Assembly (NCBI RefSeq): GCF_013149785.1
Contig: NZ_JABEZU010000001.1
Location: 1,426,001-1,490,000 of the forward strand
Source: Isoptericola halotolerans
GTDB lineage: Bacteria; Actinomycetota; Actinomycetes; Actinomycetales; Cellulomonadaceae
Length of the DNA: 64,000 nucleotides
Reading direction: 5' to 3'
Below the pieces are notes generated by a model. The model made no database searches. It was not told where the DNA came from and saw only the letters and a program-made list of their open reading frames with translations. Made by a program: the position numbers and the translations under genes. Each line of letters opens with the position of its first letter. The stretch's first letter is position 1. Shown one piece after another: positions 1 to 64,000 of this stretch.

Positions 1-470
1 GACGTGCCCGGGCCGCAGAGCTGCTCGGGCTCGTCGGTCTCGCCGACTTCGCCGACCACCGCCCGGACCAGCTCTCGGGCGGGATGCAGCAGCGGGTCGC
101 GATCGCCCGGGCGCTCGCCGAGAGCCCCAGCCTGCTGCTCATGGACGAGCCGTTCGGCGCGCTCGACGAGATGACCCGTGAGCACGTCCAGACGGAGCTG
201 CTGAGGCTGCGGGCGGAGTCCGGTGCCGCCGTCGTCTTCGTCACCCACTCCATCCCCGAGGCCGTGTACCTCTCGGACCGGGTCGTCGTGATGTCCGCCC
301 GGCCGGGCCGGGTCCGCGAGATCGTGCCGGTCGCGCTCGGCAGCGCCGGTGACCGGACCGAGGAGCTGCGCGAGGACGACCAGTTCTTCGACCGGGTGCG
401 GGCCGTGCGCGAGGCGCTCCACGGCACGGACCCCGCCGACGGCACCGCGCGCGGGGTGGACCAGCGGTGA
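1..470 (+). CDS. ABC transporter ATP-binding protein (5' truncated by window edge)
   Basis: The reading frame is open from base 3 and the start lies outside the window. The visible 155 residues are the second half of an ABC ATPase. They show the signature LSGGMQQR, Walker B LLLMDEPFGALD and the switch histidine in VTHS. This form is typical of the SsuB/TauB/ThiZ (nitrate/taurine/HMP-type) subfamily, which energises import through a separate permease. The stop overlaps the permease start by 4 nt (GTGA), so the two are translationally coupled. The substrate cannot be read from the ATPase; the neighbouring NMT1-type lipoprotein is the better guide. Confidence 0.93.
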   Translation, partial: RARAAELLGLVGLADFADHRPDQLSGGMQQRVAIARALAESPSLLLMDEPFGALDEMTREHVQTELLRLRAESGAAVVFVTHSIPEAVYLSDRVVVMSARPGRVREIVPVALGSAGDRTEELREDDQFFDRVRAVREALHGTDPADGTARGVDQR

Positions 471-1243
471 GGGCGGCCGGCCGGTGGCGTGAGGTTCTCG
501 CGCCCGTCCTGCTCGGTGTCGTGGCGCTGCTGGCGTGGCAGGCGACCGTGATCGGCCTGGAGCTCCGGCCGTTCGTCGTGCCGAGCCCCACCGCGATCGG
601 CGAGCAGCTCGTGGACCACGCCGCGGTGATCGCGGCGGCGAGCTGGTCGACGGCTCGCAACGCCTTCTGGGGACTGGTGATCGGTGTGGCCGTGGCGCTG
701 CTGGCCGCCGCGGTGTCCGCCGCCGTGCGGGTGGTGGACGAGATGACCGCGCCGCTCGTCGCCGCGGCCGCCGTCGTGCCGATCGTGGCGCTGGCCCCGG
801 TGCTGTACACGATGTTCGGCGCGAACGCGCAGACCGCACGGGTCGTCGTGGCCGCGATCGTGTCGTTCGTCCCGGTCTACGTCAACACGCTGCGGGGCCT
901 GCGGACGGTCACGCCGGTCCACCGTGACCTCATGCGGGTCTACGCGGCGACCCGCCGCCAGGCGACACGGGTGGTCACCCTCCCCGGAGCGCTGCCGTTC
1001 TTCTTCTCCGGGCTGCGGGTCGCGGCGTCCGTGGCCGTCATCTCCGCCCTGGTCGCCGAGTACTTCGGCGGTCCGGTGGACGGGCTCGGCAAGGCGATCA
1101 CCTCTGCCGTGTCGTCGAGCAACTACCCGCTCGCCTGGGCCTACGTCGTCGGGGCCGTCGTCATCGGCCTCGTCTTCTTCTGCGCCACGCTCGCCCTCGA
1201 GCGCGGTGTGCTCCACCGCGGGAACCTCCGCCAGCGACCCTGA
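467..1243 (+). CDS. ABC transporter permease (SsuC/TauC/ThiX-like)
   Basis: A 258-residue integral membrane protein with about six hydrophobic segments, starting at about residues 10, 60, 85, 120, 180 and 220. It has the BPD_transp_1-type cytoplasmic loop: the stretch beginning MRVYAATRRQATRVVTLPGALPF is the EAA-like loop that contacts the ATPase. The GTG start at 467 overlaps the ATPase stop. The lipoprotein gene follows after 22 nt. By family it forms a homodimeric channel importing a small organic nutrient. The substrate is unknown. Confidence 0.93.
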   Translation: MRAAGRWREVLAPVLLGVVALLAWQATVIGLELRPFVVPSPTAIGEQLVDHAAVIAAASWSTARNAFWGLVIGVAVALLAAAVSAAVRVVDEMTAPLVAAAAVVPIVALAPVLYTMFGANAQTARVVVAAIVSFVPVYVNTLRGLRTVTPVHRDLMRVYAATRRQATRVVTLPGALPFFFSGLRVAASVAVISALVAEYFGGPVDGLGKAITSAVSSSNYPLAWAYVVGAVVIGLVFFCATLALERGVLHRGNLRQRP

Positions 1244-1265
1244 ACGACCACGAGAGGAACGGAAC

Positions 1266-2414
1266 ATGAAGCACACAGCGCGCACCACCCTCGGGATCGG
1301 TGCGATGGCGACCACCGCCGCGCTCGCCCTGTCGGCCTGTGCCGGCGAGGCCGAGTCGGCCGACGTCGGCTCGGGCGACGGGCTGACGCCCGTCACCCTG
1401 CAGCTGCAGTGGGTGGCGCAGGCGCAGTTCGCCGGCTACTACGCGGCGCTCGACCAGGGCTACTACGAGGACGAAGGACTCGACGTCACGATCGTCGAGG
1501 CCGGCACCGACACCGTCCCGATCGACGTCCTCGCCGCCGGCGACGCCGACTACGCGATCTCCTGGGTGCCCAAGGTGCTCGGCTCCATCGAGCAGGGCAC
1601 CGAGGTGACGAACGTCGCCCAGGTGTTCGAGCGCTCCGGGACGCTGCAGATCGCGTTCGCGGACTCGGGCATCTCGGGACCGGAGGACCTCGCGGGCAAG
1701 AACGTCGGCTCCTGGGGCTACGGGAACGAGTGGGAGCTGTTCGCCGGGATGCAGGAGGCGGGCCTGGACACCTCGAGCGACATCTCCCTGGTGCAGCAGG
1801 CCTTCGACATGAACGGGTTCCTCGCCGGAGACATCGATGCGGCGCAGGCGATGACGTACAACGAGTACGCGCAGGTGCTGGAGACCGTGAACCCCGACAC
1901 CGGGGAGCTCTACCAGCCGGAGGACCTGACCGTCATCGACTGGAACGACGTCGGCACCGCCATGCTGCAGGACGCCATCTGGGCCGACACCGCGCGGCTG
2001 GCCGAGGACGACGCCTACGCCGAGACCACCGTGAAGTTCATCAAGGCCTCGCTCCAGGGATGGGCCTACGCCCGCGACGACGCCGAGGCGGCAGCCGGCA
2101 TCGTCACCGCCGCCGGCTCCACGCTCGGCCAGAGCCACCAGCTCTGGCAGACCAACGAGGTCAACAAGCTCATCTGGCCCTCGACCTCGGGCGTCGGCAC
2201 GATCAACGCCGACCAGTGGGAGCAGACGGTCGACATCGCGATGGGTACGCAGAACGAGACCGGCGCCAGCATCATCACCTCCGAGCCGCCGGAGACGGCC
2301 TACTCCAACGACTACGTCGAGCAGGCGCTCGCCGAGCTCACCGAGGACGGCATCGACGTCCTGGGCGAGGACTTCGCACCGATCGACGTCACCCTCCTCG
2401 AGGGCGGCGAGTAG
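1266..2414 (+). CDS. NMT1/THI5-like substrate-binding lipoprotein of ABC importer
   Basis: A 382-residue secreted lipoprotein. The signal peptide ends in lipobox LSAC (residues 22-25), so Cys25 is the likely lipidated residue. The mature part begins with the family pattern VTLQLQWVAQAQFAGYYAA and GYYEDEGLDVTI, typical of the NMT1/THI5-like binding proteins that feed thiamine-precursor (ThiY), riboflavin or related transporters. The ATG at 1266 follows a purine-rich GAGAGGAAC. No thiamine genes or riboswitch lie nearby, and an aminotransferase and a dehydrogenase follow. The ligand may therefore be an amine- or amino-group-bearing compound; this is inference. Confidence 0.92.
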   Translation: MKHTARTTLGIGAMATTAALALSACAGEAESADVGSGDGLTPVTLQLQWVAQAQFAGYYAALDQGYYEDEGLDVTIVEAGTDTVPIDVLAAGDADYAISWVPKVLGSIEQGTEVTNVAQVFERSGTLQIAFADSGISGPEDLAGKNVGSWGYGNEWELFAGMQEAGLDTSSDISLVQQAFDMNGFLAGDIDAAQAMTYNEYAQVLETVNPDTGELYQPEDLTVIDWNDVGTAMLQDAIWADTARLAEDDAYAETTVKFIKASLQGWAYARDDAEAAAGIVTAAGSTLGQSHQLWQTNEVNKLIWPSTSGVGTINADQWEQTVDIAMGTQNETGASIITSEPPETAYSNDYVEQALAELTEDGIDVLGEDFAPIDVTLLEGGE

Positions 2415-2510
2415 CACCCCGGGCACCGGGCGTGGCGCCGCACCCCCTCGGTGGCGCCACGCCCGGCCCCTCGTCCGCCCACCCCCGTCGGTCCCACGGA
2501 AGGAACCCCA

Positions 2511-3836
2511 GTGGACACCGCCCCCCTCACCGGCGCCGACCTCGACGCCGCGGTCCTTGCAGCCGATCACCGCCACGTGCTGCACTCCTGGTCCGCCCAG
2601 GCGCACCTGCCGTCCTTCGTCGTCGCCGGTGGTGCGGGCTGCCGGGTCTGGGACCATGCCGGGACCACCTGGCTGGACTTCTCCAGCCAGCTCGTCAACA
2701 CCAACATCGGCCATCAGCACCCCGCCGTCGTCGCGGCGATCAAGGAGCAGGCGGACCTGCTGACGACCGTCTCGCCGGCCACCGCCAACGCCACCCGCGC
2801 CGAGGCCGCCGAGCGCATCCTGGCACTCGCGCCCGCCGCGTTCCGCAAGGTCTTCTTCACCAACGGCGGCGCCGACGCCAACGAGAACGCCGTCCGCATG
2901 GCCCGGTTGCACACCGGGCGCGACAAGGCGGTCTCCGCCTACCGCTCCTACCACGGCAACACGGGCGCCGCCGTCGTCGCCACGGGAGACTGGCGGCGCG
3001 TGCCGAACGAGTACGCGCGGGGTCACGTCCACGCGTTCGGGCCGTACCTGTACCGGTCCGACTTCTGGGCCGACTCGCCGGCGCAGGAGTGCGAGCGCGC
3101 CCTGCAGCACCTCGAGCGCGTCGTCGTCGCCGAGGGGGCCGCCTCGGTCGCGGCGATCCTGCTGGAGACGATCCCCGGCACCGCCGGCGTGCTCGTCCCG
3201 CCGCCCGGCTACCTCGCCGGCGTCCGCGAGATCTGCGACCGGTACGGCATCGTGCTCGTCCTCGACGAGGTGATGGCCGGGTTCGGCCGGACGGGCTCGT
3301 GGTTCGCCTTCTTGCAGCACGACGTCGTCCCGGACCTGGTGACCTTCGCCAAGGGGGTCAACTCCGGCTACGTGCCGGCCGGCGGCGTGCTCGTCAGCGC
3401 CGAGATCGCCGCCACCTTCGACGAGCAGGTGTTCCCCGGCGGGCTCACCTACTCCGGCCACCCGCTGGCGATGGCCGCGATCGTCGCGACGCTCGACGCG
3501 ATGCAGTCCGACGGCGTGGTCGAGAACGCGGCCCGCATCGGCCGCGACGTGCTCGGTCCAGGCCTCGCCGAGATCGCGGCCGGGTGCCCGCTCGTGGGCG
3601 AGGTGCGGGGGACCGGCGTCTTCTGGGCCCTCGAGCTCGTGGCCGACCAGGACTCACGCGCCCCCCTGCCCCCCACCGTGATGGCCCGGATCAAGGGGTT
3701 GTGCCTGGAGCGCGGCCTGCTGCCGTTCGTGGCCGAGAACCGCGTGCACGTCGTGCCGCCGTGCATCATCGGCGAGGATGAGGCCCGCGAGGGCCTCGGG
3801 ATCCTCGCGGGCGTCCTGCGCGACGTCACGACCTGA
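2511..3836 (+). CDS. Class-III (omega) aminotransferase, PLP-dependent
   Basis: 441 residues, the usual length of the class-III fold-type I aminotransferases. Visible landmarks are the phosphate-binding/substrate region NGGADANENAVRMAR, the cofactor-ring aspartate in VLVLDEVMAGFGRTG and the Schiff-base lysine in TFAKGVNSGY. GTG at 2511 is chosen because GGAAGGA lies just upstream; upstream extension would be low-complexity proline-rich sequence. It sits about 100 nt behind the ABC lipoprotein gene and 54 nt before an SDR. Such enzymes move an amino group from an amine or amino acid to pyruvate or 2-oxoglutarate. The substrate is not determinable here. Confidence 0.92.
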   Translation: MDTAPLTGADLDAAVLAADHRHVLHSWSAQAHLPSFVVAGGAGCRVWDHAGTTWLDFSSQLVNTNIGHQHPAVVAAIKEQADLLTTVSPATANATRAEAAERILALAPAAFRKVFFTNGGADANENAVRMARLHTGRDKAVSAYRSYHGNTGAAVVATGDWRRVPNEYARGHVHAFGPYLYRSDFWADSPAQECERALQHLERVVVAEGAASVAAILLETIPGTAGVLVPPPGYLAGVREICDRYGIVLVLDEVMAGFGRTGSWFAFLQHDVVPDLVTFAKGVNSGYVPAGGVLVSAEIAATFDEQVFPGGLTYSGHPLAMAAIVATLDAMQSDGVVENAARIGRDVLGPGLAEIAAGCPLVGEVRGTGVFWALELVADQDSRAPLPPTVMARIKGLCLERGLLPFVAENRVHVVPPCIIGEDEAREGLGILAGVLRDVTT

Positions 3837-3890
3837 GCCGCCGTCCTGGCCCGCCACCATCGGCCACCATCGCACCACCGAGGAGATCCG

Positions 3891-4682
3891 ATGAGCACCA
3901 CCCCCGCGCCCGCACGCCGCATCCTGGTCACCGGCGCCTCGTCCGGCATCGGCGCCACCACCGTCCGTCGTCTGCGCGCCGAGGGGTTCGACGTCGTCGC
4001 CGCGGCACGGCGTGCCGACCGGCTCGAGGCGCTCGCGGCCGAGACCGGCGCCGAGGCCTACCCGCTGGACGTCACCGACGACGACGCCGTCGACTCCCTG
4101 GTCGCCCACCTGAGCGAGACCGGCGGGCTCGACGGCGTGGTGAACAACGCCGGGGGCGCGTTCGGCCTCGACCGGGTCGAGGACGCCGACGTCGACCAGT
4201 GGCGGCACATGTACGAGCTGAACGTCCTCGGCACCCTGCGCGTCACGAAGGCCGTGCTGCCGTTGCTGCGGGCGGCGGCCGAGCGTCGCGGAGGCGCGGA
4301 GGGGGGCGGCGCCGACGTCGTCGTCGTCACCTCGACTGCCGCGCACGGTGCCTACGAGGGCGGTGCCGGGTACACCGCGGCCAAGCACGGCGAGCGGATG
4401 CTGTCCACGACCCTGCGTTGGGAGCTCGCCGGCGAGCCGGTCCGGGTCGTCGAGATCGCCCCGGGCGCGGTCGCCACCGAGGAGTTCTCGCTGGTGCGGT
4501 TCGACGGCGACGCCGAGAAGGCCGCGGCCGTCTACGAGGGCTACCAGCCGCTGCAGGCCGACGACGTCGCCGACGCCATCGCGTACGCCCTGACCCGGCC
4601 GCCGCACGTCAACCTGGACCTCATGGTGATCCGGCCCCGGGCGCAGGTGCACAACACGAAGATCGCCCGCACGGGCGTCTGA
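3891..4682 (+). CDS. Short-chain dehydrogenase/reductase (YdfG-like)
   Basis: A 263-residue classical SDR. It carries the dinucleotide-binding motif TGASSGIG (about residues 14-21), NNAG (about 86-89), and the catalytic Ser and YTAAK. The C-terminal pattern MVIRPRAQ...KIAR resembles the NADP-dependent 3-hydroxy acid / serine 3-dehydrogenase (YdfG) branch. It follows the aminotransferase with a purine-rich GAGGAGATCCG before the ATG. A reasonable model is that it reduces or oxidises the oxo product of the preceding transamination. The reaction itself is inferred from context, not from diagnostic residues. Confidence 0.9.
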   Translation: MSTTPAPARRILVTGASSGIGATTVRRLRAEGFDVVAAARRADRLEALAAETGAEAYPLDVTDDDAVDSLVAHLSETGGLDGVVNNAGGAFGLDRVEDADVDQWRHMYELNVLGTLRVTKAVLPLLRAAAERRGGAEGGGADVVVVTSTAAHGAYEGGAGYTAAKHGERMLSTTLRWELAGEPVRVVEIAPGAVATEEFSLVRFDGDAEKAAAVYEGYQPLQADDVADAIAYALTRPPHVNLDLMVIRPRAQVHNTKIARTGV

Positions 4683-4692
4683 CGTCGCGGTG

Positions 4693-6048
4693 TCATGCCG
4701 CTCCGGACCGAGACGTTCGGTGCGGTGCGCGGCCGGCAAAGGCGATGACCGGCAGCACGAGCAGCGCGAGCAGGCCCCCGCCGAGGGAGAGGGCCGCGAA
4801 GCTGGACCCGGCGACGACGAACCCGGACCCGAGCCCGCCCGCCGCTCCGGCGAGCGCCACGGCCAGGTCCACCGACCCCTGCGTGCGAGCCCGGGTCGCC
4901 AGGGGCACCGACGTGGTGAGCAGGGCGGTGCCCGAGACCAGCCCGAGGCTCCAGCCGAGCCCGAGCAGGCCCAGGCCGACGGCCAGGCCGGCCACCGACG
5001 ACGGCGGGACGAACGCCGAGACCAGCCCTGCGGCCAGGAGCGTGGCCGCGGCCGCGACGGCCACGCGGATCGGTCCGAAGCGGTCGGTCAGCCACCCCGA
5101 CAGGGGCGAGGGCAGGTACATCATCCCGACGTGCACGGCGATCACGAACCCCGCGGTGGCCACGGCGTGCCCGTGGTGCTGCATGTGGATGGGCGTCATC
5201 GTCATGATGGCGACCATGACGCCCTGGGTGAGCACCATGATCGTCCCGGCGAGCAGCACGGTGCGGCGCACCTGGCGGTCGGTGGGCTCGACCGGCGTGG
5301 ACGCTGGCGCGACCGTCGCCGTCGAGCCGGGCTCCGACGGGGCGACGGGGTGGGGTGCGGGTCGCGCCGCGACGGCGGCGCGCTGGGCCCGCTCGCGGGC
5401 GAGCAGCAGCGGGTCCGGTCGCAGCAGCACCCACAGCACGACGCCTGCCGCGGCGTAGGCGACGCCGCCGAGGAGGAACGGCCCGGCGAGCGGCGGGATG
5501 CCCCAGCCGGCTGCGAGGTCGCCCATCACGCCGACGAGGTTGGGGCCGGCGACGGCGCCCACCGTGGTCGCGACCAGCACCGTGGAGACGGCTCGTCCGC
5601 GTCGTTCGGGCGCCGCGAGGTCGGCGCCCGCGTACCGGGCCTGCAGGTTCGTCGCGGTGCCTGCCCCGTAGACGGCGAAGGAGATGAAGAGCAGCACGAC
5701 GTCGTCGAGCACGGCTGCGACGACGACGCCCGCCGCGCCGACAGCCCCCGTGAGGTAGCCGAAGGTCAGGCCGGTGCGGCGGCCCCACCGCTGGGAGAAG
5801 CGGCCGACCAGGAGCGCGGCCGCCGCAGACCCTGCGGTGAACAGCGCGGCGGGCAGCCCGGCGAAGCTGGTCGCCCCGAGCATGTCGGCAGCCAGCAGGG
5901 CGCCGACGGTGATCCCGGCGGCGAGCCCGGCACCAGAGAGGACCTGCGCGAGGACGAGGACGAGGACCGTCCGGCGTTGCTGGGCGTCGGGCACCGTCGT
6001 GGGCGGCGCGGCGTCGTCGACCGCGGTGGGGTCGGGGCGTGCGCCCAT
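4693..6048 (-). CDS. MFS transporter (12-TM exporter)
   Basis: A 451-residue MFS protein in two six-helix halves joined by a long Ala/Pro-rich cytoplasmic loop (about residues 215-255). The loop-2 motif after the second helix is visible as GRFSQRWGRRTG, and a second degenerate copy as GWLTDRFGPIR in the C-terminal half. The ATG at 6048 has TGGAGA upstream; extension upstream gives Arg-rich non-membrane sequence. It is divergent from an ArsR-rhodanese regulator across 147 bp, a common arrangement for a regulator controlling its neighbour. The cargo is unknown. Confidence 0.9.
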   Translation of the reverse strand: MGARPDPTAVDDAAPPTTVPDAQQRRTVLVLVLAQVLSGAGLAAGITVGALLAADMLGATSFAGLPAALFTAGSAAAALLVGRFSQRWGRRTGLTFGYLTGAVGAAGVVVAAVLDDVVLLFISFAVYGAGTATNLQARYAGADLAAPERRGRAVSTVLVATTVGAVAGPNLVGVMGDLAAGWGIPPLAGPFLLGGVAYAAAGVVLWVLLRPDPLLLARERAQRAAVAARPAPHPVAPSEPGSTATVAPASTPVEPTDRQVRRTVLLAGTIMVLTQGVMVAIMTMTPIHMQHHGHAVATAGFVIAVHVGMMYLPSPLSGWLTDRFGPIRVAVAAAATLLAAGLVSAFVPPSSVAGLAVGLGLLGLGWSLGLVSGTALLTTSVPLATRARTQGSVDLAVALAGAAGGLGSGFVVAGSSFAALSLGGGLLALLVLPVIAFAGRAPHRTSRSGAA

Positions 6049-6195
6049 TTCATTCTCCAAAGATCCATGGAATAGTGGATTCAACGGTAGGCGACGAACG
6101 GGGCGCCTGTCCACGACGAACCGACGGGCGACGGGAACTCGACGGTTCCTGGCAGGCACGCGCGCGTCCGGTGCGGCAGAGCGAGGGAGACGACG
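6049..6195. promoter_or_regulatory. Divergent intergenic control region between MFS gene and arsR-type regulator
   Basis: 147 bp separate two divergent start codons, so both promoters must lie here. The AT-richer stretch TAGTGGATTCAACGGTAGGCG (about 6073-6093) is the most promoter-like part. No perfect ArsR-type palindrome is evident by eye. The control role is inferred from gene arrangement. Confidence 0.4.
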
Positions 6196-6855
6196 ATGGG
6201 TCGGCGCGAGGAGAAGGAGCTGCTGTTCGACCAGTTCGCGCACGTGGCGCGGGCGCTCGGCAACGCCAAGCGCCTCGAGCTCGTCGACCTGCTCGCCCAG
6301 GGCGAGCGCTCCGTCGAGGCGCTCGCGGCGACGTCGGGCATGAACCTCACGACCGTCTCGGCCAATCTGCAGGCGCTCCGTCGGGCGAACCTCGTCGCGA
6401 CCCGACGAGAGGGGACCCGCGTCTACTACCGGCTCGCCGGCCCCGACGTCGCCGGGCTGTACCTGCAGCTGCAGCGCGCTGCCGAGGCCAGGTCACCTGG
6501 TCTGTCGCCGGCTGCCGAGGCCTTCCTCGGGCCGGACGACACCGAGGAGATCGGCCGCGACGAGCTGCTCCGTCGTCTCGACGAGGGCAGCGTCACCCTG
6601 CTGGACGTGCGCCCGGCCGAGGAGTACGCCGGCGGGCACCTGCCCGGGGCCGTGTCGATCCCGTACGACGAGCTGGCCGAACGCCTCGACGAGCTGCCCA
6701 CCGGGACAGAGGTCGTCGCCTACTGCCGCGGCCCCTACTGCGTCCTGGCCCACGACGCCGTGCGGACGCTGCGTGACCGGGGCCGCGTCGTCCGGCGGCT
6801 GGCCGACGGCGTGCTGGAGTGGGAGGCGGCGCGGCTCCCGGTCGTCAGCTCCTGA
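6196..6855 (+). CDS. ArsR-family regulator fused to a rhodanese domain
   Basis: 219 residues. The N-terminal winged helix (about 10-95) has the ArsR features RALGNAKRLELVDLL and a recognition segment MNLTTVSANLQALRRANLV. The C-terminal rhodanese domain (about 115-215) carries LLDVRPAEEYAGGHLPGA and the active-site loop CRGPYC with the catalytic first cysteine. Such fusions are known as redox or sulfur/persulfide-responsive repressors in actinobacteria. The metal-binding CxC of classical ArsR is absent, which fits thiol rather than metal sensing. Its likely target is the divergent MFS gene. Its 3' end overlaps the convergent hydrolase gene by 121 nt. Confidence 0.92.
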   Translation: MGRREEKELLFDQFAHVARALGNAKRLELVDLLAQGERSVEALAATSGMNLTTVSANLQALRRANLVATRREGTRVYYRLAGPDVAGLYLQLQRAAEARSPGLSPAAEAFLGPDDTEEIGRDELLRRLDEGSVTLLDVRPAEEYAGGHLPGAVSIPYDELAERLDELPTGTEVVAYCRGPYCVLAHDAVRTLRDRGRVVRRLADGVLEWEAARLPVVSS

Positions 6856-7640
6856 CCCAGGAAGTCACGCAGCACGGCGATCCAGTCGTCGCGCGCGTCG
6901 AGGTGGGCGTCGTGGCCCGCACCGGCGAGGTCGACCCGTCGGGTCAAGGGGCGGCGACGGATCAGCTCGTCCTTGGCCTGCGCGGTGAACAGGCCGTCAT
7001 CGGCGAAGATGGCGAGCGTCGGTGTGGTCAGGGCCGCCCACTCGTCCCACCGGGGGACGTGGACCGCTGCGATCACGGCCTCCATGACGTCGGCGTCGAA
7101 CCGCCGGCGCAGCCCCCCGACGGTCCTCTCGAGGTCGGCGATCCAGGCGTCCGCGAGCGGGGACTCTCCGAGGAAGGCTCGTGCCGCCGCCTCGTCGGCG
7201 AAGACGGACGGCCAGGACGCGAAGAACTCACCGATCGCACGCGCCGCGCCGGGATCGTCACCGGCGACGTGCCCCTCGAGCATGACGAGACGGTCGACCA
7301 GGTCGGGGCGGGCGGAGGCGGTGAGGAAGGCCGTGTGCGCTCCCATCGACTGTCCGACGAGGCGCACCGGGCCGGCGTCCAGCTCCTCGATCATCGCGAC
7401 GACGTCGGCGACGAACGCCTCGCGGGAGACGTCGCGGGGCCGCCGGCTGCTGCGTCCGTGACCGCGCTGGTCGACCAGGAGCACGTGGAAGCGGTCGGTG
7501 AGCGCGTCCGCGGTCGGCAGGAGCTCGCGCGAGCTGCCTGCCAGGCCGTGCAGCAGGACCACCGGCGGGCCGTCGCCGCCGCGGTCGGTGACGGCGAGGC
7601 TCACGCCGTCCCGCCGGAGAGTCAGCGCGGGCGTCGTCAT
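6735..7640 (-). CDS. Alpha/beta-fold hydrolase
   Basis: 301 residues. The oxyanion region PVVLLHGLAGSS, the nucleophile elbow VGQSMGAHT (Ser) and the C-terminal GAGHDAH (His) give the catalytic triad of an esterase/lipase-like hydrolase. The fold is complete by about residue 262 (DFLGQE). The last ~38 residues are Ser/Arg/Thr-rich and are encoded antisense to the end of the ArsR-rhodanese gene, so they look like read-out into the neighbour rather than a domain. The substrate is not recognisable. Confidence 0.85.
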   Translation of the reverse strand: MTTPALTLRRDGVSLAVTDRGGDGPPVVLLHGLAGSSRELLPTADALTDRFHVLLVDQRGHGRSSRRPRDVSREAFVADVVAMIEELDAGPVRLVGQSMGAHTAFLTASARPDLVDRLVMLEGHVAGDDPGAARAIGEFFASWPSVFADEAAARAFLGESPLADAWIADLERTVGGLRRRFDADVMEAVIAAVHVPRWDEWAALTTPTLAIFADDGLFTAQAKDELIRRRPLTRRVDLAGAGHDAHLDARDDWIAVLRDFLGQELTTGSRAASHSSTPSASRRTTRPRSRSVRTASWARTQ

Positions 7641-7940
7641 CGGCAGGAGCCCCTTCGAAGTCGTCGGATGTCGGGCAAAGCGTACGGACTACTGGCCTCG
7701 GCGGCGAGGAGGACGGCGGCGACAACCGGTCTGTCCTGGTGAGACGTCCGGCGTCCGCTCGGGATGCTGCGCCTTCAAGCCGTGGACGCCGACCGGTGCC
7801 TCGGTGCCGGTCCCGTCGTGCAGGGCAGTGCCGTCTCGCTGCTGCTCGCGGCCTCAGGGCGCCCGTGCGCCCCGGCGAGCTGCTGGGTGCCGGTGCGGGC
7901 GGCCTGGTCTCCGCCGGCTGACCGGCGGTTTGCACGGGCT
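7641..7940. other. Gene-free stretch upstream of the ileS leader
   Basis: About 300 bp with no convincing coding sequence on either strand. It must contain the promoter for the hydrolase on the reverse strand. I see no repeat, hairpin or RNA gene here beyond ordinary GC-rich sequence. Confidence 0.4.
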
Positions 7941-7943
7941 CGC

Positions 7944-8212
7944 TATCATCGACAGCACAGGCGTCGACCCGGCCATCACCGGTGAGCCTCCGGAAGAACA
8001 GAGCGACTCGTCGCTCCCAGTAGAACCGGACGGGCAGGCCCGTCACAGCCGTCAACGAGTGGTGGACCCCGATCCTCGACGTGAGGGGTCCGCAAGCGGG
8101 GTGGTACCGCGGCACGGTCCGCGCGACGTCCGAGAACCGGGCGGCGGGCGAGCCGACGTCGTCCTCGTGCCGCAGTGCCGTCGTCGTACCCGTCGCTCGT
8201 CCCAGGAGCCCA
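7944..8212 (+). promoter_or_regulatory. Translational T-box leader of ileS (isoleucine specifier ATC) with promoter
   Basis: A -10-like TATCAT lies at 7944-7949. The leader shows the T-box hallmarks: a specifier ATC (Ile) at 7975-7977 inside a pairing region (CCGGCC/GGTGAGCC environment), a GACGGGC/GCCCGTC hairpin near 8031-8046, and the conserved T-box sequence with GGGTGGTACCGCGG at about 8098-8112. The bulge tetranucleotide region would pair with the NCCA end of uncharged tRNA-Ile. GCGGCACG (about 8109) can pair with CGTGCCGC (about 8166), close to the AGGAG ribosome site at 8204-8208. This fits the actinobacterial translational class, in which uncharged tRNA frees the ribosome site. No intrinsic terminator with a T-run is present. 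Confidence 0.85.
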
Positions 8213-8215
8213 CCC

Positions 8216-11200
8216 ATGGCCTACCCGTTGCACCGCTCCGTCCCGTCGTCCGGGAGCACCCCCGGCGAGGCGTTCGGCATCCCCGCCTCCCCGCGACTGC
8301 CCGAGATCGAGCAGGACGTCCTGGCCTACTGGGCGTCGGACGACACGTTCCGCGCCTCGGTGGACAAGAACGACGCCGGGCAGGACGGCGACAACGAGTT
8401 CGTGTTCTACGACGGCCCGCCGTTCGCCAACGGCCTGCCGCACTACGGCCACCTGCTGACGGGCTACGCCAAGGACGTGGTGCCCCGCTACCAGACGATG
8501 CGCGGCAAGCGTGTCGAGCGCCGGTTCGGCTGGGACACCCACGGCCTGCCCGCCGAGCTCGAGGCCATGAGCCAGCTCGGCATCAAGACCAAGGACGAGA
8601 TCCTCGAGCTCGGCATCTCGACGTTCAACGACGCCTGCCGCAGCTCGGTGCTGAAGTACACCTCCGAGTGGCGCGACTACGTCACCCGGCAGGCGCGCTG
8701 GGTCGACTTCGACCACGACTACCGCACCCTGAACCCCGACTACATGGAGTCGGTCATGTGGGCGTTCTCCGAGCTCTACCGCAAGGGCCTGGTGTACTCC
8801 GACTTCCGGGTGCTGCCGTACTGCTGGAACGACCAGACGCCGCTGTCCAACCACGAGCTGCGCATGGACGACGACGTCTACCAGAACCGCCAGGACCCGG
8901 CGGTGACCGTCGGCTTCGAGGTGGTCTCGGTGCCCGACGGCGGTTCGGACGCCGTGCGCCCCGGCGACAAGCTCCTCGTGTGGACCACGACGCCGTGGAC
9001 CCTGCCGTCCAACCTGCTGGTCATGGTGGGCGAGGACATCGACTACGTGGTCGTGGAGTCCACGTACACCGGGGAGGCGCAGCGCTACGTGCTCGCCGAG
9101 GCGCGCCTGGGCCACTACGCCCGCGAGCTGACCGACGAGGGCGCGGACGAGCCCCGCGTCGTGGGCCGCCTCACGGGAGCCGACCTGCTCGAGGCCGTCT
9201 ACCGTCCGCCGTTCTCCTACTACGAGGGGCGCGAGCGGGCCCATCGGGTCGTGGCCGCGGACTTCGTCACGACGACGGACGGCACCGGTCTGGTGCACTC
9301 CGCGGGTGCCTTCGGCGAGGACGACAAGATGGTCTGCGACCGCGAGGGCGTGGCCTCGGTCATGCCGGTGGGCGCCGACGGGAAGTTCACGCACCCCGTC
9401 GACGAGTACGCCGGGCTGCAGGTCTTCGACGCGAACCTGCCGATCATCGACCACCTCAAGGCCACCACCCGCGGCGAGCCCGACGCCGGTTCGGTCAGCT
9501 CCGGCACGGTCCTGCTGCGCCGCGAGTCCTACGACCACTCCTACCCGCACTGCTGGCGCTGCCGCCAGCCGCTGATGTACATGGGGGTGTCCTCGTGGTT
9601 CGTCGAGGTCACCAAGATCAAGGACCGGATGCTCGAGCTGAACGAGCAGATCTCCTGGACGCCGGACCACATCCAGCACGGCCAGTTCGGCCGGTGGCTG
9701 GAGAACGCCCGGGACTGGTCGATCACCCGCAACCGCTTCTGGGGGTCGCCCGTGCCGGTGTGGCAGAGCGACGACCCGGCGTACCCGCGTACCGACGTCT
9801 ACGGCTCCTTCGCCGAGATCGAGCGTGACTTCGGCCGGCTGCCGCGCAATGCGGCCGGAGAGCCTGACCTTCACCGCCCGTTCGTCGACGAGCTGACCCG
9901 CCCGAACCCGGACGACCCGACGGGCCGGTCCACCATGCGCCGGGTCGAGGACGTCCTGGACGTCTGGTTCGACTCCGGCTCGATGCCGTACGCCCAGGTG
10001 CACTACCCGTTCGAGAACGCGGACTGGTTCGAGCACCACTACCCGGGCGACTTCATCGTGGAGTACATCGGCCAGACGCGTGGGTGGTTCTACACGCTGC
10101 ACGTCCTGGCCACCGCCCTGTTCGACCGCCCGGCCTTCCGCACCGCCGTCTCGCACGGCATCGTGCTCGGCTCCGACGGGCGCAAGATGAGCAAGTCGCT
10201 GCGCAACTACCCGGACGTGTCCGAGGTGTTCGACCGCGACGGCTCGGACGCCATGCGCTGGTTCCTCATGGCCTCGCCGATCCTGCGCGGCGGCAACCTG
10301 GTGGTCACCGAGGACGGGATCCGTGACGCGGTGCGCCAGGTGCTGCTGCCGTTGTGGAGCACGTACTACTTCCACACCCTCTACGCGAACAGCGCCTCCG
10401 GGCCCGACGGCGCAGGCTACGTCGCGAGGCCGGTCGCGCCCGAGCGGGTGGCAGGGCTCCCGGCCCTGGACCGCTACCTCCTGGCGCGGACGCACGACCT
10501 CGTGGTCACGGTCACCGCGCAGCTCGACGCCTACGACATCTCCGGCGCCTGCGAGACCGTCCGCGAGCACCTGGACGTGCTGACCAACTGGTACGTGCGC
10601 ACCCAGCGGACGAGGTTCTGGGCCGAGGACGCCGACGCCTTCGACACCCTGTCCACCGCGCTGGAGGCGCTCTGCCGGGTCATGGCGCCGCTCGCGCCGC
10701 TGCTGACCGAGGAGATCTGGCGCGGCCTGACCGGCGGCCGGTCGGTGCACCTGGCCGACTGGCCGACCACGGGTAACTCCCCGGCACTGGTGCGCGACGA
10801 CGCCCTGGTCGCGGCCATGGACGAGGTGCGCGCCGTCGTGTCGACCACCCTGGCCCTGCGCAAGGCGAACCAGCTCCGGGTGCGGCAGCCGCTGGCACGC
10901 CTCACCGTGGCGGTGCCCGACCCGGCCGCGCTCGTGGACTACGTCGGCCTGCTCACCTCCGAGCTCAACGTCAAGGCCGTGGAGCTGCTGACCGCCGACG
11001 CCGAGGCCTCCGAGCGGTTCGGCATCACCGAGCGGCTCGCGGTCAACGCCCGCGCTGCCGGCCCGCGCCTGGGGCGCGGCGTGCAGGCCGTGATCAAGGC
11101 CGCCAGGTCGGGTGCCTGGCACAAGGACGAGGCCGGGGGCGTCGTGGTCGCCACCGCCGACGGCGAGGTCCCGCTGCTCGCGCCGGAGTACGAGCTGACG

Positions 11201-11539
11201 ACGGTGGTCGGCGAGGAGGCGGGCGAGGACGTCGCGGCGAGCGTGCTGCCCGGCGGCGGGTTCGTCGTCCTCGACCTGGCGCTCGACGACGCGCTGCGCG
11301 CCGAGGGCTACGCCCGCGACGTCGTGCGCGACGTGCAGGATGCCCGCAAGGCCGCCGGGCTCGAGGTGAGCGACCGCATCGCCCTCGAGCTCGACGTCCC
11401 GACCGGGCACGAGGTCGACGTGGAGGCGCACCGTGAGCTGGTGATGCGCGAGACGCTGGCCGTCGCGATGACGGTCACGGGGGTCGACGGGCAGTCCCGT
11501 GCTGTCCGCGTCACGAAGCACGAGGGGGACGACGCATGA
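8216..11539 (+). CDS. ileS: Isoleucine--tRNA ligase (long, eukaryote-like type)
   Basis: 1107 residues, charging tRNA-Ile. It has the class-I HIGH-type motif HYGH (76-79, in the context [11 protein letters not shown]), the KMSKS loop near residue 657, the WDTHGLPAE segment and an internal CP1 editing domain. The wording around HYGH matches the eukaryote-like IleRS type found in mycobacteria rather than the E. coli type. That type is generally less sensitive to mupirocin, but this is a family inference. The ATG at 8216 is 7 nt after AGGAG. It is controlled by the T-box immediately upstream, and its stop overlaps folC by 4 nt. Confidence 0.97.
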
Positions 11540-12945
11540 GCGACGCGAAGAAGGTCAAGGCTGCCGAGCGCAAGGCCGCCCGCGAGGCGGCCGAGGACGC
11601 GGCCGCCCGCGAGGACCTGGAGCGCGTCTACGCGCACATCGTCTCCCGGGCGCCCGAGCACGACGTGTCGCCGACCATCGACCGTGTGGCCCGCCTGCTG
11701 GAGCTGCTCGGCGACCCGCAGCGGTCGTTCCGGGCCATCCACCTCACCGGCACCAACGGCAAGTCGTCGACCGCCCGGATGGCCGAGCGGCTCGTGCGCG
11801 AGCACGGGCTGCGCACCGGCCTGTTCACCTCCCCGCACCTGACGAGCGTGACCGAGCGCATCTGCGTCGACGGCGAGCCCCTGAGCGCGGCACGGTTCGT
11901 CGAGGTCTGGGAGGACGTCCACCCGTACGTCCAGGTGGTCGACGCCGAGCTCGAGGAGTCGGGGCAGTCCCGGCTGAACTTCTTCGAGGTGCTCACGGGC
12001 CTGGCGTTCGCCGCCTTCGCCGACGCGCCGGTCGACGTCGCCGTGCTGGAGGTCGGCATGGGCGGCACGTGGGACACCACCAACACCGTCGACGCCGAGG
12101 TCGCCGTGGTCACGCCGGTGAGCGTCGACCACGAGAAGTGGCTCGGGTCGACCCCTGCCCGGATCGCCGAGGTGAAGTCGGGGATCATCAAGGCGGGTGC
12201 CACGGCCGTCGTGGCCGAGCAGCTCGCGGAGGTCGACGAGGTGCTCGCCGAGCGGGCCGCGACGGTCGGCGCCCGGCTGCTGCGCGAGGGCATGGAGCTC
12301 GACGTGGCCGACCGGCAGATCGCCGTCGGGGGGCAGATGGTGGCGCTGCGCACGCCGCTGGCGACGTACACCGACGTCTTCGTGCCGCTGCACGGCGCGC
12401 ACCAGGCGCACAACGCCCTGCTGGCGCTGACGGCCGTCGAGCAGATGCTCGGCGGTCGTGCGCTGGACGGGGGAGTGGTGGAGGCGTCCTTCGCGGACGT
12501 GACGGTGCCGGGACGCCTCGAGCTGGTGCGCTCCAGCCCCACGGTGCTGGTCGACGCCGCCCACAACCCGCACGGTGCCGAGGCGCTGGTCGCGGCGTTG
12601 GGCGAGGCCTTCAGCCTGCGCTCGGTGGTCGGCGTGGTCGGTGTCATGGCCGACAAGGACGCCGAGGGCCTGCTCGCGGCGCTGGAGCCGGCGCTGTCGC
12701 ACGTGGTGCTCACGCGCAACTCCTCGGAGCGTTCGGCGGACCCGTTCGCGGTGGCCGAGACGGCCCGCGAGATCTTCGGCGAGGACCGCGTGCACACGGC
12801 TGAACGGCTCGACTCAGCCCTGCAGCTCGCGACGGACCTGGCCGAGGTGGACGACGTCGTCGGCGTCGGCACGGGCACGGGTGTCGTCGTGACGGGGTCG
12901 GTCATCACCGTCGCGGACGCCAGGGTCCTGCTCGGCCGCGGCTGA
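11536..12945 (+). CDS. folC: Bifunctional folylpolyglutamate/dihydrofolate synthase
   Basis: 469 residues. It adds glutamate to (dihydro)folates. The P-loop GTNGKSS (about residues 75-81), FTSPHL, the Mur-ligase-like GGTWDTTN and [10 protein letters not shown] segments mark the FolC family. An extra ~20-residue Lys/Ala/Glu-rich N-terminal tail precedes the domain. The ATG overlaps the ileS stop (ATGA), the standard ileS-folC coupling of Micrococcales. In many relatives DUF4233 and ndk follow directly; here dhaKLM and a tetR-efflux pair intervene. Confidence 0.96.
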
Positions 12946-13026
12946 CGCCCCGGTGGCCGCGCACTCTGCGACTGACCCGCCGCGGGTGTTGGATGGTCCC
13001 AGGGACGACCGAAGGGGATGGTCCGA

Positions 13027-14022
13027 GTGAAGAAGCTGCTGGACGACCCGGCACAAGCCGTGACGGACTCCTTGCGCGGGTTCGCGCAGGCGCACGCCGA
13101 CGAGGTGACGCTCCACGAGGACCCGACCTTCGTGGTGCGCGCCTCGGGCACGCCACCGGGCCAGGTGGCGGTGATCAGCGGCGGGGGCTCGGGGCACGAG
13201 CCGCTGCACGCCGGGTTCGTCGGGGCGGGGATGCTGGACGCGGCGGTCCCGGGAGCGGTGTTCACGTCGCCGACGGCGGACCAGGTGGCCGCCGCGATCG
13301 TCGCGGCGGACGGCGGCGCGGGTGTGCTCGCGGTGGTGAAGAACTACACCGGTGACGTGCTCAACTTCGAGACCGGTATCGAGCTGGCGCAGGCCGAGGG
13401 CGTCGAGGTGAGCAGCGTCGTCGTCAACGACGACGTCGCCGTGGAGGACTCGCTGTACACCGCCGGCCGGCGCGGCGTGGCGGGCACCCTCGCCGTGGAG
13501 AAGATCGCCGGTGCGGCGGCCGCACGGGGTGACGACCTGGCCACCGTGACGGCGCTGGCGGAGCGGGTCGTGTCCCGCGTGCGGTCGATGGGGGTGGCGC
13601 TGAGCGCCTGCACGGTCCCGCACGTGGGGCGGCCGAGCTTCGACCTGGCCGACGACGAGGTCGAGGTGGGCATCGGCATCCACGGCGAGCCCGGTCGGCA
13701 CCGGGTGCAGGCGTCGGGCGCCCTCGACATCACGCGGAGGCTGGTCGAACCGGTGGTGGAGGACCTGGACCTCGCAGCGGGCGAGAAGGTGCTGCTCTTC
13801 GTCAACGGCATGGGCGGCACTCCGTCGAGCGAGCTGTACGTCGTGTACGCCCGTGCCCGTGACCTGCTCGTCGAGCGCGGCGTCGAGGTCACGCGCTCGC
13901 TGGTCGGCAGCTACGTGACGTCGCTGGAGATGCAGGGGGCGTCGGTCACCGTCCTGCGTCTCGACGAGGAGCTGACCGCGCTGTGGGACGCTCCGGTCCG
14001 GACGACGGCGCTACGCTGGTGA
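13027..14022 (+). CDS. dhaK: PTS-dependent dihydroxyacetone kinase, substrate-binding subunit DhaK
   Basis: 331 residues from GTG 13027 (MKKLLDDP, the usual family start, with GAAGGGG about 9 nt upstream); an in-frame ATG at 13018 adds three residues. The SGGGSGHEP segment and the histidine in GIGIHGEPG (about residue 219) form the dihydroxyacetone site; that His makes the covalent hemiaminal with dihydroxyacetone. Phosphate comes from DhaL-ADP, recharged by DhaM. It is the first gene of a tightly packed dhaKLM operon. Confidence 0.95.
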   Translation: MKKLLDDPAQAVTDSLRGFAQAHADEVTLHEDPTFVVRASGTPPGQVAVISGGGSGHEPLHAGFVGAGMLDAAVPGAVFTSPTADQVAAAIVAADGGAGVLAVVKNYTGDVLNFETGIELAQAEGVEVSSVVVNDDVAVEDSLYTAGRRGVAGTLAVEKIAGAAAARGDDLATVTALAERVVSRVRSMGVALSACTVPHVGRPSFDLADDEVEVGIGIHGEPGRHRVQASGALDITRRLVEPVVEDLDLAAGEKVLLFVNGMGGTPSSELYVVYARARDLLVERGVEVTRSLVGSYVTSLEMQGASVTVLRLDEELTALWDAPVRTTALRW

Positions 14023-14024
14023 GC

Positions 14025-14669
14025 GTGCTGGACGTCGACTGGGCCGAACGCTGGATGCACACCGCCGCCGCGGACGTCGCGGCAGCGCGGGACGATCTGA
14101 CGGAGCTGGACCGCCTCATCGGCGACGGCGACCACGGCGTCAACCTCGACCGCGGGCTGCGGGCTGTGGCCGAGCGCCTGGGCGACCCGGCCATCGCGCC
14201 GCGCGAGACGGTGGGGCAGGTGCTGCGGCTGGCGGCCACGACCCTGATGTCGACGGTCGGCGGCGCCGCGGGACCGCTGTACGGCACGGCGCTGCTGCGC
14301 GCGTCCAAGGTGACCGACCGGGCCGTGCTCGACGCCTCGGGCGTCGTCGCTCTGCTGGACGCCGCGCTCGAGGGCATCGTGGCCCGCGGCAAGGCGGCGT
14401 CGGGGGAGAAGACCATGGTGGACGCCTGGCAGCCCGCTGCCGAGGCCGCCGAGCGGGTGGCGGGCACCACCGACGACGTCGGGGACACGTGGCGTGCGGC
14501 CGCGGACGCCGCGGAGGCCGGCGCGCGGGCGACGATCCCGTGGGTGGCGACCAAGGGCAGGGCCTCGTACCTCGGCGAGCGCAGCGCGGGCACCGAGGAC
14601 CCGGGCGCCCGCTCGACGGCGATCGTGCTGGCGGCCGCCGTCAGGGCCCTGCAGGGGCCTGGCGCGTGA
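14025..14669 (+). CDS. dhaL: Dihydroxyacetone kinase ADP-binding subunit DhaL
   Basis: 214 residues. The LIGDGDHGVNLDRG segment (about 30-43) carries the aspartates that bind the two Mg ions and ADP; GGAAGPLYG and the KTMVDAW region complete the helical-barrel fold. Two GTG starts are possible. GTG 14019 overlaps the dhaK stop, while GTG 14025 is 7 nt after a TACGCT -10-like box (14012-14017), suggesting a leaderless internal start. I chose 14025. DhaL transfers phosphate from bound ADP-phosphate to dihydroxyacetone on DhaK. Confidence 0.94.
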   Translation: MLDVDWAERWMHTAAADVAAARDDLTELDRLIGDGDHGVNLDRGLRAVAERLGDPAIAPRETVGQVLRLAATTLMSTVGGAAGPLYGTALLRASKVTDRAVLDASGVVALLDAALEGIVARGKAASGEKTMVDAWQPAAEAAERVAGTTDDVGDTWRAAADAAEAGARATIPWVATKGRASYLGERSAGTEDPGARSTAIVLAAAVRALQGPGA

Positions 14670-15436
14670 GCGTCGGCCTCGTCCTCGTCTCGCACTCGGC
14701 GCGGCTGGCCGACGGCGTGGCCGAGCTCGCCGGCCAGATGGCGCCGGACGTCGTGGTCCGGTGCGCGGCCGGTGACCTTGACGGTGGGCTGGGTACCTCC
14801 CTGGATCGTGTGCAGGAGGCGCTGGCGGCAGCGTTGGAGAGTGCTGACGCGGTGGTGGTGCTGGCGGATCTCGGCTCGGCGGTGCTCACGGTGGAGTCGG
14901 CGTTCGAGCTCGACGCCGACCTGCCCTCGCGCAGCCGGCTGGTCTCCGCGCCGTTCGTCGAGGGGGCCGTCGCGGCGGCGGTGACCGCGCAGCAGGGCGC
15001 GGATCTCGAGGCGGTGGCCGAGGCGGCCGAGCGCGCGGTGCGGTCCATCGGTCCGGACCCGGTGTGGCAGGTCGTCGAGGCGGACACGGCGGCGACGGGC
15101 GACAGCCCCGCGATCGCCGCGACGCGCGCGGCGGGCGAGGCCGTGCCCGCGCCGGGCCCGCCGGCGTCGGGCGCCGTGGACGAGGTGAGCGCGACCGTCA
15201 CCGTGCGCAACCCGCTGGGCCTGCACGCCCGTCCGGCCGCCGTCGTCGCCCGCGCGGTGGCGGACCTCGGCGCGCCGGTGACGGTGAACGGTGCGGACGC
15301 CACGAGCGTGCTGCAGCTCATGTCCCTCGGGACCGTGGCGGGCGACGTGGTGACCGTCACCTCACGGGGCCAGCAGGCGCAGGCCGCGGTCGCCGTCGTC
15401 GTGGGGCTGGTGGAGGGCGGGTTCGGCGAGGCGTGA
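14666..15436 (+). CDS. dhaM: DhaM phosphotransfer subunit (EIIA-Man-like domain fused to HPr)
   Basis: 256 residues. The N-terminal EIIA-mannose-like domain begins MSVGLVLVSHS with the phospho-accepting His10. A Pro/Ala linker (about 145-172) leads to an HPr-like domain with NPLGLHARPAA, where His187 is the EI phosphorylation site. No EI fragment is attached, unlike the three-domain DhaM of E. coli. It needs the general PTS enzyme I from elsewhere. The GTG start overlaps the dhaL stop by 4 nt. It recharges ADP on DhaL. Confidence 0.94.
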   Translation: MSVGLVLVSHSARLADGVAELAGQMAPDVVVRCAAGDLDGGLGTSLDRVQEALAAALESADAVVVLADLGSAVLTVESAFELDADLPSRSRLVSAPFVEGAVAAAVTAQQGADLEAVAEAAERAVRSIGPDPVWQVVEADTAATGDSPAIAATRAAGEAVPAPGPPASGAVDEVSATVTVRNPLGLHARPAAVVARAVADLGAPVTVNGADATSVLQLMSLGTVAGDVVTVTSRGQQAQAAVAVVVGLVEGGFGEA

Positions 15437-15453
15437 CGTAGGTCACCCAAATC

Positions 15454-15485
15454 TTGCATTGACTGCAAAGTTGCACACGCTGCAA
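15454..15485 (+). promoter_or_regulatory. Tandem TetR-type operators, TTGCA-N5-TGCAA twice
   Basis: Two perfect 15-bp dyads, TTGCA-TTGAC-TGCAA (15454-15468) and TTGCA-CACGC-TGCAA (15471-15485), lie 17 bp centre to centre just before the tetR start at 15495. TTGACT (15459-15464) inside the first dyad could be the -35 element. Bound repressor would block the tetR(-MFS) promoter. Autoregulation is inference; the repeats are direct observation. Confidence 0.75.
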
Positions 15486-15494
15486 ACTTTTCCC

Positions 15495-18299
<2,805 letters not shown>

Positions 18300-18322
18300 G
18301 CCGTCCGGATAGGGTTTGCGGC

Positions 18323-18763
18323 ATGACCGACGCAACCACTCCTGCACCTGAGCGCACCCTCGTCCTCGTCAAGCCCGACGGTGTCCGTCGCGGTCTGTCC
18401 GGCGAGATCCTGCGGCGGATCGAGGCCAAGGGGTACACCCTGACGGCCGTCGAGCTGAAGAACGCCACCCCCGACGTCCTGGCCCAGCACTATGCCGAGC
18501 ACGAGGGCAAGCCGTTCTACGCACCGCTCGTGGAGTTCATGCTCTCCGGTCCCGTCCTCGCGGTCGTGGCCGAGGGGCAGGGCGTCATCGCGGGCTTCCG
18601 CTCGCTCGCCGGTGCCACGGACCCGACGGCGGCCGCCCCGGGGACGATCCGCGGCGACCTGGGCCGGGACTGGGGGCTGAAGGTCCAGCAGAACCTGGTG
18701 CACGGATCGGACTCACCGGAGTCCGCCGAGCGCGAGATCGGCCTCTGGTTCCCGCAGCCCTGA
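18323..18763 (+). CDS. ndk: Nucleoside-diphosphate kinase
   Basis: 146 residues. It transfers the gamma phosphate of ATP to other nucleoside diphosphates through a phosphohistidine. The start [12 protein letters not shown], the [10 protein letters not shown] region and the catalytic His in NLVHGSDS are all present. TAGGGT (18310-18315) lies 7 nt before the ATG, the leaderless arrangement seen repeatedly in this window. It ends just before a long inverted repeat that separates it from smc. Confidence 0.97.
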
Positions 18764-18771
18764 CGACCACC

Positions 18772-18851
18772 GAGTGTTGTGGGCGCGATTTCTGGCCCGG
18801 TATGTCGCTTGAGCGCTGATATCCGGGCCAGAAATCGCGCCCACAACACTC
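18772..18851. repeat. Perfect 29-bp inverted repeat with 22-nt loop between ndk and smc
   Basis: Arms 18772-18800 and 18823-18851 are exact reverse complements and contain GGGCGCGATTTCTGGCC. No T-run follows, so this is not a standard intrinsic terminator, and it is longer than needed for one. It may be a dispersed extragenic repeat or MITE-like unit, or a strong bidirectional stop for ndk transcripts. The sequence fact is certain; the role is open. Confidence 0.85.
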
Positions 18852-18924
18852 CGACCGGGTCGGGGGCGGGCGACGCCGGGGCAGATGCGCTGGTTCCCGG
18901 CCGACGGCGGATACCCTCGGCCAT

Positions 18925-21900
18925 GTGCACCTCAAGACGCTGACGCTCCGAGGCTTCAAGTCGTTCGCCTCGGCGACGACGCTGAGCCTGGAGCCCGGCA
19001 TCACGTGCGTGGTGGGCCCCAACGGCTCGGGCAAGTCGAACGTCGTCGACGCCCTGTCCTGGGTGATGGGCGAGCAGGGCGCCAAGTCGCTGCGCGGCGG
19101 GAAGATGGAGGACGTCATCTTCGCCGGCACCGCGGGCCGCCCGCCGCTGGGCCGTGCCGAGGTGTCCCTGACGATCGACAACACCGACGGCGCCCTGCCC
19201 ATCGAGTACACCGAGGTGACGATCTCGCGCACGCTGTTCCGCAGCGGCGGCTCGGAGTACGCGATCAACGGCAGCTCGTGCCGCCTGCTGGACATCCAGG
19301 AGCTCCTCAGCGACTCCGGGATCGGACGCGAGATGCACGTCGTGGTGGGCCAGGGGCAGCTCGACCAGGTGCTGCGTGCGACGCCCGAGGACCGTCGAGG
19401 CTTCATCGAGGAGGCTGCCGGCGTCCTCAAGCACCGCAAGCGCAAGGAGAAGGCGCTCCGCAAGCTGGAGGCGATGGCCGGCAACCTCGCCCGGCTGACG
19501 GACCTGACCGCCGAGCTGCGCCGCCAGCTGGGACCGCTCGGGCGGCAGGCGGAGGCCGCGCGCAGGGCGCGCACCGTGCAGTCCGACCTGCGCGACGCTC
19601 GCGCTCGGCTGCTCGCCGACGACCTCGCCCAGCTGGGTGCCCAGCTCGAGCAGGAGCGTGCGGACGAGGCCGCCGTCGCCCGGCGTCGCCAGGAGACCGA
19701 GAAGGAGCTCGACGAAGCCCGGCAGCGCCTCGCGCGGCTCGAGGCCGCCGCCGCGTCGTCGACGCAGGCCGCCTCCCGGGCCACGGACACGTTCCACGCG
19801 CTCGGGGCCGTCCGGGAGCGGCTGCGCGGCCTGGCCTCCCTCGCCGACGAGCGGGTCCGGCTCCTCGGCACGGCCGAGCCCGAGCACCGCGGCCAGGACC
19901 CGGACGAGCTCGAGGCGCAGGCCGAGCGGGCCCGGACCTCCGAGGCCGAGCTCCAGCGAGAGGTGGAGATCGCGCGGGGCACGCTGGAGGAGGCCGTCGG
20001 GGCCCGCACCCGCACCGAGGAGGCGGCCGCCGACGCCGAGAAGGAGCTCGCCACGATCCTGCGGGGTGCCGCGGACCGTCGGGAGGGACTGGCCCGGCTG
20101 TCGGGACAGGTCGCCGCGCGGCGCAGCCGCGTCGAGGCCGCCGACGCCGAGATCGAGCGGGTGCGGGCCGGGCTCGCCGAGGCGGAGCACCGGGCCGAGG
20201 ACGCCGAGCGCCGCTTCGTCGAGCTGGAGCGTGAGGTGCTGGGGGCCGAGGCCGGCGAGGAGGGGCTCGACGCCGAGCACGAGAAGGCCGTGGAGGACCT
20301 CGCCCGCGCGCGCGAAGCGGTCGACGTGCTCGAGGAGCAGGCGTCCACGGCCGAGACGGACCGCTCGACCTGGGCCGCGCGGGTCGAGACCCTCAGCCTG
20401 AGCCTCGACCGCAAGGACGGTGCGGGAGCGCTGCTCGCCGCCGACCCGGCCGGCGTCCTGGGCTCCGTCGCGGCGCTCCTCGGCGTCGAGGCCGGCTACG
20501 AGGAGGCCGTCGCCGCCGCCCTGGGTCCGCTGGCCGACGCCGTCGCGGTCGAGAGCCTGGAGGCGGCCGTCGACGCGTTGCGGCTGCTGCGCGACGACGA
20601 CGCCGGCCGCGCGGGGCTCGTCGTCGGTGGGTCTGACGCCGGCGCGCGGCCCCGCCCCGACGTCCCCCTGCCCGAGGGGGCCCGGTACGCGGCCGACGTG
20701 GTGACGACCGCGGGTCCGGCCGCCGGAGCCCTGCGCGAGGTGCTCTGCGACGTCGTCGTGGTCGACGACCTCGCCCAGGCACGAGCTCTCGTCGCCGGGC
20801 GACCGGGGCTGGTCGCCGTCACCCGGGCCGGCGACCTGCTCGCCGCGACGCGGGCGTCCGGCGGGTCGGCCGCCGCGCCCAGCGTCCTGCACCTGACGAG
20901 CGCGCTGGACGAGGCCCGTGCCGGGCTCGACGACGCGCTCGGCCGCGGTGCACGTGCTCGCGAGGAGCTGACGGAGGCCCGTGCTCACCTCGAGACCGCG
21001 CAGGCGCGGCACGACGCCACGCTCGAGCGGCTCCACGAGTCCGACGCCGCGATGGCCGCCGTCGCCGAACGGCTCGGGACGTTGGGCGCGGCCCGCGCCA
21101 GCGCCCAGAAGGAGGCCGGGCGGCACCGGGCGGCTCTCGCCGAGGCGACAGAGCGCCGTGGGGCGGACGTCATCGAGCTCGATGAGCTCGCCCGGCGCCT
21201 GGAGGTGGCCGAGGGCCAGGACTCGGCCGACGCTGCTGAGCTCGACGCCGCCACCGCGACCCGCGCGCGGGACGCCGCCCAGGTCGAGGCGGCCCGGGCG
21301 CGCCAGGTGGAGACCGAGGCACGGCTGGCGCTGCGGACCGCCGAGGAGCGCGCCCGCGCCGTGTCCGGCCGGGCGCAGGGGCTCGCCCGGGCGGCGGCGC
21401 AGGAACGCCGGGCGCGGGAGCAGGCCGCTGCCCGGGCGGTGCGTCGGGCAGCGGAGGCCGACCGGGCGGTGGCGGTCCGCGCCGACGTGGCCACCGCGCT
21501 GGACGCCCTGGCCGTCTCTGCCCAGCGCGCAGCGGACGAGCGAGCGGCCGCCGAGGCCGAGCGGGACGCGCAGCGCAGCGAGCTGGACGCGGTACGGGCC
21601 GACGCCGACCGCCTCGCCGGCGAGCTGCGCGACCTGACCGACGTCGCGCACCGTGACGAGGTAGCCCGCGCTCAGCAGGTCGCCCGTCTGGAGCAGCTGC
21701 AGGCGCGGGCGGTCGAGGAGACCGGCACCGATCCCGAGACGCTGGTGGAGGAGTTCGGCCCGCACCGCGACGTCCCGGTGCCTCGGCCGGTGGACGCGGC
21801 CGAGGACGACCCCGACCCCGAACCGGTGCCGTACGTCCGCGCCGAGCAGGAGAAGCGCCTGGCCGCCGCCGAACGTGCGCTGAAGCGCATCGGCACCGTC

Positions 21901-22500
21901 AACCCGCTGGCCCTGGAGGAGTACGCCGCGCTGGAGGAACGGCACCGGTTCCTCACGGAGCAGCTCGCCGACCTCAAGGGCTCGCGCGAGGACCTGCTGC
22001 AGATCGTCGCCGAGATCGACGAACGCGTCCAGCAGGTCTTCGCCGAGGCGTACCAGGACACCGCGGCGCAGTTCGAGAGGGTCTTCTCCCGGCTGTTCCC
22101 CGGCGGTGAGGGGCGGCTGGTGCTCACCGAACCCGGGGACCTGCTCACCACGGGGATCGAGGTCGAGGCACGGCCCGCCGGGAAGAAGGTCAAGCGGCTG
22201 TCGCTGCTGTCCGGAGGGGAGCGGTCGCTCACGGCGGTGGCGTTCCTGGTGGCCATCTTCAAGGCCCGCCCGAGCCCCTTCTACGTCATGGACGAGGTCG
22301 AGGCAGCGCTCGACGACGTCAACCTGGGTCGCCTCCTCGAGATCTTCCGCGAGCTGCAGGAGGACTCCCAGCTCGTGGTGATCACCCATCAGAAGCGCAC
22401 GATGGAGATCGCGGACGCGCTCTACGGCGTGACGATGCGCGGTGACGGTGTGACGACCGTCATCTCGCAGAGACTGCGTGAGACGGCGGAGGTCGGGTGA
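18925..22500 (+). CDS. smc: Chromosome segregation ATPase SMC
   Basis: 1191 residues, normal SMC length. The N-terminal Walker A GPNGSGKSN (about 32-40) and the VVGQGQLDQVL segment belong to the head. Long Glu/Arg/Ala-rich coiled coils (about 165-500 and 670-1000) flank a hinge near 500-660. The C-terminal signature LSGGERSLTAVAFL and Walker B FYVMDEVEAALDD complete the ATPase. It acts with ScpA/ScpB on DNA. GTG 18925 follows TACCCT (18912-18917) by 7 nt, consistent with a leaderless transcript. Confidence 0.97.
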   Translation: MHLKTLTLRGFKSFASATTLSLEPGITCVVGPNGSGKSNVVDALSWVMGEQGAKSLRGGKMEDVIFAGTAGRPPLGRAEVSLTIDNTDGALPIEYTEVTISRTLFRSGGSEYAINGSSCRLLDIQELLSDSGIGREMHVVVGQGQLDQVLRATPEDRRGFIEEAAGVLKHRKRKEKALRKLEAMAGNLARLTDLTAELRRQLGPLGRQAEAARRARTVQSDLRDARARLLADDLAQLGAQLEQERADEAAVARRRQETEKELDEARQRLARLEAAAASSTQAASRATDTFHALGAVRERLRGLASLADERVRLLGTAEPEHRGQDPDELEAQAERARTSEAELQREVEIARGTLEEAVGARTRTEEAAADAEKELATILRGAADRREGLARLSGQVAARRSRVEAADAEIERVRAGLAEAEHRAEDAERRFVELEREVLGAEAGEEGLDAEHEKAVEDLARAREAVDVLEEQASTAETDRSTWAARVETLSLSLDRKDGAGALLAADPAGVLGSVAALLGVEAGYEEAVAAALGPLADAVAVESLEAAVDALRLLRDDDAGRAGLVVGGSDAGARPRPDVPLPEGARYAADVVTTAGPAAGALREVLCDVVVVDDLAQARALVAGRPGLVAVTRAGDLLAATRASGGSAAAPSVLHLTSALDEARAGLDDALGRGARAREELTEARAHLETAQARHDATLERLHESDAAMAAVAERLGTLGAARASAQKEAGRHRAALAEATERRGADVIELDELARRLEVAEGQDSADAAELDAATATRARDAAQVEAARARQVETEARLALRTAEERARAVSGRAQGLARAAAQERRAREQAAARAVRRAAEADRAVAVRADVATALDALAVSAQRAADERAAAEAERDAQRSELDAVRADADRLAGELRDLTDVAHRDEVARAQQVARLEQLQARAVEETGTDPETLVEEFGPHRDVPVPRPVDAAEDDPDPEPVPYVRAEQEKRLAAAERALKRIGTVNPLALEEYAALEERHRFLTEQLADLKGSREDLLQIVAEIDERVQQVFAEAYQDTAAQFERVFSRLFPGGEGRLVLTEPGDLLTTGIEVEARPAGKKVKRLSLLSGGERSLTAVAFLVAIFKARPSPFYVMDEVEAALDDVNLGRLLEIFRELQEDSQLVVITHQKRTMEIADALYGVTMRGDGVTTVISQRLRETAEVG

Positions 22501-22502
22501 CA

Positions 22503-22844
22503 ATGAGCGTCATGGGCCTGGTCGTGTGGATTCTCGTGTCGCTCCTGGTGGCGGCGGCCGTCTTCCTCGTCGCCAACGTCATGGAGAAGCGTGACGACGA
22601 CGACGTCCGTGGCGTGCGCGCCTTCCTGCGCGACTTCCGTGCCGGCCTGAGCCGTCGCCGTCGCACCGCCGCCCCGAAGCCGGTCGACACCGACATGGAC
22701 GCGTTCTTCGCCGGTGCGGTGGAGGCCGCTCCCGCCTACGTCGACGCCGACGAGCTCGGTGACGTGCTGCAGCGCGCCCAGCACCGTGTGAGCACGCCGT
22801 TCCACGGGACCCCGCGCGCCGACGGCGACGCCTCGCGCGCCTGA
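22503..22844 (+). CDS. Small single-pass membrane protein between smc and ftsY
   Basis: 113 residues from ATG 22503 (GTG 22497, overlapping the smc stop, is an alternative). One hydrophobic helix (about residues 4-24) is followed by an acidic DDDD, a basic SRRRRTAAPK patch and an Ala/Asp-rich tail. No enzymatic motif is visible. I do not recognise a named family. The topology suggests a short anchor with a cytoplasmic tail. Confidence 0.75.
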   Translation: MSVMGLVVWILVSLLVAAAVFLVANVMEKRDDDDVRGVRAFLRDFRAGLSRRRRTAAPKPVDTDMDAFFAGAVEAAPAYVDADELGDVLQRAQHRVSTPFHGTPRADGDASRA

Positions 22845-22883
22845 CGTCCCCGACGGCGTCCTCGTCTGGGAGACTGGGCGACC

Positions 22884-24053
22884 GTGACTGACCTTCTCTG
22901 GCTCTGGATCGTTCTCGGTGTCCTTCTCGTCGCGGCCGCCGGGTCCGCGCTCGTCGTGCCCCGGCTGCGTCGTCGCGGCGGCTCCCGCACCTCCGGGCCC
23001 GACGGCGGCACCGCCGTCGAGCAGGAGCCGGAGCGCACCACCGACCCGGCCACCGCGCCGGGTCCGCAGGTCGTGCCGACAGCGCCCGCTCCCACCGCCC
23101 CGTCGCTCGAGACGCCGGCCCCGGTCGCCGGACGGATGGTCCGCCTGCGCGACCGGCTGGCCCGCTCCGGCTCCCCGCTCGGTGCCCGCCTGCTGACTGT
23201 CCTGTCGCGGGACCACCTCACCGAGGACGACTGGGACGAGCTGGAGGAGACCCTCCTGCTGGCCGACATCGGCGCCGGTCCCGCCGGGGAGCTCCTGGAG
23301 GCGCTGCGCACCCGGGTGCGGGTCGAGGGTGCGAAGGACGCCGCCACGGTGCGTGAGCTGCTGCGCGCCGAGCTGCTGACCGTCGTCGACCCGACCATGG
23401 ACCGCACCCTGGCGACCACGCCGCAGCAGGTCGACGGGACGACCAAGCCGGCCGTGGTGCTCGTCGTGGGCGTGAACGGCACGGGCAAGACGACCACGGT
23501 CGGCAAGCTCGCCCGGGTGCTCGTCGCCGAGGGAAGGAGCGTCGTGCTCGGCGCCGCCGACACGTTCCGTGCCGCTGCCGCCGACCAGCTCACCACGTGG
23601 GGCGCCCGCGTCGGCGTCGAGACCGTGCGCTCGGACCGGGAGGGGGCCGACCCGGCCGCGGTGGCCTTCGACGCGGTGGCGACCGGCGCACGGGACGGCG
23701 TCGACGTCGTCCTCGTCGACACCGCCGGGCGGTTGCAGAACAAGGCCGGTCTCATGGACGAGCTCGGCAAGATCACCCGGGTCATCACGCGGGAGGCTCC
23801 GCTGGGCGAGGTCCTGCTCGTCCTGGACGCCACCACGGGGCAGAACGGGATGCAGCAGGCGAAGGTCTTCGGTGAGGTCGCGGGGGTGACCGGCATCGTG
23901 CTCACGAAGCTGGACGGGACCGCCAAGGGCGGCATCGTGGTGGCCGTGCAGCGCGAGCTCGGGGTGCCCGTGAAGCTCGTCGGTCTCGGCGAGGGCCCGG
24001 ACGACCTGGCACCGTTCGACCCGGAGGACTTCGTCGACGGTCTCCTCGGCTGA
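22884..24053 (+). CDS. ftsY: Signal recognition particle receptor FtsY
   Basis: 389 residues. An N-terminal hydrophobic helix (about 4-27) and a short acidic/Pro-rich linker precede the NG domain. The GTPase motifs are GVNGTGKTTT (G1), DTFRAAAADQL, DTAGRLQNK (G3) and TKLDGTAKGG (G4). It docks SRP-ribosome complexes at the membrane by pairing with Ffh, encoded 3.7 kb downstream. The start GTG 22884 follows GAGACT by 8 nt, again near-leaderless. Confidence 0.97.
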   Translation: MTDLLWLWIVLGVLLVAAAGSALVVPRLRRRGGSRTSGPDGGTAVEQEPERTTDPATAPGPQVVPTAPAPTAPSLETPAPVAGRMVRLRDRLARSGSPLGARLLTVLSRDHLTEDDWDELEETLLLADIGAGPAGELLEALRTRVRVEGAKDAATVRELLRAELLTVVDPTMDRTLATTPQQVDGTTKPAVVLVVGVNGTGKTTTVGKLARVLVAEGRSVVLGAADTFRAAAADQLTTWGARVGVETVRSDREGADPAAVAFDAVATGARDGVDVVLVDTAGRLQNKAGLMDELGKITRVITREAPLGEVLLVLDATTGQNGMQQAKVFGEVAGVTGIVLTKLDGTAKGGIVVAVQRELGVPVKLVGLGEGPDDLAPFDPEDFVDGLLG

Positions 24054-24159
24054 ACGGACGCCCGACGCCGGTCACGTTCTGATCACGAGAAGATCACGAC
24101 AGGGTCAGATCGTCTCGCAGTCTGGACGGAAACCCGATGTTTACGCGGGTGAGAGGTCT

Positions 24160-24175
24160 GTCACACGGTTGTAAC
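24160..24175 (+). promoter_or_regulatory. GlnR box upstream of amtB (GTCAC-N6-GTAAC)
   Basis: The sequence GTCAC-ACGGTT-GTAAC fits the actinobacterial GlnR consensus GTnAC-N6-GnAAC exactly. It lies 83 nt before the amtB start. A weaker half, GAAAC-CCGATG-TTTAC, sits at 24129-24144. GlnR activates ammonium-transport genes under nitrogen limitation in actinobacteria; action here is inferred. Confidence 0.7.
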
Positions 24176-24257
24176 ACCACCTCCGTCCGGATGAAACCCG
24201 GCGCCGCCACGGTGGGTCTCGACCGGCCACACGGGCCGGCGAGGGGAGTGACACACG

Positions 24258-25873
<1,616 letters not shown>

Positions 25874-25878
25874 CGCCG

Positions 25879-27738
25879 ATGACCGACCAGCCCTCCACGG
25901 GCGGTCCCGCACGGCCCCACGACAGGGCCCCGCACCCCGGCACCGGGGTGCGGGGCCCTGTCGTCGGGCTGCGCGCGGACCTGCTCGCCGCCGCCGCCGA
26001 CCTCAGCGGCCCCGGACGCTCCGGGGTCGCCCGGCGCGCCACCCTCCAGCAGATCGTCACCGACCGGCTCGCGCTGCTCTACGCCGAGGCGACGGCAGAC
26101 GTCGACCCGGCCGGCCTGGCGCTGGCCGCCGTCGGCTCGCTGGGCCGTGGCGAGCTCGGGCCGCTGTCCGACCTGGACCTCGTGCTGATCCACGACGGCC
26201 GTTCGCACAAGCCGGACGCGCTGGCCGCCGTCGCCGAGCGGCTCTGGTACCCGTTGTGGGACTCCGGGGTCGACATCGACCACGCCGTCCGGTCGCTCAA
26301 CCAGACCCGCCAGCTCGCGAGCCGGGACCTGCCGGCCGCCGTCGGATGGCTCGACGTGCGCCCCGTGGCGGGGGACGCCGTCGTCGTGCACCGGGCGGCC
26401 TCGGGCATCCTCACCGACTGGCGCTCCGCGTCCCGCCGCCGGCTGCCGGAGCTGCTGTCCAGCGTGCGCGAGCGGGCCGAGCGGTCCGGGGAGCTCGCCT
26501 ACCTCATCGAGCCGGACCTCAAGGAGGCCCGGGGCGGCATCCGTGACGCCGTCGTGCTGTCCGCCCTCGCGGCGACCTGGTTGACCGACCGCCCGCACGG
26601 GCGGGTCGACACCGCGTACGCGCACCTGCTCGACGTCCGGGACGCGCTGCAGGTCGTCACGCGGCGTCGATCGACCCGGCTGCTGCTGGCCGACCTCGAC
26701 GAGGTGGCCGGGCTGCTCGGGTACGACGACCCGGACGAGCTGCTGGCGAGCCTGGCAGAGGCGGGGCGGGAGATCTCCTTCGCGCTGGACTCCACGGTCC
26801 GGCGTGCCCGCCAGGCGCTGCAGCGACCGGCGGCACGCAAGCCCGTGCTGGTCCGTGGGAGGCGCCAGCCACCGCGGCTGCGGTCGGTCGGTGACGGGCT
26901 GGTGGAGCACGACGGCGAGCTCGTCCTCGGTGTGACCGCCCAGCCCGCGGAGGACCCGATGCTGTCCTTGCGAGCCGCCGCGACGGCAGCACGCACCGGG
27001 CTGGCCCTGTCTCCGGTCACGGTGCACTCGCTGGCCGAGTGCCCGGCGCTGCCCGAGCCGTGGCCGCGCACGGCGCGCGGCCACCTGCTCACCCTGCTCG
27101 GGTCCGGTCCGGCGCAGGTGCACGTCTGGGAGGCGCTCGACCTGGCCGGGGCCGTCACGACCTGGATCCCCGAGTGGGCGGACGTGCGCAACAAGCCGCA
27201 ACGGGCGGCCATCCACCGGCACACGGTCGACCGGCACCTGGTCGAGACGGCCTCCCTGGCCGCGGCGGTGCGCAAGCAGCAGCTCGCCCGGGGGGTCGCC
27301 GCCAGGGACCTGCCTGCGGACCTGCTGCTGATCACCGCTGTCCTGCACGACATCGGCAAGCGACGCCGGGCCGAGCACTCCGACCACTCGGTCGAGGGCG
27401 CGCGCATCGTCACGCAGATCGTGCTGCGCATGGGGTTCGACGAGTCGTTCGCCGCCGACGTCGAGACCCTGGTGCGCCATCACCTGACGCTGTCGAGGCT
27501 CGCCACCACCGCCGATCCCGAGGATCCCGGGACGGTTCGCGAGCTGCTGGAGGCCCTCGACCACCGGCGCGACCTGCTCGAGGTGCTCCGGGCGCTGACC
27601 GAGAGCGACTCGTCGTCGCTCGGCCCGGCCGGCTGGACGGGGTGGCGGGCGAGCCTGGTGGACCAGCTCACCCGTGCGGCCCGCATCGCGCTGGAGGAGG
27701 CGACGTCGGCGTCCGAGGAGATCGGAGGGGGCCGGTAG
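25879..27738 (+). CDS. glnD: [Protein-PII] nucleotidyltransferase GlnD, ACT-less form
   Basis: 619 residues from ATG 25879; GTG 25948 (596 residues) would avoid translating the hairpin arms and is equally plausible. The nucleotidyltransferase motif [18 protein letters not shown] (about 87-104) and the HD hydrolase motif VLHDIGK (about 490) are intact. The protein ends shortly after the HD domain. Typical GlnD proteins are about 770-890 residues and finish with two ACT domains that sense glutamine. Those are absent and no remnant lies before ffh. It should modify and demodify the adjacent GlnK. Confidence 0.9.
25919..25964 (+). promoter_or_regulatory. Perfect 22-bp hairpin at the glnK-glnD junction
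   Basis: Arms 25919-25940 and 25943-25964 are exact reverse complements around CA. There is no T-run. The dyad lies inside the 5' end of glnD if ATG 25879 is used, or overlaps its start if GTG 25948 is used. It probably limits transcription or translation of glnD relative to amtB-glnK, or marks the end of the amtB-glnK transcript. Confidence 0.8.
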
Positions 27739-27781
27739 GCTAGGGGACCGCACGTCATCCCCCCGTGAAGAGGACCACCTG

Positions 27782-29422
27782 GTGTTCAACTCCCTGTCGG
27801 ACCGGCTCACCGCGACCTTCAAGAACCTGCGCGGCCGGGGACGCCTCTCCGAGGCCGACATCGACGCGACCGTCCGCGAGATCCGGCGCGCACTGCTCGA
27901 CGCGGACGTCGCCGTGCCCGTGGTGCGCCAGTTCACGGCGGCCGTGCGCGAGCGCGCGCTGGGTGCTGAGGTCTCCGGGGCGCTGAACCCGGCGCAGCAG
28001 GTCGTCAAGATCGTCAACGACGAGCTCGTGGGGATCCTCGGCGGGCAGACGCGGTCGCTCCAGCTCGCCAAGACCCCGCCGACGGTCATCATGCTCGCGG
28101 GCTTGCAGGGCGCGGGCAAGACGACGCTCGCGGGCAAGCTCGCCCTCGCGCTCAAGGAGCAGGGGCACACCCCGTTGCTCGTCGCGGCGGACCTGCAGCG
28201 GCCCAACGCGGTGACCCAGCTGTCGGTGGTGGCCGAGCGTGCCGGCGTGCCCGTCTTCGCCCCGCACCCTGGCAACACCTCCGACCACGACATGGCCGAC
28301 GGCGCCCTGGTGGGCGACCCCGTCGGCGTGGCGCGCGACGGGGTCGCGGAGGCACGGACGAAGCAGCACGACATCGTGATCGTCGACACCGCCGGCCGTC
28401 TCGGCGTCGACGAGCTGCTCATGCAGCAGGCCGCGGACATCCGGTCGGCGATCACACCGGACGAGGTGCTGTTCGTCATCGACGCGATGATCGGGCAGGA
28501 CGCCGTCACCACGGCGAACGCGTTCGCCGAGGGCGTGGACTTCACCGGCGTCGTGCTGTCGAAGCTCGACGGTGACGCCCGCGGCGGTGCGGCGCTGTCC
28601 GTGGCGAAGGTGACCGGTCGGCCGATCATGTTCGCCTCCACGGGCGAGAAGCTGACCGACTTCGAGGTCTTCCATCCCGACCGGATGGCCTCGCGCATCC
28701 TCGACATGGGCGACGTGCTGACGCTCATCGAGCAGGCCGAGAAGGCGTTCGACGCCGACGAGGCCGAGAAGATGGCCGCGAAGGTCGCCGGTGGCGAGGA
28801 CTTCACCCTCAGCGACTTCCTGGTGCAGATGCAGCAGATGAAGAAGCTGGGGTCGATGAAGAAGATGCTCGGCATGATGCCCGGCATGGCGCAGATGCGC
28901 GACCAGCTCGAGAACTTCGACGAGCGCGAGGTCGACCGCGTCCAGGCGCTCATCCAGTCCATGACCCCGGCCGAGCGGGACAACCCGAAGATCATCAACG
29001 GCTCGCGTCGTGCCCGGATCGCCCGGGGCGCCGGCCAGACGACCGCCGCCGTCAACGGCCTGCTCGACCGGTTCGCGCAGGCGCAGAAGATGATGCGGCA
29101 GATGGCCAAGGGCGGCGGTATGCCCGGGATGCCGGGCGGTGGCATGCCGGGCATGCCGGGGATGCCGGGCGGCGGCAAGAAGTCGCGCGGCAAGCAGCAG
29201 CCCAAGAAGAAGGTCAAGGGCAGGTCCGGCAACCCGGCCAAGCGTGCCCAGCAGGAGCGCGAGGCGATGCAGCGGGCTCTCGGCGGCGGGGCCAAGAAGT
29301 CCGCGCCCGCCGGGTCGGCGTTCGGGATGGCGTCGCAGCCTGAGGAGCAGCCGAGCGCGAGGGACCTCGAGAACCTCGAGCTGCCCGGTGACCTCGGCAA
29401 GCTGCTCGGCGGCGGTCGCTGA
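27782..29422 (+). CDS. ffh: Signal recognition particle protein Ffh
   Basis: 546 residues from GTG 27782, with AAGAGGA upstream. The NG domain shows GLQGAGKTTLAGKLA (G1), DLQRPNAVTQL, DTAGRLGVDE (G3) and SKLDGDARGG (G4). The Met-rich M domain (about 325-450) binds SRP RNA and signal peptides. A Gly-Met-Pro repeat tail followed by a Lys-rich segment is usual in actinobacteria. TAGGCT at 27736-27741, overlapping the glnD stop, is a likely -10 box. Confidence 0.97.
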   Translation: MFNSLSDRLTATFKNLRGRGRLSEADIDATVREIRRALLDADVAVPVVRQFTAAVRERALGAEVSGALNPAQQVVKIVNDELVGILGGQTRSLQLAKTPPTVIMLAGLQGAGKTTLAGKLALALKEQGHTPLLVAADLQRPNAVTQLSVVAERAGVPVFAPHPGNTSDHDMADGALVGDPVGVARDGVAEARTKQHDIVIVDTAGRLGVDELLMQQAADIRSAITPDEVLFVIDAMIGQDAVTTANAFAEGVDFTGVVLSKLDGDARGGAALSVAKVTGRPIMFASTGEKLTDFEVFHPDRMASRILDMGDVLTLIEQAEKAFDADEAEKMAAKVAGGEDFTLSDFLVQMQQMKKLGSMKKMLGMMPGMAQMRDQLENFDEREVDRVQALIQSMTPAERDNPKIINGSRRARIARGAGQTTAAVNGLLDRFAQAQKMMRQMAKGGGMPGMPGGGMPGMPGMPGGGKKSRGKQQPKKKVKGRSGNPAKRAQQEREAMQRALGGGAKKSAPAGSAFGMASQPEEQPSARDLENLELPGDLGKLLGGGR

Positions 29423-29442
29423 CGCCCCGGTAGGCTGCGGTC

Positions 29443-30555
29443 ATGTCGGTGCCCCACGTCCCCTTGCACGTCACGGGACACATCCTGCTCGACGGCAACC
29501 GCGAGGTCGGCGAGATGTGGGTCCGGGACGGCCGGCTGAGCCTGCTGCGGCCCACGCCCCAGGGCAGCCCGGCCACCGAGCTCGAGGGTTGGGTGCTGCC
29601 CGGTCTCGTGGACGTCCACTGCCATGTCGGGCTCGACGCCGGGGGCGCCGTCGACGAGGCCACGGCGACCAAGCAGGCTCTCGCGGACCGCGACACCGGT
29701 GTGCTGCTCGTCCGCGACGCCGGCTCCCCGCTGGACACGTCCTGGGTGGCGCGTCGCCCGGAGCTGCCTCGTCTCGTGCGTTCCGGCGTGCACGTGGCGC
29801 GCCCCAAGCGGTACCTGCGCCGCTACGGCCTGGAGCTCGAGGACGTCACGGACCTGCCGCGGGTCGTGGCCGAGCAGGCGCGTGCCGGGGACGGCTGGGT
29901 CAAGCTGGTCGGTGACTGGATCGACCGTGACCTGGGAGCCGACGGGGACCTGCGCCCGCTGTGGCCGGTCGACGTGCTCACCGAGGCGGTCGAGGCCGCG
30001 CACGCCGAGGCGGCCCGGGTCACGGTGCACGCCTTCTCCACCGAGGTGATCGAGGACCTGCTCACGGCCGGGGTCGACGGCATCGAGCACGGCACGGGCA
30101 TCACCGAGGACGTCATGCCCGAGATCGCCCAGCGCGGCATCCGGGTCACACCCACCCTGCTGCAGGTCGCGCAGTTCGGTGCCATCGCGCAGCAGGCGGA
30201 CGGCAAGTATCCCGTCTACGCGGCCCGTATGCGCCGCATGCACGAGCGGCGCCACGAGCAGGTGCGGGCGATGCACGACGCCGGCATCCCGCTCCTGGTG
30301 GGCACCGACGCCGGTGGCACGATCGACCACGGCCGGATCGCCGACGAGTGCTCGGAGCTGGTCGCGGCGGGGCTGCCCGACGCCGAGGTGGTGGCGATGG
30401 CGACGTGGCGAGCGCGTGCCTTCCTCGGCCACGGAGCGATGGTCGAGGGTTCCAGCGCCGACTTCGTCGTCTACGGTGCCGACCCGCGCGAGGACGTCGA
30501 GGTGCTGAGGCACCCGACGGCGGTCGTGCTCCGAGGGCGTGTCGTCGCACCATGA
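29443..30555 (+). CDS. Amidohydrolase-family protein
   Basis: 370 residues. The amidohydrolase (imidazolonepropionase/prolidase-like) metal site VDVHCHVG, a later HAFS histidine, GIEHGTG and the terminal GTDAGG aspartate are visible, so the barrel is probably an active metallohydrolase. The substrate is not identifiable. TAGGCT (29431-29436) is 6 nt before the ATG, giving a leaderless transcript. It sits between ffh and rpsP, where many Micrococcales carry such a gene. Confidence 0.85.
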   Translation: MSVPHVPLHVTGHILLDGNREVGEMWVRDGRLSLLRPTPQGSPATELEGWVLPGLVDVHCHVGLDAGGAVDEATATKQALADRDTGVLLVRDAGSPLDTSWVARRPELPRLVRSGVHVARPKRYLRRYGLELEDVTDLPRVVAEQARAGDGWVKLVGDWIDRDLGADGDLRPLWPVDVLTEAVEAAHAEAARVTVHAFSTEVIEDLLTAGVDGIEHGTGITEDVMPEIAQRGIRVTPTLLQVAQFGAIAQQADGKYPVYAARMRRMHERRHEQVRAMHDAGIPLLVGTDAGGTIDHGRIADECSELVAAGLPDAEVVAMATWRARAFLGHGAMVEGSSADFVVYGADPREDVEVLRHPTAVVLRGRVVAP

Positions 30556-30599
30556 CACCGGCCGGGCCGGTCGTGGACGCCGTGTGACCCGGTCGAGGG

Positions 30600-30628
30600 T
30601 TGGGGTACCGGCAGGTGTCTGGCACAAT
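30600..30628 (+). promoter_or_regulatory. Promoter of the rpsP operon (TTGGGG-17-CACAAT)
   Basis: TTGGGG at 30600-30605 and CACAAT at 30623-30628 are separated by exactly 17 bp, upstream of rpsP with a leader of about 120 nt. The match to a housekeeping sigma promoter is moderate. Confidence 0.55.
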
Positions 30629-30754
30629 AGCGGGGTACTCGGCATGTCCAGGCCCCTCTCACCTGCACGTGCCCAGTCCTGACCCGCCCACCTGCAGGAC
30701 CCCACCCGCGTGGTGTTCCGGGTCGCACCCACAGAACCAGGAGAGTCCACACCA

Positions 30755-31165
30755 GTGGCCGTCAAGATTCGTCTGAAGCGCCTCGGCAAGATCCGGGCAC
30801 CGTACTACCGCGTCGTCGTCGCCGACTCGCGCACCAAGCGTGATGGTCGGGTGATCGAGGAGATCGGCAAGTACCACCCGACCGAGGAGCCGTCGCTCAT
30901 CGACATCAGCTCGGAGCGCGCCCAGTACTGGCTCGGAGTCGGCGCCCAGCCGACCGAGCAGGTCGCCGCCCTGCTGCGTGTCACCGGCGACTGGCAGAAG
31001 TTCAAGGGCCTGCCGGGTGCCGAGGGCACCCTGCGGACCAAGGAGGCCGCGGGCGACAGCGCCGCTGCCGTCGAGGCCGTGCACGCCGAGGCCGAGAAGG
31101 CCAAGGCGAAGGCCGCCGAGAAGAAGGCCGCCGACAAGTCCGACGAGGCTGAGGCCGAGGCCTGA
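30755..31165 (+). CDS. rpsP: 30S ribosomal protein S16 with long Lys/Ala tail
   Basis: 136 residues. The first ~80 ([20 protein letters not shown] and the [18 protein letters not shown] segment) are standard S16. The remaining ~55 residues are an Ala/Lys/Glu-rich extension, common in actinobacteria. GTG 30755 follows CAGGAGAG. It heads rpsP-khpA and then rimM-trmD-rplS, the classical ribosome-assembly cluster. Confidence 0.96.
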
Positions 31166-31404
31166 TGCTCGCCGACGCTCTCGAGCACCTGGTGCGTGGC
31201 ATCGTGGACAACCCGGACGACGTCCGGGTCACGGCACGCACGCAGCGCCGCGGTGACCTGCTCGAGGTCCGGGTGCACCCCGACGACCTCGGGCGGGTGA
31301 TCGGCCGCGGCGGTCGGACGGCCAAGGCCTTGCGCACCGTCGTCGGGTCCCTGGCGGCCGACGGTCCGGTACGGGTCGATGTCGTGGACGTCGACCGCCG
31401 CTGA
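31165..31404 (+). CDS. khpA: KH-domain RNA-binding protein KhpA
   Basis: 79 residues, essentially one KH domain. The GxxG loop is GRGG within GRVIGRGGRTAKALRTVV. The ATG shares one base with the rpsP stop. KhpA partners KhpB in Gram-positive bacteria and binds RNAs affecting cell division. The position between rpsP and rimM is conserved. Confidence 0.93.
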   Translation: MLADALEHLVRGIVDNPDDVRVTARTQRRGDLLEVRVHPDDLGRVIGRGGRTAKALRTVVGSLAADGPVRVDVVDVDRR

Positions 31405-31427
31405 CCACCGAGAGCGACGAGCAGCAC

Positions 31428-31466
31428 CGACGAGGCCCGGTCCCGCCACGGGACCGGGCCTCGTCG
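31428..31466 (+). terminator. 17-bp hairpin between khpA and rimM (no T-run)
   Basis: Arms 31428-31444 and 31450-31466 are perfect complements with a 5-nt loop. It may be a weak terminator or processing site between khpA and rimM. The lack of a T-run leaves this open. Confidence 0.55.
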
Positions 31467-31516
31467 CGCTCACGGGGCCGCGGCGTCCTGGCCGGCCCGA
31501 CGAACGAGGAGGAGAC

Positions 31517-32059
31517 ATGGAGCTCGTGGTGGCTCGCATCGGCAAGGCCCACGGACTGCGGGGCGAGGTCGCGCTGGACGTCCGCACCGACGTGCCGGAA
31601 GAACGGTTCGCCGTCGGCGCGGTCCTCACGACCGTGCCCGCGGAGAGGGGCCCGCTCACCGTCACGGCGACACGCGTGCACCAGGGCCGATGGCTCGTCG
31701 CGTTCGCCGGGTCGACGGACCGCTCCACGGCGGAGGCGCTGCGGGGGGTCGAGCTGGTCGTGGAGACGGCCGACTCCGAGGAGGACGACGCGTGGTACCC
31801 GCACGAGCTCGCGGGTCTGCGCGCCGAGCTCGTCGACGGGACCGTGGTCGGCGAGGTCGTGGGTCTCGAGCACCTGCCGGCCCACGACGCCCTGGTCGTG
31901 CGCGAGACCGGTGGGCAGCGGACGCTCGTGCCCTTCGTGCACGCCATCGTGCCGGTCGTCGACGTCGGCGGCGGGCGGGTCCAGCTGACCCCACCGGGAG
32001 GACTCCTGGCGCGCGACGCGGAGGCCGTCGTCGTCGACCGGCCCGAGGGCGAGGACTGA
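31517..32059 (+). CDS. rimM: 16S rRNA processing protein RimM
   Basis: 180 residues. The N-terminal RimM domain begins [22 protein letters not shown], and the C-terminal PRC-like barrel has YPHELAGL and [13 protein letters not shown]. It helps mature the 30S head around S19. The ATG at 31517 has a strong AGGAGGAG ribosome site. trmD follows after 1 nt. Confidence 0.96.
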
Positions 32060-32060
32060 C

Positions 32061-32951
32061 GTGCGCATCGACGTCGTCACGATCTTCCCGGACTATCTCG
32101 CCGCTCTCGACCTGTCCCTCGTGGGCAAGGCGCGCCGCGCCGGTCTGCTCGACCTGCGGGTGCACGACCTGCGTGACTGGACCACCGACCGGCACCGCAC
32201 CGTGGACGACACGCCGTTCGGCGGGGGCGCCGGCATGGTCATGAGGCCCGACGTGTGGGGCCAGGCGCTCGACGAGCTGCTGACCGACCCCGCCGAGGCG
32301 GGCGCCGGCGATGAGGCCGAGGCCGACGTCCCCCCCGTCACCCGCGGCGCACACCTGGTCGTGCCGACACCGTCGGGCGAGGTCTTCACGCAGCGGCGTG
32401 CCGAGGAGCTCGCGACCGAGGACCGGCTCGTCATCGCCTGCGGGCGGTACGAGGGCATCGACGCGCGGGTCGTGGAGCGCTACCGCGCGTCCGGCCACCG
32501 GGTCAGCGAGCTGTCGATCGGCGACTACGTGCTCAACGGCGGCGAGGTCGCTGCCCTCGTCATGGTCGAGGCGGTGGGGCGGTTGCTGCCCGGCGTCGTC
32601 GGGAACCCGCACTCGCTGGTGGAGGAGTCGCACGGGGCGGCGGGCCTGCTCGAGTACCCGGTCTACACCAAGCCCCCACGGTGGCAGGACCGGGACGTCC
32701 CCGAGGTGCTGCTCTCCGGGCACCACGCCCGCATCGAACGGTGGCGACGTGACCGCGCCCTGGAGCGGACCGCAGCGCGGCGTCCTGACATGATCGCCGC
32801 GCTGGACCCCCGGCAGCTCGACGCCCACGACCGCGACCTGCTCGCGGCGCTCGGTTGGCGGGAGGTGGTCGAGGACCCACGGGGTGGTGAGGGTCACGAC
32901 GGTGGGACCGGTGCAGGCCCTGCGCTCCGCCGGGAGCATGTGGCAGAATAG
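32061..32951 (+). CDS. trmD: tRNA (guanine-37 N1)-methyltransferase
   Basis: 296 residues. The trefoil-knot SPOUT methyltransferase shows [12 protein letters not shown], the substrate segment [14 protein letters not shown], and the SAM-binding [11 protein letters not shown] and [13 protein letters not shown] 20-residue acidic insert (about residues 78-97) and a Gly-rich tail are extra. The 3' end contains the rplS -10 box. It methylates G37 of tRNAs to prevent frameshifting. Confidence 0.97.
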
Positions 32952-33090
32952 GGCGCTGGTGTGCCGCAGCCCGGACTCTGCCACAGGGGAGACCATCGGG
33001 TCGAGGACGGCGCACCACCTCTCGACACGAACCCGGCCCGCCGCGTGCGGGCCCCCGAGCTTGTTCTGACCTGTGGCAGGGCGGGGAGAC
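32944..33090 (+). promoter_or_regulatory. rplS promoter (CAGAAT) and structured leader
   Basis: CAGAAT at 32944-32949 is a good -10 box overlapping the trmD stop. The ~140-nt leader contains CTGCCACAG (32978-32986), which pairs exactly with CTGTGGCAG (33071-33079) directly before the ribosome site GCGGGGAG. Such closing helices are typical of autogenous ribosomal-protein leaders. L19 feedback here is hypothetical. Confidence 0.5.
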
Positions 33091-33094
33091 AACC

Positions 33095-33451
33095 ATGAAG
33101 ACGCTCGACTTCGTCGACGCGGCAGCGATGCGCGACGACATCCCGGACTTCCGCGCCGGTGACACCGTGAAGGTCAACGTGAAGGTCGTCGAGGGCAACC
33201 GCTCGCGTGTCCAGGCCTTCCAGGGCGTGGTCATCGCTCGTCGCAACAGCGGCGTCGGCTCGACCTTCACCGTCCGCAAGATCAGCTTCGGTGTCGGCGT
33301 GGAGCGCACCTTCCCGGTGCACGCCCCGACCGTGGACTCCGTCGAGGTCGTCACCCGTGGTGACGTCCGCCGTGCCAAGCTCTACTACCTGCGCTCCCTG
33401 CGCGGCAAGAAGGCGAAGATCCGCGAGAAGCGCGAGACGCCGGCCAAGTGA
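33095..33451 (+). CDS. rplS: 50S ribosomal protein L19
   Basis: 118 residues, standard L19. It has [17 protein letters not shown], the [14 protein letters not shown] core, [17 protein letters not shown] and the Lys-rich end [12 protein letters not shown]. It sits at the 30S-50S interface. It is separately promoted from trmD and followed by a strong terminator. Confidence 0.98.
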
Positions 33452-33490
33452 GCCGTGCCGGACGGTCCCTCCCGCAGGGGGACCGCCGGT

Positions 33491-33530
33491 CCGACGGGCG
33501 GTCCCTCCAGCCGGAGGGGCCGCCCGTCGG
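33491..33530 (+). terminator. Terminator after rplS
   Basis: An 18-bp stem (33491-33508 with 33513-33530, one G-U pair) has a 4-nt loop and is followed by CGTTTCG. This is the most terminator-like hairpin in the ribosomal cluster and separates rplS from lepB. Confidence 0.7.
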
Positions 33531-33587
33531 CGTTTCGCGGTGGCGCCGTGCGTCTGGCAGGGTGTGGACGTGGCAGACTCCGACCCT

Positions 33588-34385
33588 GTGACATCCGCAG
33601 AGCGCCGCCCTGAGCCCGAGGGCATACCGGACCCCGACCCCACCGAGGGCTCGGCGGCCGACGTCCGGTCCTCCGGGGTCCCCGCGCACGCGGCCGGGCC
33701 TCGCGCCCGGTCGGGCGGCGGTCTCGGTCTGCTGCGCGAGACGGCGATCATCGTGATCAGCGCTCTGGTGCTCTCGTGGCTCATCAAGACGTTCCTCGTC
33801 CAGGCGTTCTACATCCCGAGCTCGTCGATGGAAGACACCCTCCAGGTCGGCGACCGGGTGATGGTGTCCCGGCTGGTGCCGGACGCTCTCGACGTGAACC
33901 GCGGAGACGTCGTGGTCTTCAAGGACCCGGGCGGCTGGCTGCCGCCCTACCAGGCCCCGGACAGGGGGCCGGTCGGCAACGCGGCGCGCGACGCCGCGAC
34001 CTTCGTCGGTCTGCTGCCTCAGGACACCGGCGAGCACCTCATCAAGCGGGTGATCGGGACGCCGGGCGACACCGTCGTGTGCTGTGACGCCGAGGGCAGC
34101 GTCAGCGTCAACGGGGTCGCGATCGACGAGACGCCGTACATCGCGCCGGGGTCGCAACCCAGCGAGACCGAGTTCGAGCACGTCGTGCCGGCGGACATGC
34201 TGTTCGTGATGGGCGACAACCGGCAGAACTCGAAGGACTCCCGGTACAACACCGGCAACCCGGGCGGAGGGTTCGTGCCGATGGGCAACGTGGTGGGTTC
34301 TGCCTTCGTGATCGTCTGGCCGTTCGGGGACGCCCGTGTCCTGCGCAACCCTGGCGACGTCTTCGCCGAGGTGCCCGAGCCGTGA
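33588..34385 (+). CDS. lepB: Signal peptidase I
   Basis: 265 residues from GTG 33588; GTG 33564 or 33570 would add a few residues. An acidic/Pro-rich N-terminus precedes a membrane anchor ([19 protein letters not shown]) and the catalytic domain. The nucleophile serine lies in [11 protein letters not shown] and the general-base lysine in [22 protein letters not shown] is box E. It cleaves secretory signal peptides outside the membrane. CAGACT lies 8 nt before the chosen start. The stop overlaps rnhB. Confidence 0.93.
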
Positions 34386-35197
34386 CCGGACGCAGCGCTC
34401 GACGCAGCCCCACGCTGCGGTCGGAACGTGCCCTGCTCGGCGAGGGGGCGACCCTCGTCGGCGGGATGGACGAGGTCGGGCGCGGCGCCCTGGCAGGTCC
34501 GGTGAGCGTAGGGCTCGTCGTCGTCGACGTGAGCACCCGGACCGCCCCGCGTGGCCTGACCGACTCCAAGCTCCTGTCGCCCTCGGCCCGCGAGGAGATG
34601 GTCGGGCCGCTGCGGCGCTGGGCCGTGGCGTGGGCGGTCGGGCACGCCGGACCGGCCGAGATCGACGCGCACGGCATCGTCGCTGCCCTACGGCTCGCCG
34701 GTCGGCGAGCACTGGCACAGGTGCGGCGGTCGGCCGGGGACGTCGACGTCGTCCTCCTCGACGGTTCGCACGACTGGCTCAGCCGACCCCACGCGGACCT
34801 CTTCGAGGCGGCGGAGCTGGACCCCAGCCGGACGCTCGACGCTCCGGAGCCGGGGGTGCGGACCCTCGTCAAGGCAGATCTGCAGTGCTCGTCGGTCGCA
34901 GCGGCGAGCGTGCTCGCCAAGGTCGAGCGCGACGGGCTGCTGCGTCGCCTCGCCGCGCAGTACCCGGCGTTCGCGTGGGAGCAGAACAAGGGCTACTCCG
35001 CGCCGGCCCACCTCGAGGCGCTCCGGCGGCACGGTCCGACCCCCCAGCATCGCCGGTCCTGGAACCTCAGGGTCCTGGACGAGACCGCCGCAGGGGCGGC
35101 TCCGACCCCGGCCGCAGAGGGTGCTGCCCCGGGAGCCCCCACGCTCGACGAGGTGAGCGTGGGCTCCGGCGTGCCGTGGCGCACGCGGGTGGGATGA
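34382..35197 (+). CDS. rnhB: Ribonuclease HII
   Basis: 271 residues. Motif [13 protein letters not shown] supplies the first two catalytic acids; [31 protein letters not shown] and [13 protein letters not shown] complete the RNase HII pattern. It cleaves at ribonucleotides in DNA. A ~50-residue low-complexity C-terminal tail is extra. The GTG start overlaps lepB by 4 nt. Confidence 0.95.
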
Positions 35198-35204
35198 TGT
35201 CCCG

Positions 35205-35504
35205 GTGAGTGCCGAGGACCTCGAGAACTACGAGAACGACATGGAGCTCGCGCTGTACCGCGAGTACCGCGACGTCGTCGGGCTCTTCTCCTACGTGGTG
35301 GAGACCGAGCGCCGTTTCTACCTGGCCAACCAGGTCGACCTGCAGGTGAGGGCGGCCGCGGGCGAGGTCTACTTCGAGCTGCGCCTCGCCGACGCCTGGG
35401 TGTGGGACGTCTACCGTTCGGCGCGGTTCGTGAAGTCCGTCCGCGTGGTGACGTTCAAGGACGTCAACGTCGAGGAGCTTGCCAAGGCGGACATCGCGCT
35501 CTAG
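35205..35504 (+). CDS. DUF2469 family protein
   Basis: 99 residues. MSAEDLENYENDMELALYREYRDVV and the aromatic-rich FYLANQVDLQV identify the actinobacterial DUF2469 family (mycobacterial Rv2901c-type), always near rnhB and yraN. Its function is not established. GATGAT (35193-35198) is 6 nt before GTG 35205, a leaderless-type signal. Confidence 0.92.
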   Translation: MSAEDLENYENDMELALYREYRDVVGLFSYVVETERRFYLANQVDLQVRAAAGEVYFELRLADAWVWDVYRSARFVKSVRVVTFKDVNVEELAKADIAL

Positions 35505-35644
35505 GTGCACCTACCTCCTGGCCGGGTACACCGAGGTGTGCTGACCCGGGACCGGGCGTCCCGTTCATCTCCTGGACAGCGCGCAGCAACCGTGCGGCGA
35601 GACGGGCCGTCTACGGTCGCAGCACCGACTTCAGGAGGCGCGAC

Positions 35645-36286
35645 ATGGGCACGGAACCAGGTACCGCACGAGAGATCGCCCACGAGCTCTCGCGTGGAAT
35701 CGACCCGGACGGCCTCGGCAACGACGCCCTCGGAGTCGACGTTGCACGGGCTGCCGAGGTGCCCGGCCCACCGCTGCTCGAGGCGGGCTGCGTGCGCGCC
35801 GCGTACGAAGCGATCGCGGGCGCGGGAGAGCGTGCCGACGCACCGGACGACGCGACGTTCGTCTCGCTTCGATCCGGTGCGAGGGCGGCCGCTGATGCGG
35901 CTCGCGTCGCTGATGAGATCGGGGCAGGGGCGGGTGGAGCGCTGCGCACCGCGGCCCGGGCGTGGTATCCGTTTGCCGTCGAGAGCGAGGGCATGTCGTG
36001 GAGAGCCGGCCTGAAGGCCTTCAGTGAGACGTGCGACAGCAACGCCGACGCGGACCAGAGTCTCGTCGTGCGGGCCGTCGAGGCGGCGGGAGCGGCAGCG
36101 GGACGCGATGACACCGCCACGGGGCGCGCGATACGCGCCTTCTCCGATGAGTTGAGGCGCAGGACCTCGGCTGGAGAAGACCTGCCGACAGCTTGGGGCG
36201 GCGCCGTTCACCACACGGCCGAGGCGGCACCCGACCCTGTCTTCCAGACCGTGGTCGACGCGGTGCACGGCGTGCTGTCCCGGTAG
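35645..36286 (+). CDS. Unrecognised protein in an accessory patch
   Basis: 213 residues, Ala-rich and acidic, with no signal peptide, membrane helix or catalytic motif I can name. AGGAGG (35634-35639) precedes the ATG, supporting translation. It lies between DUF2469 and yraN, which are normally adjacent, and next to an IS5 remnant, so it was probably acquired. Codon use has slightly more A/T-ending codons than its neighbours. I cannot assign a role. Confidence 0.65.
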   Translation: MGTEPGTAREIAHELSRGIDPDGLGNDALGVDVARAAEVPGPPLLEAGCVRAAYEAIAGAGERADAPDDATFVSLRSGARAAADAARVADEIGAGAGGALRTAARAWYPFAVESEGMSWRAGLKAFSETCDSNADADQSLVVRAVEAAGAAAGRDDTATGRAIRAFSDELRRRTSAGEDLPTAWGGAVHHTAEAAPDPVFQTVVDAVHGVLSR

Positions 36287-36326
36287 GAGACGCCAAGACC
36301 TGATCGCACGCTGTCACGTATCCGTG

Positions 36327-36515
36327 CAGGGCCTTCCACGGGCCGTACTTCGCCGGCACGTCTCGCCACGCGGCGCCGGTGCGTCGCCGCCACAGGATCC
36401 CGTTGACCACCTGCCGGTGGTCACGCCACCGGCCACCACGGCCCGTCGCGACCGGCAGCAGCGGCCCGATCCGCGCCCAGGCCGAGTCTGTCAGCTCTCC
36501 ACGCCCCACCCCCAC
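36327..36515 (-). pseudogene. IS5-family transposase remnant (N-terminal ~63 residues)
   Basis: The reverse strand encodes LTDSAWARIGPLLP, GRWRDHRQVVNGILWRR and GAAWRDVPAKYGPW, the typical N-terminal region of IS5-group (IS4811/DUF4096-like) transposases. Recognisable sequence stops at YGPWKALH, after which the frame runs into unrelated DNA. There is no DDE domain and no visible terminal repeats. It is a dead fragment marking past insertion and deletion. Confidence 0.85.
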
Positions 36516-36700
36516 AACCCGGACGTTGCGCTACGCATGCCCGGAACATTCGCAGGACCGGCCCGAGGTGGGATGCATCGGCCGTGTGCGTGACGAGCCG
36601 CTGCACCGAGGCCGTCCACCGCCGAGGCCGTCCACAGATCGCACCACCGCCCCTCGACCTGCTCGGTCGCGCGTCACAGTCTGGGCGCGGAGGTGGTTCC

Positions 36701-37057
36701 GTGGGGGCCAAGGACGCCGTCGGGCGATACGGAGAACGGGTGGCGGCGCGCTACCTGACCGGGCGCGGCTACGAGGTGATCGACCGCAACTGGCGCGGTA
36801 CGCGGGGCGAGCTGGACCTGGTGACCCGCCACGGCGACACCCTGGTGGTGGTCGAGGTCAAGACGCGGCGGGGGACAGGCTACGGGCACCCGGCCGAGGC
36901 CGTCACGCGCGCCAAGCTCGACCGGATCCGACGGTTGACGGGGGAGTGGCTGCACACGCACGGCGTGCCGTGGTTGGAGGTGCGCGTGGACGTCGTCGCC
37001 GTCGTCGTGGCACGGGCCGGTGCGGCACGCGTCGAGCATCTGCGAGGTGTCCTCTGA
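36701..37057 (+). CDS. yraN: YraN/UPF0102 putative endonuclease-fold protein
   Basis: 118 residues. GRYGERVAARYLTGRGYEVIDRNWR, then GELDLVTRHGDTLVVVEVKTRRG: the D..ExK pattern of PD-(D/E)XK nucleases typical of UPF0102. The biochemical role is unproven; it is always beside comM/dprA. GTG 36701 follows GGAGGTGG. Its stop shares one base with the comM start. Confidence 0.92.
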   Translation: MGAKDAVGRYGERVAARYLTGRGYEVIDRNWRGTRGELDLVTRHGDTLVVVEVKTRRGTGYGHPAEAVTRAKLDRIRRLTGEWLHTHGVPWLEVRVDVVAVVVARAGAARVEHLRGVL

Positions 37058-37317
37058 TGGGTCTGGGGACGACTGCCTCGGTCGCGCTGACCGGGATGGA
37101 GGGCCACGTCGTCGAGGTCCAGGCACAGCTCGCCGCCTCGGTGCCGGGCTTCACCCTCGTCGGGCTGCCGGACGCCGCCCTCGCCGAGTCCCGGGACCGG
37201 GTCCGCGCCGCCGTGCTCTCGAGCGGCATCGCCTGGCCGCAGCGCAAGATCACCGTCAACCTGTCGCCGGCGTCGCTGCGCAAGTCCGGCACAGGCTTCG
37301 ACCTGTCAAGCACCTAG
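37057..37317 (+). pseudogene. comM: comM 5' fragment, interrupted by the integrated element
   Basis: The first 82 codons are normal ComM/YifB: MEGHVVEVQAQLAASVPGF, GLPDAALAESRDRVRAA and NLSPASLRKSGTGFD. After GAC (37300-37302) the frame enters the element and stops at TAG 37315. The remainder of the gene resumes at 46791 in the same frame, and precise excision would rebuild a 512-codon gene. Intact ComM is an AAA+ branch-migration helicase used in natural transformation. The 86-residue fragment lacks the ATPase and is not functional alone. Confidence 0.93.
37300..37305 (+). other. attL core (GACCTG)
   Basis: The 6-bp identity GACCTG is shared by both junctions (37300-37305 and 46788-46793). 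The likely crossover dinucleotide is CT at 37303-37304, placed by the symmetry of the reconstructed attP. The left half is comM; the right half is element DNA. Confidence 0.85.
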
Positions 37318-37330
37318 AGTGGACAGCACT

Positions 37331-38719
37331 ATGGAAGCTGTCATCTACGTACGCATCAGCCGAGACCGCGAGGGCGCCGGCCTGGGGGTCGACCGTCAGG
37401 AAGCAGACTGTCGCGAACTCGCCGACCGACTTGGCTGGAACGTGGTCCAGGTCCACTCCGACAACGACCTGTCGGCCTACTCAGGGAAGCCTAGGCCTGG
37501 GTACCGAGCCATGCTCGAGGATCTTCGCCATGGGCGCGCCAACGCTGTCGTCGCCTGGCACTCCGATCGGCTGCACCGCAAGGTCGCGGAACTCGAGGAG
37601 TTCGTCGCGATCTGCGACGAGCACAAAATCGCCGTGCAGACCGTCCGCTCAGGCTCTGTCGACCTCGCAACGGCATCGGGGCGCATGGTGGCCCGGATGC
37701 TCGGCGCGGCTTCACAGCACGAGATCGACCATGCCCGCGAGCGGATGCAGCGCGCCAAGCGCCAGGCTGCAGCTGCCGGGAAGTGGCGCGGGGGACCGCG
37801 ACCGTTCGGCTACGAGGCTGATGGCGTGACCGTTCGCCCGAGCGAGGCAGAGGTTCTGCTTCGTGCGGCTCGTGGCATCCTCGCCGGTCGATCGCTGAAT
37901 GCCCTTGCGCGTGAACTCAACGAAGCGGGGATCACCACCACACGTGGAAGCCGGGTCGACGGAGTCAACCTCCGAACGATGCTGCTCCGGCCGCGCAATG
38001 CTGGGCTCATCGACGAGCGTGGCGAGATCGTCGGCGATGCGTCGTGGCCCGCGATCATCCCAGAGGACATCTGGCGCGGCGTTGTGGCGACGTTGTCCGA
38101 CCCGACTCGCACGACCACTACGGGGCCGGAGCGACGGTGGCTCGGGTCCGGGCTGTATCGCTGCGGCGTCTGCAGAGGCCCGCTGCGAGCGTCAAAGCAG
38201 AAGATGCGTCACGCCTACCGCTGTACGCACGGGTCGCACGTGACCCGGGACGCGATCGCAGTTGACGAGTACGTGCGTCAGGTCGTCGTAGGTGTGCTCT
38301 CTCGGCCCGATGCGGCCGACCTGCTGGCAGAGTCCGACGACGGCCTGATCGAGGCTCTGCGCGCCGAGAGCGAGTCCCTGCGGGCGCGCCTGTCTAGGTT
38401 CGAGGCCGACTACGCCGAGGGGGCGATCTCAGGTCGCCAGCTCCGTGCTGCGACCGAGCGCGTCGAAGCAGACCTCGAAGCCGTAAACGCCCGTCTGGCA
38501 GGCGCACTGCGAGGCGATGCACTCGGGGGAGTGCTGGGCGCTGCGAGCCCCGGAGAGGCGTTCCTCGTGGCTCCGCTGGACGTGCAACGAGCCGTACTCG
38601 ATGCCCTCGCGGAAGTCACGATCAACAAGGGTCGCAAGGGACGCCCTCGCGGGTGGAAGCCTGGAGAGCCGTACGTGGACCTCGAGACGGTCGAAATCAA
38701 GCCAAGGGGTATCTCATGA
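37331..38719 (+). CDS. int: Large serine recombinase (integrase)
   Basis: 462 residues from ATG 37331. The resolvase domain starts MEAVIYVRIS with catalytic Ser10, and GLGVDRQ and GRMVARMLGAASQHEIDHARERM follow. A recombinase domain (about 155-255) leads to a zinc ribbon with CGVC (about 280) and a later Cys/His pair. A Leu/Glu/Arg coiled coil (about 345-395) and a basic tail end the protein. The gene begins 26 nt inside the left att core, so attP abuts its promoter; TAGAGT (37315-37320) is the likely -10. It should catalyse directional attP x attB recombination at comM. Confidence 0.95.
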   Translation: MEAVIYVRISRDREGAGLGVDRQEADCRELADRLGWNVVQVHSDNDLSAYSGKPRPGYRAMLEDLRHGRANAVVAWHSDRLHRKVAELEEFVAICDEHKIAVQTVRSGSVDLATASGRMVARMLGAASQHEIDHARERMQRAKRQAAAAGKWRGGPRPFGYEADGVTVRPSEAEVLLRAARGILAGRSLNALARELNEAGITTTRGSRVDGVNLRTMLLRPRNAGLIDERGEIVGDASWPAIIPEDIWRGVVATLSDPTRTTTTGPERRWLGSGLYRCGVCRGPLRASKQKMRHAYRCTHGSHVTRDAIAVDEYVRQVVVGVLSRPDAADLLAESDDGLIEALRAESESLRARLSRFEADYAEGAISGRQLRAATERVEADLEAVNARLAGALRGDALGGVLGAASPGEAFLVAPLDVQRAVLDALAEVTINKGRKGRPRGWKPGEPYVDLETVEIKPRGIS

Positions 38720-39018
38720 GCCGGAGAAGGCCGTCAGTTGATTCGGAGCACGTGACCGTCGACATCGAGTGCGCTGCGTGCGGCAATCGAGTCGGAATCT
38801 GCATGCTGTACATCGGTGCAAGCCCGCGTGCCGGGACCTATAGCACGGGCGGCGGCGTCCGGTTCGAGGACCGTCCGACCCCGGAAGCGTCTTCGGGAAA
38901 GGTGCGTGGACGATGCGGAAAGTGCGGCGCGGACGTCCAGCTTCGATGGTCGCGCGTGAAAGCTCGTCTCGACGGAAACCTCGTCGCGCGTAGATACAAC
39001 GACTCGATGCGTGCCTAG
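38716..39018 (+). CDS. Zinc-ribbon protein downstream of integrase
   Basis: 100 residues from ATG 38716, overlapping the integrase stop (ATGA) with AAGGGG upstream. Two CxxC pairs, ECAACGN (about residue 17) and GRCGKCGA (about 68), suggest one four-Cys zinc ribbon. The middle is Gly/Thr-rich; the C-terminus is basic (VKARLDGNLVARRYN). Translational coupling to the integrase suggests a recombination accessory or regulator, but this is inference. Confidence 0.75.
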   Translation: MSRRRPSVDSEHVTVDIECAACGNRVGICMLYIGASPRAGTYSTGGGVRFEDRPTPEASSGKVRGRCGKCGADVQLRWSRVKARLDGNLVARRYNDSMRA

Positions 39019-39145
39019 CACCGGAGTACGTGCTAGCATCCCTAGTAGTAGCGCGACATACAGCGCCGGTTGGGCAGCCGATTAGAGCCTAGCAAGGTGC
39101 CTCTCAGCGGAGGTGCGCAGAAGCATCCCGCTGGAGGCATCATTC
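39012..39145 (+). promoter_or_regulatory. Early-operon control region with three CTAGCA repeats
   Basis: CTAGCA occurs at 39015-39020, 39033-39038 and 39089-39094, plus CTAGTAGTAG at 39042. CTAG is normally rare in such GC-rich DNA. The same hexamer appears at 44545-44550. The region precedes the replication-type operon starting at 39146, so these may be repressor or promoter elements. Confidence 0.5.
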
Positions 39146-39355
39146 ATGTCCCGCAGTGTCACGGTCGCTCGAGCACAGCTCGCGGCCAGACTCCGACACC
39201 ATCCAGAGCAGGATCACTCCGCACTACGGGCCGAGCTGCGCGCGCTGAAACTCGAGCAGCACGTCGCCCGGACCCTCGCAGAGTTCCCGCCGCTCACTCC
39301 CGAGCAGCGTTCCCGCATCGCCGCTCTACTGGGCGGCGGTGGCGCCAATGCCTGA
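39146..39355 (+). CDS. Small element protein, 69 residues
   Basis: Starts at ATG 39146 with TGGAGG at 39132-39137. The protein is helical and charged: MSRSVTVARAQLAARLRHH and a C-terminal PPLTPEQRSRIAALLGG segment. This type of 60-70 residue protein is common in actinobacterial phages and small integrative elements. No function is recognised. It is the first gene of the run 39146-41340, and its stop overlaps the next gene. Confidence 0.7.
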   Translation: MSRSVTVARAQLAARLRHHPEQDHSALRAELRALKLEQHVARTLAEFPPLTPEQRSRIAALLGGGGANA

Positions 39356-39602
39356 CCTGACACGAGAAAGCCGCCCCAGGCTAGAGGGCGGCGTCTCGAA
39401 CGATCACGTGGGCGCGGGATCGACTTCGACTATACCGCCCTTCCTCGACGGGTACGAGATCGGGGTCCTTCACGGAATCGCGCTGGGCAGGCGCCAGCTC
39501 GAAGAGGAAATCGCAGAGACGCAGCGACTCGGCATGGCGCGTGGCCTTCAGGCAATGGCCGTCCGTGCTGCCGGCGCCTATCTGCCGGGGGTTGCGCCAT
39601 GA
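39348..39602 (+). CDS. Small element protein, 84 residues
   Basis: ATG 39348 lies within the end of the previous gene and the TGA overlaps the RepA-like ATPase start (ATGA), so three genes are translationally coupled. The C-terminal half is helical (LHGIALGRRQLEEEIAETQRLGMARGLQ). No known motif is visible. The position suggests a replication accessory, as inference. Confidence 0.65.
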   Translation: MPDLTRESRPRLEGGVSNDHVGAGSTSTIPPFLDGYEIGVLHGIALGRRQLEEEIAETQRLGMARGLQAMAVRAAGAYLPGVAP

Positions 39603-40534
39603 CCGAACTCCGATCTCGAATCCTCTCCGTCTCTCAGCTCGATCGTCTCCCAGAGCCGAAGCCGCTCATTGAAGGCACGGTCGACCTCGGTACCGTGTCG
39701 GTGCTCGCTGGACCTCCGCAGTCGCTCAAGTCGTTCGTGCTGCTCGACTGGGCTTCGTGCGTAGCCACAGGCAAGGCGTGGCAGGGCCGTCCGGTGGAGC
39801 AGCGGCGAGTCCTGTATGTCGCTGGAGAGGGCGCGCACGGCATTAATCAGCGACTCAAGGCGTGGCGCGTCGGCTGGCGCCAGGAGATCCTCGAAGACCG
39901 CTTCTCGCTCCTGCCGAACCCGGTCCACCTGCTGAACCCGTCCGACGTCTCGGAACTCTGCGAGGTCGTCTGGGAGGACGGCTACGGGCTCGTCATCCTC
40001 GACACGCTCAGCAAGTCGATGGCAGGAGCCGACGAGAACTCGGCCAAGGACATGTCGTCTGCCGTGGCGTCGATGTACCGCATCCTCGCCGCGACCAACG
40101 GCGGGAGCGTCATGACGGCTCACCACACCGGCAAGGACCGTACGACGATCCGCGGTTCATCCGCACTGGAGGCCGGTGTCGACACCGTCTACACGACCGA
40201 CGGCAACGCGGCTGCCATGACGCTCAAGCGAACCAAGCGGAAGGACGGTCCCGTCGAGGACCAGCTCGAACTCCGGTTCTCCGAGACACAGGGCACCCGA
40301 TCCGGCACCGTCGAGCGCCGTGCACCCGTGGGAATTTCCCAAGCGGCCGAGAGCCTGCTTTCCCACGTTACTTCCCACTATGAGGGCGTTACGTTCACTC
40401 GCCAGCAGCTCGTGGATACGTCCGGGATCTCCAAGTCGACCGTCTACCGCGTGGTGTCTGACCTGGTGCGATGCGGAGAGATTCTCAACGTTGGGACCGA
40501 GCAGCGCCCTGCGTACCGAAGGGCCGAGCAGTGA
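39599..40534 (+). CDS. RepA/AAA_25-like ATPase (element replication)
   Basis: 311 residues. The RecA-like core has a variant Walker A GPPQSLKSF (about 38-46), Walker B YGLVILDTLS (about 128-137), and an HHTGKD motif near 183 typical of hexameric RepA-type helicases. A C-terminal winged-helix-like segment (about 255-305: FTRQQLVDTSGISKSTVYRVVSDLV) could bind DNA. Similar ATPases occur in small actinobacterial integrative elements. It probably drives replication after excision. TTCCCAC repeats lie in its 3' part and just downstream. Confidence 0.85.
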   Translation: MTELRSRILSVSQLDRLPEPKPLIEGTVDLGTVSVLAGPPQSLKSFVLLDWASCVATGKAWQGRPVEQRRVLYVAGEGAHGINQRLKAWRVGWRQEILEDRFSLLPNPVHLLNPSDVSELCEVVWEDGYGLVILDTLSKSMAGADENSAKDMSSAVASMYRILAATNGGSVMTAHHTGKDRTTIRGSSALEAGVDTVYTTDGNAAAMTLKRTKRKDGPVEDQLELRFSETQGTRSGTVERRAPVGISQAAESLLSHVTSHYEGVTFTRQQLVDTSGISKSTVYRVVSDLVRCGEILNVGTEQRPAYRRAEQ

Positions 40535-40607
40535 CAACTTCCCACGTTCCCACCGGTTCCCACGCCCCGGGAGAAGTTCCCACATTCCCCCCTGCCTATA
40601 GGCAGGG
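40360..40607 (+). repeat. Iteron-like TTCCCAC repeats and 18-bp palindrome (candidate origin)
   Basis: Exact TTCCCAC copies start at 40360, 40372, 40539, 40547, 40557 and 40577, and TTCCC relatives lie at 40336 and 40585. They are followed by the perfect palindrome CCCTGCC-TATA-GGCAGGG at 40590-40607, then GGGAA repeats in opposite orientation at 40605 and 40611. Clustering beside a RepA-like gene suggests an origin. The repeats also encode part of the next small protein. Confidence 0.6.
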
Positions 40608-40767
40608 AATGGGAACTCCGGTCGAGATTCCCGGTACCTGCTTCTGCGGCCATGTCCGCCTGATGCACGGCTCACGTACCGGCCTCATCCTGCCCGACCT
40701 CCGCTGCCGCGCCTGGGTGCTCGACCACGAGTGCGACTGCCCCGACTACGTCCCTGAGGAGAACTGA
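40531..40767 (+). CDS. Small Cys/His protein, 78 residues
   Basis: GTG 40531 overlaps the ATPase stop. The N-terminal third (SHVPTGSHAPGEVPTFPP) is low complexity because the DNA carries the TTCCCAC repeats. The C-terminal part has C-F-C-G-H, then C and C-D-C (FCGHVRLMH...RCRAW...CDCPDY), a likely metal-binding cluster. No family is recognised. It could be a DNA-binding accessory or simply a gene overlapping the origin. Confidence 0.6.
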   Translation: MTTSHVPTGSHAPGEVPTFPPAYRQGMGTPVEIPGTCFCGHVRLMHGSRTGLILPDLRCRAWVLDHECDCPDYVPEEN

Positions 40768-40768
40768 A

Positions 40769-40930
40769 ATGCCCCAGCGTCACGACCCCGGCTTCAAGAA
40801 GGCGCGTCGCCGCGGAACCCGCCGCCCCGGCGTCATCAGCGCGGCGGCCACCGAAGACCTCGCCGTCAGCCTCGTAAACCGAGGCCTCGCCAATCGCGCA
40901 ATCCTCGAAGTCCCGACCCGGAAGGCCTGA
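40769..40930 (+). CDS. Basic 53-residue element protein
   Basis: ATG 40769 follows GAGGAGAAC. The N-terminus is strongly basic (FKKARRRGTRRPGV), followed by a short helical region (LAVSLVNRGLANRAIL). This suggests a nucleic-acid-binding peptide. It is packed in the operon with 3 nt to the next ATG. No family assignment. Confidence 0.6.
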   Translation: MPQRHDPGFKKARRRGTRRPGVISAAATEDLAVSLVNRGLANRAILEVPTRKA

Positions 40931-40933
40931 GCG

Positions 40934-41164
40934 ATGACCGACGACCTCGAAACCCGCGACGTACTCGCAATGATCGAAGCCAGCGCCACCGGCAACCACG
41001 ACATCCTCGCCGCGACCGTTGCGACGCTCGACGAGGCCGAGCTCCGACGCACTGTAGCCCGCCTATGCGCACTCGTAGACCTGCGGGGCAGGGTGGGGAC
41101 CGATCAGTCCTCGACGGCCGCCTGGTGCCACTTCCTGGCCCGCATGGAAGGTCTCGTGCTATGA
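40934..41164 (+). CDS. Acidic 76-residue element protein
   Basis: ATG 40934, 3 nt after the previous stop; its own TGA overlaps the next ATG (41161). It is predicted helical: MTDDLETRDVLAMIEASATGN and DEAELRRTVARLCALVDL. The arrangement is typical of small phage operon proteins. Function unknown. Confidence 0.6.
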   Translation: MTDDLETRDVLAMIEASATGNHDILAATVATLDEAELRRTVARLCALVDLRGRVGTDQSSTAAWCHFLARMEGLVL

Positions 41165-41340
41165 GGCGCTGGTGGCATCTGCGGACTCAGCCTGTGCCGG
41201 CGGACGACCTCAACGAACCAGGGCTCGGCCAGGTCCGTGTGCCAACCCGTGCCGACTACACAGGCGTTGACGAATACGCCTACGCCGATCCCGAAGCTGT
41301 CGACCAGTGGGACGAAAGGCGCTGGGCGGAATGGCGATAA
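41161..41340 (+). CDS. 59-residue element protein rich in Trp/Tyr/Asp
   Basis: ATG 41161 overlaps the preceding stop (ATGA). The sequence is aromatic and acidic (RADYTGVDEYAYADPEAVDQWDERRWAEW), without hydrophobic helix or known motif. It is the last gene of the coupled run before the capsid leader. Confidence 0.55.
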   Translation: MRRWWHLRTQPVPADDLNEPGLGQVRVPTRADYTGVDEYAYADPEAVDQWDERRWAEWR

Positions 41341-41633
41341 ATAGGCTAGGATGAGCCTCAAGGAAAGTTCGACAAGGGTAGTGACAAGGACGAGGACCCT
41401 GCGGGGCAAGTCCGATGATCTAAACCCGAGGATCGACCTTCTCCCAGGTGCACGGCCAGCGGTAGCCAACCCGCCCGCCTATCAGGCCCGTCCGCACGAA
41501 GCACGGCCAGCGGTCACGCCACTCTCGGCAATGTCGACGAGAGACCAGGTTCAATCCGTCCGCCTTGTTGCTCAGCGGCCTCCCACACACATCAGACGTG
41601 CCACTGTGCACGCTTTCGCCCCAGGAGGGCACC
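41341..41633 (+). promoter_or_regulatory. Non-coding leader of the capsid gene
   Basis: About 290 bp. TAGGCT (41342-41347) and TAGGAT (41347-41352) are good -10 candidates, so the capsid gene probably has its own promoter and a ~280-nt leader. GCACGGCCAGCGGT occurs twice (about 41450 and 41499). An open frame from 41351 overlaps the capsid start out of frame and is not convincing. Confidence 0.4.
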
Positions 41634-42809
41634 ATGAGTACTACTACACGCGCCACGCTCCTCAAGTCCGCGCAGGACACGGCAGCCAAGGCCAAGGCAG
41701 AGAACCGCGACCTCACTGAGTCCGAGGCTGCGCAGATCGAGAGCGCCGTGGCAGAGATCAAGGCGCTAGACGCCGAGGGTTCGAACGTCGCCGCGCTCGT
41801 GCAGTCGATCGGCGGCATGGACGGCTGGACGACCGACGCCAAGTCCGGCACCTCGAACCGCGACGGTTCGACCGGGGAGGCAGGAAGCATCAGCCTGCAC
41901 GGCCTCGCCGACCGCATCACCGCCGGCATGAAGGCGTACAGCCTGGGCCACGGCCGGACCAAGGGCCTTGTCCCCTCCGGCGAGACGGTGGTCGACCTGC
42001 CCCTCGTCAACCGCGACGCGATCAAGGGCGATGCTTCTCACGAGCGTCCGCCGCGCCTGATCGACGTCATCCCCGGCGCGGGCCGGTCCGCCCCGCACTA
42101 CAGCTTCCTCAAGCAGTCCGTCATCGCCTCGCCTGGTGGCGCGGGTGTCGTCGCTGCCGGTGCGGTCAAGCCGACCAAGAAGCTTGGCGTGGAGCGGGTC
42201 GACTCCCGCTTGCGTGTGGTCGCCGTTCTGTCCGAGGGCATCGACAAGTACCTCCTCGAAGATGCCAGCAGCCTGCGCACCTGGGTCGGTACCGAGCTGG
42301 CTGAGGCCGTTCAGACCGAGCTCGAGTCCCAGGTCCTCGCAGGAGACGGCACGGGAGAGAACTTCACCGGCCTGTCGACGATCACGGGTCACCAGACCCA
42401 GGCCTTCCAGACCGACCCGCTCGTGACCCTGCGGTACGGCCTCTCCGACCTTGAGACGCTGGGCATCACGCCCTCCTTCGTGGCGCTCTCAGCTGCGGAC
42501 TGGCTGACCATCCAGACCACGCGCAACACCGGCGGCGGCTTCGACGTCGGCGGCCCGATCGACACGACGGCCCGCACCGCGTGGGGTACCCAGGTCGTCG
42601 TGGTTCCCGGTCTCGCGGCTGGGACGGGCTGGGTCGTCGGTCAGGACTCGCTCACGCTGTCCACCGACAACCACGGTGTGCGCGTCGAGTGGGGCACGCC
42701 CGGTGACACGTTCACTCGGAACCAGCTCGTGGCACGTGTCGAAGGTCGCTTCAACCTCGACGTGCTGCGCCCCCACGGTCTCGTCGAGATGACGCTGACC
42801 GACGCCTAA
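41634..42809 (+). CDS. Phage major capsid protein, HK97 fold
   Basis: 391 residues from ATG 41634 (GGAGGG at 41624). The N-terminal ~100 residues form a charged helical delta/scaffold-like region (LLKSAQDTAAKAKAENRDLTES). The core has the HK97-family features VAVLSEGIDKYLLEDAS, LESQVLAGDGTGENFTGL and a late FNLDVLRPHGLV strand. No prohead protease, portal or terminase is encoded nearby, which is odd because delta domains are usually cleaved. It may assemble with helper-phage proteins. Confidence 0.9.
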   Translation: MSTTTRATLLKSAQDTAAKAKAENRDLTESEAAQIESAVAEIKALDAEGSNVAALVQSIGGMDGWTTDAKSGTSNRDGSTGEAGSISLHGLADRITAGMKAYSLGHGRTKGLVPSGETVVDLPLVNRDAIKGDASHERPPRLIDVIPGAGRSAPHYSFLKQSVIASPGGAGVVAAGAVKPTKKLGVERVDSRLRVVAVLSEGIDKYLLEDASSLRTWVGTELAEAVQTELESQVLAGDGTGENFTGLSTITGHQTQAFQTDPLVTLRYGLSDLETLGITPSFVALSAADWLTIQTTRNTGGGFDVGGPIDTTARTAWGTQVVVVPGLAAGTGWVVGQDSLTLSTDNHGVRVEWGTPGDTFTRNQLVARVEGRFNLDVLRPHGLVEMTLTDA

Positions 42810-42813
42810 GACT

Positions 42814-42892
42814 GCTGATCGGTGGAGGTTCGTGACAGTTCCGCCAGCCGATCAGCATCGCGTCCGGTCCTGCTTTCGAGCGGGACCGGACG
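42814..42892 (+). terminator. Two hairpins after the capsid gene
   Basis: GCTGATCGG (42814-42822) pairs with CCGATCAGC (42848-42856). CGTCCGGTCC (42861-42870) pairs with GGACCGGACG (42883-42892). The second is a plausible terminator for the capsid transcript, though no long T-run follows. Confidence 0.5.
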
Positions 42893-42990
42893 TGCCCCAC
42901 GGGTAGGGGGTCAAGATCGCTAGCCCCCTGACCTGCGGACAGTTGTTCCGGCAGTGATTCGTCTCTCTCTAAGGGGGGTACCCCCTCCAG

Positions 42991-43140
42991 ATGTCGAACG
43001 AAGACCTCACGAGTCTGCTGCAAGAAACGCTTGGGGACGCCCTTCTCCAACGCCCTCGGAGGAACCTGGACATGCCCAAGTCCGGACTCGCACCCTGGGA
43101 TTGCGTGCTGGAGGGGCGGCTACACCGAGTCGCTGAGTAG
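42991..43140 (+). CDS. Possible 49-residue ORF after capsid
   Basis: ATG 42991 opens a 49-residue frame (MSNEDLTSLLQETLGDALLQ...) ending at TAG 43140, overlapping the convergent gene by 21 nt. The ribosome site is weak. The start is helical and plausible, but no family is known. This is a low-confidence call. Confidence 0.25.
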   Translation: MSNEDLTSLLQETLGDALLQRPRRNLDMPKSGLAPWDCVLEGRLHRVAE

Positions 43141-43632
43141 ATCTCGCCGTAGGGAAGGAATGAAGTCCTGCATCCTCTCCGCCGCGTGATAGGTGGACCC
43201 CGAGCCGGCCGAGGGGAGCGCGTAGGACTGTCCGCCCTTGTATGAGAGCTCCACGGTGACGCGACCCGGCCACTTCACGTTTCCGAAGTGATCCGCCAGT
43301 GCGCTCACGCCCGTCTGTACCCCCAGCTGGACTAGGTCGGATCGGCGATGAGCGAGGGTGGTCCGGCTCACCTCCCCGCCGATCGTCTCGGCGACCACGG
43401 CGACGAGTAGCGACTTGGTGAAGATGAGTAGGTGGGCGGTGTGATCCTCATCGTGCTGGCCGGTCGCGTAGCCATCGGCGAACACGACCTCCTCTCCATC
43501 GACGAGGAGGGCGGCATCTCCGAGCGCCTTGCCATACCAGTCCGGCAAGTCTCCCTGAAGGTAGTTCGTCGGAAGCGTCCATCCCGCGACGACTCCCTCG
43601 TGGATCGGTCGCACCAAGTTGACCACGGACAT
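43120..43632 (-). CDS. Uncharacterised 170-residue cargo protein
   Basis: ATG 43632 has a perfect AGGAGG 5 nt upstream on the reverse strand. The pattern of alternating strands (EEVVFADGY, AHLLIFTKSLLVAVVAE, RVTVELSYKG) followed by a final helix (AAERMQDFIPSLRRDLL) looks like a PH-like small beta fold, but this is only a visual impression. It is the only reverse gene between the capsid and HTH genes, transcribed alone, as expected for lysogeny-expressed cargo. Confidence 0.65.
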   Translation of the reverse strand: MSVVNLVRPIHEGVVAGWTLPTNYLQGDLPDWYGKALGDAALLVDGEEVVFADGYATGQHDEDHTAHLLIFTKSLLVAVVAETIGGEVSRTTLAHRRSDLVQLGVQTGVSALADHFGNVKWPGRVTVELSYKGGQSYALPSAGSGSTYHAAERMQDFIPSLRRDLLSDSV

Positions 43633-43727
43633 CAAGACCTCCTACATCGCAAGTTCGTATCAGGCTAGGCCACGTACCCGGACGTGTGCCTGACGGGGCC
43701 ATGCCGGCCCCTGGCAGACTGCTCCGC

Positions 43728-43970
43728 GTGACGGCGAAGCGATTCCTTGACCTGAAGGCCGTGTCCGACGAGCTGGCGGTCACCAAGGCCCAGGTGTACA
43801 CGATCCTCAAGAACGGCGATCTGCCGGCGATCCAGGTCGGTCCGAAGAAGGTGTGGCGAATCGAGCGGACCAAGCTCGAGGAGTACATCGAGCGTCGGTA
43901 CGCCGCCACACGCGAGGCTGTCGAACGTGGAGACGTGCCGGACGAGGACCCTGAGGACCCCGAGGACTGA
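43728..43970 (+). CDS. HTH_17 / excisionase-type DNA-binding protein
   Basis: 80 residues from GTG 43728; ATG 43701 would add nine. The sequence RFLDLKAVSDELAVTKAQVYTILKNGDLPAIQVGPKKVWRI is the MerR-like excisionase (HTH_17) pattern, followed by an acidic tail (DEDPEDPED). CAGACT at 43715-43720 is 7 nt before the GTG, so it may be leaderless. It is the best candidate recombination directionality factor for the serine integrase. It could alternatively be a transcription factor. Confidence 0.85.
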   Translation: MTAKRFLDLKAVSDELAVTKAQVYTILKNGDLPAIQVGPKKVWRIERTKLEEYIERRYAATREAVERGDVPDEDPEDPED

Positions 43971-44209
43971 TGCCGTACCCGTCGCGTCCGGTGCTGGACG
44001 TGCTGCCGCAGTTCCGCGGTGACCTCAAGAACGGGTACAACCGCTTCCAGCTCGAACGGTTCGACGCGTTCGTCGCTGCGGAGTACATGGCGGGGCGGTC
44101 GTTGCGCGAGATCGGCGAGCTGACGGGGCGCACGCAGACGGCCGTTCGGCGCAGTCTCGACCGGACGGGGACCCCGCGGCGGGGCAGAGGAGCGCGCTCG
44201 TTGCGCTAG
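43970..44209 (+). CDS. Small helix-turn-helix protein
   Basis: 79 residues, the ATG sharing one base with the previous stop. FVAAEYMAGRSLREIGELTGRTQTAVRRSLDRTGTPRRGRGAR is a resolvase-type HTH with basic C-terminal arm. It is co-transcribed with the excisionase-like gene. Its stop TAG is part of the -10 box (TAGAGT) of the SOS-type promoter that follows. Confidence 0.8.
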   Translation: MPYPSRPVLDVLPQFRGDLKNGYNRFQLERFDAFVAAEYMAGRSLREIGELTGRTQTAVRRSLDRTGTPRRGRGARSLR

Positions 44210-44228
44210 AGTTCGAACATGCGTTCGA
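44207..44228 (+). promoter_or_regulatory. LexA (SOS) box overlapping a leaderless promoter
   Basis: TCGAAC-ATGC-GTTCGA at 44213-44228 is a perfect match to the actinobacterial SOS box TCGAAC-N4-GTTCGA. TAGAGT at 44207-44212 ends immediately before it, and an ATG at 44219 sits in its centre, at the expected start site of a leaderless transcript. LexA binding would directly occlude transcription start. I found no second copy in the window. Confidence 0.75.
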
Positions 44229-44332
44229 ACCGAGGCGCGGGTGCTGGACGAGGTATCGAGAGGGTCCCGCTGCGGGACTTCGCTACTGAGGTGCCCCCCG
44301 CAAGCGAGGCCGGAGCCGCCGACGCGTCCTGA
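44219..44332 (+). CDS. Putative SOS-induced 37-residue leaderless protein
   Basis: ATG 44219 lies 6 nt after TAGAGT, matching the leaderless start signature used by many genes here. The product begins MRSNRGAGAGRGIERVPLRD and ends TGA 44332, 7 nt before the next GTG. It is small and has an Arg/Gly-rich N-terminus. An antirepressor or induction peptide would fit the LexA box, but there is no homology evidence. Confidence 0.4.
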   Translation: MRSNRGAGAGRGIERVPLRDFATEVPPASEAGAADAS

Positions 44333-44339
44333 CGATCCC

Positions 44340-44501
44340 GTGCCCGTGACTGCCTGGGTCACCGACGGCAAGGGGCGAACGTTCGAAGCTACCGGCGAGG
44401 CTCTGGCGTGGACGCCCAAGGCCGTCTACGTGCGCTACATCGATCCTGGCGGCCGTGAGGGCTTCGCGTGGCCCTGGGCGTCGGCGGTCACGCGCCGGTA
44501 G
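44340..44501 (+). CDS. 53-residue element protein
   Basis: GTG 44340 gives MPVTAWVTDGKGRTF...YVRYIDPGGREGFAWPWASAVTRR. It reads like one small beta-rich domain. It follows the LexA-controlled small ORF by 7 nt and ends 80 nt before a strong terminator, so it probably belongs to the SOS transcript. Function unknown. Confidence 0.55.
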   Translation: MPVTAWVTDGKGRTFEATGEALAWTPKAVYVRYIDPGGREGFAWPWASAVTRR

Positions 44502-44580
44502 TTGGGCGGTGGGTTCACAGGCCTAATAGGTCTGTGTTACGTTACTAGCACCTACCCGGTCGCTTCGGTGGCCGGGCCCG

Positions 44581-44606
44581 GAGCCAGGCCCGACAGGGCC
44601 TGGCTC
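44581..44606 (+). terminator. Strong intrinsic terminator (bidirectional)
   Basis: GAGCCAGGCCC (44581-44591), loop GACA, GGGCCTGGCTC (44596-44606), then TTTGTCTCT. This is a perfect 11-bp stem with T-rich follow-up. It separates the forward SOS/HTH operon from the convergent NYN gene. Confidence 0.85.
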
Positions 44607-44614
44607 TTTGTCTC

Positions 44615-45298
44615 TCACTGCCAGGTGCCGGGCTTGCTGGTGGTGGACCCGTCAGGGAGCGTGACTGTCGAGGGGAACTGCGCACGGGCCAGTGTCTTGG
44701 GCCGAACTTCGCGGCGTTCTCGTGCGACCAGGGATGGCGCGCGGCCTTTGCGGGGGTTCGCGACGATGACGCGACGACCCATGCCTTCGAGGATTCGGAC
44801 TGCCTCCTGAAGGTCTGAATCGTCGCTCACGACCAGTGACGCCTCGTGGGCGTAGACGAAGTGGTCTCGTACGAGCCGCACAGCAAGGTTGACGTCCGAC
44901 CCCTTCTCCTCGGGTTTCTTGATCGTCGCAGTCGTTGCCGCACAGCACTTGCAGCCACGTGAAGCGCAGCACGTACAGCTCACGTTGGGCACGCGTGCCG
45001 ACGTGACGTCTCGCACCCGGAAGTGCCCCTCGAGCACCTCTACCCTCGGCGCGAGCGACTCAAGCGCACGCAAGTAGAACTGTTGGCGAGTTGGTGCGTG
45101 CGGATCATGGGGGAGCGCGGTGACCCGAGCTGTGCAATAGACGACTGCTTCGACCTCATGGTGTGGCAGCAGCAAGCGCGACCATTCAAGGACGTCGAGC
45201 CAGCGGTGCGGGGTCTTTCGAAGTGCCCCGTAGTAGAGGTTGAAGCCATCGATGTACACGCGCGCTGTAGGTCTGCTTCCGGCCATGCCCATGGACAT
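44615..45298 (-). CDS. NYN-domain (PIN-like) putative ribonuclease
   Basis: 227 residues. VYIDGFNLYYGAL (first acid), EKGSDVNLAVRLVRD and LVVSDDSDLQEAVRILEGMG are the NYN/LabA metal-site motifs. A Cys-rich insert with eight Cys in about 18 residues (CTCC..CKCC, residues 100-120) sits before the second motif and may bind metal. The start ATG 45298 lacks a clear ribosome site. NYN proteins are metal-dependent RNases. In a satellite this may be a defence or host-control gene, as inference. Confidence 0.85.
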   Translation of the reverse strand: MSMGMAGSRPTARVYIDGFNLYYGALRKTPHRWLDVLEWSRLLLPHHEVEAVVYCTARVTALPHDPHAPTRQQFYLRALESLAPRVEVLEGHFRVRDVTSARVPNVSCTCCASRGCKCCAATTATIKKPEEKGSDVNLAVRLVRDHFVYAHEASLVVSDDSDLQEAVRILEGMGRRVIVANPRKGRAPSLVARERREVRPKTLARAQFPSTVTLPDGSTTSKPGTWQ

Positions 45299-45310
45299 TA
45301 CTACTCATGG

Positions 45311-45342
45311 AACGCCCCCGGTCCAGACGGACCGGGGGCGTT
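45311..45342. terminator. 14-bp hairpin between NYN gene and XRE gene
   Basis: AACGCCCCCGGTCC (45311-45324) and GGACCGGGGGCGTT (45329-45342) pair perfectly with loop AGAC. It lies in the leader of the NYN gene and would attenuate transcription coming from the XRE genes upstream on the reverse strand. Confidence 0.75.
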
Positions 45343-45359
45343 CTTCGTGCGTATGAGGC

Positions 45360-45563
45360 TCAGGCAGCCTGCCCAGTGACGAGCTCCGGCACCGTCACCT
45401 CGAACTGGGCAGCGATGTCGGCGAGTAGGTCGGCCTCGAACGGCCGCTTGCCCGTCATCCGCTGTGACAACTCGTCAGGGCTGACACGGACGCACACGGC
45501 AAGCTCCGACTGCCGCACGTCGTGATGCCAGCACCACCAGCGGATGCCGTCGGAGGGAGTCAC
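45360..45563 (-). CDS. XRE-type HTH protein (67 residues)
   Basis: GTG 45563, two bases after the upstream stop. The HTH reads WHHDVRQSELAVCVRVSPDELSQRMTGKRPFEADLLADIAAQFEVTVPELV, a classical lambda-repressor-like fold. It is only a DNA-binding domain. It probably acts with the neighbouring XRE protein as lysogeny control for the element. The role is inferred from class and position. Confidence 0.8.
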   Translation of the reverse strand: MTPSDGIRWWCWHHDVRQSELAVCVRVSPDELSQRMTGKRPFEADLLADIAAQFEVTVPELVTGQAA

Positions 45564-45565
45564 GG

Positions 45566-45841
45566 TCAGCGAACCTCGACCGGCTCTGCCCACTCAGCTG
45601 GGAAGGGGAACAGGGCCGATGGCCGCGTGATGCCCAGGGCGCGAGCGGCGAGGATGATGTCGACCGTCGTCAGCAGGCGCGGGTTCCAGAGGTGGTTGCG
45701 GAAGGTAGACGGGTTGAGGCCCGCTGCTCGAGCGATGGCCGCCCGGGTCATCCCTCGCTCTTCGATCTCTCGGCTGATGTTCGCAGCGACGTTGTTCGCG
45801 AAGTCGCGGTAGCTCGGCTCGGGGTGCTGGGTGGTGGTCAT
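45566..45841 (-). CDS. XRE-family HTH regulator (91 residues)
   Basis: ATG 45841 with GAGGAG 5 nt upstream. The HTH region IEERGMTRAAIARAAGLNPSTFRNHLWNPRLLTTVDIILAARALGI is clear. Two XRE genes in tandem on the reverse strand are typical of phage-element immunity regions. A candidate repressor of the CTAGCA-containing early region, but no direct evidence. Confidence 0.82.
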   Translation of the reverse strand: MTTTQHPEPSYRDFANNVAANISREIEERGMTRAAIARAAGLNPSTFRNHLWNPRLLTTVDIILAARALGITRPSALFPFPAEWAEPVEVR

Positions 45842-45850
45842 GATGACTCC

Positions 45851-46300
45851 TCAGTCCTGCTGGATGTCGGCAAGTGAGGTGGCGAGACGCTGAAGTCCCT
45901 CAGCGAGGGCCATGATGTTCTCCGGCGTCTGAGCTTCCTCGGCGTCGTCGACATCGACGTACAGGGTGGCCACGCCCGCCTCGAGAGCTCCGGGCCGAAG
46001 CATGACCTCGGTCTGGGTGAGCACGGCGGAGGCGAACCCTGGCACGACGGCCGTGACGCTCAGGCTTCGCCTCCAGCCGTCCCCGTTCCCCCACCAGGAC
46101 CACGGCTCGGCGTCCTCGGCCCAGTCCGGTGCGGTGGCGTCCGGTGCCGGGAAGGTGGGGACCGCGCTCTGGACGAACTCCTCGGCCCTCACGGGGTCGT
46201 CGATGACGCTGACCACGCGACGAACCTCCTTCGGCTGATTGACGGGGTAGCGGTCGACGAGCGCCTTGCGGTCGGCGTCCGTGAAGGTGGTGGCGGTCAT
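45851..46300 (-). CDS. Uncharacterised 149-residue protein
   Basis: ATG 46300 with AAGGAG upstream; it overlaps the preceding gene by 4 nt. It is acidic with a Trp-rich centre (DAEPWSWWGNGDGWRRSL) and a C-terminal helix. It reads as a soluble protein with alternating strands. No named family is recognised. Part of a four-to-five gene reverse operon likely expressed in the integrated state. Confidence 0.65.
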   Translation of the reverse strand: MTATTFTDADRKALVDRYPVNQPKEVRRVVSVIDDPVRAEEFVQSAVPTFPAPDATAPDWAEDAEPWSWWGNGDGWRRSLSVTAVVPGFASAVLTQTEVMLRPGALEAGVATLYVDVDDAEEAQTPENIMALAEGLQRLATSLADIQQD

Positions 46301-46488
46301 GGTGTCTGCTCCTTCGAGATGCGTACTGCGGTGACTTCACCTGCACGGGCGACATGCGGGTGTCCCTCCAAGGTGCGGAGGATGTAGGGGTACGTCTCGT
46401 CATCGGTGACGACACGAACCTCAGCGAAGACCGGTGGTGCGCCCTCAAGCCGGAAGAGGACGAGTTCACCGACCTCGTGGCCTTCCAT
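46297..46488 (-). CDS. 63-residue protein of unknown function
   Basis: ATG 46488 lies 1 nt after the previous stop. MEGHEVGELVLFRLEGAPPVFAEVRVVTDDETYPYIL reads as a small beta-rich domain. Its stop overlaps the next ATG by 4 nt. Function not recognised. Confidence 0.55.
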   Translation of the reverse strand: MEGHEVGELVLFRLEGAPPVFAEVRVVTDDETYPYILRTLEGHPHVARAGEVTAVRISKEQTP

Positions 46489-46489
46489 G

Positions 46490-46696
46490 TCAGGCCTGCC
46501 CGATGCGGGCGCCGACCTTGGCGCGAGCACCTGCCCGCTCGCGGGAGTCGGCGAACGCGGCAAGCGCTATCGCTTCCTCGTGCTGTCCGTCGATGATCAG
46601 GCGGTCAACCTCGGCACGCATGTCGGCGACGACCTGGGTGGTACGAGCGGCGACGCGGTCGGCCTGGGTCCGGGTGACCTGGCTAGGGTTGTTCAT
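46490..46696 (-). CDS. 68-residue helical protein, first gene of the reverse operon
   Basis: ATG 46696 with GAGAGG upstream; GTG 46705 is an alternative. It is nearly all helix (VTRTQADRVAARTTQVVADMRAEVDRLI, then HEEAIALAAFADSRERAGARAK). Its promoter must lie within the ~85 bp next to attR. Function unknown. Confidence 0.55.
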   Translation of the reverse strand: MNNPSQVTRTQADRVAARTTQVVADMRAEVDRLIIDGQHEEAIALAAFADSRERAGARAKVGARIGQA

Positions 46697-46781
46697 GGCC
46701 TGCACCTCTCACTAGGTGTTGGTCGGCCCGTTCGGTGTTCCAGCACCGGGCGGGCGTCTGTTCTAGGAGTGTCACCTACTT

Positions 46782-48083
46782 GTGCTTGACCTGGCCGTCG
46801 CCGTCGCCGTCCTGGCCGGCGCCGGCGTCGTGCCGCACCAGGGCCTCGAACGTGTGGTGCATCTCGCCGAGCTGGGTCTGGACGGGCGGCTGCAACCGGT
46901 CCGGGGAGTGCTCCCCGCGGTCGCGTCCGCCGTCGCGGGCGGGTGCACCGACGTGGTGGTCTCGGCCGCAGACGCCCCCGAGGCCCGCCTCGTGCCCGGC
47001 GCCACCGTGCACGAGGCGACGCACCTGGGCGACGTCGTCCGGCTCCACGGGGGAGAGCTGGACCGCGACCCGGACCTCGTCGCGGTGCCACGGAGCGCCC
47101 CGGCGGTGGCTCGACGCCCCGAGGGGGACCTGCGCGACGTCGTCGGGCAGAGCGAGGCTCGCTTGGCGCTGGAGGTGGCGGCCGCAGGCGGTCACCACCT
47201 GCTGATGATCGGTCCGCCGGGGGCAGGCAAGACGATGCTGGCGGCGCGGTTGCCCGGGATCCTGCCCGACCTCAGCGAGCCGGACGCCGTCGAGGTGACG
47301 GCCGTGCACTCCGTCGCGGGGACGTTCGACCCCGGGAGCGGGCTGCTGCGCCGCCCGCCCTTCGAGGATCCGCACCACACCGCGACGCCGGCGGCGATCG
47401 TCGGCGGGGGGACGGGGCTGGCACGGCCGGGTGCGGTGTCGCGGGCGCACCGGGGAGTGCTCTTCCTCGACGAGGCGCCCGAGTTCGCGCCCCGGGTGCT
47501 GCAGACGCTGCGCCAGCCGCTCGAGGCGGGCGAGCTCGTCCTGCACCGAGCCGGCGGTGCGACCCGGTACCCGGCGCGCTTCCAGCTCGTGCTCGCAGCC
47601 AACCCGTGCCCCTGCGGGATGGCGAGCACGAACGCCGGGCTCGAGTGCACCTGCACGTCGGTGGCACGCCGACGGTACGTCGGTCGGTTGTCGGGACCTC
47701 TCCTCGACCGGATCGACCTGCAGGTGCATCTCGCAGGCCTCACACGCGCCGAGCGTGTGCTCGGGCACCACGGCGAGTCGAGCGCGGACGTCGCGGGACG
47801 CGTCCGACAGGCTCGTGCGGCGGCACGAGAGAGATGGGCCGGCACCCGGTGGAGGACCAACGTCGAGCTGCCGGGGCCCTGGCTGCGGGACCGCCTGCGC
47901 GGCCGGCCCGGCGTGCTCGCGCAGGTCGAGCGACAGATCGACGCCGGAGACCTGTCGATGCGCGGCGCGGACCGGCTGCTGCGGGTCGCGTGGACGGTCG
48001 CGGACCTCGACGGGCGAGACGTGCCCACCACGGCGGACGTCGACGCCGCCATGATGTTCCGGACGGGTGAGCGCCGTGGCTGA
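46782..48083 (+). pseudogene. comM: comM 3' fragment with element-supplied start (AAA+ ATPase part)
   Basis: From CTG 46791 the frame is ComM codon 83 onward: LAVAVAVLAGAGVVP, Walker A GPPGAGKT, Walker B VLFLDEAPE, the PCPCGM...CTC cysteine cluster and the LSGPLLDRIDLQV sensor region. Upstream, attR DNA provides AGGAG (46765-46769) and an in-frame GTG (46782), so a 433-residue protein lacking only the ~82-residue N-terminal domain could be made. Whether it retains helicase activity is unknown. Excision restores the full gene. dprA overlaps its end by 17 nt. Confidence 0.85.
46788..46793 (+). other. attR core (GACCTG)
   Basis: Right copy of the 6-bp identity, with presumed crossover CT at 46791-46792. 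The left arm (element) is TGTGCTT-GAC, the right arm is comM. Combined with attL it yields attP arms GTGCTTGAC / GTCAAGCAC. Confidence 0.85.
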
Positions 48084-49326
48084 CCGGCTCTTCGAGCTCG
48101 ACCTCCCACGGCGGCCGGCGCGCCTCCGCTTCGACGTCGACGACCCGCTGCTGGCGTCGGCGGCGTGGAGCCGGCTGGCAGAGCCGGGCGACGTCGTGGC
48201 GGGCGCGCTGGTGGAGCACCTGGGCGCGCCGGGCGCACTCGCCTGGCTGGTGCAGGCTGCGGCGGAACCTGCGCAGGCGTTCCGTGGCGACCAGCTCGGC
48301 CCTCTGGACGCGGTGGTCCGGCAGAGCACGCTGCGGCGGCTCGGCGATGCGGTCGGGCGCTGGTCCCAGCGGTTGGCGAGCCTCGACCCGCGGCGTGAGC
48401 TGCGCGTCCTGCACCGCTTCGAGGGGGTGCTGCTGACGCCGTCCGACGCACGATGGCCCGCCGGGCTCGCCGACCTGGGTGCGGCGGCGCCCTTCGCCCT
48501 GTGGGTCCGCGGCCAGGTGGAGCCGGCGGTCACCTCCCCGCGGTCCGTCGCGGTCGTCGGTGCCCGCGCGTCGACCTCGTACGGCGAGCGGGTGTCCGCG
48601 GATCTCGCGGCCGGACTCGTCGACCGCGGGTTCGCGATCGTCTCAGGAGGTGCCTACGGCATCGACGCGGCAGCTCATCGGGGCGCGCTCGCGGCGTCCG
48701 GCGCGACGTGCGCGGTCCTCGCCGGCGGGGTGGACAGGTTCTACCCGCAGGGCAACGACGGCCTCCTGAGGCGAGTGGTCGAGTCCGGCGGCGCGGTGGT
48801 CAGCGAGGTCCCTCCGGGGTCGGCGCCCTTCCGGCAGCGCTTCCTGTCGCGCAACCGCGTCATCGCCGCGATCACCGGTGCCACCGTGGTCGTCGAGGCG
48901 GCCCGGAGGTCCGGTGCGTTGTCGACCGCTCGGCGTGCTGCCGAGCTGCTGCGGCCGGTCGGTGCGGTCCCGGGTCCCGTGACGTCGATGGCGTCGTCGG
49001 GCTGCCACGCGCTGCTGCGGGACGGCGCCGCGGTCTGCGTCGCTGACGCGAACGAGGTCGCCGAGCTCGCGGGGCGCCTCGGGGCGGATGCTGCCCCGGG
49101 GGCCTCCGACGGTGTCGGGGAGGGAGCTCCCGACCCGCGGGACGGCCTACGACCCGACGAGCTGCTCGTGCTCGATGCCCTGCCGGCCCGTGCCGCGGCC
49201 ACGGTGGACGCTCTCGCGCGCACCGCCGGTCTGCCTGCGCGACAGGTCATCGGGGTGCTCGGTGGGCTCGAACGACGTCGCCTGGCACGGCGCGACGGGG
49301 CGCGGTGGCTGTGCGCCCAAGGCTGA
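48067..49326 (+). CDS. dprA: DNA processing protein DprA
   Basis: 419 residues (GTG 48076 is an alternative start). The Rossmann-like DprA core shows VAVVGARASTSYGERVSADLAAGL, SGGAYGIDAAAHRGAL, PPGSAPFRQRFLSRNRVIAA and a C-terminal winged helix (about 355-415). It loads RecA on incoming single-stranded DNA during transformation. It overlaps comM and may depend on its transcription, so the element could affect dprA expression too. Confidence 0.95.
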   Translation: MSAVADRLFELDLPRRPARLRFDVDDPLLASAAWSRLAEPGDVVAGALVEHLGAPGALAWLVQAAAEPAQAFRGDQLGPLDAVVRQSTLRRLGDAVGRWSQRLASLDPRRELRVLHRFEGVLLTPSDARWPAGLADLGAAAPFALWVRGQVEPAVTSPRSVAVVGARASTSYGERVSADLAAGLVDRGFAIVSGGAYGIDAAAHRGALAASGATCAVLAGGVDRFYPQGNDGLLRRVVESGGAVVSEVPPGSAPFRQRFLSRNRVIAAITGATVVVEAARRSGALSTARRAAELLRPVGAVPGPVTSMASSGCHALLRDGAAVCVADANEVAELAGRLGADAAPGASDGVGEGAPDPRDGLRPDELLVLDALPARAAATVDALARTAGLPARQVIGVLGGLERRRLARRDGARWLCAQG

Positions 49327-49393
49327 CGGCAGGGGGACGAAACGCCGTGTCACCTGCGCAGTCGTTCTCTGCCGAGGAGGCACACTGAGGACG

Positions 49394-50338
49394 ATGACGA
49401 GCCCGGACGTCCCGCCGCTGCCACCATCGCTCGCCGACGCGGTGAACGGCTTCACACGGCACCTGGCGGCCCAGAAGGGCCACTCGGCGCACACCCGGCG
49501 TGCGTACCGCGCCGATGTCACGGGCCTGCTGCGCCATGCGATGCGTCACGGGACCACGGAGCTCGGTGCCGTCGACCTCGGTGTCCTGCGGAGCTGGCTC
49601 GGCACCCAGGCGGACCGCGGGCTGTCGCGGGCCACTCTCGCGCGACGGAGCGCCGCTGCGAGGGCGTTCCTGCGATGGGCGCACCGTGAAGGACTGATCG
49701 TCTCGGACCCGTCGGTCCGGTTGGCCAACCCGCGGGTCGCGCGCACGCTTCCGACGGTGCTCTCCGAGGATGCCGCCGCCCGCCTGCTCGACACCGCGCG
49801 CCGGCAGGTCGACGAGGCCGAGCCGGGCGGACGGGCCGTGGCGCTGCGCGTGTGGGCGGCTGCCGAGCTGCTGTACGGCTCCGGCGTCCGCGTCGGCGAG
49901 CTGGTCGCCTGCGACGTGCGCGACGTGGATGTCGGCGAGAGACTGCTCCGGGTCCTGGGCAAGGGGGGCAAGGAGCGGGTGGTGCCGTTCGGCGTGCCGG
50001 CCGCCCGTGCCGTGACGGCGTGGCTCGCCGGGGGGCGGCCCGATCTCGATCGTGCCGACTCCCCGCCGGCGCTCTTCCTGGGGGACCGGGGAGGCCGGTG
50101 GGGGCAACGCCAGGCGCGCGAGTCCGTGCACCGGCTGGCTGCCGCCGCGGGGGTGGACGACGTCGCCCCCCATGCGCTGCGCCACTCGGCCGCCACCCAT
50201 CTGCTGGCGGGCGGCTCTGACCTGCGCTCGGTGCAGGAGGTGCTGGGGCACGCCGACCTCGGGACGACCCAGAGGTACACGCACGTGGACGCCGAACGTC
50301 TCCAGCAGGTGTTCCGGCAGGCCTTCCCCCGTGCCTGA
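49394..50338 (+). CDS. xerC: Tyrosine recombinase XerC
   Basis: 314 residues. The N-terminal SAM-like core-binding domain has HSAHTRRAYRADV. Catalytic residues are visible in YGSGVRVGELV (Arg), GKGGKERVVP (Lys), HALRHSAATHLL (His-x-x-Arg), LGHADL (His) and RYTHV (Tyr). It resolves chromosome dimers at dif. The conserved place after dprA argues for XerC rather than a phage integrase. Confidence 0.95.
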   Translation: MTSPDVPPLPPSLADAVNGFTRHLAAQKGHSAHTRRAYRADVTGLLRHAMRHGTTELGAVDLGVLRSWLGTQADRGLSRATLARRSAAARAFLRWAHREGLIVSDPSVRLANPRVARTLPTVLSEDAAARLLDTARRQVDEAEPGGRAVALRVWAAAELLYGSGVRVGELVACDVRDVDVGERLLRVLGKGGKERVVPFGVPAARAVTAWLAGGRPDLDRADSPPALFLGDRGGRWGQRQARESVHRLAAAAGVDDVAPHALRHSAATHLLAGGSDLRSVQEVLGHADLGTTQRYTHVDAERLQQVFRQAFPRA

Positions 50339-50353
50339 GTGCGGGCCGGGGGA

Positions 50354-50911
50354 TCAGTGTGCCGGTGACGGCAGCAGCACGACGGGTGGCGCGAGACCCA
50401 GCAGCGCCAGCGGGTCGAGGTAGGCCTCCCCGCGGCGCACGCCCCAGTGCAGGCATGTGGCCGGGGAGCAGTGCAGCACGGTGGTCTCGTCGGTGACCTC
50501 GCCCACCACGTCCCCGCGTCCGACGCGGTCGCCCACCTCCCGGTGCGCCCGGACCGGTTCGAAGGTCGAGCGGAGCTCGCCGTGGGAGACGACCAGGACC
50601 GGCTTGCCCCCGACCTGTCCTGCGAACGTCACGGTCCCTGAGGTGGGCGCTACCACCGGGGTGCCCGGGGGAGCAGCGAGGTCGACACCTCGGTGACCGG
50701 GCAGCCAGGGCCGGGCCGGGGGGTCGAAGCCGTGCACGACCGCGCCGTCGACGGGAGCGTGCCAGGCCGGGGACGGGCCGGTGTCCGGGGCGCGGCTCGC
50801 GTGGGCACCCGGGGCGACCAGGCAGACGGCGGCGAGGACGGCGAGGAGGAGTGGCACGGCCCCCGTCGTCGGACGGGGTGCCGTGCGGCGCAGGTGCGGG
50901 TGGCGGAGCAT
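50354..50911 (-). CDS. Exported LytM/M23-like protein with altered metal site
   Basis: 185 residues from ATG 50911. The signal peptide includes VPLLLAVLAAVCLVAPGAHA. The M23 domain has HRGVDLAAPPGTPV (His-x3-Asp) but the usual final HxH motif reads TCLHWGV, with Cys in place of the first His. It may be a non-catalytic LytM factor or a variant zinc site. It is divergent from rpsB, as in many actinobacteria. Confidence 0.87.
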   Translation of the reverse strand: MLRHPHLRRTAPRPTTGAVPLLLAVLAAVCLVAPGAHASRAPDTGPSPAWHAPVDGAVVHGFDPPARPWLPGHRGVDLAAPPGTPVVAPTSGTVTFAGQVGGKPVLVVSHGELRSTFEPVRAHREVGDRVGRGDVVGEVTDETTVLHCSPATCLHWGVRRGEAYLDPLALLGLAPPVVLLPSPAH

Positions 50912-51360
50912 GTTCCCAGGTTCGTGGCCCTGACCGGCAGCAGCGGTGCGGTCGGTCGAGGTTGTGGACGGTGACGGTCGGTGGACGGCCCCGGAGTGTG
51001 CTGGACCACGTGCGCGACCGGTGCTGCCGACCGGGCCGGTCGGGTAGACTCCTGCGTGCGACCACCCCACCTGTCCTGATCCGGTACCCAGCGTGCCGTC
51101 CGGGACTCCCGGCGGGCGTGGTCGACATCGCGTGTCACGGACGTGTCCTCCCTGCTCTCACGGTCGGGGTCGGCACGGCTGACCGGCAGCGGTCCGTCCG
51201 CCCTTCGGCGGCGGTGCCGGCTCGGCGTGACACCAGGGGTGCCGGGCCAGATGCCCGTCACCGACAACCGAAGCACTGCGACCGCTCGCCCTGCCTGCGG
51301 TCGCCTGATGCGCTCGGGTGCCGGGAGGATCCCGGTCCCGTGCGGTGAAAGGACCTCCTC
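50912..51360 (+). promoter_or_regulatory. rpsB promoter and long leader
   Basis: 449 bp without a gene. TAGACT at 51045-51050 is a strong -10 candidate, giving a leader of ~300 nt before rpsB. The leader is GC-rich with several short dyads, which suggests but does not prove S2 autoregulation. The reverse-strand promoter for the M23 gene must also lie here. Confidence 0.45.
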
Positions 51361-52302
51361 ATGGCCGTCGTGACCATGCGCCAGCTCCTCGAGAGCGGTG
51401 TCCACTTCGGGCACCAGACCCGCCGTTGGAACCCGAAGATGAAGCGGTTCATCTTCACGGAGCGCAACGGTATCTACATCGTCGACCTGCAGCAGTCGCT
51501 GTCCTACATCGACCGTGCCTACGAGTTCGTCAAGGAGACGGTCGCCCACGGTGGCTCGATCCTGTTCGTCGGTACCAAGAAGCAGGCGCAGGAGCCCGTC
51601 GCCGAGCAGGCCGCCCGCGTCGGCATGCCCTACGTCAACCACCGTTGGCTCGGTGGCATGCTCACCAACTTCACCACCGTGCACAAGCGTCTCCAGCGGC
51701 TCAAGGAGCTCGAGGAGATCGACTTCGACGACGTCGCCTCCTCGTCCCTGACGAAGAAGGAGCTGCTCGTCCTGCGCCGCGAGAAGGACAAGCTCGCCCG
51801 CACCCTCGGTGGTATCCGCGACATGGCCAAGACGCCGTCGGCCGTGTGGATCGTGGACACCAACAAGGAGCACCTCGCTGTCGACGAGGCCCGCAAGCTG
51901 GGGATCCCGGTCGTGGCGATCCTCGACACGAACTGCGACCCGGACATGGTCGACTACGCGATCCCGGGCAACGACGACGCGATCCGCTCCGTCACGCTGC
52001 TCACGCGCGTGGTCGCCGACGCCGCGGCCGAGGGTCTGATGCAGCGCGCCTCCGGCAAGAAGGGCGAGACGGCCGAGGCCGAGACGGAGCCCCTGGCCGA
52101 GTGGGAGCGCGAGCTGCTCGCCGGTGCGGAGGCCGAGAAGGCGGAGGACGCCGTCGAGGCCGCCGAGCAGGCGCCGGACGCTGCGGCGACCGAGGGTGCC
52201 TCCGGCGCCGAGGAGGCCGTCGCGCCCGGTGCGGACGCAGCTCCGGCCGTCGAGGCTGCCGCTGTCGCCGAGCCCGAGGCCGAGACCGAGAAGTCCGAGT
52301 GA
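51361..52302 (+). CDS. rpsB: 30S ribosomal protein S2
   Basis: 313 residues. The first ~240 are classical S2 ([54 protein letters not shown]). A ~65-residue acidic Ala/Glu tail is added, common in actinobacteria. GAAAGGA precedes the ATG. It heads the rpsB-tsf-pyrH-frr run. Confidence 0.97.
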
Positions 52303-52306
52303 GTCG

Positions 52307-52340
52307 CGGCGGGCCGGGCGCTCCGGCGCCCGGCCCGCCG
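52307..52340 (+). terminator. 15-bp hairpin between rpsB and tsf
   Basis: Arms 52307-52321 and 52326-52340 pair perfectly with loop TCCG; no T-run. It probably acts as an attenuator lowering tsf relative to rpsB, or as an mRNA-stabilising end. Confidence 0.6.
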
Positions 52341-52379
52341 ACTCATCGCTTACCGACACCAGCACGGAGGACATCCCCC

Positions 52380-53219
52380 ATGGCGAACTACACCGCCGCT
52401 GACATCAAGGCCCTGCGCGAGCGCACCGGCGCCGGCATGCTCGACGTCAAGAAGGCGCTCGACGAGGCTGACGGCAACGCGGACAAGGCCGTCGAGATCA
52501 TCCGCAAGAAGGGCCTCGCCCGCGCCGCCAAGCGTGAGGGCAACGCGGCGTCCGAGGGTCTGGTGGCCGTCAAGGTCGCCGAGGGTGACGCCGGGCAGGC
52601 CGCCACCCTGATCGAGCTCAACTCCGAGACCGACTTCGTCGCGAAGAACGACCAGTTCATCGCGCTGGCCGACGCCGTGCTCGAGGCCGTTGCCGCGGCC
52701 GGGGCGGCCGACCTCGACGCCGCGCTCGCCGCGCCGGCCGAGGGCGGCACCGTCGCGGACCTCGTCGCCGCCCAGGGCGCGACGATGGGCGAGAAGATCG
52801 TCCTGCGTCGTGTCGCACGGGTCGAGGGCCCGAAGGTCACGGCGTACCTGCACAAGACCGCCAAGGACCTGCCGCCGTCGATCGGCGTCCTCGTGGTCAC
52901 CGACGCCGCCGCCGAGCCGGTGGCGAAGGACATCGCCCAGCACGTCGCCGCTATCGCGCCGAAGTTCCTGACGCGCGACGACGTGCCGGCCGACACCGTG
53001 GCCAAGGAGCGCGAGATCGCTCTGGAGACCTCGAAGAACGAGGGCAAGCCCGAGGCGGCGCTGCCCAAGATCGTCGAGGGGCGGCTGAACGGCTTCTTCA
53101 AGGAGGTCGTCCTGCTGGACCAGCCGCTGGCGAAGGACCCCAAGACGACGGTGGCCAAGCACGTCGCCTCCACCGGTGGCGAGCTGCTCGGCTTCGTCCG
53201 CTTCCGCGTCGGCAACTGA
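52380..53219 (+). CDS. tsf: Elongation factor Ts
   Basis: 279 residues. The UBA-like start ADIKALRERTGAGMLDVKKAL and the TDFVAKND signature identify EF-Ts, the nucleotide exchange factor for EF-Tu. CGGAGGA precedes the ATG at 52380. It lies in the conserved order rpsB-tsf-pyrH-frr and is followed by a GC-rich hairpin. Confidence 0.98.
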   Translation: MANYTAADIKALRERTGAGMLDVKKALDEADGNADKAVEIIRKKGLARAAKREGNAASEGLVAVKVAEGDAGQAATLIELNSETDFVAKNDQFIALADAVLEAVAAAGAADLDAALAAPAEGGTVADLVAAQGATMGEKIVLRRVARVEGPKVTAYLHKTAKDLPPSIGVLVVTDAAAEPVAKDIAQHVAAIAPKFLTRDDVPADTVAKEREIALETSKNEGKPEAALPKIVEGRLNGFFKEVVLLDQPLAKDPKTTVAKHVASTGGELLGFVRFRVGN

Positions 53220-53226
53220 CGCTTCC

Positions 53227-53260
53227 CGGCCCGGCCGCACCACGAGGTGCGGCCGGGCCG
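53227..53260 (+). terminator. 15-bp hairpin after tsf
   Basis: Arms 53227-53241 and 53246-53260 pair perfectly with loop ACGA. As with the other hairpins of this cluster there is no T-run, so it may be an imperfect terminator. Confidence 0.6.
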
Positions 53261-53375
53261 TCGCATGCTCGCTCACGGCAGGCACCGCAAGCGGGCGGCC
53301 GCATCCGGTGCCAGGATGCGCGAGGAGACCCAACCCGGGGAGACGTCCCGGGCGTGCACAGAGACGGACGGTGGC

Positions 53376-54140
53376 ATGACCCAGATCGACCAGAACCAGC
53401 GTGTCCAGCGGGACGTCCCGCCGAGGGAGTCCGGTACCCGACGGGTGCTGCTGAAGCTGTCCGGGGAGACTTTCGGTGGGGGCAAGGTCGGTCTGGAGAC
53501 CGGCGTCGTGCGCCGCGTCGCCCAGGAGATCGGTGATGCCGTCCGTCAGAGGGTCCAGGTCGCGATCGTCGTCGGCGGGGGCAACTTCTTCCGGGGGGCC
53601 GAGCTCTCCCGGGCCGGGCTGGACCGTGCGCGCGCCGACTACATGGGCATGCTGGGCACCGTCATGAACTGTCTGGCGCTGCAGGACTTCCTCGAGCAGG
53701 ACGGTGTCAAGACCCGGGTGCAGACGGCGATCACGATGGGTCAGGTCGCCGAGCCCTACATCCCCCTCCGTGCGATCCGTCACCTGGAGAAGGGGCGCGT
53801 GGTCATCTTCGGCGCCGGGGCGGGCATGCCGTACTTCTCGACCGACACCGTCTCGGTCCAGCGGGCGCTCGAGACGCACTGCGACGAGGTGCTCATGGGC
53901 AAGAACGGCGTGGACGGCGTCTACACCGCTGATCCTCGCACCGACGCCGGTGCGGAGAAGCTCGACCACGTCACGTACACGGACGCGCTGGTGCGCGGCC
54001 TGAACGTCATGGATGCCACCGCCCTGTCGCTGTGCCGGGACAACGGCGTGCGCATGCGCGTCTTCGGGCTCGAGGAGAACGGTAACGTGACCCGTGCACT
54101 GCTCGGCGACCAGATCGGGACCTTGGTCACGACCCGCTGA
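53376..54140 (+). CDS. pyrH: UMP kinase
   Basis: 254 residues from ATG 53376. The amino-acid-kinase core includes [41 protein letters not shown] and the YFSTDT region. It makes UDP from UMP and is feedback regulated by UTP/GTP. A ~22-residue polar N-terminal extension precedes the core. The gene precedes frr as usual. Confidence 0.97.
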
Positions 54141-54182
54141 GACGTCCTGACGAAGCCAGACCACATCGACAAGGAGCACCGG

Positions 54183-54740
54183 GTGATCGACGACACCCTC
54201 CTCGAGGCCGAGGAGAAGATGGACACGGCGATCGAGTTCGCCAAGGAGCAGTTCGCCGGCATCCGCACGGGCCGCGCGAACTCCGGGATGTTCTCCTCGA
54301 TCGAGGTGGACTACTACGGGGCACCCACGCCGCTGCAGCAGCTCGCCTCTTTCAACATCCCGGACGCGCGGACCGTGCTCATCACCCCGTTCGACAAGGG
54401 GTCGATGGCTGCGATCGAGAAGGCGCTGCGCGAGTCGGACCTCGGCGTCAACCCGTCCAACGACGGCAACGCGATCCGGATCGTCATGCCCACGCTGACC
54501 GAGGAGCGGCGGCGCGACTACGTCAAGCTCGCCAAGACCAAGGCCGAGGACGCCCGCATCTCCGTGCGGGGCGTGCGACGCAAGGCCAAGGAGCAGATCG
54601 ACCGGCTCGTCAAGGACGGCGACGTCGGCGAGGACGAGGGCTCGCGCGCGGAGAAGGAGCTCGAGTCGCTCACCAAGAAGCACGTCGACCTCGTGGACCA
54701 GCTCCTCGCCGGCAAGGAGAGCGAGCTGCTCGAGGTCTGA
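54183..54740 (+). CDS. frr: Ribosome recycling factor
   Basis: 185 residues, the usual length. [24 protein letters not shown] and [14 protein letters not shown] are RRF signatures. With EF-G it splits post-termination ribosomes. GTG 54183 is 4 nt after AAGGAG-like sequence. Its stop shares one base with cdsA. Confidence 0.98.
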
Positions 54741-55573
54741 TGTCACCTGTCGACGCGCAGCGCGGTCCGTCCCGCGCCGGGCGCAACCTTCCGGCGGCCA
54801 TCGCGGTCGGCGTCGGTCTCCTGGTGGCGGTCGGGGCGTCGTTGTGGTTCCGGCCGGAGCCGTTCGTGGCCTTCGTCGTCGTGGCCCAGAGCGCGGCCCT
54901 GTGGGAGCTGCGGACCGCGTTCGCGCGGCGCGACGTCGCCATCCCGTTGACCCCGCTGCTCGTCGGCGGGGCAGGCATGGCGGTGTCCGCCTACGCCGCA
55001 GGTCCCGAAGCGCTCCTGGTGGCCTTCGTGCTGACGGTGGGGGCGGTCGTCGTCTGGCGGGTCCTCGACGGGTCGGGGCCGCGGGCGCTGCGCGACGCTG
55101 CGGCGGGCGTCTTCGCGGCGACGTACCTCCCGTTCCTGGCCGGGTTCGTGCTGCTGATCCTCACCGGCCCCGACGGCGAGCTGCGGGTCGTGCTCTTCGT
55201 GCTGCTCGCGGTGGCGAACGACGTCGGCGGCTACGTCGCCGGGGTGCTGTTCGGACGGCACCCGATGGCCCCGTCGGTCAGTCCCAAGAAGAGCTGGGAG
55301 GGCCTGGGCGGCTCGATCGCCCTGGCGGTCGTGGTGGGGGTGCTGGGTGCCCTGGTCGTCCTCGACGCGCCCTGGTGGGTCGGGGTCGGGCTCGGCGTGC
55401 TGACGGCGGTCACCGCGACCGCCGGGGATCTCGCCGAGTCCCTCATCAAGCGGGACCTAGACTTGAAGGACATGGGTTCGCTGCTCCCGGGCCACGGGGG
55501 CGTGCTGGACCGACTCGACTCGCTCGTGGTCACTGCACCGTTCGTGTACCTCGTCCTGCAGACGACCGTCTGA
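54740..55573 (+). CDS. cdsA: Phosphatidate cytidylyltransferase (CDP-diacylglycerol synthase)
   Basis: 277 residues with about 7-8 membrane helices. The CDP-DAG synthase signature is [29 protein letters not shown], split here by its two halves SxxKRxxxxKD and GHGGxxDRxD. It makes the precursor of all phospholipids. The ATG overlaps the frr stop by one base. Confidence 0.95.
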
Positions 55574-55590
55574 GCCCCGAAGGAACCGTC

Positions 55591-56772
55591 ATGGCAACCC
55601 CCTCCGCTCGCACCGCGACCGAGCTCGGCGTCCCCGCCGTCCGGCCGTCCGACGAGACCCGGCCCATCCCGCTGCAGATGGCGCCCAAGCGCCGCGGCAA
55701 GCCGCCGAAGCACTTCGCCGACCTGACCCCCGAGGAGCGGGTCGCGTCCGTCGTGGAGCTGGGGGAGAAGCCCTTCCGCGCCAAGCAGCTCGCGGCGCAC
55801 TACTTCACGCACTTCACCTCGGACCCTGCCGAGATGACCGACCTGCCGAAGGCGACCCGCGAGAGCCTCGCCACGACGATGTTCCCGCCGCTGATCCGCC
55901 CCACCAAGCGGATGGAGGCCGACGGCGGCACCACGGTCAAGACGCTCTGGCACCTGTTCGACGACGCCAAGGTCGAGTCCGTGCTGATGCGCTACCCGAA
56001 CCGGACCACGCTGTGCGTCTCCTCGCAGGCCGGGTGCGGCATGGCGTGCCCGTTCTGCGCCACCGGGCAGCTCGGCCTGACCCGGAACCTGTCGACCGCG
56101 GAGATCCTCGAGCAGGTCCGGGCGGCGTTCCGCTCCCTGGACCGCGGGGAGATCCCCGGCGGCCCGGCACGCCTGAACAACCTGGTGTTCATGGGCATGG
56201 GCGAGCCGTTGGCCAACTACAAGGCGGTCATCGAGACCGTCCGGGCGCTCGTCGCCCCGTCGCCGCAGGGCTTGGGCATGTCGGCCCGCAACATCACCGT
56301 CTCGACGGTGGGCCTGGTCCCGGCGATGCGCCGCCTGACGGACGAGGGCATCCCGGTCACGCTGGCCCTGAGCCTGCACGCCCCGGACGACGACCTGCGC
56401 TCGGAGCTGGTGCCGATCAACACCCGGTGGAGCGTCGACGAGACCCTGGACACGGCTCGCCGGTACTTCGAGGTGACGGGCCGCCGGGTGTCGATCGAGT
56501 ACGCCCTCATCAAGGACATGAACGACCACGCCTGGCGCGCGGACCTGCTGGGCGAGAAGCTCAACGCGCGCGGCAGGGGTTGGGTGCACGTGAACCCCAT
56601 CCCGCTGAACCCGACCCCGGGATCCATCTGGACCGCCAGCGAGCGTTCCGTCGAGGACGAGTTCGTGGCACGATTGCGCGGGCACGGCATCCCCACCACG
56701 ATCCGTGACACCCGCGGGAGCGACATCGACGGCGCCTGCGGACAGCTGGCCGCCGAGGAGGACGACGAGTGA
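55591..56772 (+). CDS. rlmN: 23S rRNA/tRNA adenine-C2 methyltransferase RlmN
   Basis: 393 residues. The radical-SAM cluster is [12 protein letters not shown] (CxxxCxxC). [11 protein letters not shown], the STVGLVP segment and ALSLHAPDD follow; the two methyl-carrier cysteines expected in this family lie near CATG-distal and C-terminal GACGQL positions. It methylates A2503 of 23S rRNA and A37 of tRNAs. A ~30-residue N-terminal extension is present. AAGGA precedes the ATG. Confidence 0.96.
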
Positions 56773-57323
56773 GCAGCACGCTCTTTTCGACCGTGTCGAA
56801 GATGCGTTCCGGATACGACCCGGACGAGGTCGACGAGTTCTTCGACCACGCCCGTCAGGCGTACGAGGGGCGCACCCCTGAGCCGATGACGAACGCCGAC
56901 ATCGCCACGTCGACGTTCGAGCTCGTGCGGGGCGGTTACAACACCCACGAGGTCGACGCCGCGCTCGACCGGCTGGAGGGCGCCTTCATCGCTCGCCAGC
57001 GGGCCGACTTCGTCAACCAGCACGGCCAGGAGGCGTGGATGGGGGCGCTCGCCGAGCGGGCGCGCACGCTGTACGGCCGCCTCGGCCGGCCCGACGGCGC
57101 CAAGTTCGCCCCGGCGGAACGCGGTCAGCAGGGCTACGACATGGACGACGTGGATGCCCTCTGCGACCGGCTGGTGGGCTACTTCGACCGCCAGGAGCCG
57201 CTGACGGCAGCCGATGTGCGCTCGGCCACCTTCGGCCGTGCCAAGGGTGCCGACGCGTACGGTGAGGCTGCGGTCGACAGGTTCCTGGCACGCGCCATCG
57301 AGGTGTTGCTCGGCGTCGAGTAG
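56769..57323 (+). CDS. DivIVA-domain protein
   Basis: 184 residues. Repeated short modules, [39 protein letters not shown] and [18 protein letters not shown], match the DivIVA N-terminal motif three times, without a long coiled coil. This is the actinobacterial DivIVA domain-containing group, probably involved in cell-pole or division organisation. GTG 56769 overlaps the rlmN stop. Confidence 0.88.
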
Positions 57324-57359
57324 CCCGGCCACGGCGAGCGGTGCGGGATGATGTCGCTC

Positions 57360-58544
57360 ATGCGTTCTGTCACCCTGCTCGGGTCCACCGGTTCCATCGG
57401 CACGCAAGCCATCGACGTCGTCCGGGCCCATCCCGGCCGGTTCCGGGTCGAGGCCATCAGTGCCGGTGGCTCCGACGTGGCCCTGCTGGCCGACCAGGCC
57501 GCACTCCTCGACGTGCGCGCCGTCGCTGTCGCGGACACGGCGCGTGCGGGAGACCTGCGCGAGGCCCTCAGAGGCCGCCTCGGTGACCGGGCGCGTGACG
57601 TCGAGGTCCTGGCCGGACCGGACGCGGCCGCGCAGGTCGCCGGACGGGGCGCCGACGTGGTGCTCAACGGCATCACGGGCTCGGTCGGGCTGCGGCCCAC
57701 GCTCGCGGCCCTGGAGGCGGGCTCGACGCTGGCGCTGGCGAACAAGGAGTCGCTGGTGGTGGGCGGGCCGCTGGTCAAGGCGGCGGCCGACCCGGGCCAG
57801 ATCGTCCCGGTCGACTCCGAGCACTCGGCGATCGCCCAGGCCTTGCGCGGTGGCGCCCACACGGCCGACCGCAGCGAGGTCCGTCGGCTGGTGCTGACGG
57901 CCTCGGGCGGGCCGTTCCGCGGGCGCACACGCGACGAGATCGAGGGTGTCACCGCCGAGCAGGCCCTCGCGCACCCCACCTGGGCCATGGGCCCCGTGGT
58001 CACCGTGAACTCGGCGAGCCTGATGAACAAGGGCCTCGAGCTCATCGAGGCCCACCTGCTGTTCGACGTCCCCACCGACGACATCACCGTCGTCGTGCAC
58101 CCGCAGTCCGTGGTGCACTCCATGGTCGAGTTCTGCGACGGCTCCACGATCGCCCAGGCCTCGCCGCCCGACATGCGCCTGCCCATCGCCCTGGGGCTGT
58201 CCTGGCCGCAGCGGTTGGACGTCGTGAGCCCGCCGTGCGACTGGACGCAGGCGGCGAGCTGGACCTTCGAGCCGCTGGACGACGCGACGTTCCCGGCCGT
58301 GGGCCTCGCCCGAGCCGCCGCCGCGGCGTCGGGCACCCACCCTGCGGTGTACAACGCCGCGAACGAGCAGGGCGTCGCCGCGTTCCTGGACGGTCGGGTC
58401 GGCTTCACGGACATCGTGGACACGGTCGCGGACGTCCTGGGCGAGCACGACGGCGTCCCCCCGGCCGCCGTCACGCTCGAGACGGTCGAGGCGGCGGAGG
58501 ACTGGGCGCGGCGCCGGGCCGACGAGCTGCTCGCCCGTCGCTGA
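57360..58544 (+). CDS. dxr: 1-deoxy-D-xylulose 5-phosphate reductoisomerase
   Basis: 394 residues from ATG 57360. NADPH site GSTGSIGTQ, then NKESLVVGG, the SEHSA, SASGGPF-type loop and [19 protein letters not shown] are diagnostic. It commits carbon to the MEP isoprenoid pathway. GATGAT (57347-57352) lies 7 nt before the start. It is grouped with rip and ispG, another MEP gene. Confidence 0.97.
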
Positions 58545-58577
58545 CCGGTTCCCAGATTCGTCGCCTACCCTGCTGGC

Positions 58578-59843
58578 GTGGACATCCTTCCCGTCGTCGT
58601 CGGCATCGTCGTCATCGTTCTCGGCATCCTGGTGTCGATCGCCCTGCACGAGGTCGGTCACATGGTGCCGGCCAAGAGGTTCGGCGTGCGCGTGAGCGAG
58701 TACATGGTCGGCTTCGGACCGACGTTGTGGTCGCGGAAGCGGGGAGAGACCGAGTACGGGCTCAAGGCCATCCCGCTGGGCGGCTACGTCCGTCTGGTCG
58801 GCATGATGCCGCCGGCCCGCCCGGGGACCCGGGCCCGGGGCGGCATGTTCGGCCAGGTGATCGCCGACGCCCGGGAGGCCAGCGTCAGCGAGATCCGCCC
58901 GGGGGAGGAGCACCGCGCCTTCTACCACCTCTCGACCCCCAAGAAGCTCGTGGTGATGCTCGGCGGGCCGGTGATGAACCTCGTCATCGCGGTCGTGCTG
59001 CTGGCCGTGGTGTTCCTCGGCATCGGCATGCCGGCGGCGACGACGACGGTCGCGGACGTCGGCGAGGACTCGGCGGCGGCCGTCGCCGGGGTGCAGCCCG
59101 GCGACGAGGTCCTGGCGTTCGACGGCGCCCCGGTCGCGGAGTGGTCGCAGCTGGTCGGCATGGTCAACGACCGCGCCGACGAGGAGGTGCCGCTGACGGT
59201 GCTGCGCGACGGCGAGGAGATCACCCTGACAGTCATGCCGACCCCGGCGGAGCGACCGCTCACCGACGACGAGGGCTACGCCGTGACCGGGGACGACGGC
59301 GAGCCGGTGATGGTCGACGGCGCCCTGCTGGGCGTGTCGTCCAGCGTGGAGCGTCAGCCGCTGCCCGCCTCCAGCGTGCCCGAGGCGGTGTGGATGCAGA
59401 CCGCCGGCACCGCGCACGCGATCGCCACCCTGCCGGTACGGATCTACGACGCGGCCTACCAGGCGTTCTCCGCCGAGCCGCGCGCCCAGGACTCGGTGAT
59501 GTCCGTGGTCGGTGTCGGCCGGGTCGCCGTCGACTACGCGGGCGCCGAGGACTACACGGTCCTGGCCCGTGTCCAGCTCATGCTCATGCTGCTGGCGGCG
59601 CTCAACATCGCGCTGTTCATGTTCAACCTCATCCCTCTGCTGCCGCTCGACGGCGGCCACGTGGTCAACGCGCTGTACGAGGGCGGGCGCAGGACGCTGG
59701 CGCGGGTGCGCGGGCGGGCGCTGCCCGGACCGGCGGACGTCGCGAGGATGATGCCGGTGGCCTACGTCGTGTTCGTCGTGCTCATCGGTGTGGGGGCGGT
59801 GCTCATGGTCGCCGACATCGTGGATCCCGTCCGGCTGCTGTGA
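58578..59843 (+). CDS. rseP: RIP (site-2) intramembrane metalloprotease
   Basis: 421 residues. The zinc motif HEVGH lies in the first helix (residues 24-28), and the second motif NLIPLLPLDGGH in the last third. A PDZ domain (about 150-215) with an acidic insert lies between. It cleaves membrane-bound anti-sigma factors or signal remnants (mycobacterial Rip1 type). TACCCT is 6 nt before GTG 58578. Lies between dxr and ispG as in most actinobacteria. Confidence 0.95.
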   Translation: MDILPVVVGIVVIVLGILVSIALHEVGHMVPAKRFGVRVSEYMVGFGPTLWSRKRGETEYGLKAIPLGGYVRLVGMMPPARPGTRARGGMFGQVIADAREASVSEIRPGEEHRAFYHLSTPKKLVVMLGGPVMNLVIAVVLLAVVFLGIGMPAATTTVADVGEDSAAAVAGVQPGDEVLAFDGAPVAEWSQLVGMVNDRADEEVPLTVLRDGEEITLTVMPTPAERPLTDDEGYAVTGDDGEPVMVDGALLGVSSSVERQPLPASSVPEAVWMQTAGTAHAIATLPVRIYDAAYQAFSAEPRAQDSVMSVVGVGRVAVDYAGAEDYTVLARVQLMLMLLAALNIALFMFNLIPLLPLDGGHVVNALYEGGRRTLARVRGRALPGPADVARMMPVAYVVFVVLIGVGAVLMVADIVDPVRLL

Positions 59844-59927
59844 AGGTCGTGTGAGCGGTCGCCCCCGGCGGGGTGAGGTGCGTCTCCGGCGTGCGCAGCA
59901 CCCCTCGGGGCGCGCGATACTGGTCAC

Positions 59928-61091
59928 GTGACTGCAGTGAACCTCGGAATCCCGGCCGCCCCCCCTCCCGTGCTGGCCCCGCGCAGGAAGACGCGCAAGA
60001 TCCGGGTCGGTGACGTGTATGTCGGTGGCGACGCGCCCGTGAGCGTCCAGTCGATGACCACGACGAAGACGACGGACATCAACGGCACGCTCCAGCAGAT
60101 CGCCGAGCTCACGGCGTCCGGGTGCGACATCGTGCGCGTCGCCTGCCCGACGCAGGACGACGCCGATGCGCTGCCGATCATCGCCAAGAAGTCCCAGATC
60201 CCGGTGATCGCGGACATCCACTTCCAGCCGAAGTACGTGTTCGCCGCGATCGAGGCGGGGTGTGCCGCGGTTCGCGTCAACCCCGGCAACATCAAGAGGT
60301 TCGACGACCAGGTCAAGGAGATCGCCCAGGCGGCCAAGGACCACGGCACGTCGCTGCGCATCGGGGTCAACGCCGGCTCGCTCGACAAGAGGCTGCTCGC
60401 CAAGTACGGCAAGCCCACGCCCGAGGCGTTGGTCGAGTCGGCGGTGTGGGAGGCGAGCCTCTTCGAGGAGCACGACTTCCACGACTTCAAGATCTCGGTC
60501 AAGCACAACGACCCCGTCGTCATGGTCCGGGCCTACGAGCTCCTCTCGCAGCGCGGCGACTGGCCCCTGCACCTGGGGGTGACGGAGGCGGGACCGGCGT
60601 TCCAGGGCACGATCAAGTCCGCCACGGCGTTCGGCGCGCTGCTGAGCCAGGGCATCGGGGACACGATCCGGGTCTCGCTCTCCGCCCCGCCGGTGGAGGA
60701 GGTCAAGGTCGGGCTGCAGATCCTGCAGTCGCTCAACCTGCGCGAGCGCAAGCTGGAGATCGTGTCGTGCCCCTCCTGCGGCCGTGCCCAGGTCGACGTC
60801 TACACGCTGGCCGAGAAGGTCACCGCGGGTCTCGAGGGCATGGAGGTCCCGCTGCGCGTCGCCGTCATGGGCTGTGTCGTCAACGGCCCGGGCGAGGCGC
60901 GCGAGGCGGACCTCGGTGTCGCCTCCGGCAACGGCAAGGGACAGATCTTCGTCAAGGGCGAGGTCATCAAGACCGTCCCGGAGGCCATGATCGTCGAGAC
61001 GCTCATCGAGGAGGCCATGCGCATCGCCGAGTCGATGCCGGCCCCGGAGAACGACGCGCAGGCCGGCGCACCGGTCGTGTCGGTGTCCTGA
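59928..61091 (+). CDS. ispG: 4-hydroxy-3-methylbut-2-enyl-diphosphate synthase
   Basis: 387 residues. [25 protein letters not shown], the SCPSCGR cysteines and GCVVNGPGE (third Fe-S cysteine) identify IspG, an Fe4S4 enzyme of the MEP pathway. GATACT is 6 nt before GTG 59928. A ~20-residue N-terminal and an acidic C-terminal tail are extra. Confidence 0.97.
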
Positions 61092-61124
61092 GGCGCGCCG
61101 AGGACTTCACGAGGAGGCGGGGCG

Positions 61125-62054
61125 ATGGGCTGGCGACCGGCGCTGCGGGACGTAGGACCGTCGTCCTCCGCCGCGCGCCGCGTGCCCGCCGCCCGCGTCC
61201 TGGGGCCGGCGGACCTGGCCGACGCGAGGCAGGTGTGCGCAGCCGACCCGGTCGCCTCGGTGCTGGCCGCAGCCCGGGTCGACGTCGCGATCCGTGCGGG
61301 CCTCGCCGCGGCGGGTGGCGAGCTGTGGGGCTACCCCGCGTCCGGGCCGCCGGTCGCCGTGTGCTGGGCGGGGGCGAACCTGGTCCCGGTCGTGCCGGCG
61401 GGCCTCGGGCGCGAGGGTGTCACGGAGGCGGTGGACGCGTTCGCCGCGACGGCCAGGGCGCAAGGACGACGCTCCAGCTCGATCGTGGGCGAGCGCGACG
61501 TCGTCCGGCGGTTGTGGGAGCTGTTGTCGCGCACGTGGCCCCCACCGCGGGAGGTGCGGGCCGACCAGCCGTCGCTGGTGATCGACCACGACCCCGACGT
61601 CGAGCCGGACCCGTGGGTGCGCAGGTCACGGACCGCCGAGATCGACCTGGTGCTGCCGGCCTGCGTGCGGATGTTCACCGAGGAGGTCGGCTACTCGCCG
61701 GTCGCCGGTGGAGGAGGCGCCTACGCCGCCCGGGTGCGGTCGTTGATCGCCGAGGGACGCTCGTACGTCCGGGTCGCGCCGGACCCCGACGACGGCGGCG
61801 CCTCGGTGGCCTTCAAGGCCGAGCTCGGCGCGGTCGCGGGAGGCGTCGCCCAGGTGCAAGGTGTCTGGGTCGACCCCCGCCGCCGGGGCGAGGGGCTGTC
61901 GGTGTCGGGGATGGCCGCCGTCGTCGCACTGACACGGCGCGACGTCGCCCCGACGGTGTCGTTGTACGTCAACGGGTACAACGCCCCGGCCCTGGCCGCG
62001 TACCGGCACGTCGGGTTCGAGCGGGTCGGCACCTTCTCCACGGTGCTGTTCTGA
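61125..62054 (+). CDS. GNAT-family acetyltransferase with DUF4081
   Basis: 309 residues. The N-terminal half has the DUF4081 pattern (LGPADLADARQVCAADPVASVLAAARVD). The C-terminal GNAT domain shows QVQGVWVDPRRRGEGLSVSGMAAV (acetyl-CoA loop) and LYVNGYNAPALAAYRHVGFERVG. The substrate is unknown. Actinobacteria keep this gene after ispG. ATG 61125 follows GAGGAGGCGG. Confidence 0.93.
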   Translation: MGWRPALRDVGPSSSAARRVPAARVLGPADLADARQVCAADPVASVLAAARVDVAIRAGLAAAGGELWGYPASGPPVAVCWAGANLVPVVPAGLGREGVTEAVDAFAATARAQGRRSSSIVGERDVVRRLWELLSRTWPPPREVRADQPSLVIDHDPDVEPDPWVRRSRTAEIDLVLPACVRMFTEEVGYSPVAGGGGAYAARVRSLIAEGRSYVRVAPDPDDGGASVAFKAELGAVAGGVAQVQGVWVDPRRRGEGLSVSGMAAVVALTRRDVAPTVSLYVNGYNAPALAAYRHVGFERVGTFSTVLF

Positions 62055-62079
62055 GCGCCGCGGTCCTGCTCACGCCTGG

Positions 62080-62985
62080 TCAGCGCAGGAACTTCGACGT
62101 GCGTCGGTCGGCCAGCGCCTGCCCGCCGGTCTGGCACGTCGCGCAGTACTGCAGGGAGCTGTCAGCGAAGCTCACCTCGCGCACGGTGTCCCCGCACACG
62201 GGGCAGGTCTCGCCGGTGCGGCCGTGCACACGCATCGCGGTGCGCTTGGCGTCCTTGAGCTGCTCGGCGGGCCGGCCCACCGACGCGGCGACGGCAGCGC
62301 GCAGGGTCTCGACGACCGTGACGTGCAGGGCGGCGACGTCGTCGTCGGTGAGCGACCGGGTGAGCCGGAAGGGCGACATGCCGGCCGCGTGCAGGATCTC
62401 GTCCGAGTAGGCGTTGCCGATCCCTGCGATCGCGTGCTGGTCGCGCAGCAGCCCCTTGACCTGCTGGTTGCGGGCGTTCAGCAGGTCCTCGAGCGCCTCC
62501 GGGGTGAACTGCGCGGACAGCGGCTCGATCCCGAGGGTGCGCACCTGCTCGACCTCCTGCGGGTCGCGGACGACGTGCACCGCGAGGCGCTTGCGGGTGC
62601 CTGCCTCGGTGAGGTCGATGCCCGACCCGTCGTCGAGGCGCAGGCGGAGCGCCAGCGCCGCGCCTCTCGACGAGCCTCCGAGGCGGGGACGCACGGGTGT
62701 GGTCGGGGCGGTCTCGTGCCAGCGCACCCAACCGCCGCGTGCCAGGTGGAAGACGAGGTGCAGGGCGCCGGGCTCCGACGCCCGCGGGTCCGGCGCGACG
62801 GCGAGGTCCAGCCACTTGCCGTGCCGGACGGCGCCGTCGACCGTCCCACCGACGAGAGCGGTGACCGGCGGGTGGTGGGTCTTGAGCGCCGCGATCGCCG
62901 CGACGTCGGCGGACACGACGGTTCGTCCGGTCGTCCGTTCGTCGAGGAACCGGGCGAGCGCCTCGACCTCGGGCAGCTCGGGCAT
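62080..62985 (-). CDS. Fpg/Nei-family DNA glycosylase
   Basis: 301 residues from ATG 62985. It starts MPELPEVE, with catalytic Pro2 and Glu3. The helix-two-turn-helix LLRDQHAIAGIGNAYSDEIL and a C-terminal zinc finger (CPVCG...CATCQ, ending in the usual Arg-containing tail ADRRTSKFLR) complete the bifunctional glycosylase/AP lyase. The branch (formamidopyrimidine vs Nei) is not certain from sequence alone. It is convergent with the GNAT gene and divergent from proS. Confidence 0.94.
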   Translation of the reverse strand: MPELPEVEALARFLDERTTGRTVVSADVAAIAALKTHHPPVTALVGGTVDGAVRHGKWLDLAVAPDPRASEPGALHLVFHLARGGWVRWHETAPTTPVRPRLGGSSRGAALALRLRLDDGSGIDLTEAGTRKRLAVHVVRDPQEVEQVRTLGIEPLSAQFTPEALEDLLNARNQQVKGLLRDQHAIAGIGNAYSDEILHAAGMSPFRLTRSLTDDDVAALHVTVVETLRAAVAASVGRPAEQLKDAKRTAMRVHGRTGETCPVCGDTVREVSFADSSLQYCATCQTGGQALADRRTSKFLR

Positions 62986-63033
62986 GCACCCAGTGTCGCC
63001 GAAGCACCCGGTGCGCGCCGCTAGGCTGGGCGC

Positions 63034-64000
63034 ATGTCGATCGCGTCCCCCCGCAGCGCCGCCCGTCGTGGTGACCTGCTGAGGCTCTCCTCCTTGTTCG
63101 TCCGTACACTGCGCGAGGACCCGGTTGACGCCGAGGTCGCCAGCCACCGGCTGCTCGTGCGGGCCGGCTACATCCGCCGTGCGGCTCCGGGGGTCTACTC
63201 CTGGCTGCCCCTGGGGCTGCGGGTCCTGGCGAAGGTCGAGGCCGTCGTCCGCGAGGAGATGAACGCCATCGGCGCCCAGGAGGTCCACTTCCCGGCGCTG
63301 CTGCCGCGCGAGCCCTACGAGGCGACCGGACGCTGGAGCGAGTACGGCCCGAACCTCTTCCGGCTCCAGGACCGCAAGCAGGCGGACTACCTGCTCGCCC
63401 CGACGCACGAGGAGATGTTCACGCTCCTGGTCAAGGACCTGTACTCCTCGTACAAGGACCTCCCGCTGGCCCTGTACCAGGTCCAGACGAAGTACCGCGA
63501 CGAGGCGCGCCCGCGCGCCGGCCTGATCCGCGGCCGTGAGTTCATCATGAAGGACGCCTACTCCTTCGACATCGACGACGAGGGCCTGGCGCAGGCGTAC
63601 GAGCGCCAGCGCGGCGCCTACCAGCGGATCTTCGAGCGGCTCGGCCTGGACTTCGTCATCGTCTCGGCGACCTCGGGGGCCATGGGCGGGTCGCGCTCGG
63701 AGGAGTTCCTGTCGCCGTCGCCGATCGGTGAGGACACGTTCGTGCGGTCCGCCGGCGGCTACGCGGCGAACGTCGAGGCCGTGGTCACGACGGTGCCGGA
63801 CCCCGTGCCCTCCGACGACGCCCCGGCGGCGCACGTCGAGGACACACCGGACACGCCGACCATCGCCACGCTGGTGGACGTCGCCAACTCCGCGCACGCG
63901 CGGCCGGACCGGGCCTGGACGGCCGCCGACACGCTCAAGAACGTCGTGCTCGCCGTGAGGCAGCCCGACGGGTCGCGCGAGCTGTTGGTCGTCGGCCTGC
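63034..64000 (+). CDS. proS: Proline--tRNA ligase (3' truncated by window edge)
   Basis: The visible 322 codons hold the bacterial-type ProRS start: [42 protein letters not shown], motif 2 [25 protein letters not shown], and the beginning of the INS editing domain. It charges tRNA-Pro. TAGGCT (63022-63027) is 6 nt before the ATG, a leaderless-type start. The rest lies beyond the window. Confidence 0.97.

Follow-up and report, generated by a model that had tools for sequence, protein, structure and literature searches.

A putative phage satellite in comM of Isoptericola halotolerans with a capsid gene as its only recognized virion gene

Within a 64-kb stretch of the Isoptericola halotolerans genome (hereafter the window), comM is split by an element of 9,488 bp (37300-46787), whose HK97-type major capsid protein was the sole match to head, packaging, tail or lysis families among its 20 ORFs (PHROGs scan), barring one tape-measure match inside the integrase (13.8 bits, E 0.031) that is taken as chance. 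Since a capsid gene is present and the other virus-building genes are absent, the remainder of the particle is probably borrowed, i.e. the element probably spreads on the remaining particle parts of a helper phage. By its gene content it is a PICI-like satellite, a type of which the outlines are already known (Mycobacterium candidates with integrase and capsid, such as phiRv1; SaPIbov5), and not a cf-PICI. The new part of the present finding is the capsid leader, whose repeats are shared with the 3' ends of phage capsid-protease genes.

The element in comM and its gene content

The core GACCTG is present at both ends of the element (37300 and 46788, spacing 9,488 bp), and the attP reconstructed across these ends shows CCTG flanked by perfect 8-bp inverted arms. 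Of the 18 genomes of the genus, 16 matched a 150-nt query of joined comM without a break over the junction and so have the gene uninterrupted, whereas the match was split in two halves in the window's genome and comprised the left half only in G145, where it stopped at the junction. On sequence grounds, serine-integrase att sites within comM mark both limits of the element. The preliminary description had placed an element with a serine integrase at 37303..46790 and regarded comM as split by it; the measured ends lie within 3 bp of this extent, and the empty sites in the other genomes of the genus agree with the insertion.

The gene set given there (integrase, RepA-like ATPase, two HTH genes, XRE genes and a capsid gene, without packaging, tail or lysis genes) was recovered with Pfam and PHROGs (Table 1), although the list omitted the HEC-09 candidate and the repeat-bearing 293-bp capsid leader. 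Terminase, portal or tail genes elsewhere in the element, which were to count against a satellite, were not detected by PHROGs on the 20 ORFs, phmmer or tblastn; a complete temperate phage, with terminase, portal, tail and lysis genes, is thus not present. The capsid protein matched PF05065 (6.9e-15). Encapsulins have the HK97 fold without the phage-type N-terminal delta domain. By inspection, ORFs sized like p07 are located 5' of the capsid gene in other satellites.

Table 1. Features of the comM-inserted element and its flanks (positions in the window; identities are those of the proteins)
Feature	Position	Strand	Matches and remarks
comM 5' part, into attL	37057..37305	+	core GACCTG 37300-37305
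Large serine integrase, ~461 aa	37331..38719	+	PF00239 (Resolvase) 1.1e-30, Recombinase 1.1e-8, phrog_95 1.6e-90
Small protein, paired cysteines, zinc-ribbon-like by inspection	38752..39018	+	weak matches only
p03, p04, two small ORFs	39149..39602	+	p03 also in other satellites (56% identity in L156, 36% in L065)
RepA-like AAA_25 ATPase, winged helix at C-terminus	39599..40534	+	PF13481 3.3e-37, phrog_906 4e-43
p06, p06b, two small ORFs	40609..40930	+	gene caller only; no PHROGs match
p07, small, probably helical	40934..41164	+	no family match
p08, ~59 aa, Trp-rich	41161..41340	+	capsid-adjacent in L013, L014, L065 (47, 56, 46% identity); L014 copy without match in 50,697 phage records
Capsid leader, 293 bp, taken as non-coding	41341..41633	+	repeats of C, A, B type
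HK97-type major capsid protein, 391 aa	41634..42809	+	two predicted N-terminal helices, then HK97 domain
m10, accessory gene	43120..43632	-	relatives in L015, L053 (36%, 30% identity); no PADLOC match
HTH_17 protein, excisionase- or AlpA-like	43701..43970	+	PF12728 2.4e-8, phrog_66 9.1e-7
HTH_58 DNA-binding protein	43970..44209	+	PF19575 1.3e-5
p13, small conserved protein	44241..44501	+	relatives in G145 (L052; 94% over 51 aa), G136 (L019; 58% over 66 aa)
Candidate HEC-09 anti-phage gene; nuclease-like product of NYN type	44615..45298	-	PADLOC PDLC04163 1.7e-34, phrog_7929 1.8e-34; Pfam NYN 2.5e-4, under family cut-off
Two XRE or Cro-type repressors	45360..45841	-	PF13693 4.9e-7, phrog_4583 8e-10, phrog_2328 1.6e-6
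m16, m17, two ORFs	45851..46563	-	
m18, small protein	46490..46705	-	homologue in resident prophage
comM 3' part	46788..48083	+	attR core 46788-46793

Lone-capsid loci in other genomes

Eight further loci contain an intact capsid gene of the same kind beside a serine or tyrosine integrase (four serine and five tyrosine integrases over the nine loci, window included). In a translated search (tblastn) with 23 head and tail proteins and one small terminase as references, none of the nine gave a match for a large terminase, a portal, a protease or any tail gene; in the IMG/VR capsid loci used as controls, at least one head or tail reference was matched in 80 of 80 and a large terminase or portal in 75. 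The only reference match among the nine loci was a small terminase adjoining the capsid of L160 (PF05119, 2.2e-14), a gene that some SaPIs carry as well. The ORF-based scan of the loci agreed with this result; because its gene caller, trained on high-GC genes, was failing or patchy on lower-GC contigs (L018, L072-L074, L080, L096, L157), the tblastn scan had been added, by which the integrase of L157 was recovered. One protease reference of the ORF-based scan originated from L067 and was excluded from the tblastn scan.

Long direct repeats border four of the loci, enclosing 8.2 kb in L013 (38 bp, tRNA-Lys), 8.1 kb in L157 (30 bp, tRNA-Gly), 9.5 kb in L160 (28 bp) and 11.9 kb in L158 (48 bp, tRNA-Pro). 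As these repeats are present at both ends, the lone capsid at the four loci is not a truncation artefact, and the defined ends of the window element likewise rule out a cut contig. With a core of 11 bp in L156, 11 bp in L017 and 13 bp in L065, the end-repeat candidates of these loci are too short to trust, and L014 revealed no end repeat of at least 14 bp in the stretches compared.

Seven of the satellite capsids form one supported clade (starred, 100/98) and are 29-35% identical to those of isolated phages among the phage records listed; the capsids of the first three aligned relatives share 44-64% identity with that of the window, their ORFs being intact. Capsid fragments are present in the relatives L015, L016 and L159; by inspection, the match in L021 is a chance one within a glycine-cleavage-like gene. 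The integrases closest to the window's in comM are 93, 69, 56 and 53% identical, and a window-type capsid was not found in their elements (the G145 sequence being partial), while the closest capsids are paired with other integrases, p08 being common to three such relatives and the leader unit to four. A lack of relatives with the same gene set was to count against the preliminary description. Relatives do occur, although the complete set is not passed on as a unit. Given that G145 (93% integrase) has no capsid gene in its available part, which begins inside the element, the capsid may be dispensable for the integration module. Satellites with integrase and capsid, as proposed for Mycobacterium, are thus found again among other actinobacteria, where the module is reduced to small genes, leader and capsid, and the element offers a concrete case of phage-gene loss by satellites.

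The repeat-bearing capsid leader

The leader is crossed by an out-of-frame ORF (41351-41719) and contains two C-type repeats (41382-41399 and 41404-41421), which enclose a CCC/GGG hairpin, A-type repeats at 41451 and 41502, and B-type repeats at 41466 and 41551. In phages, the counterparts of these repeats belong to the capsid-protease gene itself, within its 3' end. In the satellites, the protease and its reading frame are lost and the hairpin units are nevertheless kept in five of the nine, which suggests that the repeats act as a cis-acting signal. To judge from this correspondence, the leader stems from a phage protease-capsid junction and probably controls capsid expression. Its position inside a phage gene on the one hand and out of frame before a satellite capsid on the other provides a natural experiment on RNA/DNA-level versus protein-level selection and makes the leader the most testable part of the finding.

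The window's own copy is weak: the covariance model matched 41385-41425 with 21.3 bits (E 0.017), which is background level. At E 0.01 the model matched 111 of 297 genomes, mostly with low scores that resemble coding background, and these matches were not counted as evidence. The whole leader was no more stable as an RNA than shuffled sequences (z-score +0.63), and Rfam gave no convincing match in the element or in nine phage contigs. Motif A (CACGGCCAGCGGTCA) was rejected as a specific mark, since at least 120 IMG/VR stretches contain it; of the 80 IMG/VR stretches listed, 79 have a single copy. A further-reaching proposal is offered tentatively, and we would sooner doubt than accept it: actinobacterial satellites would retain a single gene of the phage head module together with its cis-signal, the array of short hairpin repeats GAGGA-stem-loop-stem-CAAG would act, as an RNA (or DNA) element not described so far, on capsid expression or as a genome packaging mark, and the helper would be made to form very small heads (T=3 or T=4) by the lone capsid.

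Known systems, head assembly and the candidate helper

Size, integrase type and capsid bear out the likeness to phiRv1 proposed beforehand: phiRv1-type elements are characterized by a large serine integrase, ~9.3 kb and a capsid gene, all of which have their equivalent here. Mycobacterium candidate PICIs are defined as regions other than prophages with an integrase and a major capsid protein, a definition that the element fits; they include phiRv1 (9.3 kb) and phiRv2 (10.8 kb) and are proposed satellites (PMC10654092, PMC3986857). Like the window group, they are small, with a serine or tyrosine integrase and a capsid, and some have replication genes; in contrast to the window element, for which none was found, some have extra head genes (terminase, scaffold), and a prohead protease adjoins the capsid in phiBN42_1, whereas the window group is without one. 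In the window group, which is set beside the mycobacterial elements by gene content, p08 and a leader with repeats occur in several members. SaPIbov5 encodes the capsid homologue Ccm (HK97 fold with N-terminal delta domain), which is 24% identical to the helper capsid, occupies pentamers and redirects the helper head size; a protease is not reported for the island (PMC8569155). The window element likewise has a capsid homologue without protease or other head genes; SaPIbov5 differs in its staphylococcal host. The PICIs PmCI172 and EcCICFT073 resemble it in their capsid-like gene and have proteobacterial hosts; PmCI172 yields small heads, and EcCICFT073 is apparently packaged in normal-size heads upon lambda induction (PMC6092414, PMC6893505). 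A capsid, portal and terminases of their own are described for MulchRoom and MiniFlayer, two satellites from Streptomyces, and for the cf-PICIs, which additionally have protease and connectors (PMC10690885); the window element shares the own capsid, but portal and terminase were not found, and from the cf-PICI set (capsid, protease, portal, connectors, both terminases) only the capsid is present among the 20 ORFs.

We consider it somewhat more probable than not that the element is an integrated PICI-type satellite whose capsid enters helper head assembly while the helper supplies the rest, in the manner of SaPIbov5 Ccm; mobility, packaging and helper dependence are what we infer. The defined ends, the empty comM sites, the recurrence of lone capsids and the HEC-09 candidate speak for this reading, and the satellite interpretation of the preliminary description is supported. 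Helper infection or induction would lift the repressors, integrase and excisionase would excise the element and restore comM, and the ATPase would aid its replication. The satellite capsid would then join helper head assembly and bias it to a small head fitting ~9.5 kb, the particle being completed by helper protease, portal, terminase and tail. T=3 heads are predicted to hold 8.1-17.1 kb and T=4 heads 13.2-24.5 kb; the satellites of 8.1-9.5 kb lie inside the former range and below the latter, and their sizes bear on the existence of T=3 tailed-phage heads. However, the size argument for T=3 is weak, as P4 (11.6 kb) is described with a T=4 head although its size predicts T=3.

Alternatively, the satellite capsid might build the entire shell, the helper giving only portal, protease, terminase and tail. 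The full-length protein with its two N-terminal helices and HK97 domain is consistent with this, as are the diverse but intact seven-member clade and the number of residues ahead of the KGLVPSG anchor (96-110 in seven of nine satellite capsids, below most aligned phages and near the 104 of HK97). Yet the element lacks a matching portal and protease for such a shell, unlike the cf-PICIs as described, and the strong divergence from the phage records listed would make the fit to a foreign portal and protease demanding; we regard a pure satellite shell as unlikely. Still less probable is a capsid that serves as a defence decoy, poisoning the heads of helper or invading phages in an element that is not moved: the HEC-09 candidate would suit such a role, but the capsid loci have integrases, four with clear end repeats, which points to mobility as well, and decoy activity does not exclude the satellite reading. 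A decayed prophage remnant that kept one structural gene by chance, to which the capsid fragments in three relatives and the derivation of the leader from a protease gene tail might point, is equally improbable in view of the same lone capsid at nine loci with either integrase type, of which three measure 8.1-9.5 kb and are framed by matching repeats, and of capsid ORFs that remained intact despite their divergence.

As for the helper of the favored PICI-type satellite, none is visible in the window, as had been stated before; a siphovirus-like prophage elsewhere in the genome, on contig 3, is a candidate. Its capsid is ruled out as the source of the element's by a very long branch in the tree and by the lack of a leader unit before the prophage capsid. 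Element and prophage (43.5 kb) share 37 14-mers, compared with 32 and 8 for the window's left 37 kb and right 16 kb, respectively, which served as controls; since this is near control level, no packaging site stands out, and none was found in the element. The only strong match between the two is the m18 gene (52% identity over 75 aa; 84-86% at the DNA level, in one stretch of 75 bp and another of 69 bp).

Lone capsid gene of the element and of its relatives

The element stands for an actinobacterial group of satellites that is new but of a known kind, "integrase plus capsid"; the preliminary description had already likened the element to phiRv1-type elements and capsid-encoding satellites. Its recognised genes comprise an integrase, an AAA_25 ATPase, an excisionase-like HTH_17, an HTH_58, two XRE-type repressors and an HK97-type capsid, the latter being the sole credible virion match among the 20 element ORFs in the PHROGs scan. 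At E 0.001, 10 of the 221 genomes of the family matched the capsid; for the order, at 1e-25, it was 8 of 396, and for the class, at 1e-30, 7 of 394 (own genome counted in each case; the other six class genomes are known from the match alone). Intact "lone" capsids, i.e. without large terminase, portal, protease and tail genes nearby, were present in three of the nine other family genomes (loci L013, L014, L017); two held capsid fragments (L015, L016) and two ordinary-looking prophages (L019, L020), one locus was left unclassed with no readable ORFs from the gene caller (L018), and the L021 match was apparently due to chance. Five of the seven other order genomes added lone capsids (L065 in G483, L156, L157, L158, L160); the remaining two were G167, which is L015 again, and G249 with a fragment (L159). 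Two relatives are named: Occultella gossypii (L065), and a Propionibacterium MAG in which one called ORF spans protease and capsid (L066).

When the window element and all eight loci in full length (11–21 kb each) were searched in translation for 23 reference proteins of heads and tails and for the L160 small terminase, the only structural match was this small terminase itself; the reference set was small, so that a distant structural gene could escape. The same search gave at least one match in 80 of 80 IMG/VR capsid loci used as control and a large terminase or portal in 75 of them; the figure for an earlier ORF-based control scan was 72 of 73 loci with a called capsid ORF. PHROG profile scans agreed on the lone state (non-capsid ORFs scanned: L013, 10 of 11; L156, 6 of 8; L157, 4 of 4 called; L065, 10 of 11); L014, L017 and L158 were profile-scanned in part, with Pfam. 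Apart from its small terminase, the 9.5-kb L160 element is similar. Serine integrases are encoded by the window element, L017, L065 and L156, tyrosine integrases by L013 (profile-scanned) and, by likeness and inspection, L014, L157, L158 and L160; direct repeats of 28–48 bp flank L013, L157, L158 and L160. The L158 element is longer (11.9 kb) and has transposase-like genes inside (by inspection). In L157 (G420), the pre-capsid DNA has a low G+C content (55% over 377 bp) and no called ORF for more than 900 bp; this locus may differ from the other members in host or origin.

In the capsid tree (36 rows: 9 satellites, 11 phage or prophage capsids, 16 hand-picked IMG/VR capsids), one starred clade (100/98) holds seven satellite capsids, those of the window, L013, L014, L065, L156, L157 and L158. 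The L017 and L160 capsids are placed outside with unsure position, and a single clade of all nine was not rejected (p-AU 0.251). The next row is L067, an IMG/VR contig retaining a protease-like gene, as would fit protease loss along the satellite line. Identity of the satellite capsids to the phage records listed was 29–35%. The literature consulted comprised PMC10654092, PMC10690885, PMC11389934, PMC10023795, PMC6092414, PMC8569155, PMC6893505, PMC7762592 and PMC3986857; a lone-capsid satellite group of actinobacteria was not described in the literature searched, with most subscription papers outside reach. In the most likely reading, the group would work like SaPIbov5 Ccm.

Repeats and hairpins in the capsid leader

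The ORF-free gap before the capsid gene measured 216–332 bp in eight loci and 925 bp in L157 (called ORFs). The 12-mer GGCCAGCGGTCA is common to the leaders of the window, L013, L065 and L156 and occurs once in the own genome, in the window leader; 30 single-base shuffles gave no 12-mer common to three leaders. A second motif, GGCCAAGNNCGAGGAGCC, forms a tandem in L013 and has two or three copies in L156; the window and L014 show degenerate forms of it. It was found in 116 IMG/VR stretches; among the 115 analysed (L298–L412), 38 hold two tandem copies, with a capsid ORF beginning 58–97 bp downstream in 33 and the contig stopping within 179 nt in the other five. Single copies occurred mostly in other contexts (capsid ORF in the locus for 10 of 77). 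The tandem IMG/VR repeats occupy the 3' ends of capsid-protease genes and form hairpins that covary in the end pair. The phage repeats are likewise coding: they lie in the part of the capsid maturation protease gene that specifies its C-terminal tail (gene names from Kittykat, Eesa, Maja and Juno112). As the satellites have no protease left and their repeat spacing is variable (22 in the window, 23 in L013, 25 and 32 in L156), the reading frame is broken.

Kept in the satellite leaders is a GAGGA-stem-loop-stem-CAAG unit (GAGG in L065) with the stems CCC/GGG (window), GCCC/GGGC (L013), GCCG/CGGC (L156) and GCUCC/GGAGU (L065). Units with a stem of at least 3 were present in 22 of 86 leaders picked irrespective of the motif (5 of 9 satellites, 6 of 9 phages and prophages, 11 of 68 IMG/VR), versus 0–2 in 20 rounds of dinucleotide shuffling; L017, L157, L158 and L160 are the satellites without it. 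The Eesa and Juno112 units encode GGAAV or GGSAV and that of Maja EPDQA, and the hairpin persists regardless. The free end pair was Watson-Crick in 39 of 46 cases versus 28.5 expected (as high in 0 of 10,000 shuffles; 30-row check 0.133 versus 0.047, 0 of 500), counts that are inflated by kinship among the rows; three of the four hairpin pairs were invariant, partly because the motif served to select the rows. The flanking E and K residues may be conserved for the protein's sake. Trained solely on phages, a covariance model recovered L013 (57.7 bits) and L156 (43.6 bits) strongly; scores for the window (21.3 bits, E 0.017) and L014 (20.9 bits) were at background level, an unrelated match reaching 22.7, and the L065 leader was not found. 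In consequence of these scores, of the four satellites without the unit and of the alignment limits, the repeats probably act as RNA or DNA in part of the satellite group, and for the window taken alone the case is weak. The unit is possibly a new cis-element; the literature searched, largely open-access, contained no description of this leader.

Candidate helper, comM site and other comM elements

The own genome contained one match to the large-terminase family phrog_2, the only terminase family searched. It lies on contig 3 (approximately 370–413 kb; L161), inside a siphovirus-like prophage whose genes include ones resembling, by inspection, those for portal, protease, capsid and tape measure. 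Comparison of the element with this prophage yielded nothing clearly above control apart from the small gene m18, whose copies share 52% protein identity and 84–86% DNA identity over two stretches; m18 had no match in the phage records searched. The name of the candidate defence family HEC-09, which the NYN-type gene matches, received only passing mentions in the literature searched.

Positions of the element and of features in related loci
Feature	Position	Strand	Remarks
Window element	37300 and 46788		bounding GACCTG cores; 9,488 bp
NYN-type gene	44615-45298	minus	match to HEC-09, a candidate anti-phage/defence family, over almost full length
m18, window	46490-46705	minus	small gene common to satellite and resident prophage
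m18, prophage	L161:13892-14122		copy in resident prophage
Small terminase	L160:8383-8895		PF05119; immediately upstream of lone capsid
G171 comM element	L053:6098-16726		related serine integrase; tape measure, phrog_971 1.3e-143
G161 comM element	L054 from 4794, past stretch covered		related serine integrase; tape measure, phrog_971 6.3e-61
G089 comM element	L055:1762-16929		15 kb; large terminase and capsid (PHROGs), portal- and tail-like genes (inspection)

The comM gene is unbroken in 16 of 18 genomes of the genus; that of the window genome is split at the junction, and the G145 comM matches only as far as the same base. The attP reconstructed across both ends has 8-bp inverted arms, as is usual for large serine integrases. 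The G+C content (500-bp windows) is approximately 62–70% within the element versus 72–77% in the right and 68–75% in the left flank. Other comM elements, with integrases 93, 69, 56 and 53% identical, carry different cargo, which indicates that integration module and capsid module move independently. No capsid was present in the covered portion of the G145 element or recognised among the ORFs scanned of the G171 and G161 elements, both encoding tape-measure proteins of approximately 1,020–1,030 aa; a tape measure of its own would be unexpected in a satellite. The G161 locus also holds a small-terminase-like ORF (phrog_1496, 8.4e-8) and an HNH protein. The G089 element may be a complete phage of very small size or else a satellite of the cf type.
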